Below, one piece after another: positions 1 to 31,655 of a stretch of DNA of 31,655 bases (position 1 is its first letter; each line of letters begins with the position of its first letter). Position numbers and translations under genes: made by a program. Origin of the DNA: a virus; IMG/VR virus record IMGVR_UViG_3300028800_000242, positions 1 to 31,655 of that record; one strand, written 5' to 3'. The notes below the pieces were generated by a model, which worked only from the letters and a program-made list of their open reading frames with translations, was not told the origin of the DNA and did no database searches.

Positions 1-157
1 TTTGGCTGCCATTGTTCGGTAGACCCCGCACGTCAAAAAAAACCCTCCCCGGGATGACACCCCCGGGACCAACACACCCAACGGGGGACCTGATGGCCAC
101 CCGCAAACCGCCGGCCGGCGACGCCGCAACACCTGGCACGCTGACGGCGCTGCCGCC
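1..157. repeat. left copy of 157-bp end redundancy
   Basis: These 157 bases recur at 31499-31655 with only two differences, at position 12 (T here, A there) and position 31 (C here, T there). The repeat covers the intergenic region before the terminase genes and the first codons of the small terminase. The simplest reading is a circular molecule whose contig ends overlap, with variation or end errors at the outermost bases. A true physical terminal repeat cannot be excluded. The region holds an A8 tract (35-42) and two nearby CCCCGGGA words. Its place beside an HNH gene and the terminase makes it a candidate cos region. Confidence 0.9.
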
Positions 158-596
158 GGCCGCCGAGGTCACGCTCGAGCGGATCCTGACCGACAATCGG
201 TCGCTGCTCGACGTGCTCAACGCCGCCGTCGAGCAGATGACCTGGCTCAGATCGACCGACGCCGCGATGGTCAAGCTCTGCCAGCAATACGCGCAATCGA
301 TCGATGATGCCGTCAGCATCGCCGACGAGCTCGAAGAGATCACGCCGCATCTGCAGGCTCTCGAAGACGAAGGCGTCGACATCACGGCGCTCGTCAAGCG
401 GATCCGAGCGATTGCAGCGACCGCCGACGTGATCAAGGTCATCGGCTGGATCGGACCTCACGCCGCGAACACTCTTCGCGACCTCGGCGGCACGCCGGCA
501 GAGCGAAAGGGACTCGAAGCTGATGCCCCGGTCAAGTCTCGACTCCAAGCCATCCGCGAAGGGTCGAAGGACCGCCGTCCGGCATCCAGCCCCTGA
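93..596 (+). CDS. terminase small subunit
   Basis: This 167-residue, mostly helical acidic protein is the likely small terminase subunit, which recognises phage DNA and recruits the large subunit for packaging. ATG 93 was chosen because a GGGGGACC ribosome-binding site sits just upstream and a repeated conserved segment begins there; an upstream TTG at 12 is less likely. The C-terminal part (around GPHAANTLRDLGGTPAERK) resembles actinophage small terminases. Its end overlaps the large terminase by 74 bp. A copy of the dispersed GATGCC palindrome lies inside it at 306-320. The assignment rests on position and resemblance, not a catalytic motif. Confidence 0.8.
   Translation: MATRKPPAGDAATPGTLTALPPAAEVTLERILTDNRSLLDVLNAAVEQMTWLRSTDAAMVKLCQQYAQSIDDAVSIADELEEITPHLQALEDEGVDITALVKRIRAIAATADVIKVIGWIGPHAANTLRDLGGTPAERKGLEADAPVKSRLQAIREGSKDRRPASSP
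306..320. repeat. dispersed palindrome copy 1 (GATGCCGTCAGCATC)
   Basis: First of eight genome-wide copies of GATGCCGNC[G/A]GCATC. Here it lies inside the small terminase gene and is read as Asp-Ala-Val-Ser-Ile, a different frame from the copies at gene starts. The conservation is therefore at the DNA level. Confidence 0.75.
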
Positions 597-2058
597 TCGC
601 CGGTCGTGGCTGATCGGCAGCGAGACACCGCGGCTCTTCACCAAACCTCGCCGCAAGCTGACGCCGGCGACCTCGGCCGGCTTCGAGGCGATCGCCTTCG
701 CGACAGATGTGCTCAGGCTGACATTGCTGCCGTGGCAATGCTGGCTCTTGATCCACATGCTCGAGCTCAACGAAGACGGCACCTTTCGCTTCCGCACCGT
801 CCTCATCCTGGTCGCACGGCAGAACGGCAAGACCCTGCTCATGCAGGTCGTCTCGCTCTGGCGCATGTACGTCGACGGCGCAGCGCTCATCATCGGCACC
901 GCGCAGAATCTCGACGTCGCCGAAGAGGCTTGGGAAAAGACGGTAGAGCTCGCGCAGGACACCGCCGACCTCGCCGTCGAGATCAAGCACGTCGACCGCA
1001 CGAACGGCAAGAAAGCGCTCCGACTGCAAACCGGCGAGCGCTACAAGGTCGCGGCCAGCTCGAGACGCGGCGGCCGCGGCCTGTCCAGCGAGCTCGCCAT
1101 GCTCGACGAGCTGCGCGAGCATCGCACCTGGCAGGCCTGGTCAGCGGTCAGCAAGACGACGCTCGCGAAACGCAACGCTCAGATCGTCGCTACATCCAAC
1201 GCCGGCGACAGCGAGTCGGTCGTCCTCGCGCATCTTCGAGCTCGAGCTCTCGACGCGATCGCGCGCGGCAATGAGGCGACGACACTCGCGATCTTCGAGT
1301 GGAGCGCACCGGAAGACGCGGCGATCGACGACCGCGCCGGCGCATGGGTGCCGGCCAACCCTTCGCTCGGCCATCCCGGCATGATCACCGAGGAAGCGAT
1401 CGCGAGCGCGCTCGAGACGGACCCCGAGGAAGAGTTCAAGACCGAGGTCCTCTGCCAATGGTCAGACAAAGCGATCACGCCGAGCCTGCCGCTCGACGAT
1501 TGGGATGAGTGCCTCAACGAAGCATCGCTGCTCGCCGGCGCGATCATCTTCGCGGCTGACATCAACCCTCGCCGCACGCATGCATCGATCGCGGCGGCCG
1601 GCGTCAGCACCGAATCCGACGACGGCGACCCGCTCTGGCATGTCGAGATCACCAAGACCGGACCTGGCACCGACTGGCTACTCGACGAGCTGGCGCGGCT
1701 CGCCGGCGAATACAACGCCGAGGTCTACATCGACCCGGCGTCACCGGCCGGCTCACTCATCGCGCCGCTGCTCAAGCTCGGCGTCAAGGTCGAGACGATC
1801 CAAAGCGGCCGCGAGTTCGCGCAGGCCTGCAGCCAATTTCACGACGCGGTCACCGCTCACGAGCTCGTACACATCGGCCAGGAGCAACTCGACGACGCTG
1901 TCATCCAAGCCCGCACGCGACCGCTCGGCGAGACATGGGCCTTTACACACAAGGGCGTCGAAGGCGACATCACACCGCTCATCGCCGGCGTTATCGCGCT
2001 CGCCGGCGCGCAGAAGATCGAAGACAACGACTACGACGTCGCCGAAAGCTTCGGCTGA
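523..2058 (+). CDS. terminase large subunit (packaging ATPase and nuclease)
   Basis: This 511-residue protein is the packaging motor. The N-terminal ATPase has a Walker A-like motif VARQNGKT (97-104), a Walker B LAMLDE (191-196) and a coupling motif ATSNAG (223-228). The C-terminal RNase H-fold nuclease shows acidic positions in FAADINP (Asp346), YIDPAS (Asp404) and GDITPLIAGV (Asp482). Length and motif order are normal for siphovirus large terminases. It starts inside the small terminase gene and continues the late operon. With the HNH protein encoded just before the origin of the map, this suggests a cos-type packaging module. Confidence 0.95.
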   Translation: MPRSSLDSKPSAKGRRTAVRHPAPDRRSWLIGSETPRLFTKPRRKLTPATSAGFEAIAFATDVLRLTLLPWQCWLLIHMLELNEDGTFRFRTVLILVARQNGKTLLMQVVSLWRMYVDGAALIIGTAQNLDVAEEAWEKTVELAQDTADLAVEIKHVDRTNGKKALRLQTGERYKVAASSRRGGRGLSSELAMLDELREHRTWQAWSAVSKTTLAKRNAQIVATSNAGDSESVVLAHLRARALDAIARGNEATTLAIFEWSAPEDAAIDDRAGAWVPANPSLGHPGMITEEAIASALETDPEEEFKTEVLCQWSDKAITPSLPLDDWDECLNEASLLAGAIIFAADINPRRTHASIAAAGVSTESDDGDPLWHVEITKTGPGTDWLLDELARLAGEYNAEVYIDPASPAGSLIAPLLKLGVKVETIQSGREFAQACSQFHDAVTAHELVHIGQEQLDDAVIQARTRPLGETWAFTHKGVEGDITPLIAGVIALAGAQKIEDNDYDVAESFG

Positions 2059-2080
2059 CAACCGAGGACGAGAGGCAGAG

Positions 2081-2278
2081 ATGAGCAGTCTCGTTACGAC
2101 GTGTCTCGAGATCCTCGCAGCGCTGTCACTCGCAGCGGCCGCCGGCGTCGAGGTCGCGCGCTACTCGATCGCCGGCGGACTGGCAGCTGTCGGCGTTGTC
2201 CTGGTCCTCGAGTCGGCTGCGATCGATCGGCGCAATAAGCCGGCTGCGCCGAGCGCGGATGAGGTCACGGCGGCGTGA
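2081..2278 (+). CDS. small membrane protein between terminase and portal
   Basis: This 65-residue protein has two hydrophobic segments (about 8-24 and 30-46) separated by a short turn with Glu and Arg, then a polar tail ending in EVTAA. It has a purine-rich ribosome-binding site (GAGGCAGAG), and its stop overlaps the GTG start of the portal gene. Small two-helix membrane proteins occur at this place in other actinophages. Its job is unknown. The coupling to portal translation argues that it is a real gene. Confidence 0.7.
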   Translation: MSSLVTTCLEILAALSLAAAAGVEVARYSIAGGLAAVGVVLVLESAAIDRRNKPAAPSADEVTAA

Positions 2279-3453
2279 GTCTCATCTTCACGCGGTCACG
2301 CCGCGATCTCGGAGACACACCCGATCAGCTCGTGCCGCCTCGGTCGAGGTCGGTCGGCAACACGATCATCTCGGCTGAGACAGCGCTCAAGGCGTCCGCG
2401 ATGTGGGCCTGTCTACGCCTGCGCGCCGACCTGATCTCGACTATGCAGATCAACGTCGTCCGACAGGTCGGCGACATCGTAGTCTCGGCACCGTCGACGC
2501 CGTTCCTGATCGATCCGGCCGGCGACGGCTTCGGCACGGCGGACTGGCTCTACAGCTCGCAGATGGATCTCGACCGGATCGGCAACGTCTTCGGCCTGAT
2601 CACCGCGCGCGACGGTATGGGACTGCCGGCGCGCGTCGAGCTGCAGCGCCGGCAAGACGTCACCGTGCTCGGCCGCGGTCCTTCGATCACCGGCTACCGG
2701 ATCGCCGGCACCGAATACCAGCCGAAGGACGTCTGGCACGAGCGTCAATTCACGATCCCCGGCGTGCCGCTCGGACTGTCACTGATCGCCTACGCCGCGC
2801 AGTCGATCGGCCAATACCTCTCGGCTCAGGAGTTCGGCAATCAATGGTTCGCTAACGGCCGGATCCCGGCCGCCGAGCTGACCAACAAAGCCAAGACGAT
2901 CGACCCCAAAGAGGCGAAGATCGCCAAGGACCGCTTCAAGGCCGCGATCGAGAACCGCGACCTGTTCGTGCACGGCTCGGACTGGGAATACAACATGATC
3001 GCCGTCAACGACGGCGAATCGCAATTCATCTCGACCCAGTCCTTCGGCGTGACCGACATGGCGCGATTCTGCGGCGTGCCAGGCGACCTGATCGATGCGG
3101 CCTCGGAGTCGAGCGCGAAGATCACCTACGCGAACATCACGCAGCGCAACCTTCAGCTGCTCGTAATGAACCTCTTGCCGACGCTCGTCAGGCGAGAGCG
3201 GGCGATCTCGGCAGCGTTCCCGAAGCCTCGCTATGTCGAATTCGACCCTGACTCGTCGCTGCTCAGGATGGATCCGCAAACCCGCGCCACCGTGCAGGCC
3301 GCGCTCATCACGGCTCGGCTGCGCGTCCCGTCAGAGCTCCGCGATGGCGACAACCTCGCGCCGTACACGGACGACCAGTATGCCGAGTTTGATCGTCTCT
3401 TCGGCAAGACCGGCCAAGCCGCACAACCGCCACGACAAGGAGTGCCGTCATGA
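2275..3453 (+). CDS. portal protein (HK97/SPP1-type)
   Basis: This 392-residue portal protein forms the ring at the head vertex through which DNA enters and to which the connector binds. It is recognised by HK97-portal style segments: the N-terminal SAMWACLRLRADLISTM, the central VWHERQFTIPGVPLGLS, and YITQR-like segments near 275-300 (SSAKITYANITQRNLQ). GTG 2275 overlaps the preceding stop (GTGA), and its own stop overlaps the protease start (ATGA). Length is normal for the family, and it follows the terminase as expected. Confidence 0.93.
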   Translation: MSLIFTRSRRDLGDTPDQLVPPRSRSVGNTIISAETALKASAMWACLRLRADLISTMQINVVRQVGDIVVSAPSTPFLIDPAGDGFGTADWLYSSQMDLDRIGNVFGLITARDGMGLPARVELQRRQDVTVLGRGPSITGYRIAGTEYQPKDVWHERQFTIPGVPLGLSLIAYAAQSIGQYLSAQEFGNQWFANGRIPAAELTNKAKTIDPKEAKIAKDRFKAAIENRDLFVHGSDWEYNMIAVNDGESQFISTQSFGVTDMARFCGVPGDLIDAASESSAKITYANITQRNLQLLVMNLLPTLVRRERAISAAFPKPRYVEFDPDSSLLRMDPQTRATVQAALITARLRVPSELRDGDNLAPYTDDQYAEFDRLFGKTGQAAQPPRQGVPS

Positions 3454-4358
3454 TCGACGAAGACGAGCTGCGCGAAGCTGCCGCTGCACGGTCGAAGGCG
3501 GTCGCGGCACGCGCCGACCGGCCGAAGCAGCGCCGCTGCGCCGAGGCCGCGACGTCGCGCGGCGTGATGCGCGCCAAGGCCAAGGTCGAGATCCGCGCCG
3601 CGAGCTCATCCAGCGAGCTCGGCTTCACCGGCCTCGCCTCGGCCTACGAGTCGCCCTATGTCATGTATGACTTCTTCGGTCCCTACACCGAGATCGTCAG
3701 CCAAGGCGCCGGCGCGCAGAGCCTCGCCAACCCTGATCTCGATGTGCCGCTCGTGCTGCAGCACGACTCGCTTCGCAGGATCGCCTCGACGACGATCCCG
3801 GCCGGTGAGGTCGGCGCGCTCTCGCTCAGCGAGACAGGCGAAGGCCTGCAGGTCGACGCGCCGAAGCTCGACGCCGGCGACGCGGACGTCTCCTACATCG
3901 TCCCGAAGCTGCAAAGCGGTCTCATCAACGAGATGTCGTTTATGTTTATGATCACGTCGGGCCAATGGTCACCGGACTACGAAGAGTTTCGGATCAACAG
4001 CTACGACATCGACCGCGGCGACGTCTCGATCGTCGGCTACGGCGCGAACCCCGCCACGACCGCGGCGCTGCGATCGGTCATGGACAAGCTGAAGACCGGT
4101 CGCGCGCTCGAGCAAGGCGACGTCCAGCTGATCGCGGACGGCCTCGACTGGCTCGCCGGCGTCGACCAGGTCGTCGACGAGGCGAGGCGCGCGCTCGACA
4201 CCATCAAGCCCGACGCCGGCGACGCCGACATGCAGCAGCTCGCCGAGCTCAGCCTCGAAGCGCTACGCCGAGCCGAGCGAGGCATCCGCTACGAGCTGCG
4301 CCGGCGCAAGCTCGAGCCGGCCCGCACCCTGCACGACCTGATCGAGCTCGACATCTGA
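3450..4358 (+). CDS. capsid maturation protease (HK97 prohead protease family)
   Basis: This 302-residue serine protease of the S78 type cleaves head proteins during maturation. The core runs from about residue 45 to 205, with candidate catalytic His105 (VLQHDS) and Ser163 (EMSFMF), then the conserved DVSIVGYGANPAT end. An Ala/Arg-rich extension of about 45 residues precedes the core. An acidic, helical tail of about 100 residues follows it; this could serve as a fused scaffold, since no separate scaffolding gene lies between it and the capsid gene. Start ATG 3450 overlaps the portal stop. Confidence 0.9.
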   Translation: MIDEDELREAAAARSKAVAARADRPKQRRCAEAATSRGVMRAKAKVEIRAASSSSELGFTGLASAYESPYVMYDFFGPYTEIVSQGAGAQSLANPDLDVPLVLQHDSLRRIASTTIPAGEVGALSLSETGEGLQVDAPKLDAGDADVSYIVPKLQSGLINEMSFMFMITSGQWSPDYEEFRINSYDIDRGDVSIVGYGANPATTAALRSVMDKLKTGRALEQGDVQLIADGLDWLAGVDQVVDEARRALDTIKPDAGDADMQQLAELSLEALRRAERGIRYELRRRKLEPARTLHDLIELDI

Positions 4359-4377
4359 GCTCGCCACAATCCCCGAT

Positions 4378-4392
4378 GATGCCGCCGGCATC
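4378..4392. repeat. dispersed palindrome copy 2 (GATGCCGCCGGCATC)
   Basis: This is a perfect inverted repeat with 7-bp arms around a central C. It lies in the 151-bp gap (4359-4509) between the protease and capsid genes, so it is not constrained by a known protein. The same ATGATGCCG context occurs at the copy at 22921. A 23-codon frame beginning MMPPAS (4376-4447) crosses it but lacks other support as a gene. Confidence 0.8.
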
Positions 4393-4509
4393 ACCGGAGC
4401 ACGACCCTGCACCGCTTCGCGCAAGAGCCAGGCGCTACGGCCTCTGAGCACCCTTTGCCTGTCGCACAGACGCAGGTCGACCCTTCACCTACCCGAGAGG
4501 AAATCGATC

Positions 4510-5982
4510 ATGACGATCGATCAGCTCATCGCGCAGGTCCGGCAGTCGATCGCCGACAAGCTGGCTCTGCGCAAGACTCACACGGACGCGATCGAAGAGA
4601 TCCGGTCGTTGTGCCTCGCCGAGAATCGCGACCCGACCGACGACGAGTCGGCGAAGGTCACCGAGGCACGCGCGGCCGCATACGCCGTCGACCCTGAGGT
4701 CGAGCAGCTCCGCGGCCGCGAGGCCGAGCTCGTCGAGGAAAAGGCGCGCGACGAAGCGGCCGGCAACCTGGCGCGCGAGTTCACGTCAGGCGCGGCCAAG
4801 CCCAAGTACGGCGAGCGCGCGACGATCACGTCGGAGCCGCGGACCTACACCCGCGAGACGGCACGCAAGGGCGTCAGCTGGATCTCGGATGCCTACAACG
4901 CGACCAAGCGTGGCGAGCCGGCAGCCCAAGAGCGGATCGACCGGCATGGTCGCGAGGTCATCGCCGAAGGCGAGCTCACCGCTCGCGCCGTCTCGACCGG
5001 CGTCATCGCCGGACTCGTGCCGGCGCAATACCTGCTCGACCTGGCGGCCCCGGTCCTTCGCAACGGTCGGCCGCTGGCCAACCTGGTCACGAAGCACCAG
5101 CTGCCCGAGTCAGGCATGACAGCGCTGATCCCGCGCGGCACGACCGGCGCATCAGCGGCCGCGCAGTCGACGGAAAACTCGGCGGTCAGCTCGACCGACG
5201 AGGCCTGGTCGAACCTGAGCGTCCCGATCGTCACGGTCTCCGGTCAGGCACCCGTCTCGAGGCAGACCCTCGAGCGTGGCGTCGGCATGGACGAGATCCT
5301 GTTCCTCGACCTCGCCCGTGCCTATGCCAGCCAGATCGACAACTATCTGATCAACGGCACCGGCAGCTCAGGCCAGCCGTTCGGCATCCTGAACACGGCA
5401 GGCATCAGCGCAGCGACCGCCTTCGGCGCTGCGCCGTCCGCGGCCAACTTCACGCTGAAGGTCGCCGGTCAGATCACCGGCGTCACGAGCTCCGGTGCCG
5501 GTATCTACCCGACGCTGATCGTCATGCACCCGCGGCGCTGGGGATGGCTGACAGGCATCGTCGACTCGTCCAACCGGCCGGTCGTGCTGGCGAACCCGAT
5601 GGGGCCGTACAACGCTCTCGGCGTCATCAACGCGCCAGGCAAGGAAGGCAGCGACGTCGACCCGATCACCGGCGCGACGATCATCGGGACGCACTCGAGC
5701 GGCCTGCCGATCATCACCGACCTCAACATCCCGATCACGGTCGGCACCAACAGCGAGGACCTCGTCCTCGTCCTCGACACGAACGAGATGCATTTGTGGG
5801 AAGACGGCGACGGCGCTCCGCTGCAGCTGTCCTTCGAGCAGACGGCAGGCAACAACCTGACCACGACGCTCGTCGTCTACAACTACATGGCGTTCACCGC
5901 CGGTCGCTACCCGACCGCTGCCGGCAAGCTCGGCGGCCTCGACACGGTCGCGACTCAAGGCCTCGTCGCACCGACCTTCTAG
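4510..5982 (+). CDS. major capsid protein (HK97 fold)
   Basis: This 490-residue protein is the main shell protein. The first ~100 residues are charged and helical (IDQLIAQVRQSIADKLALRK, EAELVEEKARDEAAG), like the HK97 delta domain that acts as an internal scaffold and is removed by the protease. The rest has typical HK97-fold elements: a SGMTALIPR strand region, SRQTLERGVGMDEILFLDLARAYA split over about 253-277, NGTGSSGQPFGIL, and the HPRRWGWL segment near 345. ATG 4510 is preceded by a strong GAGAGGAAA ribosome-binding site, fitting high expression. A stable hairpin follows the stop. Confidence 0.93.
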   Translation: MTIDQLIAQVRQSIADKLALRKTHTDAIEEIRSLCLAENRDPTDDESAKVTEARAAAYAVDPEVEQLRGREAELVEEKARDEAAGNLAREFTSGAAKPKYGERATITSEPRTYTRETARKGVSWISDAYNATKRGEPAAQERIDRHGREVIAEGELTARAVSTGVIAGLVPAQYLLDLAAPVLRNGRPLANLVTKHQLPESGMTALIPRGTTGASAAAQSTENSAVSSTDEAWSNLSVPIVTVSGQAPVSRQTLERGVGMDEILFLDLARAYASQIDNYLINGTGSSGQPFGILNTAGISAATAFGAAPSAANFTLKVAGQITGVTSSGAGIYPTLIVMHPRRWGWLTGIVDSSNRPVVLANPMGPYNALGVINAPGKEGSDVDPITGATIIGTHSSGLPIITDLNIPITVGTNSEDLVLVLDTNEMHLWEDGDGAPLQLSFEQTAGNNLTTTLVVYNYMAFTAGRYPTAAGKLGGLDTVATQGLVAPTF

Positions 5983-5994
5983 GCCGGTCGGCGC

Positions 5995-6028
5995 TGCTCG
6001 CGCGGTCGGCTTCGCGGCCGCGCGAGCA
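5995..6028 (+). terminator. stable hairpin after capsid gene
   Basis: Arms TGCTCGCGCGG (5995-6005) and CCGCGCGAGCA (6018-6028) pair perfectly over 11 bp and may extend by a few pairs toward a loop near TTCG. No T-run follows. It could be a partial terminator, or an mRNA 3' stabiliser that keeps capsid message abundant relative to downstream genes. Confidence 0.5.
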
Positions 6029-6073
6029 AGGCCTCACAAGACGCTTCAACCCACCCGAGAGCAAAGGACAGAC

Positions 6074-6364
6074 ATGAGCGACGAAAAGGACACCGAGTTT
6101 CACGTCGGCGGCGAGCTGCAGGCCAACTACGTCGGCCTGCACGAGTCGACCGGCGAGAGCTACGACTCGATCGCCGACCGAGTCGAGAAGGCAGACGGAC
6201 ATCCGGCGCTCGTCGGATGGCTTCGCAAGCAGAAGGACACGCACACCGTCACCGCGAAGGCAGGCCGAGGCCGCGCAGCGGCGGCCGCCGACAACGGCGG
6301 CGAACCGCCTGAGCCGCCGGCACCGCCGGCTGAGCCCAAGGCACGCGGCCGGCGGACGGCCTGA
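6074..6364 (+). CDS. small head-region protein of unknown function
   Basis: This 96-residue protein is encoded right after the capsid gene with a good AAAGGA ribosome-binding site. The first ~60 residues look folded and acidic (around YVGLHESTGESYDSIADR and HPALVGWLRKQKD). The last ~35 are a low-complexity Ala/Pro/Glu and Arg tail. Its place suggests a minor head protein or a capsid accessory factor, but no family is recognised. Confidence 0.7.
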   Translation: MSDEKDTEFHVGGELQANYVGLHESTGESYDSIADRVEKADGHPALVGWLRKQKDTHTVTAKAGRGRAAAAADNGGEPPEPPAPPAEPKARGRRTA

Positions 6365-6451
6365 CCTTCACCCGATGACGCGGCAGGCCGCCGGCCGAGC
6401 TCGACTCACCGGCGGCCCGCCGTCACTACCAACGAGGAAGGACAGCGGCCG

Positions 6452-6649
6452 ATGTTCGATCCCGGCTTCAAGAACACGCACGACGATCATTGCCGCGACT
6501 GCATGCCGCATGACGTGCCGGCCGGCACGACGGTCATCTGCGCGCATCGCAATCACCATCACGCCGCGAAGACAGCGAAAGCGCCGCGGCACGTCGTGAT
6601 CACATCCGGCCCGAGCCCGCTCCGACCGGACTTGGAGTCTGACCGATGA
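6452..6649 (+). CDS. small Cys/His-rich protein
   Basis: This 65-residue protein has a dense Cys/His cluster (HCRDCMPHDV, then ICAHRNHHH) that may bind a metal. A GAAGGA ribosome-binding site lies about 11 nt upstream of ATG 6452, and its stop overlaps the next start (ATGA), so it is translated as part of the head operon. No known family is recognised. A DNA- or head-associated role is only a guess. Confidence 0.6.
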   Translation: MFDPGFKNTHDDHCRDCMPHDVPAGTTVICAHRNHHHAAKTAKAPRHVVITSGPSPLRPDLESDR

Positions 6650-7080
6650 CGCTGACAGCGAACGCATATCCCGAGTTCGACCTCGCTGCGCTCCAAGCGA
6701 AGATCAACACCAGCACCGACGCTTTCAAGGTCATGCTGCTCGACCCATACACCTTCGCCAACACTCATACCTCGATGACAGCGGTCAAGGCCGCCGGCAC
6801 CGAGATCACTGGCACCGGCTACACCGCCGGCGGCGTCGCGCTCGCCTCGGTCACCGCGACCCTGTCCGGCTGGGTCGTGACGATCGGCTGCGCGAACCCG
6901 CAATGGACGACCGCGACCTTCACCGCGACAGATGCCGTCTTCTACGACGCGCAAGGCGGCACCGACGCGACCAACATCCCGCTCGTGCATTGGTCCTTCG
7001 GCGCTGCCGTGCCGGTCACCGCCGGCACTTTCCTGCTCTCGATCAGCGGCTCAGGACTCAAGACCAACACCGACAGCTGA
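6646..7080 (+). CDS. phage structural protein (head accessory type)
   Basis: This 144-residue, beta-rich protein contains GTGYTAGGVALASVTATL and a later stretch like FTATDAVFYDAQGGTDATN followed by PLVHWSFGA. This pattern recalls a common family of small structural proteins encoded just downstream of capsid genes in many phages, often called head decoration or minor structural proteins. It starts at the ATGA junction with the Cys/His-rich gene. The exact role is not established. Confidence 0.65.
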   Translation: MTLTANAYPEFDLAALQAKINTSTDAFKVMLLDPYTFANTHTSMTAVKAAGTEITGTGYTAGGVALASVTATLSGWVVTIGCANPQWTTATFTATDAVFYDAQGGTDATNIPLVHWSFGAAVPVTAGTFLLSISGSGLKTNTDS

Positions 7081-7084
7081 GCCG

Positions 7085-8269
7085 ATGCCGACCTCAGCGC
7101 CGGCGTCGATCCTCGCCGCCGGTCCTTACGCTTCGAGCGGCACGAACGTCACCGCATCCCCGGCGCAGGCGATCGGCACCAACGCGCCGGCCGGCACGGT
7201 CCTCATCGCCGCGGTCGGCGCGAACGGCAACGGCAAAACGCTGGCGCTCACCGACACCCAAGGCAACACTTGGAATCTGATCGGCACGGCGCAGAACACT
7301 ACGACGCTGTCCGAAATCTCGCTCTACCGATGCACGGTCGCGGTCGGCAAGGCTCTCGTCGCCGGCACCGACACCATCACGTTTACCTCGAGCGTCGCCG
7401 GAGCTCTCGCCGGCCAGGTCGCGCTCGTGCCAGGCGCATCAGGCTCGCTCAACGGCACACCGCTCACCGCGCAAGGCAACAGCGGCACCGCGAGCGCCGG
7501 CGCGACAGCCCCCGCGGTCGGCGACCTGGTCTATCTCGGCGTCGTCATCAACGGCTCGCTGACCGTCTCGCCTGGCAGCGGATGCACCGTCGACTTCAGC
7601 ATCGCCGCGGTCGGAGCCTCGAGCACACGCCAGGTCGCCGGCGTCTACGAGGTCGCACCGACAACCTCGATCACCCCGACCGCGACCTTCACGTCGGCGC
7701 AATGGGCAGCGATCGCTTTCGTGATGGCGCAGTCGGCCGGTGTCACCATCACCGGCGTCGTCGCGACAAGCGCCGGCGTCGCGCCAGTCGGCCAGGTCGA
7801 TGCCGATGCGACGATCACCGGTGTCGTCGCGAGCTCGACCGGATCAGCGCCGGTCGGCGCAGTCAACGCCGGCGCGACACTCGCCGGCGTCGTCGCCAGC
7901 TGCACCGGCGGCGCGCCGGTCGGCACGGCAGCCGCCGGCGTCGCTGTCACCGGCGTCGTCGCGGTCGGCACCGGCACCGCGCCGATCGGCACGCTACACG
8001 CCGGCGAGACGCTCACCGGCGTCATGGCGAGCTCGACCGGCTCAGCGCCGACCGGTGTCGTGACAGCCGCTCAGGCAGCCGTAGGCGGCTCAGCGGCAGG
8101 CCTGGTCATCACCGGACCAGCCGCGACGAGCTCGAGCCTCACCGGACCTGCAGCTGCCGGCATCAACCCTGCTATCACCGGCGCGACCTCGGTCGGAGTC
8201 ACCATCCCCGGCGGCTCAGCCGCCGGCCTCGTCATCACCGGACCTGCAGCGAAAGGCGGCACGACGTGA
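7085..8269 (+). CDS. repeat-rich head fibre or decoration-like protein
   Basis: This protein of about 394 residues starts at ATG 7085, four bases after the preceding stop. The first ~220 residues form a beta-rich domain (SSGTNVTASPAQAIGTN; LIAAVGANGNGKTLALTDTQ). The rest is about five imperfect 22-23-residue repeats on the pattern TITGVVASSTGSAPVGAVNA (about 7741-8070), then two GGSAAGLVITGPAA repeats. The composition is almost entirely Ala, Gly, Val, Thr and Ser. Such proteins are usually virion surface fibres or spikes. Placement between head and connector genes favours the head. No enzyme motif is visible. Confidence 0.6.
   Translation: MPTSAPASILAAGPYASSGTNVTASPAQAIGTNAPAGTVLIAAVGANGNGKTLALTDTQGNTWNLIGTAQNTTTLSEISLYRCTVAVGKALVAGTDTITFTSSVAGALAGQVALVPGASGSLNGTPLTAQGNSGTASAGATAPAVGDLVYLGVVINGSLTVSPGSGCTVDFSIAAVGASSTRQVAGVYEVAPTTSITPTATFTSAQWAAIAFVMAQSAGVTITGVVATSAGVAPVGQVDADATITGVVASSTGSAPVGAVNAGATLAGVVASCTGGAPVGTAAAGVAVTGVVAVGTGTAPIGTLHAGETLTGVMASSTGSAPTGVVTAAQAAVGGSAAGLVITGPAATSSSLTGPAAAGINPAITGATSVGVTIPGGSAAGLVITGPAAKGGTT
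7741..8070 (+). repeat. protein-coding repeats, about 22-23 codons each
   Basis: Five degenerate in-frame repeats encode the core ITGVVASSTG followed by SAPVG. The repeats differ in sequence, so they are diverged protein repeats rather than recent DNA duplications. Confidence 0.6.
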
Positions 8270-9093
8270 TCGATCTCGGCGACACCGTCCCGCTCGCGAT
8301 CAACGTCACCGACGTCAACGGCAACCCTGTCAACGCATCGACCGTCACCCTCACCATCACTCAGCCGGACGGAAGCACCACAACGCCAGGCACGACCAAC
8401 CCGCAAACCGGCGAATACACCTGTCAATTCGTCCCGACAATGGCAGGCCGGCATCAGATCCGATGGGTGACCACCAACCCGGCGACCGCCTACACCGACA
8501 TCTTCCATGTCGAGACGGTCGTCTCGAGCCGCTGGCTGATCTCGCTCGCCGACGCGCGCGAAGCGCTCGCCAAGCGACCCGGCTCAAGCACCGCGACAGA
8601 TGACGAGCTCAGGTTCTACATCCAAGCGGTCACGCCAGTCATCGAGGACATCGCCGGCACGCAGGTCCTCGAGACGGTCGTGCAAACCTCGGACGGCGGC
8701 AGTGACGCAGTCCTGCTCACCGCGCCGCCGGTATCGATCGTCTCGCTCGTCGAGAATGGCGTCGCGCTGATCGAAAACACCGACTACTTCGTCAACTACG
8801 ACAGCGGCGTTGTCTACCGCGGCACGCCGATCTCGCCGTATTGGTTTCTCGGCGGCCACGACAACGTCGTCGTCACCTTCACGACCGGCGGCTCAATCGT
8901 CGCCGCGAACGTCCGCCTCGCCGCGCGGATCATCCTCGCGCACCTGTACCAACGCGACCAGCAAGGCTTCCGGCCGGCGCTGGGCAACCCGGCAACCGCG
9001 GACGTCGTCACGACACCCGGCGGCTTCGCCGTACCTCGAGCCGCGGCCGAGCTGCTACAGCCGGCACCGACCGCCCTGCCTGGCTTCGCCTGA
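8266..9093 (+). CDS. head-tail connector with N-terminal Ig-like domain
   Basis: This 275-residue protein starts at GTG 8266, which overlaps the preceding stop (GTGA). Residues 1-85 resemble an Ig-like or bacterial surface beta domain (DTVPLAINVTDVNGNPVNAS, then TNPQTGEYTCQF). Residues from about 90 resemble the HK97 gp6/SPP1 gp15 head-tail adaptor family (ISLADAREALAKRP; DDELRFYIQAVTPVIEDIAG). The adaptor part would sit under the portal, and the Ig-like part may decorate the neck. The open frame extends upstream of 8266 only as a shadow of the preceding gene. Confidence 0.75.
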   Translation: MIDLGDTVPLAINVTDVNGNPVNASTVTLTITQPDGSTTTPGTTNPQTGEYTCQFVPTMAGRHQIRWVTTNPATAYTDIFHVETVVSSRWLISLADAREALAKRPGSSTATDDELRFYIQAVTPVIEDIAGTQVLETVVQTSDGGSDAVLLTAPPVSIVSLVENGVALIENTDYFVNYDSGVVYRGTPISPYWFLGGHDNVVVTFTTGGSIVAANVRLAARIILAHLYQRDQQGFRPALGNPATADVVTTPGGFAVPRAAAELLQPAPTALPGFA

Positions 9094-9106
9094 TGCCGTC
9101 AGCATC
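9092..9106. repeat. dispersed palindrome copy 3 (GATGCCGTCAGCATC)
   Basis: This copy lies exactly over the stop/start junction between connector and tail-terminator genes. The TGATG contains the stop of one gene and the ATG of the next, giving a protein start MPSAS. The extended context TGATGCC...GCATCACCCGGC is shared with the copy at 17983. Confidence 0.8.
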
Positions 9107-9551
9107 ACCCGGCGTGCTCGCCGCCGTCGTCACGCTGCTCGGCACGCTCTACCCCGGCCAGGAAGTGCTCGTGTGCTACGGCCAGCCAGGCAGCTACCAG
9201 CCCGACATCATCATCAGCCTCGGCGACGTCCGCACCCTGATCACCCGGCCGGTATCCGGCACCAACCGGCCGCGCGAGGAAGCCAGCGAGCTCGACATCA
9301 CTTGGAGCGTCTTCGTCGCCGGCGACGAGACACAACAGGTCGTCGCGCAAGACCTGGCGTATGGCCTGCGGAACACCTTCGCGGACTACTTCAAGACCAA
9401 GCCAAACGAGACACTCGGCGGCGCATGCCGAGAGGCATGGGTCAGTGGCGACACCTACGAGCCGGCGACCTCGGTCGACCCCGAAACCGGCGACCCGGTC
9501 GGCAGAGTCGCGACCCTCACATCAGTCCTCACATTCCTCACCCGCGTCTAG
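9093..9551 (+). CDS. probable tail terminator / neck protein
   Basis: This 152-residue protein starts at ATG 9093 inside a palindrome copy. Its length, its place between the adaptor and tail tube genes, and the central ASELDITWSVFVAGD segment fit tail terminator or head-tail joining proteins, which cap the tail tube and bind the neck. The evidence is mainly synteny and general fold-like pattern. The final residues form a beta strand (ATLTSVLTFLTRV). Confidence 0.6.
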   Translation: MPSASPGVLAAVVTLLGTLYPGQEVLVCYGQPGSYQPDIIISLGDVRTLITRPVSGTNRPREEASELDITWSVFVAGDETQQVVAQDLAYGLRNTFADYFKTKPNETLGGACREAWVSGDTYEPATSVDPETGDPVGRVATLTSVLTFLTRV

Positions 9552-9565
9552 CAAGGAGCTCTCCG

Positions 9566-9898
9566 ATGGGCCTCGTCACCCTTCGCAACATCAACCCGCT
9601 CGGCCAGGTCGACCTTCCGTTGGCCTACCGACAAGGCGAGCCGCTGGACGTCGAAGGCGAAGGCTGCCTCGAGCCCGGTGAAGAGTTCGAGGTCACCGAC
9701 GAGCAGGCCGGCTGGCCCCCATCCGGCGCGCCAGGCGAGGACGGTTACGACCCCGGCGACGGCCTACTTGCGCAGCTCGGCAACTACGAGCACGTCGCCG
9801 GCGAGCTGCTCAAGCCGACACCGCCGGCGAAGCCGGCGCGCAAGACTGCGGCCGCCAAGAAGACGGCCGCGAGCTCGAGTGAAAGGGCCGGCAAGTGA
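9566..9898 (+). CDS. small neck/tail-region protein of unknown function
   Basis: This 110-residue protein has an AAGGAG ribosome-binding site nine bases before ATG 9566. The N-terminal 75 residues are acidic (EGEGCLEPGEEFEVTDEQ). The C-terminus is a Lys/Ala/Pro-rich tail (PAKPARKTAAAKKTAASS) that could bind nucleic acid or act as a disordered linker. Its stop overlaps the GTG start of the tail tube gene. No family is recognised. Confidence 0.65.
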   Translation: MGLVTLRNINPLGQVDLPLAYRQGEPLDVEGEGCLEPGEEFEVTDEQAGWPPSGAPGEDGYDPGDGLLAQLGNYEHVAGELLKPTPPAKPARKTAAAKKTAASSSERAGK

Positions 9899-10896
9899 CA
9901 ACGACCCAAGACGCGAGCATCGGCTTCGCGATCGAGAGCACCTACAAGACCGGCGTCACGGCGGCGCGCTTCATCGAGTTCGTCGACGAAGACATGGACT
10001 GGCAAAAGAACACCGTGCAAGGCATGGGACTGCGCGTCGGATCCCGCGTCGCACGGTCAGCTCGCCGAGTAGTCCCGACCGCTCAAGGCGTCGGCTCTTT
10101 CGAGGTCGAAGCGACCAGCAAAGGCCTCGGCCTGCTCTGGCAGCTAGCGCTCGGCGCGAACACGTCGACGCTCGTCAGCGGCACGACCTACCAGCAGGTC
10201 GCGAGCCTCGGCGACACGCCACCGAGCGCGACCGTCCAGAAAGGCGTCGTCGAAGCAGGCGGCACCGTCGACCCGATCACCTTCCTCGGCTGCATGGTCG
10301 GTCAGCTCGACATCACCGGCAACAACGCCGGCCTCTGTATGGCCAAGTTCACTCTCGACATCGGCGACATCACGACCGCGACCGGCTACGCCGCGCCGTC
10401 ATATCCGACCTCGCCGAACCTGTTCCACTTCGCGAACCTGCAGATTTACTCCGGTGCCTTCACCGCGCCGACAGCGACCGCGCTCGCGATCGGTGCGACA
10501 CCGCTCGCAGACGTCCGCGACTTCGCGATCACAATGAACCGGAACCTGATGGGCACCCGCTTCAACGCGAACGGCACCGGCCGCAAGAGCAAGCCGACAG
10601 TCGGCATCACGCAGCTGTCAGGAAAGGCAACCGTCGAATACGACGCGACGACCTGGCGCGACGCCGTCATCAACGAGACGCCGATGCTGCTCGTCGCGAC
10701 CTACACCGCCGGCGCGCTCTCGTCCGGCAATGAGACGCTGCAGATCGTCCTTCCCGAGATCAAGTTCGACACTGAGCTGCCGAAGACGAACGGCACCGAC
10801 CTGATCACTCAATCGATGGCGTTCCAAGGCCTCGACAACCTCTCGGCCACGCAGCCCATCTGGATCGTCACCCGCACCGCCGACTCAGCGCTCTAA
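9895..10896 (+). CDS. major tail tube protein
   Basis: This 333-residue protein is the likely tail tube subunit. It begins MTTTQDASIGFAIESTYKTG, followed by a beta-rich body with KGLGLLWQLALG and GTTYQQVASLGDTPPSATVQ, typical of actinophage tail tube proteins. A second part after about residue 190 (ADVRDFAITMNRNLMGTRF) repeats the beta pattern. GTG 9895 overlaps the preceding stop (GTGA). The position after connector genes and before the assembly chaperone matches siphovirus order. Confidence 0.85.
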   Translation: MTTTQDASIGFAIESTYKTGVTAARFIEFVDEDMDWQKNTVQGMGLRVGSRVARSARRVVPTAQGVGSFEVEATSKGLGLLWQLALGANTSTLVSGTTYQQVASLGDTPPSATVQKGVVEAGGTVDPITFLGCMVGQLDITGNNAGLCMAKFTLDIGDITTATGYAAPSYPTSPNLFHFANLQIYSGAFTAPTATALAIGATPLADVRDFAITMNRNLMGTRFNANGTGRKSKPTVGITQLSGKATVEYDATTWRDAVINETPMLLVATYTAGALSSGNETLQIVLPEIKFDTELPKTNGTDLITQSMAFQGLDNLSATQPIWIVTRTADSAL

Positions 10897-11403
10897 GTGC
10901 CACGGCCGGCGAAGGCAGAGCTCGAGCTTCGCGCCGACGTCAGCCAGTTCAAGACGCTCTTCGCACGGTCGAGCCAGGTCGCGCCGCAACTACGCACCAA
11001 CCTGCGGCGCGACATCCGCAACGCCGCGAAGCTAATCGCGAATGAGATCAAGGCCGCCGTCCTCGAAGAGCCACGTCGACCATCGTCACACTCAACCAAG
11101 CACACCGGCCTTCGGCAGAACATCGCCGCCGGCATCGGCGTCTCGATCCTCACCGGCAATACGAAGATCGGCGTCTCGATCATCTCAAGCGGCAAGAACC
11201 TGCCCGAGTCAGCCCGCACCCTGGTCCGCGCATACGACCGCGCCGGCGGATGGCGTCACCCTGTCTTCCTCACCGGAAAATGGGTCACGCAGTACGGCCG
11301 GCCCTACTTCGCCTCGGTCATCGCCAAGAGCTCGACGCGCGTCACCGCGGTCGTCGAGAAAGCGATGGCCGAGGCGGCTCAGTCATTGGAGCGCACCGAA
11401 TGA
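10897..11403 (+). CDS. tail completion / HK97 gp10-like protein
   Basis: This 168-residue protein begins at GTG 10897 directly after the tube gene stop. The N-terminal half is basic and helical (QLRTNLRRDIRNAAKLIANE). The pattern 'helix, TGLRQNIAAG, then GGWRHPVF' is that of HK97 gp10-like proteins, which act in tail completion or head-tail joining. Its position after the tube gene, rather than before it, is seen in some actinophages. Its stop overlaps the next start. Confidence 0.65.
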   Translation: MPRPAKAELELRADVSQFKTLFARSSQVAPQLRTNLRRDIRNAAKLIANEIKAAVLEEPRRPSSHSTKHTGLRQNIAAGIGVSILTGNTKIGVSIISSGKNLPESARTLVRAYDRAGGWRHPVFLTGKWVTQYGRPYFASVIAKSSTRVTAVVEKAMAEAAQSLERTE

Positions 11404-11837
11404 AGTTCCGCATCGGCAACGACGGCCCGATCTACTCGGTCGACGCCGTCGACAAGCTCTCGCTGCTCGATACACTCATCCTTCAGGAGCAGTCCGAAGC
11501 GATGGGCCGAAGGATCGACGCCGGCGTCATCGAGGACCTCAAGAAACAACTCGACGAGCTGCCAAACAACCGCGAACGCGGCCGGCATCCGGCGTCGCTT
11601 TGGATGGTCGCGGTCGGCATCTTCGCTGCGCGTCGAGTCGCCGGCGAGCGGATCAGCTTCGAGGAAGCGATCGACTTTCCGCTCGCCGACCTTCAATGGC
11701 TGCCGGATCCGCAAGACCGGAAGCCCAAGAAATCGGACCCTACCCAGGGCCGGCCGGCTTCCGGTCCGGCCGGAAAACGCCGAGCCGGCGCAAACTCGAC
11801 AACGAGGACCTCGAGCAGTCCGTCTACCGACGACTGA
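11400..11837 (+). CDS. tail assembly chaperone, short product
   Basis: This 145-residue protein is the unshifted form (gpG-like) of the tail assembly chaperone, which coats the tape measure during tail assembly. The first ~110 residues are helical (LLDTLILQEQSEAMGRRIDA). The end after about residue 113 is a low-complexity basic tail, as expected of frame read past a shift site. Placement between tail tube and tape measure genes is diagnostic. ATG 11400 overlaps the preceding stop (ATGA). Confidence 0.75.
   Translation: MKFRIGNDGPIYSVDAVDKLSLLDTLILQEQSEAMGRRIDAGVIEDLKKQLDELPNNRERGRHPASLWMVAVGIFAARRVAGERISFEEAIDFPLADLQWLPDPQDRKPKKSDPTQGRPASGPAGKRRAGANSTTRTSSSPSTDD
11772..11778 (+). other. candidate -1 frameshift site
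   Basis: In the chaperone frame the codons GGA AAA CGC occur here. A Lys tRNA on AAA can slip back one base onto another AAA. The preceding base is C, so the site is not a perfect X XXY YYZ heptamer (compare lambda GGGAAAG). The alternative site CCCAAGAAA near 11728 fits less well. Confidence 0.4.
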
Positions 11838-11965
11838 CGCTCGTCTGCCACCTGTGGCCAGGCATCACACCTTTCAACGTGTGGGAGCTGCCGCTTTTCG
11901 TCTGGCGAGGCTTCGCGCAGGCCGCCGATGACTACGTCGATCAGATGAAAAAGCCGAAGGGATGA
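11775..11965 (+). CDS. -1 frameshift extension of tail assembly chaperone
   Basis: The frame one base behind the chaperone stays open to 11965 and encodes a conserved-looking domain (LDNEDLEQSVYRRLTLVCHL, then PFVWRGFAQAADDY-like residues). It has no good start codon with a ribosome-binding site, so it is read as the gpT-like part of a G-GT fusion. The long form would have about 188 residues. The shift most likely occurs on the A-run at 11774-11777. An internal ATG at 11696 in this frame is a weaker alternative. The coordinates give the shifted part only. Confidence 0.65.
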
Positions 11966-11971
11966 CGCGCG

Positions 11972-13675
11972 ATGTCTGACATCTCATTGCGCTACCTGCT
12001 CTACGGCCAGGACATCAGCGCATCCAAGTCAGTCGAAGGCGTCGCGACCAAAGGCCAGAAAGCCGCCGGCATCATGTCGCGCGCTTTCGGCGGCCTCGGC
12101 AACGCGGTCGGTGGCGAGGTCGGACAGCTCGCGAGCCAGGTCAGCGGCTACCTCGACAACATCGGTGAGGGCGCGAAATCGATGGGGGAGAAGCTCACCA
12201 TCGGCGGCGCAGCAGTCACCGGCATCGGCGCTGCGCTCACCGCCTTCAGCGGCAAAGACGCGGCCGCGCAGAAACAGCTCGAGGCAGCCGTCACCGCGAC
12301 CGGCCATTCGTACAGCCAATACTCGAGCCAGATCGGTCACACCGTCTCGAAAATGGCGGACTTCGCGCACGGCGCTGCCGACACCAAAGACGCTCTTCGG
12401 ATCCTTACGCAAGCGACCAACGACCCGACCAAGGCCATGAACAACATGAGCCTCGTCGCCAACCTGGCGGCCGCGCGGCACGAGTCACTCGCCGTAGCTG
12501 CGCAGGCGGTCGCTCGGATCCTCGGCGGCAGCGGCGGCAAAACCCTCACGCAGTACGGCATCACCTTGAAGACGACCGGCGACAAGACCAAGGACAACGA
12601 GCTCGCGCTCGCGCAGCTCTCGGCGAAGCTCAACGGCCAGGCCTCAGCCGCCGTCGACACCTTCGGCGGCAAGTTCGATATCCTCAAGACCAAACTCGCA
12701 AACGTCACCGAGCAGATCGGCGAGAAGCTCGGCCCGGTCCTGACTGCGGTAGGGCCGACGATGATGGTCGTCGGCACCGTCATGCAGCTCGTCGCCGCAC
12801 GGCAAGCCGAGGCAGCAGTCGCGACCGACACCGAGACGACATCGACGATCGCGCAGACAATCGCGAGCAAAGCGAGCGCGGTCGCAAGCAAGGCGATGGC
12901 GGCCGCGCAATGGCTGCTCAACGCGGCGCTCGACGCGAACCCGATCGTCCTGGTCGTTATCGCGATCGCGGCTCTCGTCGCTGGCGTCATCATCGCCTAC
13001 AAGAAGAGCCAGACCTTCCGCGACATCGTCCATGCCGCCTTTCACGATGTGCAGCAAGCCGGCCTCGATATGTGGCATGCGATCCAATCGGTCGCGCACG
13101 GCATCGGCGTCGCGCTCTCTGCGATCTCGAGCGCCGCCGGCGCGGTCGTCAGCTTCGTCCGGTCACACTGGCCACTATTGCTCGCGATCCTCACCGGACC
13201 TTTCGGCCTCGCCGTGCTCTTCGTCTCCAAGCACTTCGACACGATCGTCGGATGGGTCAAGAGCATGCCAGGCCGGATCAAAAACGCCGCGGTCGGCATG
13301 TGGGATGGCATCAGCGATGCGTTCAAGGACGCCATCAACTTCATCATTCGCGGATGGAACAGCCTGCACTTCAGCCTTCCGTCGATCAACACGCACATCC
13401 CCGGCGTCGGCAAGATCGGCGGCCAGACGATCGGTGTGCCTCAGATCCCGTACCTCGCCGCCGGCGGCATCGTCACCCGACCGACCGTCGCGATGATCGG
13501 CGAAGCCGGACCTGAAGCCGTCGTGCCGCTCGGCCACGGCGGCAAATATGCCGGCGGCATCACCAACCAAATCACCATCACGACCGGCCCGATGACCACC
13601 GAAGGCGCGCGCGAGCTCGACCAGGTCCTTCGCCGGCTCTTCCGTCAGACCGGCGGCGCATTGGGTTACGGATGA
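11972..13675 (+). CDS. tape measure protein
   Basis: This 567-residue protein sets tail length and is threaded through the tail tube. It has the usual features: an N-terminal helical region, a conserved block at about 155-250 (AVARILGGSGGKTLTQYGIT; LNGQASAAVDTFGGKF), long Ala-rich helices, hydrophobic segments near 320-345 (NPIVLVVIAIAALVAGVII) and 390-412 (LLLAILTGPFGLAVLFV), and a C-terminal Gly-rich end (AGGIVTRPTVAMIGEAGPEA). At roughly 0.15 nm per residue the tail would be about 85 nm. A ribosome-binding site AAGGGA precedes ATG 11972. Confidence 0.93.
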   Translation: MSDISLRYLLYGQDISASKSVEGVATKGQKAAGIMSRAFGGLGNAVGGEVGQLASQVSGYLDNIGEGAKSMGEKLTIGGAAVTGIGAALTAFSGKDAAAQKQLEAAVTATGHSYSQYSSQIGHTVSKMADFAHGAADTKDALRILTQATNDPTKAMNNMSLVANLAAARHESLAVAAQAVARILGGSGGKTLTQYGITLKTTGDKTKDNELALAQLSAKLNGQASAAVDTFGGKFDILKTKLANVTEQIGEKLGPVLTAVGPTMMVVGTVMQLVAARQAEAAVATDTETTSTIAQTIASKASAVASKAMAAAQWLLNAALDANPIVLVVIAIAALVAGVIIAYKKSQTFRDIVHAAFHDVQQAGLDMWHAIQSVAHGIGVALSAISSAAGAVVSFVRSHWPLLLAILTGPFGLAVLFVSKHFDTIVGWVKSMPGRIKNAAVGMWDGISDAFKDAINFIIRGWNSLHFSLPSINTHIPGVGKIGGQTIGVPQIPYLAAGGIVTRPTVAMIGEAGPEAVVPLGHGGKYAGGITNQITITTGPMTTEGARELDQVLRRLFRQTGGALGYG

Positions 13676-16122
13676 CGCTACCAACCTTCAAGGTCGAGGC
13701 GGACTTCACCGGCAACCCGTTCGGTTCTGCCTTCACCCCCACCGACATCACCACGTACGCGCTGACGACCGGCGATGCCGGCACGCCGATTAACGTCACC
13801 GGCGGCCGGCAAGACGAGGTCAGCCAAGTTTCGCCGGCGACGTTCACGATCGTCCTCGACAACGACACGCTGCCAGGCGGCGACGACGGCGGCCGCTTCA
13901 GCCCGAGCCTCACCGGCCTCGTCCTCAACCTCTTCACTCCCGACGTCGCCTCGCCAGGATGTGTCACCGGAAGCGTCGCCGGCTTCACCCCTGCGAGCGG
14001 CGCGACACTCACCGAGGATACGACCGGCCAGCTGCCCTACCCGAGCAACCCATGCACCCTCAAAGTCAGCATCCCGAGCGGCGTGGCCTCACTGTCGAAC
14101 ATCGCGACGACACCGAGCGCGCCGGCGACAGCCGGCCTCGCCTACTCGGCCGCGATGCAGGTCAAGAACAACGGCCCGACCGTCAGCGCCAACCTCTCGA
14201 TCCAATGGCTCAACAACGTCGGCGGCGTCATCTCAACCGTCCTCGGCTCAGGCATCGCGACCGGAAACACCGGCTACGCCGTCGTCACCAACAAGACCGC
14301 GCCTGCCGGCACGGTCGCCGCGCGGCTACTACTCACAACATCCGGAGGCGCGACGACCGCGACGACGACCTGGTACGCCGGCAACTTCGAGCTCGTGCAA
14401 GCCGCCGTCTCCGCTTTCGAGACGGTCATGCCGTTCTACCCGCACATCGACGTCGGCCTGCCGATCCGCGTCAGCCTCGTCGTCAACGCCACGACCTACC
14501 CGATCGCCTTCGGCACCGCGACCGGAATCATCCCGAGCTACACATCGGCCGGCTTCGCGATCGCGACCGTCAGCGTCACCGACATCCTCGGCCGGCTCGG
14601 CACACAGACACCGCTCCGCGACCTTTTCAGCGAGAACATCCTTCAGCTCGACCCGAGCGCTTTCTATCCACTGCAGGAGCCAGACGGCAGCATCAGCTTC
14701 GGCGATGCAACCGGAGTCAACGCGCCGGCGGTCGTGATCAACGCCAAAGGCGGCACCGGCGGCACCGGCGGCACCGGCGATGCGCTGACAGCGGTCGGCG
14801 CGAGCCAAACCGGACTTGCCTTCGCGACGAAGATCAGCCTCGCGAACAGCAGCGGCGTCAGCGGATCCGGCTCGGCGATCCTGACCGATGCGATGCCGCC
14901 GGCATCGGGACCGTTCACCATCGTCATCGTCGCCGGCCAGAAAGCGCTCTCTCCGAACATCCCGACACTCTTCGCGGCCCAGGCAAGGATCGGCTTCGCC
15001 GAGATGAGCCTGATCGCTTCAGGACCAAGCAGCATCCAATTCCAACTCGGCGACGGCAGCCACTCGGCGACCTCGCTCGCGCCGTGGCCAGACGACGGCA
15101 ACCTGCACGTCATCATCTGCACCCTCGAGGCGGACCTCAAGACCGCCAACATCTACATCGACGGCCAGCTCGCCGGCGTCGCGACACCATCCGGCACCGC
15201 GCTCGGCAGCTTCGCGACCCTCACCGACCCGTTCCAGCTCGGTAACTTCATCTCGCCCATCTACCAGCTCGCGCAGGTGTCGACATGGGATGTCGACCTC
15301 GCCTTTTTCGCGGTCATCCCCGGCACCGCTCTCAGCGCCGGCCAGATCGCGACGATCACCAAGGTCGCGCAAACCGCCGGCGAAGGCACCGCGACCGGTA
15401 CGCACATCACGAAGCTGCTCGGCTTCCGCGCCAACTACGGCTTCACCGCATCCGCCGGCATCGGCACGATCGGCCCGCACGACACCCGCGGCGTCAGCCT
15501 GCTCCAAGCACTTCAGGACACCGCCAAAGCCGAAGGCGGCTACCTCTATTCGGACGGCAACGGCAAGGTCATCTTTCAGAACCGCAACCAGGTCAACCCG
15601 CCGGTCGCCTTCGTGCTCACGGCCTCCAGTGACCAGGTCGACCCGACGACGACGCTGCCGCTCACCGACCAGTATCTCGTCAACGACTATACCGTCAGCA
15701 CACCGACCGGAGCCGCGCAGCGAGCCTTCGACCAGGCCAGCCAGGACAAGTACGGCGTTTACGCCGCCTCGCCGGACACGCTGATCGTCGACAGCGACGA
15801 AACAGCGCTCAACGCTGCGAGCTGGCGAGTCAACAACAACAAGACACCGCGCGGCGTGATGTCACCGCTCGTCTTCGACCTGCTCACCGAGACAAACGCC
15901 GGCATTGCTGCCGACGTCGCCGGCTTCCAGCCGCTGCTCCGAGTGCAGCTCGCCGGCATGCCCTCATCGGCACCCCCCGGCGATGGCGTAATTCAAGGCT
16001 GGGCCTGGTCGATCGCGTTGGACAAGATCACGGTCGCTTTCGCAACAACACCCGTACCCGAGACGGTCATGGTTTGGGACGGCGGCGCGGCGCAAGGCTG
16101 GGGCCACGCATGGTTCTACTGA
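13672..16122 (+). CDS. large minor tail protein with LamG-like domain
   Basis: This 816-residue protein is a tail-tip component. It overlaps the tape measure stop (ATGA). The N-terminal part (to about 320) is beta-rich. The middle (about 325-550) resembles a laminin-G/concanavalin-like sugar-binding domain: FYPLQEPDGSISFGDATG, then GPFTIVIVAG and LEADLKTANIYIDGQLAG. It contains a Gly-Thr-Gly-Gly run. The C-terminal part (GTHITKLLGFRANYG; GVSLLQALQDTAKAEGGYLY) matches the pattern of siphovirus tail hub proteins. A role in host surface binding is inferred. A palindrome copy lies inside at 14892. Confidence 0.8.
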   Translation: MTLPTFKVEADFTGNPFGSAFTPTDITTYALTTGDAGTPINVTGGRQDEVSQVSPATFTIVLDNDTLPGGDDGGRFSPSLTGLVLNLFTPDVASPGCVTGSVAGFTPASGATLTEDTTGQLPYPSNPCTLKVSIPSGVASLSNIATTPSAPATAGLAYSAAMQVKNNGPTVSANLSIQWLNNVGGVISTVLGSGIATGNTGYAVVTNKTAPAGTVAARLLLTTSGGATTATTTWYAGNFELVQAAVSAFETVMPFYPHIDVGLPIRVSLVVNATTYPIAFGTATGIIPSYTSAGFAIATVSVTDILGRLGTQTPLRDLFSENILQLDPSAFYPLQEPDGSISFGDATGVNAPAVVINAKGGTGGTGGTGDALTAVGASQTGLAFATKISLANSSGVSGSGSAILTDAMPPASGPFTIVIVAGQKALSPNIPTLFAAQARIGFAEMSLIASGPSSIQFQLGDGSHSATSLAPWPDDGNLHVIICTLEADLKTANIYIDGQLAGVATPSGTALGSFATLTDPFQLGNFISPIYQLAQVSTWDVDLAFFAVIPGTALSAGQIATITKVAQTAGEGTATGTHITKLLGFRANYGFTASAGIGTIGPHDTRGVSLLQALQDTAKAEGGYLYSDGNGKVIFQNRNQVNPPVAFVLTASSDQVDPTTTLPLTDQYLVNDYTVSTPTGAAQRAFDQASQDKYGVYAASPDTLIVDSDETALNAASWRVNNNKTPRGVMSPLVFDLLTETNAGIAADVAGFQPLLRVQLAGMPSSAPPGDGVIQGWAWSIALDKITVAFATTPVPETVMVWDGGAAQGWGHAWFY
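14892..14906. repeat. dispersed palindrome copy 4 (GATGCCGCCGGCATC)
   Basis: This perfect palindrome lies inside the minor tail protein gene and is read as Ala-Met-Pro-Pro-Ala-Ser. It is not at a gene boundary, and its outer flanks differ from the TGA...TCA flanks of most other copies. Confidence 0.7.
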
Positions 16123-16132
16123 GAGGCAACAG

Positions 16133-16693
16133 ATGACGACCTATGTCTCACCCGGTCACGTCATATCAGGCGCACCTGCCACGGCTTCGTGGGCCGATCA
16201 GGTATCGGACTCGATGGACTACATCTTCAACGGCGTCCACCGTTGGAAGGTCACGACCGTCGACTCGGCGACGAACAGCTTCACATCCGGCACGCCGAAG
16301 ATCGTCGCATGGGAGCTCGAGACATACGACCCGGCCGGCCTGCATGGCACCGGAGCCAGCGACACGTTTGTCACGATCGTCAACCCAGGCCTCTACCTCG
16401 TGCGCTTCACCCTCAATTTCGCCGGCAACGCGACCGGCTTCCGATCCGGCTGGATCTCCAAAGGCCCGACCGGCACGACACCGAGCACGTCGACGACCTG
16501 GACGGTCATACAGGCCAACGAGTCGAACGCGACCGCCGGCACATCGACAACGGTCACCATCGACGACGAGATCGAGTGCGCCGCCGGCGACGTCCTATGG
16601 GTCGTCGGAAGCCAGAACAGCGGTGGCGCGCTCGCCGTAGCGACAAACGCTTGGAGCAACAGCTTCAGCGGCCGGCACGTCCAAACGTCGTGA
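16133..16693 (+). CDS. minor tail protein with C1q/TNF-like pattern
   Basis: This 186-residue protein follows the large minor tail gene with a GAGGC ribosome-binding site before ATG 16133. An N-terminal segment (VISGAPATASWADQVSDSM) is typical of phage tail appendage proteins. The rest has the spaced beta pattern of a C1q/TNF-like jelly roll (FVTIVNPGLYLVRFTLNF; ECAAGDVLWVVGSQNSGGAL). Such domains form trimers at tail tips and often bind the host. The receptor is unknown. Confidence 0.7.
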   Translation: MTTYVSPGHVISGAPATASWADQVSDSMDYIFNGVHRWKVTTVDSATNSFTSGTPKIVAWELETYDPAGLHGTGASDTFVTIVNPGLYLVRFTLNFAGNATGFRSGWISKGPTGTTPSTSTTWTVIQANESNATAGTSTTVTIDDEIECAAGDVLWVVGSQNSGGALAVATNAWSNSFSGRHVQTS

Positions 16694-17004
16694 TCGAAGC
16701 TGCGCGAGTGATCTCCGACGTTGCGCAGCAAACGCTTCAGCTTTCGAGCGGTCCTTTCTGGACGATGGCGGCAGCGATGACCTCCGCGCTAATTGGACTT
16801 GGAGGCGTGATTTTGCTTCGCGGCCGGTCGACCTCGGAGAAGCTCGAGACGGTCATGCTCGACGTCGCCATGATCAAGGCGACGCTCGAGGCCAACGCCG
16901 CGGCAGCTCTGGCGAACGCGGACGCCGCCGAGGAAAACCGCGCGATCGTCGCCGGCCGGCTCTCATCGCTCGAGAAGACGCTCATGCGAACCCGAAGCGA
17001 CTAG
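16690..17004 (+). CDS. one-TM protein with coiled coil (holin-like candidate)
   Basis: This 104-residue protein starts at GTG 16690, overlapping the preceding stop (GTGA). A hydrophobic segment near 24-45 (WTMAAAMTSALIGLGGVILL) is followed by a basic RGRST and an Ala-rich helix predicted to coil (about 52-95). It lies two genes before the endolysin. This place and shape fit a holin, an antiholin or a membrane-anchored tail/lysis accessory. The choice among these cannot be made from sequence. Confidence 0.65.
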   Translation: MIEAARVISDVAQQTLQLSSGPFWTMAAAMTSALIGLGGVILLRGRSTSEKLETVMLDVAMIKATLEANAAAALANADAAEENRAIVAGRLSSLEKTLMRTRSD

Positions 17005-17015
17005 GAGAACCATCG

Positions 17016-17402
17016 ATGAGTGATCATCCGGTAGCACCCGAGCCGAGCCCTGACGAGCACCCGATCGGCGAGCTCGAGAAGCGGCCCGTCTGGCGCGACG
17101 GAAAGACGCCGCCGGCATGGGTCGCCGTGATCCTGCTCGTCGTCGCGCTGACAGCCGGCAGCGGCATCGCGACGACCGTCTACTTCAGCAACTATCTCAA
17201 CGGCCGCCGCGCGATCTCGGATGAGAAGGCCGCCGTCACCGCCAATGACGAGCAAGTGCAACGGCTCGCCATCTGTACCGCGCTCGCGCGCTTCCCGAAA
17301 GATCCGACCGTGCTGAAGATCGACGCTTTCCCTTACCTGGTCTACAACGCGCCGACACAGCCATTCTGTCCCGTCCATCTCAACGGAGGCATCGACCCAT
17401 GA
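17016..17402 (+). CDS. one-TM protein next to endolysin (lysis-cassette candidate)
   Basis: This 128-residue protein has an AGGAG ribosome-binding site. Residues 1-32 are polar and Pro/Glu-rich. A hydrophobic helix (about 34-57, AWVAVILLVVALTAGSGIAT) follows, then an outside or periplasm-like segment with two Cys (IC and FC) near 87 and 117. Its stop overlaps the endolysin start. A role in lysis, as a holin-like or regulatory membrane protein, is inferred from position. Confidence 0.65.
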   Translation: MSDHPVAPEPSPDEHPIGELEKRPVWRDGKTPPAWVAVILLVVALTAGSGIATTVYFSNYLNGRRAISDEKAAVTANDEQVQRLAICTALARFPKDPTVLKIDAFPYLVYNAPTQPFCPVHLNGGIDP

Positions 17403-18265
17403 CCGAGACAGTCCTCATCGACGTCGCATGGAGCAAGCCCAAAGCGGCCGCCATCAAAGCCGCCGGCTACTCAGGCGTCCTCGGCTATATCTCGCACGAT
17501 GCGAGCAAGGATCTCGGCGCGAAGCAAGCCAAGCTCTACATCCGCGCCGGCCTGCATGTCGGCTTCGTCTTCGAGACGACCGCGACCGAAGCAGAGCACC
17601 ACACTGCGACCGGCGTCGCGGACAGGCGCTACGCAGAGCAGCGAGCCGAGGCGATGGGCTACCCGAAGACCTGCCCGATCTTCTACGCCGTCGACGAGGA
17701 CGTCAGCCCCGAGAAAGTGCAGGCCTACTTTGCCGGCGTCTTCGACGGCAACACGCACCCGGCCGGCCCTTACGGTTCGGCCGAGGTCGTCACGTTCATC
17801 GCCAAGCTGCACCCGAAAGCGATCAGCTGGCAGACGGTCGCATGGTCCGGCGACGTGATCTCAGCCCATGCTTCGCTCTATCAGCGCAACACCAAGACCA
17901 AGCCGAAGGTCGCCGGCGTCGCCAGCAACGGCTACGACGAAGATGTCGTGCTCAAACCGATCAAGCTTTGGAACGGCGAGCTGATGCCGACAGCATCACC
18001 CGGCCATCACCCGCCGAACCCTGGCCCCGGTCAGCCGACCAAGCCGAAACGCGAGAAGACTGCCATGCTCGGCGCGCTCAAGGTCCTCTTCGCGGCCAAA
18101 GCGAAGGCCTTCATCGGCGCGATCCTCGCTGCAGCTGTCGCCTATGAAGGCACGGCGATCACTACCCATCACGCCGCGACCCTGCACGGACTCGAGCTCG
18201 CTGTCACCGCTGCCGTCGTCACTTTCGCCGGCGTGCACCAGGCCGCCAACAAGCCCACCAAGTAG
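17399..18265 (+). CDS. endolysin: DUF1906 glycoside hydrolase-like domain plus holin-like tail
   Basis: This 288-residue protein has an N-terminal lysin domain (1-193) of the DUF1906/glycoside hydrolase-like group, with Asp8 (IDVAW), VGFVFET (54-60) and the acidic YAVDEDV (96-102) as likely active-site region. A Pro/Gly/His linker (about 196-222) follows. The last 66 residues contain two hydrophobic segments (237-252, 264-281) that resemble a small phage holin. ATG codons in frame at 17984 (inside a palindrome copy) and 18065 could each start a separate membrane product. The ribosome-binding signal before 18065 (GAGAAG) is only moderate. Confidence 0.8.
   Translation: MTETVLIDVAWSKPKAAAIKAAGYSGVLGYISHDASKDLGAKQAKLYIRAGLHVGFVFETTATEAEHHTATGVADRRYAEQRAEAMGYPKTCPIFYAVDEDVSPEKVQAYFAGVFDGNTHPAGPYGSAEVVTFIAKLHPKAISWQTVAWSGDVISAHASLYQRNTKTKPKVAGVASNGYDEDVVLKPIKLWNGELMPTASPGHHPPNPGPGQPTKPKREKTAMLGALKVLFAAKAKAFIGAILAAAVAYEGTAITTHHAATLHGLELAVTAAVVTFAGVHQAANKPTK
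17983..17997. repeat. dispersed palindrome copy 5 (GATGCCGACAGCATC)
   Basis: This copy sits at the junction between the catalytic and linker parts of the endolysin, read as Met-Pro-Thr-Ala-Ser-Pro. It shares the flank TGATGCC...GCATCACCCGGC with the copy that starts the gene at 9093. This suggests that a gene-start segment was fused in frame to the lysin end. Confidence 0.8.
18065..18265 (+). CDS. possible internal-start holin-like product
   Basis: ATG 18065 would give a 66-residue protein, MLGALKVLFAAKAKAFIGAI..., with two hydrophobic helices and a basic end, in the size range of small phage holins. It shares the endolysin frame. The evidence is the module boundary and the holin-like shape. 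The upstream signal (GAGAAG, 8-9 nt away) is weak, so separate expression is uncertain. Confidence 0.35.
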   Translation: MLGALKVLFAAKAKAFIGAILAAAVAYEGTAITTHHAATLHGLELAVTAAVVTFAGVHQAANKPTK

Positions 18266-18272
18266 ACGCGCC

Positions 18273-18446
18273 GTGATCGGCGAGCCTCGAAGCCTCGCCG
18301 ACATCGACGACCGTCACGCCAATCTCACCATCGCGCTCGCTGAAGCCGAAGGCAGCGGCGAGCTCGAGCTCAGCGACCACTACCGGCGCGAGCTCGCCAA
18401 CCTTCGGTCGCTCCGCGACCTCTTCGAGCCAAGGACCAAGACATGA
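18273..18446 (+). CDS. small hypothetical protein
   Basis: This 57-residue, charged, helical protein starts at GTG 18273, seven bases after the endolysin stop. It reads VIGEPRSLADIDDRHANLTI then ALAEAEGSGELELSDHYRRE, and its stop overlaps the next start (ATGA). No family is recognised. Translational coupling on the 3' side and codon use like its neighbours support it as a real gene. Confidence 0.6.
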   Translation: MIGEPRSLADIDDRHANLTIALAEAEGSGELELSDHYRRELANLRSLRDLFEPRTKT

Positions 18447-19480
18447 CCGATGTGCAGATCACCGTCGACGGCGACCTCGCTGACACTTTCTCGGCGATCG
18501 CGGCCGCATACGCCGGCCAGAAAGCTCAGGTCGCCGCCGGCCAAGCGACCATCACCGACCTTCAGGCAGACGTCGCCGGCGACGTCAGCCAGCTCGCCGA
18601 CGACGCGAGCACCATCGCGGCGCTTCAAGCGCAGGTCGCGCAGCTGCAGCTCGACGCGAATCCGATGCCGCCGGTCGGTGCCTATCTTGGCGATCAGTCG
18701 TCGGTCACCGCCTTCGGCCCTGACGTCAACGTGCTCAGGCAATACAACACCCCCGGCAAGATCCCGGCGACGTTCGTGCCGATGTGGCCATTGCCGCACC
18801 TGAAGATCACCCTGCCATCGATCAAGCCCGATCACCCGACCTTCGACCAGGACGCCGTCGTCGCCACCTATGCGCACAGCTATGCCGCATGGTGCAAAGC
18901 GCACGGCGTGCGGCCCATCATCATCATCGAGCACGAGCCCGAGAATAAGACGAAGCAGCCGGCAGACTCCCCGACCAATTTCTCGGCCGAATGGATCCAC
19001 TACCGCAACGTCATCAAGATCGCCGAGCCCGACCTCGAGGTTTGGGCGACGTTCATGACCTACACCGAGGACGAGCGACCGCCAGACAACCTCGGCCATG
19101 CGACCAAGGGCGTCAACGAATGGATCGACGAGCTACACGCCGAGACGGTCGCGGCTGCGATCGCGCCGGACGGCATCAGCTTCGACGGTTACCCCGACTA
19201 CACCAAAGGCGAGACAGCCGAGGCCAACTTCGGCCCTGACTTCGCCTACGTCCGCGCGAAGCCAGGATGGAGCCGGATGCCGGTAGGTGTCGCCGAATGG
19301 GGATATGGCGACCCGATCGACGTCAACACCGAGGCGCACATCACCGCCGGCCTCGACTACTTCCGCCAGTACGGCGTCGAGTTCATCAGCTACTTCGACG
19401 CCAACGTCAGCGGCCAATGGAACCTCGCCGGCCGGCCACTGAGCATCAAAGCCCTACAGGCCGCGATGACAGCCGGATGA
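18443..19480 (+). CDS. glycoside hydrolase with N-terminal coiled coil
   Basis: This 345-residue protein has a coiled-coil-like N-terminus (about 20-72, QAQVAQLQLD) and then a TIM-barrel glycoside hydrolase resembling GH26 or another clan A family. Candidate acid/base is Glu165 in IIIIEHEPENK and candidate nucleophile Glu285 in GVAEWGYG. The order HE...E and the FDGYPDY segment fit such enzymes. No signal peptide is seen. It may be a virion-linked depolymerase acting on host surface glycans, or a lysis accessory. The coiled coil suggests oligomerisation or attachment. Confidence 0.7.
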   Translation: MTDVQITVDGDLADTFSAIAAAYAGQKAQVAAGQATITDLQADVAGDVSQLADDASTIAALQAQVAQLQLDANPMPPVGAYLGDQSSVTAFGPDVNVLRQYNTPGKIPATFVPMWPLPHLKITLPSIKPDHPTFDQDAVVATYAHSYAAWCKAHGVRPIIIIEHEPENKTKQPADSPTNFSAEWIHYRNVIKIAEPDLEVWATFMTYTEDERPPDNLGHATKGVNEWIDELHAETVAAAIAPDGISFDGYPDYTKGETAEANFGPDFAYVRAKPGWSRMPVGVAEWGYGDPIDVNTEAHITAGLDYFRQYGVEFISYFDANVSGQWNLAGRPLSIKALQAAMTAG

Positions 19481-19971
19481 AGGTAGGCGCGGTCAACACG
19501 CAGCTCTTCACGACACCGCACGCGAGCAGCTCGCTCGACCCTGAGCCGGCGCTGCTCGAGCTGATCGCCGACGCGAAGAGCACGATCGAGCTCGGCATCT
19601 ACTCGATCACCCTGCCGGCGGTCGCGGCCGCGCTGATCGCAGCTCACGGCCGCGGCGTCACGATCACGGTCGCCGCCGACGCGACCGAAGCCACCGAGCC
19701 GAGCTCGCAGATCCCGGCGATCGCCAACGCCGGCATCAGCGTGCATCTTTGGGGCAGCGAGTTCCACCTGGCTCACTTCAAGGTGATCGTCGTCGACGGC
19801 AAAGCGGCCGCCTTCGGCAGCTACAACTACTCGAGCGAAGCCGAGCTCGACGACTACGAGATCCTCGCCGTCTTCACCGGCGTCGAGGTCACTCGAGGCG
19901 GCATGGCAGCCGCGCTGAGCCAGCTGATCAGCTCGTGCTACGCCGCCGGCACCGCATACCCGCCGAGCTGA
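19477..19971 (+). CDS. phospholipase D-family protein (Nuc-like)
   Basis: This 164-residue protein has a single HKD motif: His100, Lys102 and Asp107 in HFKVIVVD, followed by GSYNYSSEAELDDYE. Single-motif members such as Nuc endonucleases act as dimers, so a DNase or phosphodiesterase is likely; the substrate is not known. ATG 19477 overlaps the preceding stop (ATGA). Placement after lysis and hydrolase genes is unusual. It could degrade host DNA late in infection or act on membrane phospholipid. Confidence 0.8.
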   Translation: MKVGAVNTQLFTTPHASSSLDPEPALLELIADAKSTIELGIYSITLPAVAAALIAAHGRGVTITVAADATEATEPSSQIPAIANAGISVHLWGSEFHLAHFKVIVVDGKAAAFGSYNYSSEAELDDYEILAVFTGVEVTRGGMAAALSQLISSCYAAGTAYPPS

Positions 19972-20180
19972 TGCCCTGCAGCAAAGGGATGCGCGACTGC
20001 CGCGCCGGCTGCCTGCATCGAGCGAGCGTCGAAGAGTACCGACTAGCTCGGCACGCGCAGCTGCTCCGCGAGGAAGCCGAGACAATCGGCGACCCTTGGA
20101 TGATCGCCGAGCGTAAGCCCGCGATCAGCTTCCGGCAATGGCTCGTCGGTCGTGCGCGACGAGCCTCACGAGCAGCCTGA
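19971..20180 (+). CDS. small Cys-containing hypothetical protein
   Basis: This 69-residue protein starts at ATG 19971 in a TGATG overlap with the PLD gene. It has Cys at residues 3, 10 and 14 (MPCSKGMRDCRAGCLHRA) and a basic C-terminus (WLVGRARRASRAA). It is the last gene before the late terminator. A metal-binding N-terminus is possible. No function is recognised. Confidence 0.55.
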   Translation: MPCSKGMRDCRAGCLHRASVEEYRLARHAQLLREEAETIGDPWMIAERKPAISFRQWLVGRARRASRAA

Positions 20181-20191
20181 GACACGACAAG

Positions 20192-20231
20192 GATCGCCTC
20201 GCCATCATCCCAACGGCGAGGCGATCTTTTT
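20192..20231 (+). terminator. intrinsic terminator at end of late operon
   Basis: A perfect 12-bp stem, GATCGCCTCGCC (20192-20203) and GGCGAGGCGATC (20215-20226), is followed by TTTTTC. This is the clearest intrinsic terminator in the window. It lies 11 nt after the last rightward late gene and just beyond the end of the leftward lipoprotein gene, so it may also end leftward transcripts, though that side has only a short T-run. Confidence 0.9.
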
Positions 20232-20237
20232 CGTGTT

Positions 20238-20570
20238 CTAGGCGGAGCAGCCCGGCCAGGTCGCGAAGTTGCCGGCGCGCACTCGCTGGCCGATGTAACC
20301 ACCGACTGCGTTGCCGAACGCGACCATCGTGCCTTGCTTGCACTTGACGTCAGCCGTGATCTGAAGCGCTCCATTCACCCGACATGATGTGGCCTCCATC
20401 GCTCGCGTTAGCGTCTCGCCGATGAGATGGGAGCACGTCGGCTGAGATGACGAGCTGGAGGCTTGCGCGGACGATGGTGAGGAGTGGCCACCACAGCCGG
20501 TAGCGATCAGAACAACGACACCTGACGCAGCCAACCGGCCCCATCGACTCATGCTCGCGATCCTAGTCAT
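20238..20570 (-). CDS. predicted lipoprotein
   Basis: This 110-residue protein has an N-terminus MTRIASMSRWGRLAASGVVV followed by LIATGC, a lipobox with Cys25, so the mature protein should be lipid-anchored outside the membrane. A Ser-rich spacer (GGHSSPSSAQASSSSSQPT) follows, then a ~60-residue folded part with four Cys that may form disulfides. The start at 20570 overlaps the upstream stop; ATG 20552 is an alternative. It is the last gene of the leftward lysogeny operon. A role in superinfection exclusion or lysogenic conversion is an inference. Confidence 0.7.
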   Translation of the reverse strand: MTRIASMSRWGRLAASGVVVLIATGCGGHSSPSSAQASSSSSQPTCSHLIGETLTRAMEATSCRVNGALQITADVKCKQGTMVAFGNAVGGYIGQRVRAGNFATWPGCSA

Positions 20571-20920
20571 GAGGGGCAGTAGAGCAGCTCCGCGCCCGGC
20601 CGCACCGTATAGTCGCCGCGGACGAGCACATCGGCCCCGGTCAAATTGAGCGCGAGGAAACACAGCGTCTTCAGACGGCTAGTGCCGAACACGCGGTCAA
20701 CAAACTCATAACGGCCATCCCATGCCAGCGACGGGGGAACAGAGCTGTCAGAACGGGCGATCGCCTCGCGCTTGATCAGCCTGTGCTGAAGCTTTAGCGG
20801 CGTCGAGTTCGTCACGCGATGCACTTCGTTAGGCGTGGTCGGCGACGCGGCGGCGATCGCGGAGGGGACTATCAGGGCAGCGATCGCGGCTGCGGCCGTG
20901 AGGATCTTGAGTCGGAGCAT
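20567..20920 (-). CDS. predicted secreted protein
   Basis: This 117-residue protein has a clear Sec signal peptide (MLRLKILTAAAAIAALIVPS, cleavage near AIAAAS) and a small mature domain with two Cys (LCFLAL and LLYCPS). A strong GAAGGA ribosome-binding site precedes ATG 20920. It lies 32 bp after the integrase gene on the same strand. Secreted products in a prophage-side operon often alter the host surface; this is inferred, as no family is recognised. Confidence 0.7.
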   Translation of the reverse strand: MLRLKILTAAAAIAALIVPSAIAAASPTTPNEVHRVTNSTPLKLQHRLIKREAIARSDSSVPPSLAWDGRYEFVDRVFGTSRLKTLCFLALNLTGADVLVRGDYTVRPGAELLYCPS

Positions 20921-20952
20921 CTGGCTTCCTTCTTTCGGTTGGTCGAGGCGAG

Positions 20953-21792
20953 TTAGGCCGCGACGACTGGACCCGCGCCGAGTACCGCGCGATGCAACGC
21001 ATCGGCCGGAAGTTGGGTGTAACGAGCCGTGATGACAGGTGTGGAATGGCCGAGAAGTTGCTGCACGGCGAACAGGTCACGCTCGACGGCATAGGCAGCG
21101 GTCGCGAAACGGTGACGCAGCTTGTGCGCTGTCCAGCCATCAGGCAACGCGCGGCCGATCAGCTTGCACACGTATAGCGGCGAGAGATGACCGTTGTCCT
21201 GGCCAGGAAACAGATACCCGGCGGTCGCCGGCAACGACGCCGCGACCATCGGATGAAGAGGCACGCTGCGCTGCTTGCCACCCTTGCCGACGACATGGAG
21301 CAGCTGACCGTCGATGTCGCCGGCATGCACCTTCGCGATCTCGCAGCACCGAAGCCCTGCATATGCCGCGAGCATCAGCATCGCCTTCGACCGCTCGTCG
21401 GCGAGCAGCAGGCCTCGAGCGATCACTTCCTCAGGTGCCGGCCGTGGCACGCCAGCCGGCACGCGGATCTTCGGCAGCCTGGCGGCCGGATCCGCCTCGA
21501 GTAGACCTTCCTCGAACATCCAGCCGAACAACTTGCGCGCGCTCGAGCGGATGGCTTTGCGCGATTCAGGCGCGAGCCCGTCACGAGCGAGCACGCCGAG
21601 CAGTTGCTCGGTCGTGATCTGCGATGGCGACTTGGCCAGCCGAGCGAACCGGCGAGCGTGATGCATCCGAAGCCTCACCGTGCCCGGCGAGACACCTGAT
21701 GCGAGAAGAAAGAGCAGATATGCGTCGAGCGCGTCCCGCCACATCAGCAAGACCCTCACCGATCCCTTCGTCACGGCACGGCGCTCTATCAC
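20953..21792 (-). CDS. int: tyrosine integrase without arm-binding domain
   Basis: This 279-residue recombinase has all catalytic residues: Arg148 (AGLRCCE), Lys173 region (GKGGKQRS), His223 and Arg226 (HKLRHRFA), His249 (LLGHST) and Tyr258 (TARYTQL). The N-terminus goes almost at once into the core-binding helical domain (about 17-110), so the arm-type DNA-binding domain of lambda-like integrases is absent, as in Brujita-like or Xer-like enzymes. GTG 21792 overlaps the repressor stop. The protein ends VVAA, compatible with an ssrA-like degradation signal. It would recombine attP (21874-21904) with a host tRNA gene. Confidence 0.95.
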   Translation of the reverse strand: MIERRAVTKGSVRVLLMWRDALDAYLLFLLASGVSPGTVRLRMHHARRFARLAKSPSQITTEQLLGVLARDGLAPESRKAIRSSARKLFGWMFEEGLLEADPAARLPKIRVPAGVPRPAPEEVIARGLLLADERSKAMLMLAAYAGLRCCEIAKVHAGDIDGQLLHVVGKGGKQRSVPLHPMVAASLPATAGYLFPGQDNGHLSPLYVCKLIGRALPDGWTAHKLRHRFATAAYAVERDLFAVQQLLGHSTPVITARYTQLPADALHRAVLGAGPVVAA

Positions 21793-22124
21793 GCCGCACG
21801 TAACGCAAGTGCTCGGCTGGGAAGGATGAGACGTATGCGCCCGAATGGACTAGTGGGGCCAGAGTGACCGATAGGTTCCTGGTTCGAGTCCAGGTGCGGG
21901 AGCAACTCATCTAGGTCGATCCCGGTCGCCAAGGCGTAGGCCATCACGACGCTCTTCGGTGCCTGGTCGGCGGCCTCGTACTTGCGAAGCGACGTCCTCG
22001 AGATCCCGATGACCTCGGCGAAAGCCTTGGCGTCGTAGCCACGCAGCTCGCGTGCTTTGCGCAGCCGGTCGCCATTGTGGAAGACGATCGTCAGCTCGTC
22101 TTCGCGGCGCATGGTTTGTGCCAT
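21789..22124 (-). CDS. immunity repressor (XRE-type HTH), viral form carrying attP
   Basis: This 111-residue protein has a helix-turn-helix domain (about 17-73, NGDRLRKARELRGYDAKAFA then VIGISRTSLRKYE). Residues 74-84 are encoded by the antisense of a tRNA T-arm/acceptor (LPHLDSNQEP). Residues 85-111 are a viral tail ending SRALALRAA. Integration at the tRNA sequence would replace that tail. The likely transcript starts a few bases before ATG 22124, with a -10 at 22131-22136. Its stop overlaps integrase. A lambda-like regulator role is inferred from the HTH, the divergent partner and the operators. Confidence 0.85.
   Translation of the reverse strand: MAQTMRREDELTIVFHNGDRLRKARELRGYDAKAFAEVIGISRTSLRKYEAADQAPKSVVMAYALATGIDLDELLPHLDSNQEPIGHSGPTSPFGRIRLILPSRALALRAA
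21874..21904 (+). other. attP core: 3' end of a tRNA gene
   Basis: On the + strand this segment reads as a tRNA T-arm and acceptor: stem CCTGG (21878-21882), loop TTCGAGT, stem CCAGG (21890-21894), acceptor strand TGCGGGA, then GCA. The anticodon arm expected upstream is missing, so this is not a tRNA gene but a fragment that restores the host tRNA on integration. It lies next to int and inside the repressor gene. Exact core limits and tRNA identity need the host attB. Confidence 0.88.
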
Positions 22125-22126
22125 GC
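22109..22126. promoter_or_regulatory. inverted repeat over repressor start codons
   Basis: GCATGG (22109-22114) and CCATGC (22121-22126) form an inverted repeat around TTTGTG. It contains the repressor's first ATG and its fifth codon ATG. It may be an extra operator half-site pair or a translation-control hairpin on a leaderless message. Confidence 0.35.
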
Positions 22127-22130
22127 CTCA

Positions 22131-22159
22131 AGTGTCGGCATCTGACCAAGGTAAGTCAA
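22131..22159 (-). promoter_or_regulatory. repressor promoter (leftward)
   Basis: On the minus strand, TTGACT (22159-22154) is a -35 box. A 17-bp spacer leads to GACACT (22136-22131) as -10. Only six bases separate the -10 from the repressor ATG, so the mRNA is probably leaderless, which is common in actinobacteria. The -35 lies inside the left operator. Confidence 0.7.
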
Positions 22160-22192
22160 GGTCCGAATGGGCGTGTCGCCTTGACTCACCTT
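22148..22192. promoter_or_regulatory. paired operators of the lysogeny switch
   Basis: AAGGTAAGTCAAGG (22148-22161) and CCTTGACTCACCTT (22179-22192) are inverted copies matching at 13 of 14 positions, 17 bp apart. Each holds the -35 box of one divergent promoter. Repressor binding here could close both promoters or regulate them together. Confidence 0.75.
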
Positions 22193-22209
22193 GCGCGCGT
22201 GGCTAATCA
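22181..22209 (+). promoter_or_regulatory. early promoter (rightward)
   Basis: TTGACT (22181-22186), a 17-bp spacer, and TAATCA (22204-22209) form a near-consensus promoter. The ATG of the first early gene follows seven bases later, again suggesting a leaderless transcript. The -35 lies inside the right operator. Confidence 0.75.
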
Positions 22210-22216
22210 TGCTCAT

Positions 22217-22408
22217 ATGACCAACCCTGATCTCGTCACGACGCTCGAGGCAGCTCAGATGCTTCGAGTCAGCGTGCCGACCGTCAACCGGCTCGCTCGC
22301 GCCGGCAAGCTCACCGAAGTCTTCAAGCTGCCAGGCCTCCGCGGCGGACGTGTCTTCAATCGCGCGGACGTCCAAGCGCTCGGCGCTCAGGAAGCGCAGA
22401 GCGCGTGA
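22217..22408 (+). CDS. excisionase/Cro-like DNA-binding protein
   Basis: This 63-residue protein has the excisionase-type winged helix pattern LVTTLEAAQMLRVSVPTVNR followed by LARAGKLTEVFKLPG and RVFNRADVQAL. It is the first gene of the early operon and diverges from the repressor, where phages of the BPs/Brujita type also encode a small regulator. It could direct excision or act as a Cro-like repressor of the lysogeny promoter. Sequence alone does not decide. Confidence 0.8.
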   Translation: MTNPDLVTTLEAAQMLRVSVPTVNRLARAGKLTEVFKLPGLRGGRVFNRADVQALGAQEAQSA

Positions 22409-22611
22409 CCGAGACGATCGACCGCGGCGAGCTCGAAAAGGAAGGCTGCACCAGCTGCAGCATGTACCGGCTCGAGCTCCGCGGCATCGTCAAAGCCGCG
22501 CGGCGAGCCGAGCGCGCTGGCCGGCGGCCGAACCTCACGCGCGTCGACTACGTCAAGGCGCAGATCCGCGAGTGTGCTTCCCGCGGCCACGCACTCGGCG
22601 CACGCCGATGA
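22405..22611 (+). CDS. small early protein with CTSC motif
   Basis: This 68-residue protein starts at GTG 22405 in a GTGA overlap. It has Cys15 and Cys18 (CTSC) and a basic middle (IVKAARRAERAGRRPNLTRV). The stop overlaps the next start. It may bind metal or nucleic acid, but no family is recognised. Confidence 0.6.
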   Translation: MTETIDRGELEKEGCTSCSMYRLELRGIVKAARRAERAGRRPNLTRVDYVKAQIRECASRGHALGARR

Positions 22612-22922
22612 CACCTACCAAGACGCGGCTCTTCCGCGACCAGGTCCCGCTCGAGATTGCCGAGCTCGGCCGCGAGGAGCCCGTTCGCTGGCTGCGGATC
22701 TTCCCCGACCTCGACGAGCAATCGCGGCGAGTGATCCGCCGGCTCGATGCCTTCGCCGACTCAACCGACCGCCTCGTCGCACGCTTCGAGACGTTCGACG
22801 GCCCTTGCATCACCTACGTCTTCACCGACAACGCCGCGAGCTACGTCCTCGCAATGGTCGCGATCGCCGAGACGCGCGGCACGATCAGCTGGCGGCTCGA
22901 GCACGGCGAGACGGCCCGATGA
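22608..22922 (+). CDS. early hypothetical protein
   Basis: This 104-residue protein starts at ATG 22608 (ATGA). It is acidic, with a helical N-terminal half (LRIFPDLDEQSRRVIRRLDA) and a beta-like end (GPCITYVFTDNAASYVLAMV). It is translationally coupled on both sides. No function is recognised. Confidence 0.65.
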   Translation: MTPTKTRLFRDQVPLEIAELGREEPVRWLRIFPDLDEQSRRVIRRLDAFADSTDRLVARFETFDGPCITYVFTDNAASYVLAMVAIAETRGTISWRLEHGETAR

Positions 22923-23221
22923 TGCCGACAGCATCAGATGCCGAAGAGCTGCTCGAGCGGATCCTGCACGGCGACGGCATGACACGGCTCGCCGCATGGG
23001 GCGAAGCGATCGAAGCCGGGCTCGGTGGCATGACCGTGATCGACACCTGCGACGGCGATCGCTTCGGCTGGACGCTCCAAGGCTTCCGCCGGCATCTGCA
23101 CTTCACCGACAGCCTGTCCGCCATCGAAGGTCGCGGCTACCGGATCCACACCACCCGAAACGTCGAGCTCGGCTGCCTCGACGACGTCGACCGCGGCCCT
23201 GTCCTCGGCATGGCGCGATGA
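22919..23221 (+). CDS. early hypothetical protein starting in a palindrome
   Basis: This 100-residue protein begins MMPTASDAEELLERILHGDG. The first ATG (22919) makes the usual ATGA overlap; the second (22922) makes a TGATG overlap. The start lies in palindrome copy 6. The body is a mixed helix-strand protein (IEAGLGGMTVIDTCDGDRFG; RNVELGCLDDVDR). No family is recognised. Confidence 0.65.
   Translation: MMPTASDAEELLERILHGDGMTRLAAWGEAIEAGLGGMTVIDTCDGDRFGWTLQGFRRHLHFTDSLSAIEGRGYRIHTTRNVELGCLDDVDRGPVLGMAR
22921..22935. repeat. dispersed palindrome copy 6 (GATGCCGACAGCATC)
   Basis: This copy covers the stop/start junction between two early genes. It encodes Met-Pro-Thr-Ala-Ser, the same residues as copies at 17983 and 28872. 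Confidence 0.8.
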
Positions 23222-23532
23222 CCTCCGAAGCGACGCCGCTCGTGATGGCCGAGACGACCCATCGCGTGCCGGACGGCAGTCGAAAGCTCATCGTCATGCG
23301 ACCGACGAAAGAGCTACGGCTGGCCAAGTCAAACGAGCCGCGGCGCTGCTATGTCAGTCTGACCGTCGAAGATCCGCCTCGGTCCTGTATGCGCACGATC
23401 GAGCCCGGTCGCTACTTCCTCTTGCATCAGTCGATCCATCCAAACGGACAGCTCGGCGCACGGCATCGGTACTGCGCGCCATGCGCGATCCGCGAGTGGC
23501 ATCGCCGCGGCGTGATCGAAGACGTCAAGTGA
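23218..23532 (+). CDS. early hypothetical protein with CAPC motif
   Basis: This 104-residue protein starts at ATG 23218 (ATGA). Near its end is RYCAPCAIREWHRRG, a possible half of a zinc site, with two more Cys upstream (RRCYVSL, RSCMRTI). A DNA- or RNA-binding role is conceivable. The family is not recognised. Confidence 0.65.
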   Translation: MTSEATPLVMAETTHRVPDGSRKLIVMRPTKELRLAKSNEPRRCYVSLTVEDPPRSCMRTIEPGRYFLLHQSIHPNGQLGARHRYCAPCAIREWHRRGVIEDVK

Positions 23533-23981
23533 TCACCTGCATCGAGCTCACCGCCGGCGGCGAGCGCTGCCGGCGGCGCGGCGACTGGATCCCGATGCGG
23601 CCGATCAACCTGCAGCCTTCATGGATGTGCCGGCAGCACGCGCTCATAGCTGCGCGCCGCGACCGCCGGCGGACGATCGGCCACCGCGACGGCCGCGAGC
23701 TGCTCGTCGCCGACGTCCCGCGACCTCGCCGGCGCTTCATCATGCCGACCAACGCCGCGCAAGCCCTGCACGCTTTCGAGCGAGCACGGTCGCTGCACGA
23801 ATACTCGCGCGTCATCATCGCCGTCCTCGACTCCGACCCGGCATGGGTCGCTCTTGGCGACATAGCCAGCCCGTTACTCGGCGCGGCGCACGATGCCCGC
23901 GCACGACTCAAAGCTGCCGCGAGCGTCGAAGAGCTCGAGGCCTATATGGGAAGGACTGAGACGACGTGTACGTCTGGCTGA
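23529..23981 (+). CDS. early protein with N-terminal Cys/His cluster
   Basis: This 150-residue protein starts at GTG 23529 (GTGA). Residues 4-40 contain CIELTAGGERC and WMCRQH, a plausible zinc-binding unit, followed by a basic stretch (AARRDRRRTIGHRDGR) and a helical C-terminus (AAQALHAFERARSLHEYSRV). It overlaps the next gene by 16 bp. The function is unknown. Confidence 0.6.
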   Translation: MITCIELTAGGERCRRRGDWIPMRPINLQPSWMCRQHALIAARRDRRRTIGHRDGRELLVADVPRPRRRFIMPTNAAQALHAFERARSLHEYSRVIIAVLDSDPAWVALGDIASPLLGAAHDARARLKAAASVEELEAYMGRTETTCTSG

Positions 23982-24247
23982 TCGCCTCGTGGCTGCTCGT
24001 GCTCTTTACCGGCTATTGGCTCGGCCGCGACGCCGAGCGATCCCGCGAAGGCGGCACGCGCGACCAGCGACGCCGAGCGATCCGCGCCGAAGGCCGGCTG
24101 ACTGACCTTCAGCAGCGGCTCTGCCGCGGCGAGCGGATCCTCTGCCGGCACGACCTCACCATCACCAGCCCACCGCTCGACGACAACCAGGTCGCCGACA
24201 TCACCCGCCGGCAGCTCAAGCGCAGCCGCCTCACCGGAAGGCTCTAA
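23966..24247 (+). CDS. small membrane-anchored basic protein
   Basis: This 93-residue protein starts at GTG 23966 with GGAAGGA about 12-15 bases upstream. Residues 3-20 (VWLIASWLLVLFTGYWLG) form one TM helix. The remainder is highly basic and helical (RDQRRRAIRAEGRLTDLQQR), likely inside the cell. Such proteins in early operons are sometimes exclusion or membrane-tethering factors. The role here is unknown. Confidence 0.6.
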   Translation: MYVWLIASWLLVLFTGYWLGRDAERSREGGTRDQRRRAIRAEGRLTDLQQRLCRGERILCRHDLTITSPPLDDNQVADITRRQLKRSRLTGRL

Positions 24248-25728
24248 TGACCACCGCGACCGCAATCCCCGAATCCGCGCTCGACGTGACACCGAGGACC
24301 GGCAAGGTTCGCAGCGTCGTCGACCAGCTACTCGCGCACAACGCCGGTCAGGTCGAAGCGATCGCCGTCGAGCAGCTGCATTGGAACCCTGACAACCCTC
24401 GCACCGACGCCGGCGATGTCGTCGACATGGCAGCCACGATCGCCGCGATCGGCGTGCTCGAGCCGCTGCTCGTCGCGCACGCCGAAGCGATGCAGCTCGC
24501 ATCCGACCGGCTGCCGCTGATCGGAGCTGGCGAGTTCATCGTGATCGCCGGTCATCGCCGGCTCGAGGCCGCGAAACTCGCCGGCGTCAAGACCGTGCCA
24601 TGCATCGTCCGCGACGACCTGGTCGGCGAGCACGCTGATGTCGCGATGGTCGTCGAGAATGTGCACCGCGAGGACCTGACACCGATCGAGGAAGCCCGGT
24701 CATATCTTCGGCTGCAGGACGTGCACGGCAAGAGCCAACGCGACATCGCGGCGCTCGTCGGCCGCAACCAGTCGCACATCTCGAAGCGGCTACAGCTGCT
24801 CGCGCTGCCCGAGAAGATGCACGCGAAGGTCGGCACCGACGAGCTCAGCGTCGACGAGGCGCTCGTGATCGCGAAGCACGCCGACAAGCCGAGCGTCCTC
24901 AAGGCGATCGAGAAGCGATCGAGCTATCAGTCGGTCGAGCAGGTCGTCCGCACCGCGGTCGAGAAGGACAGCAAGGACAAGAAGGTCGCGGCCGCCAAAG
25001 AGAAGCTCCGCAAGCAAGGCGTCACCAACTTCGTCAAGTACGACGAGTACGGCCAGCGAGCCGACAGCAAGCCGCGACCGCTGAAGTACCTCGCTGAGCA
25101 AGGTGTCGACGTCGACGCGCACATCCACAGCGAGTGCCATGCGGTCGCGGTCGGCTTCGGGAATTGGGGGACCGAGCTTCATACCGTGCCGGTCTGCACC
25201 AAGCCCGAGAGTCACCCTGAGAGCGGCGACACCAAACGAAACGAGCAGGAGGACCGCGCGGCCGCGAAACGAGCGCGTGAGAAGCAGCTCGACGCGAAGC
25301 GGCACGAAGGTCGGCTCGCCGCGATCGCCGGCGCGACCGCGAAGGCGATCGCCGCCGACACCGAGCAGGTCGCGCAGGCGATCGCGCTTCGTGTGCTGCT
25401 CGAGTCGAGCTTCGATGTCTCGGATTTCGACGGCTTGCTCGCCGTGCTCGGTATCGAGGTCGACCTGACCGAGAAAGACGATCACGGCACGGTCATCGGC
25501 GAGCTCAGCTATTGGGAGCGCAACGACGCCGTCACCGCTGCCGTCCTGGACTACGCGAACGGCAGCGCCGCGGCTCTCAAACGTGCTTTCGTCGCCGCGG
25601 TCCTCGTCGACCAGGAGAGCAATCACTTCAACGGCGAGCCCGGTCGGATCTTCCTCGAGTGGCTGCCGAAGCACGGCTACAAGCTCTCGGCCGGCGAGTC
25701 GACACGCCTGCGCGAGCTATCGAAGTGA
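24247..25728 (+). CDS. ParB-like DNA-binding/CTPase-type protein
   Basis: This 493-residue protein has the ParB/Spo0J core: a WNPDNPR strand (46-52), a GHRRLEAAKLAG motif (102-113), an ENVHREDLTPIEEA motif (137-150) and a helix-turn-helix (162-182, KSQRDIAALVGRNQSHISK). A charged helical region (230-260) and a large C-terminal part without clear family follow. ParB proteins bind palindromic parS sites and spread on DNA. No ParA gene is seen, so it may act as a regulator, in DNA organisation, or in prophage/plasmid maintenance. The eight dispersed palindromes are natural candidate targets. Confidence 0.85.
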   Translation: MTTATAIPESALDVTPRTGKVRSVVDQLLAHNAGQVEAIAVEQLHWNPDNPRTDAGDVVDMAATIAAIGVLEPLLVAHAEAMQLASDRLPLIGAGEFIVIAGHRRLEAAKLAGVKTVPCIVRDDLVGEHADVAMVVENVHREDLTPIEEARSYLRLQDVHGKSQRDIAALVGRNQSHISKRLQLLALPEKMHAKVGTDELSVDEALVIAKHADKPSVLKAIEKRSSYQSVEQVVRTAVEKDSKDKKVAAAKEKLRKQGVTNFVKYDEYGQRADSKPRPLKYLAEQGVDVDAHIHSECHAVAVGFGNWGTELHTVPVCTKPESHPESGDTKRNEQEDRAAAKRAREKQLDAKRHEGRLAAIAGATAKAIAADTEQVAQAIALRVLLESSFDVSDFDGLLAVLGIEVDLTEKDDHGTVIGELSYWERNDAVTAAVLDYANGSAAALKRAFVAAVLVDQESNHFNGEPGRIFLEWLPKHGYKLSAGESTRLRELSK

Positions 25729-26135
25729 GCACCACGATTCACCACGCCGGCTGGCCGATCTCGAACGGCTCATACGCGCGCGGATGCCGCTGTGATGGTT
25801 GCAAGGCCAAGAAGCGCGCCTACTACGAGCAGAACAAGGATGAGATCGCGGCCAAGCAGCGCGCCTACTACGAGCAGAACAAGGATGAGATCGCGGCCAA
25901 GAAGCGCGCCTACCGCGAGCAGAACAAGGATGAGATCGCGGCCAAGAAGCGCGCCTACTACGAGCAGAACAAGGATGAGATCGCGGCCAAGCAGCGCGCC
26001 TCTAAGCACTGGTCGAAGATGGCTCAACGGATCGAGCAGTTCGTTGCTCGCGGGATCTCGACGACTGAGATCATGGACACGCTTGGCGTTGGCTATGCCG
26101 AGGTCAAGGATGTGCGCGATCGGATGGCGTCGTGA
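25725..26135 (+). CDS. protein with Cys motif, 15-residue repeats and C-terminal HTH-like segment
   Basis: This 136-residue protein starts at GTG 25725 (GTGA). An N-terminal GCRCDGCK motif may bind metal. Four 15-residue repeats (KKRAYYEQNKDEIAA type) form a charged helix. The last 45 residues (ARGISTTEIMDTLGVGYAEV) look like a helix-turn-helix. Proteins with 'GCRCDGC...RAYY' repeats are found in many actinophages, often near nucleases. Function is unproven. Confidence 0.7.
   Translation: MSTTIHHAGWPISNGSYARGCRCDGCKAKKRAYYEQNKDEIAAKQRAYYEQNKDEIAAKKRAYREQNKDEIAAKKRAYYEQNKDEIAAKQRASKHWSKMAQRIEQFVARGISTTEIMDTLGVGYAEVKDVRDRMAS
25809..26000 (+). repeat. 45-bp tandem repeats, four copies plus a partial
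   Basis: The units 25809-25853, 25854-25898, 25899-25943 and 25944-25988 are nearly identical, with a 12-bp partial fifth. Differences are few (AAG/CAG and TAC/CGC codons). The near identity implies recent expansion, and copy number may vary between phage populations. Confidence 0.9.
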
Positions 26136-26359
26136 CGATGCCGCCGGCATCAAAGCCTCTACGGGACAAGCCAGGCCGCAATCTGATGTCGTGGGCCGGC
26201 CTGATCGACTGGACCTGTCGATGTGGCGAGCAGGGCTACGCGCCGAGCCTCATAACGGCTTTCCGCGAGTGGCGAGTGCATCACAACAGCCAGCACGGCG
26301 GAACGCTCACGAGCGAGCAGCTGCAGGCCGCCGTCGAAGGTAAGCCGGCGGCCGCATGA
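26132..26359 (+). CDS. small early protein with CRC motif
   Basis: This protein of about 75 residues starts at GTG 26132 (GTGA overlap) or at ATG 26138, which lies in palindrome copy 7. It contains WTCRCGEQGYAPS, and HHNSQHGG further on, so a zinc site is possible. Proteins of this shape (Cys pair then His pair in an ~70-residue chain) are common in actinophage early regions. The function is unknown. Confidence 0.6.
   Translation: MTMPPASKPLRDKPGRNLMSWAGLIDWTCRCGEQGYAPSLITAFREWRVHHNSQHGGTLTSEQLQAAVEGKPAAA
26137..26151. repeat. dispersed palindrome copy 7 (GATGCCGCCGGCATC)
   Basis: A perfect palindrome at the junction of the repeat-protein gene and the next early gene. It contains the alternative start ATG 26138, giving Met-Pro-Pro-Ala-Ser. 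Confidence 0.8.
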
Positions 26360-26571
26360 CCGAAGCGCAGCACTATTTCTCGACGACGCTCAAGGCCAAA
26401 CGCAACCGTCTCGACAAGGCCGAGCGGCTCGTCGAGTTCATGCTCGAGGTCAGGATCCCGCGGATGCCGGACAAGGCCGAGCGGCGCGCGATCGAATGCG
26501 CCGCCGGCGTCCGGCGCTGCAGCGACGAGACGTGGCTGCAGGCGCTCGAGATATGGAACGGCCGGCGATGA
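26356..26571 (+). CDS. early hypothetical helical protein
   Basis: This 71-residue protein starts at ATG 26356 in an ATGA overlap. It is basic and helical (TTLKAKRNRLDKAERLVEFM) with two Cys. Both ends are coupled to neighbours. No function is recognised. Confidence 0.6.
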   Translation: MTEAQHYFSTTLKAKRNRLDKAERLVEFMLEVRIPRMPDKAERRAIECAAGVRRCSDETWLQALEIWNGRR

Positions 26572-26846
26572 CCGAGCCTCAAGAGAAGCCGCGCGTCGAG
26601 ATGCTATGGCGGCGCGATTGGTGCGCACGGCATCTCGAGCCGTTCCGCGCCGAGTGGCCACGAGGCGCAGTAACGGCGATGATCATGCTCTACAACGCTG
26701 CCGTACAGATGCCGGCGATCGTCGACGCCGCGGCCGGCGATTCGGCTCGCATCGAGGCCGCTTTCGAGCGCTTCAAGCCGTTGTGTTGCTTCGTCGACGC
26801 CGGCACGCTCGCCGCGATCTATTCGAAGGCAGGCGTGACACCGTGA
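26568..26846 (+). CDS. early hypothetical protein
   Basis: This 92-residue protein starts at ATG 26568 (ATGA). It begins MTEPQEKPRVEMLWRRDWCA and continues as a helical chain with a CC pair at FKPLCCFVDAG. Position in the tightly packed early operon supports expression. No family is recognised. Confidence 0.6.
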   Translation: MTEPQEKPRVEMLWRRDWCARHLEPFRAEWPRGAVTAMIMLYNAAVQMPAIVDAAAGDSARIEAAFERFKPLCCFVDAGTLAAIYSKAGVTP

Positions 26847-27166
26847 CCGATCACGACGACGAGCTGCGCCGGCTCGGTAACAGCCTTGACATCCCGTTCG
26901 AAGAGAATCCCGAGCCGGTCTACATCACCGAGGACTTTCAGATGTCCGGGGGCGTCGTGATGATGACGACCGCGGTCGACGTTCCTGGCGTCGGCTTCCT
27001 GCCGGCGATCGTCTTCCGTTTCTCGAACCCGCACGGCATCTTCTACCCGCCGATCCTGCTCGTCGTCGACGACGACCAGGCGGCCAAGTTCCCGATCACC
27101 GTCGAGCAGACAATCTCGTGCGCTCGACGCTTCGCGCGCGACCGCAACCGGCAGGAAGGCGATTGA
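26843..27166 (+). CDS. early hypothetical protein
   Basis: This 107-residue protein starts at GTG 26843 (GTGA). A central beta-rich part (YITEDFQMSGGVVMMTTAVD, then FRFSNPHGIFYPPILLVVDD) is followed by a basic helix ending RDRNRQEGD. No known domain is recognised. Confidence 0.6.
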   Translation: MTDHDDELRRLGNSLDIPFEENPEPVYITEDFQMSGGVVMMTTAVDVPGVGFLPAIVFRFSNPHGIFYPPILLVVDDDQAAKFPITVEQTISCARRFARDRNRQEGD

Positions 27167-27543
27167 TGAGCAACCGCCGGCGAGCGAAGCCGCTCGACCC
27201 TTGGAAACGGCGCGACACGATGATCTGTCAGGCCTTCGCCGGCGTAAGAGACCTACACGACCCGGAGCTCGTCGCGGCAGGCAAGAAAGCCTCACATGAC
27301 AAGGTGATCCGCGACACTGGCATCAACCGGCTCAGCGGCGTGCGCTGGCACCTGATGCATTGCAAGGACCGCGACGACCTCGCCTCGATCAAGCGCTACC
27401 TCACCGCGGCTGACGAGCAAACCGGCTCAGATTGCGAGCCGGACGGCCTGCTCGCTTACCTGTACGACAGCATGCCGCTTGGCGGCCTCATTGTGGCATC
27501 GGTCGTCGTCGCTCAGTCACCTAATCGGATCGGCCTGTCATGA
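27166..27543 (+). CDS. early hypothetical protein before replication gene
   Basis: This 125-residue protein starts at ATG 27166 (TGATG) with AGGAAGG upstream. The basic N-terminus (MSNRRRAKPLDPWKRRDTMI) and a His/Cys stretch (GVRWHLMHCKDRDD) suggest nucleic-acid binding, but no family is recognised. Its stop overlaps the replication gene. Confidence 0.6.
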   Translation: MSNRRRAKPLDPWKRRDTMICQAFAGVRDLHDPELVAAGKKASHDKVIRDTGINRLSGVRWHLMHCKDRDDLASIKRYLTAADEQTGSDCEPDGLLAYLYDSMPLGGLIVASVVVAQSPNRIGLS

Positions 27544-28319
27544 GTGTCCATCTGCTCGAGTGCGCAGCTCACGTCAAGATCGATGGCCGATTCACGGCGA
27601 CACACAAGCTCGCGCTGATGTGCTTCGCCGACAGCGGCTCGAGCGATACCAGGATCGCGCGACCAGGCCTCGACGCTCTGCTCGTCTGGACCTGCGCGAA
27701 GCGCTCATGGGCGCTCGAGGTCGTCAACGATCTCGTCGAGCTGCAGCTGCTCGCACGGCATCAGCGTGCCTACCGCGGCCGGCGTGCCGAGTTCGTCGTC
27801 TTCCCGAATGGGTGCTGTCTGCAGCACGGCATCGTGCCGGCCGATGTCCGCGAGATCGAACCGGACGTCGTCGCCGAGCTCGTCAAGAGCGGCTCAGACA
27901 AAGGGTCCGCTACACCGGACCCTTTGATTCGGCCGGCAGTCGACCTAATGGGTCCGATCTCACCGGACGCTCTCGGCTATCCACAGCGTCCGCTGCCGGC
28001 GGATCCTATCGAGGCGGATGGGTCCGCCGGCGACGGCCGAATGGGTCCGGTAGAACCGCAAGAAAGGGTCCGGTCGGCACGCTCAAACTTGGAGCCCTCC
28101 AAGAACGTACCTCCAACACCTTCACCTTCCTCAACTACCGACCGTCAGCCACTACAGCCGCGCGACGGCCGGCCGCCATCCGAAAACCGATTCAATCTCG
28201 CAGCCAAAACCGGCGACGGCTGCGGCCGCTGCTACGACGGCGACATCCTCGACGTCCGCGGCGATCCGGTCATGCGCTGCCCGTACTGCCAACCCGCAAC
28301 CCAAGGAGCGACCGCCTGA
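27540..28319 (+). CDS. putative replication initiator (winged helix plus zinc ribbon)
   Basis: This 259-residue protein has an N-terminal winged-helix-like domain (about 17-90, GRFTATHKLALMCFADSGSS; ALEVVNDLVELQLLARHQRA). A long disordered Pro/Ser-rich middle (110-215) follows, then a C-terminal zinc ribbon (GCGRCYDGDILDVRG, then MRCPYC). This resembles phage replication proteins that bind origin repeats and recruit helicase. The DNA encoding its middle contains the GGGTCCG iterons, as lambda's origin lies in gene O. No helicase loader was recognised next to it. Confidence 0.65.
   Translation: MSVHLLECAAHVKIDGRFTATHKLALMCFADSGSSDTRIARPGLDALLVWTCAKRSWALEVVNDLVELQLLARHQRAYRGRRAEFVVFPNGCCLQHGIVPADVREIEPDVVAELVKSGSDKGSATPDPLIRPAVDLMGPISPDALGYPQRPLPADPIEADGSAGDGRMGPVEPQERVRSARSNLEPSKNVPPTPSPSSTTDRQPLQPRDGRPPSENRFNLAAKTGDGCGRCYDGDILDVRGDPVMRCPYCQPATQGATA
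27900..28072. other. iteron cluster, candidate replication origin
   Basis: Five direct GGGTCCG repeats start at 27903, 27950, 28020, 28043 and 28066. The intervals are 47, 70, 23 and 23 bp, all near multiples of 23, so the sites fall on one helix face. The first lies in an inverted repeat AAAGGGTCCG/CGGACCCTTT (27900-27925). The repeats occur in all three reading frames, so they are selected as DNA. Confidence 0.7.
28088..28103. repeat. perfect inverted repeat beside the iterons
   Basis: CTTGGAG-CC-CTCCAAG is a 16-bp perfect inverted repeat, 15 bp after the last iteron. A less GC-rich stretch (28104-28140) follows. It may be an additional protein-binding element of the origin. Confidence 0.55.
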
Positions 28320-28873
28320 TGGACGACCAGCAAGCAAAGACCGCCGACGAGATCGGCCTCATCGAGCAAGACGCTCGCCAGATGTCACCCGAGCAGCTCG
28401 CCGAAGCGGCTCGAGCCGCGGCCGAGGACATCGCCGACGACCAGGCGACCGACGACGCCGTCACCGACATCAGGTCGCGGCTCGCCGGCGTTTACGCTGA
28501 CGAGCTCGCCGCCGGCGACGACGTCAACGCCGCCCGTGCCTCCGAACCGGAACCGCAAGAGCTGCCGAAATGCCCGCACGGCTACTTCGCCTACGAGCCC
28601 TGCCAGCAATGCTTCGAGACGGTCCTGAAGTCATCGCTCGCGACCGGCCAGCTCGACCCCTTCGCGCTTTCCGGCATCGTCCTATCGAGCGCGGTCGCTC
28701 AACTCGCCGTCACGAAGATGCCGCGGCTCGAGCACAAGATCGCGCTCGGCCACGCAACAGCCGGCCTCGCGCACGCTCTCGTCGCGAAGGCGCAGCTCGA
28801 GCTCATGCAGCGCCAGATTCAAGCCTCGACCGAGAAGAAGATCGTCCTTCCGAACGACATCCGCGTCCGCTGA
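28319..28873 (+). CDS. early protein with Cys/His zinc-like motif
   Basis: This 184-residue protein starts at ATG 28319 (TGATG). The first 75 residues are acidic and helical (EQLAEAARAAAEDIADDQAT). A short CPHGYFAYEPCQQC motif (85-98) is probably zinc-binding. The rest is a helical domain ending IVLPNDIRVR. It sits between the replication protein and an HNH gene. Function is unknown; a replication accessory role is possible from place alone. Confidence 0.65.
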   Translation: MDDQQAKTADEIGLIEQDARQMSPEQLAEAARAAAEDIADDQATDDAVTDIRSRLAGVYADELAAGDDVNAARASEPEPQELPKCPHGYFAYEPCQQCFETVLKSSLATGQLDPFALSGIVLSSAVAQLAVTKMPRLEHKIALGHATAGLAHALVAKAQLELMQRQIQASTEKKIVLPNDIRVR

Positions 28874-28886
28874 TGCCGACGGCATC
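28872..28886. repeat. dispersed palindrome copy 8 (GATGCCGACGGCATC)
   Basis: This copy, with perfect 6-bp arms, covers the TGATG junction that starts the HNH gene and encodes Met-Pro-Thr-Ala-Ser. Confidence 0.8.
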
Positions 28887-29271
28887 ACTACCTCGCCGAC
28901 TACAGCAGCAACGCGCCGGCCGGAAAGCCGCGACGTCGACGACGCTGCCCGACGCGATCGAAGCGCAGCTGCAGGCACGAGCCGGCGGACATTGCGAGCT
29001 CTGCGGTCGGCGACTCAGCCGTGCACAACGCCGGCATCACCGCTGGACACGAGCGCAAGGCGGCGTCGACGACATCCGCAACGTCGTCCTCGTGCATTTC
29101 AACTGTCACAACGCGATACACGCGAACCCGCAATGGAGCTATAGCAACGGCTGGCTGATCGACGCGCCGCACCGACGCTTCGCGAGCCGGCCTCTGCTAC
29201 TGCACGCCGGCACGGCAACCGAGCGCAAGGTCACGCTGACCAGCGCCGGCGGATACGCGACCGCGGCATGA
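28873..29271 (+). CDS. HNH-family endonuclease-like protein
   Basis: This 132-residue protein starts at ATG 28873 within the palindrome. It has CELC (41-44), HHRW (55-58), Asn70 (DIRNVV), CHNAIH (78-83) and GWLID, the pattern of HNH nucleases of phage early regions. One usual Cys of the second pair is replaced by His75 (VHFNC). Start and end are coupled to neighbours. It may be a nicking or double-strand nuclease acting in replication or host DNA breakdown. Confidence 0.8.
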   Translation: MPTASLPRRLQQQRAGRKAATSTTLPDAIEAQLQARAGGHCELCGRRLSRAQRRHHRWTRAQGGVDDIRNVVLVHFNCHNAIHANPQWSYSNGWLIDAPHRRFASRPLLLHAGTATERKVTLTSAGGYATAA

Positions 29272-29828
29272 CCTGCATCGTGGGCCTCGAGACAGAGCTC
29301 GGCGTGATCATCGGAGGCGACAGCGCCGGCGTCAGCGGCTATAACCTCACCATCCGCGCCGACCTCAAAGTCTTCAAGGTCGATCAGTACGTCATGGGAT
29401 TCACTGGCTCGTTTCGGATGGGTCAGATCCTTCGCTATCGAGCATCGCTGCCCAAGGCGAGCGTCTTTGATCCCGAGTTTGATGCGGACCGCTTCATGGC
29501 GACGACCTTCGTCGACAACATCCGCCAGGCGTTCAAGGACGGCGGCTATGCCAAGGTCAGCGAGAGCGTCGAAAGCGGCGGCACGTTCCTCGTCGGCCTG
29601 CAGGACAGGCTCTACGCGATCGACAGCGACTTTCAGATCGGCCGATCAGTCGACGGTTACGACGCGATCGGCTGCGGCGCTAACCTCGCGCTTGGCTGCC
29701 TGTACGCAACCCGCATGTCGTCGGCATCCGAACGCTTCCGAGTGACGATGGCGCTCGAGGCAGCCGCTCACTTCAGCGCCGGCGTCGTCGAGCCGTTCCA
29801 TCTCGTCGACAACGAGCAGCCGGCATGA
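29268..29828 (+). CDS. proteasome/HslV-like Ntn hydrolase
   Basis: This 186-residue protein belongs to the proteasome beta/HslV-like group seen in some phages. After removal of Met1 it would expose Thr1 (TCIVGL), with Asp17 (GGDSAG) and Lys33 (ADLKVF) in the canonical numbering of the proteasome active site. Later motifs (GFTGSFRMG, ESGGTFLVG, YDAIGCGANLALG) also match. It should form an oligomeric peptidase. No ATPase partner is encoded next to it, so it may use a host unfoldase or act alone. The target is unknown. Confidence 0.85.
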   Translation: MTCIVGLETELGVIIGGDSAGVSGYNLTIRADLKVFKVDQYVMGFTGSFRMGQILRYRASLPKASVFDPEFDADRFMATTFVDNIRQAFKDGGYAKVSESVESGGTFLVGLQDRLYAIDSDFQIGRSVDGYDAIGCGANLALGCLYATRMSSASERFRVTMALEAAAHFSAGVVEPFHLVDNEQPA

Positions 29829-30016
29829 GCAAAGGTCGACACCGCAAACCGAGGCCGATCACTCTCAGCCGATGCGACGAGTGCCAAGCACTACTGCCTC
29901 AGCATCGCGCCAGCTGTCAGAAGATCCGCGGTCATGTCCTGATCGTCAAGGTCGACGATCGCGAGATCGCCGGCGTCGAGGACTCGCAAGGCGGCGAATG
30001 GGTCAGGCCCGACTGA
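29825..30016 (+). CDS. small zinc-finger-like protein
   Basis: This 63-residue protein starts at ATG 29825 (ATGA) with a basic N-terminus (MSKGRHRKPRPITLSRCDEC) and CDEC...HRASC, a plausible zinc site. The C-terminal half is beta-like. The function is unknown. Confidence 0.6.
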   Translation: MSKGRHRKPRPITLSRCDECQALLPQHRASCQKIRGHVLIVKVDDREIAGVEDSQGGEWVRPD

Positions 30017-30789
30017 TGCCATATTGGATCTACAGCGACCCGAACGCACCTGGCGATCGCGAGGACCGCGCCAGTCTCATTACGCAAACACGAGACGCGA
30101 TCGCCGAGCTCACCAAGACGGTCGACTGGCTCGCCTCGTCGCTGCTACCCGGCACGGCTCGGCCGTACACCGCGCCGAAGATGTCAGCCGCTCGGCGCGC
30201 GCAACTCGACGCCATCTGGCGACTCGAACGAGTCGCCGCTGGCAAGACGGCGACGTCGGTGCCGCTCGGCGAATCGCCCGTCCCTCTCGACCTCGACGTC
30301 GCTGATCTGCTCAGCGAGATCATGTCGACAGCCGACGAGCTCGCCGAGCGTATCTGTTTGCTGATCATGCGACCGATCAGCCGGCCGGCGACGAGTGCCT
30401 TCGCGGATCCGCGGCCAGCGCTCGAGCTGATCGCCGAGCATGTCGGCTTCGCGAGGCAGCTCGACGTCGGCCTGGTTGTGCAGATCCGCGACCGTTGTGA
30501 GGACCTGGTCGACCGAGCGCAGCAGTCGCTCGGCCTCGTCGTCGACGGCCAGCTCTTGCCGTTGTGCTGTCCTTGGTGCGGCGGCAAGACCGAGAAGCAT
30601 CCGCTCGGCGGTCAGCACACGCTCAGGGTTAGAACGCTGCCAGGCGGACTGCCGGTCATCGTCTGCGAAGGCGGCCAATGCGAGCCGCCGTCACGCGACT
30701 GCGGCATCCGCTGGCGCGGCCGGCCGGCCTGGGAGCGCCACGATTGGGAGTGGCTCGCCATGAAGATCGAGAGGACAGAGGCGTCATGA
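30016..30789 (+). CDS. early hypothetical protein with C-terminal zinc motif
   Basis: This 257-residue protein starts at ATG 30016 (TGATG). Residues 25-185 are helical and contain heptad-like segments (LITQTRDAIAELTKTVDWLA; LSEIMSTADELAERICLLIM). From about 186, CCPWCGGKTEKHP, CEGGQC and DCGIRWRG form a likely zinc-binding region. Similar proteins with CPWC tails occur in actinophage early operons. Function is unknown. Confidence 0.65.
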   Translation: MPYWIYSDPNAPGDREDRASLITQTRDAIAELTKTVDWLASSLLPGTARPYTAPKMSAARRAQLDAIWRLERVAAGKTATSVPLGESPVPLDLDVADLLSEIMSTADELAERICLLIMRPISRPATSAFADPRPALELIAEHVGFARQLDVGLVVQIRDRCEDLVDRAQQSLGLVVDGQLLPLCCPWCGGKTEKHPLGGQHTLRVRTLPGGLPVIVCEGGQCEPPSRDCGIRWRGRPAWERHDWEWLAMKIERTEAS

Positions 30790-31112
30790 TCAAGCACACA
30801 GTGAGATGGATGCATGCCGGCTCTTACCGCATCGTCGAGCCGATCTTCGAGTGCCTCGAACTACCGGGCGCGGAATGCAAACAGACCTGCCCGGTCGGCT
30901 GCGAGAGCTGGGAAGCGACCAATCACGAGCACCCGCTCGAGCCGATCGACGAATGCAACGCGCTCGTCTTCTTCGACGCCGACGAGGACGACCACGGCTA
31001 CGCCGGCGGCGTGCATCAGGTCGACAACGGACCCATCGATATCGAGTGGAACGGCGACGCCTACGTCTGGACTTACGCGGACGTCGAGCAACACGCCGAC
31101 GACGGTCGTTGA
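30786..31112 (+). CDS. last early-operon hypothetical protein
   Basis: This 108-residue, acidic protein starts at ATG 30786 (ATGA). Cys residues cluster at 23, 31, 35 and 39 (FECLELPGAECKQTCPVGC), and the second half is Asp/Glu-rich (FDADEDDHGYAGG; DIEWNGDAYVW). It is the last gene before the 86-bp gap holding a DnaA-box-like 9-mer and a hairpin. The function is unknown. Confidence 0.6.
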   Translation: MIKHTVRWMHAGSYRIVEPIFECLELPGAECKQTCPVGCESWEATNHEHPLEPIDECNALVFFDADEDDHGYAGGVHQVDNGPIDIEWNGDAYVWTYADVEQHADDGR

Positions 31113-31119
31113 CTTCGCT

Positions 31120-31128
31120 TGTGGATAA
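31120..31128 (-). promoter_or_regulatory. DnaA-box-like 9-mer
   Basis: TGTGGATAA on the + strand is TTATCCACA on the other strand, an exact match to the classical bacterial DnaA box. It lies in an intergenic gap of a GC-rich genome where such AT-rich 9-mers are rare. A single box is weak evidence for an origin. Confidence 0.45.
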
Positions 31129-31144
31129 CTACATCGTTCACGTC

Positions 31145-31177
31145 AGCGACGCATGCCCTGATTCGGGCGGCGTCGCT
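31145..31177 (+). terminator. hairpin ending early operon
   Basis: AGCGACGC (31145-31152) pairs with GCGTCGCT (31170-31177), and inside it GCCC (31155-31158) pairs with GGGC (31165-31168). It is followed by TCCTCG rather than a T-run, so termination would be weak or Rho-assisted. It lies 32 bp after the last early gene. Confidence 0.55.
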
Positions 31178-31198
31178 TCCTCGTGATCGGATCCGCTC

Positions 31199-31489
31199 AT
31201 GACTCAGCGCAGCGCCGGCCGCGCCGGCCGACCGTGGCAGCGAGCATCGGCGACTCAGCGAGCGAAGCGTCTGCCGTGCTGGCTCTGCGGCGAGCCGATC
31301 GACTACTCGGCGCGGCCTCGGTCCCGCCGATCCTTCAGCGTCGACCATGTCATTCCGATCTCGCGCGGCGGCCACCCGCTAGACCCGCTCAATCTCCGGT
31401 CTGCGCACTACGGATGCAACAGCAGTCGCGGCGACGGCAGGAAGCAACGCCGAGCCCTTCGCCGGCTGCGAACCTCCCGAGATTGGTAG
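31199..31489 (+). CDS. HNH endonuclease adjacent to terminase
   Basis: This 96-residue protein has CWLC (27-30), SVDHVIPISRGG (DH at 49-50), Asn65 (LNLRS) and H70/C73 (AHYGCN), a typical small HNH nuclease. HNH proteins encoded beside the terminase are known to assist DNA cleavage at cos in many siphophages. The adjacency (across the circle, to the terminase at 93) supports that role here. ATG 31199 follows the hairpin by 21 bp. No strong ribosome-binding site is seen. Confidence 0.88.
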   Translation: MTQRSAGRAGRPWQRASATQRAKRLPCWLCGEPIDYSARPRSRRSFSVDHVIPISRGGHPLDPLNLRSAHYGCNSSRGDGRKQRRALRRLRTSRDW

Positions 31490-31511
31490 CCCGCTTTTTT
31501 TGGCTGCCAAT
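31482..31511. repeat. inverted repeat with T7 loop, candidate cos/terminator element
   Basis: ATTGGTAGCC (31482-31491) and GGCTGCCAAT (31502-31511) pair with one G-T wobble around a CGC-T7 loop. It overlaps the HNH stop codon. The copy at the left end has CCATT instead of CCAAT and would break the pair, so the right-end copy is probably the true sequence. It could be a packaging element or an attenuator. Confidence 0.5.
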
Positions 31512-31655
31512 GTTCGGTAGACCCCGCATGTCAAAAAAAACCCTCCCCGGGATGACACCCCCGGGACCAACACACCCAACGGGGGACCTGATGGCCACCC
31601 GCAAACCGCCGGCCGGCGACGCCGCAACACCTGGCACGCTGACGGCGCTGCCGCC
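31499..31655. repeat. right copy of 157-bp end redundancy
   Basis: This copy repeats positions 1-157 with two differences near the junction. It contains the beginning of the small terminase gene again (ATG at 31591), which is therefore the same gene as 93-596 in the closed circle and not a second one. Confidence 0.9.

Follow-up and report, generated by a model that had tools for sequence, protein, structure and literature searches.

Does integration into the host chromosome also switch the immunity of this phage? The question arises from a short stretch of tRNA sequence that lies in antisense within a repressor gene (rep), next to an integrase gene (int). The window analysed here is the whole of an IMG/VR virus record (31,655 bp), the + strand of which carries terminase, portal, capsid, and tape-measure genes. 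Its terminase is ~45% identical to those of Arthrobacter phages, which, at the sequence level, makes it an actinobacteriophage; the host probably belongs to aquatic or Frankiales-like actinobacteria. We found all the sequence features of the BPs/Brujita type, namely an attP within rep, the same gene order, a stop codon at attL (in silico here), and protein ends in -AA. The locus is thus very probably an integration-dependent immunity switch of this type.

The features of the locus are collected in Table 1. The integrase retains all catalytic residues (R148, K170, H223, R226, H249, and Y258) and ends in GPVVAA. It is without an N-terminal arm-binding domain (its phrog_1 match starts at profile position 167), and armless integration-dependent systems have been mentioned previously (PMC6109161). 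The rep gene lies just upstream of int on the same strand, the rep stop and the GTG start of int overlapping as GTGA. Between rep and the divergent HTH_17 gene, CTTGACTYACCTTG occurs as two exact inverted copies, with no further copy in the window (chance expectation 0.11). Each copy overlaps a TTGACT -35-like hexamer read from the sequence, and a consensus promoter scan also picked up a rightward promoter at the candidate operator located at 22180-22193. With ~7 nt between a GACACT -10-like hexamer and the rep ATG that follows it, the rep mRNA may be leaderless.

Table 1. Features of the rep-int locus, by position in the window.
Feature	Coordinates	Strand	Evidence
int, tyrosine integrase, 279 aa	20953..21792	-	Phage_integrase E=1.5e-16
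Viral tail of rep, residues 85-111 and stop, with predicted -AA degron	21789..21872	-	terminal AA kept in relatives
rep, viral-form immunity repressor, 111 aa	21789..22124	-	HTH_3 E=1e-9; phrog_2328 repressor 3.6e-10; AlphaFold
attP common core, corresponding to the tRNA-Asn(GUU) 3' end (T-arm, acceptor strand, discriminator base)	21874..21904	+	31/31 identity
Candidate operator CTTGACTTACCTTG, overlapping the -35 of the putative rep promoter	22147..22160	-	exact repeat
Candidate operator CTTGACTCACCTTG, overlapping the -35 of the putative early promoter	22180..22193	+	exact repeat; promoter consensus scan
HTH_17 gene, excisionase or Cro-like, divergent from rep	22217..22408	+	HTH_17 3.1e-9; phrog_66 7e-8

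The first-pass annotation had read the core segment (GGTTCCTGGTTCGAGTCCAGGTGCGGGAGCA) as the T-arm and acceptor end of a tRNA, translated in antisense as rep residues 74-84. The coordinates give these same residues, and a genome-collection scan bears the reading out: six actinobacterial MAGs, among them one Frankiales and two Nanopelagicales, carry the 31-mer without mismatch (31/31 nt), in each case as the 3' terminus of tRNA-Asn(GTT). The tRNA can thus now be named. Its identity was first apparent in viral contig L009, which holds a complete tRNA-Asn. Within the window, the T-arm motif GGTTCGANTCC occurs only in this segment, and ARAGORN found no complete tRNA. Ten viral contigs with the same 27-nt core were dropped as relatives, one of them being L009 with its complete tRNA-Asn and the nine others having unrelated flanks. 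These nine (L002-L008, L010, and L011) carry the core in other surroundings, which most of them share (GAGTGGTTCCTGG...), and they may represent another phage group sharing the tRNA-Asn site.

With attB located in silico in the six actinobacterial genomes, the C-terminus of the prophage repressor can be predicted. When the 5' portion of each host tRNA-Asn was placed next to the phage core and the N-terminal part of rep, an 86-aa repressor resulted in 6/6 cases, ending in PHLDSNQEP followed by FD, LD, AG, or SD. In all six junctions, two host residues and a TAA stop replace the viral tail, whose previously stated length of 27 residues agrees with the coordinates (residues 85-111). The exchange of this tail for host-encoded residues, also put forward in the first-pass annotation, therefore stands as a prediction for this phage, in which the shortening of rep from 111 to 86 aa upon integration is seen in silico only. 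The prophage TAA complements U35 and U36 of the anticodon, and A37 (tRNA positions 35, 36, and 37). As a GUU anticodon is not free to vary, rep should be truncated at one and the same point whichever host carries this tRNA-Asn.

The layout of the repressor fits such a truncation. The protein consists of an HTH domain (residues 17-74; Pfam HTH_3 match at residues 21-74), the att core (residues 74-84), and a disordered tail (residues 85-111) ending in SRALALRAA. In the AlphaFold model, helices span residues 17-74, and no part of the HTH fold lies beyond residue 74. Residues after 80 have low pLDDT (44-49 as block means), which is consistent with a removable, disordered tail. The weak codon usage of the tail counts against the integration-dependent switch and against a degron, GC3 being 0.50 in the tail vs 0.84 in the body of rep.

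The last two residues of the tail make a candidate degron. The window excluded, 14 of the 18 attP-form relatives, taken as repressors that combine an HTH with an antisense T-arm, end in AA, and 17/18 in AA or AS. By comparison, AA ends only 63 (5.0%) of the 1253 remaining ORFs (100 aa or longer) at the same loci (binomial p ~2e-15, ignoring shared ancestry, attP-form relatives being not fully independent phylogenetically). When attP-form repressors are aligned, their tails are unalignable save for the last two columns, which belong to the small number that hardly vary. Candidate hosts have ssrA tags ending in FALAA (YALAA in the Frankiales MAG). Speaking against the degron, the window repressor has ALRAA where these tags have ALAA, and -AS or other ends are seen in some relatives. 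The RAA and VVAA ends initially reported for rep and int are both present. The accompanying caution, that other proteins of this phage also end in Ala-Ala, is correct in that such proteins exist, for example an HNH endonuclease ending in ATAA (gene at 28570-29271, close to the right-hand end of the record). It is nevertheless a mild one, as AA ends 10/295 stop-to-stop frames of 60 or more codons in the window, rep and int being two of them.

In BPs, the viral repressor is removed through an ssrA-like tag, and DNA binding is similar in both forms (PMC4557955). By analogy, the viral repressor of this phage would be degraded via its -AA tail, and would lose activity. Alternatively, integration could truncate rep without the tail being a degron, the switch consisting in the uncoupling of int from the rep promoter, or in a difference in activity rather than stability. 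Such a scenario would accommodate tails that are unalignable apart from their last two residues, the few attP-form relatives ending in -AS, -VA, or IDRD, and the systems without ssrA-like tag in an M. abscessus prophage survey (PMC8092301). However, we consider it unlikely given the excess of terminal AA in relatives over the 5% background, the -AA end of int itself, and the tag-dependent degradation of a BPs viral form that binds DNA much like its prophage counterpart.

Natural relatives show the predicted truncation. Seven proviral rep relatives stop two codons after DSNQEP: L013, L014, L016, L021, and L022 are located at the ends of IMG/VR proviruses, while in L015 and L019 an intact tRNA-Asn adjoins the rep relative and the TAA overlaps the anticodon. 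As homologues such as L012-L022 were partly found via the PHLDSNQE peptide, its conservation in them adds no separate support. Record G527 (L016) has int at one end and rep at the opposite end. Similarly, six chromosomal prophages in bacterial contigs carry int and rep 14-40 kb apart, at opposite prophage ends; their shared att repeats (19-40 bp) correspond to the 3' ends of tRNA genes, and the shortened rep stops within tRNA-Arg or tRNA-Lys. The separation of rep from int by integration, as anticipated in the first-pass annotation, is thus seen in natural prophages of related systems. Rejoining attL and attR in silico produced a longer rep in each of these six prophages, ending in SGRAA, PSAA, RAVA, RLAA, ERAA, and IDRD (-AA in 4/6). 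Two integrase relatives (L056 and L069) were set aside, as they are near a tRNA-Gly/Cys/Val cluster with tRNAs in sense, a layout other than the rep-containing one. The closest chromosomal integrase (54% identical) is among these loci.

An integrase search of the six attB-bearing MAGs gave 32-35% matches only, to open frames of 319-355 aa which are probably Xer-like and were set aside as lysogen evidence. A lysogen of this very phage did not turn up, and its host and attB are therefore deduced from the tRNA match. This lack of a lysogen and of a close integrase is what could be expected if the match had been left behind by a past recombination with a host tRNA gene and the phage attached elsewhere, but this is highly improbable, as the match is perfect over 31 nt, runs to the 3' end of the tRNA, and directly precedes an intact integrase gene, a second T-arm motif is absent from the window, and related systems integrate exactly at such a site.

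Under the integration-dependent switch, rep and int would be co-expressed leftward from the rep promoter in the free phage. The 111-aa repressor, with its C-terminal ssrA-like -AA degron, would be kept low, so that lytic growth proceeds. The integrase would join attP to the host tRNA-Asn gene, cutting rep at residue 84, and the phage core would rebuild the tRNA 3' end. The rep frame would then run antisense into the tRNA for two codons before meeting the TAA complementary to U35, U36, and A37. The resulting 86-aa repressor, with its whole HTH domain and no degron, would accumulate and hold the lysogen, while int would be at the other prophage end, separated from the rep promoter. Protein turnover and immunity are the parts of this scheme that we infer.

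The design is already known from mycobacteriophages, its hallmarks being an attP in rep, a prophage form shortened by a stop at attL, and a viral form with -AA (PMC9934374, PMC8092301); here it is found in a phage probably infecting aquatic actinobacteria. The gene order matches the mycobacteriophage type, as had been claimed, and is shared by Brujita and several Gordonia, Curtobacterium, and Mycobacterium phages. In mycobacteriophage BPs (cluster G, gp33/gp32), as in the window, attP is inside rep, rep precedes int in the same direction, a Cro-like gene is divergent, and both the longer viral repressor (136 residues, vs 103 for the prophage form; PMC4557955) and the integrase end in an ssrA-like tag. 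The window differs by the use of tRNA-Asn, the size of the two forms (111 vs 86 residues), the addition of two host-encoded residues, the repressor sequence, and an unstudied, probably aquatic host. Brujita (gp34/gp33) has the same order, with rep ending in HAA and int in SAA, an integrase 31% identical to that of the window, and an antisense tRNA-type sequence (ESNPRP) in rep, but its tail is different and repressor similarity is weak (E=1e-4). Integrases of Gordonia cluster CW phages (McGonagall, EricDab, GMA5, and GRU3; PMC5559632) are 41-45% identical to that of the window, and the McGonagall and EricDab repressors also show an antisense tRNA core and an -AA end. In contrast with the window, these phages have genomes of ~17 kb and a tRNA-Lys attB (given for McGonagall, Jeanie, GMA5, and GRU3; PMC5559632). 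Finally, Curtobacterium phage Barebow has a repressor 42% identical over 68 aa and the same order of HTH gene, rep, and int, but crosses the tRNA core in another reading frame and its rep ends in RRAS. Our literature search found no paper on integration-dependent immunity in freshwater actinobacteria. The present locus extends this immunity to a phage probably of aquatic or Frankiales-like actinobacteria, with an exact prediction of both repressor forms (111 aa and 86 aa), and the design appears widespread among actinobacterial prophages.

The position of the prophage stop follows a pattern. In 10/10 natural cases with an identified tRNA (L015, L019, L183, L178, L180, L189, L177, L179, L185, and L190), it falls at tRNA positions 34-41, in the anticodon arm, and in two of the three antisense frames. 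To obtain an expectation, we counted by hand the three antisense frames of 57 tRNA genes from two genomes: 133 tRNA-by-frame combinations stay open across the 3' half, of which 27 stop at positions 34-41, the IRT frame contributing a single such stop. Among 26 systems (also counted by hand), 17 use the DSN frame, nine the GFE/GLE frame, and none the IRT frame. This pattern suggests selection for tRNA and frame. The anticodon arm is invariant because the tRNA must decode, and phages of this type could conceivably have been selected to enter the tRNA in the frame where this arm provides the prophage stop. We propose this only tentatively and lean against it, as the cases are related, tRNA choice may follow integrase ancestry, and the expectation is drawn from two genomes. 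If true, the rule would explain the preference for certain tRNA genes and frames, and why an identical truncation is predicted across host species. The two accounts compared here (PMC9934374 and PMC8092301) place the stop at or near attL and do not mention the anticodon as its source, and the anticodon-arm origin is possibly a new detail.

Two minor observations can be added. The early region of the window encodes a ParB-like protein (ParB_N and HTH_ParB; 24247-25728), in a phage that has an integrase too. At another locus (L049:2319-2675), the repressor ends in LDSNQKPFDYWMAA, with a viral tail so short that the att core and the degron almost abut.
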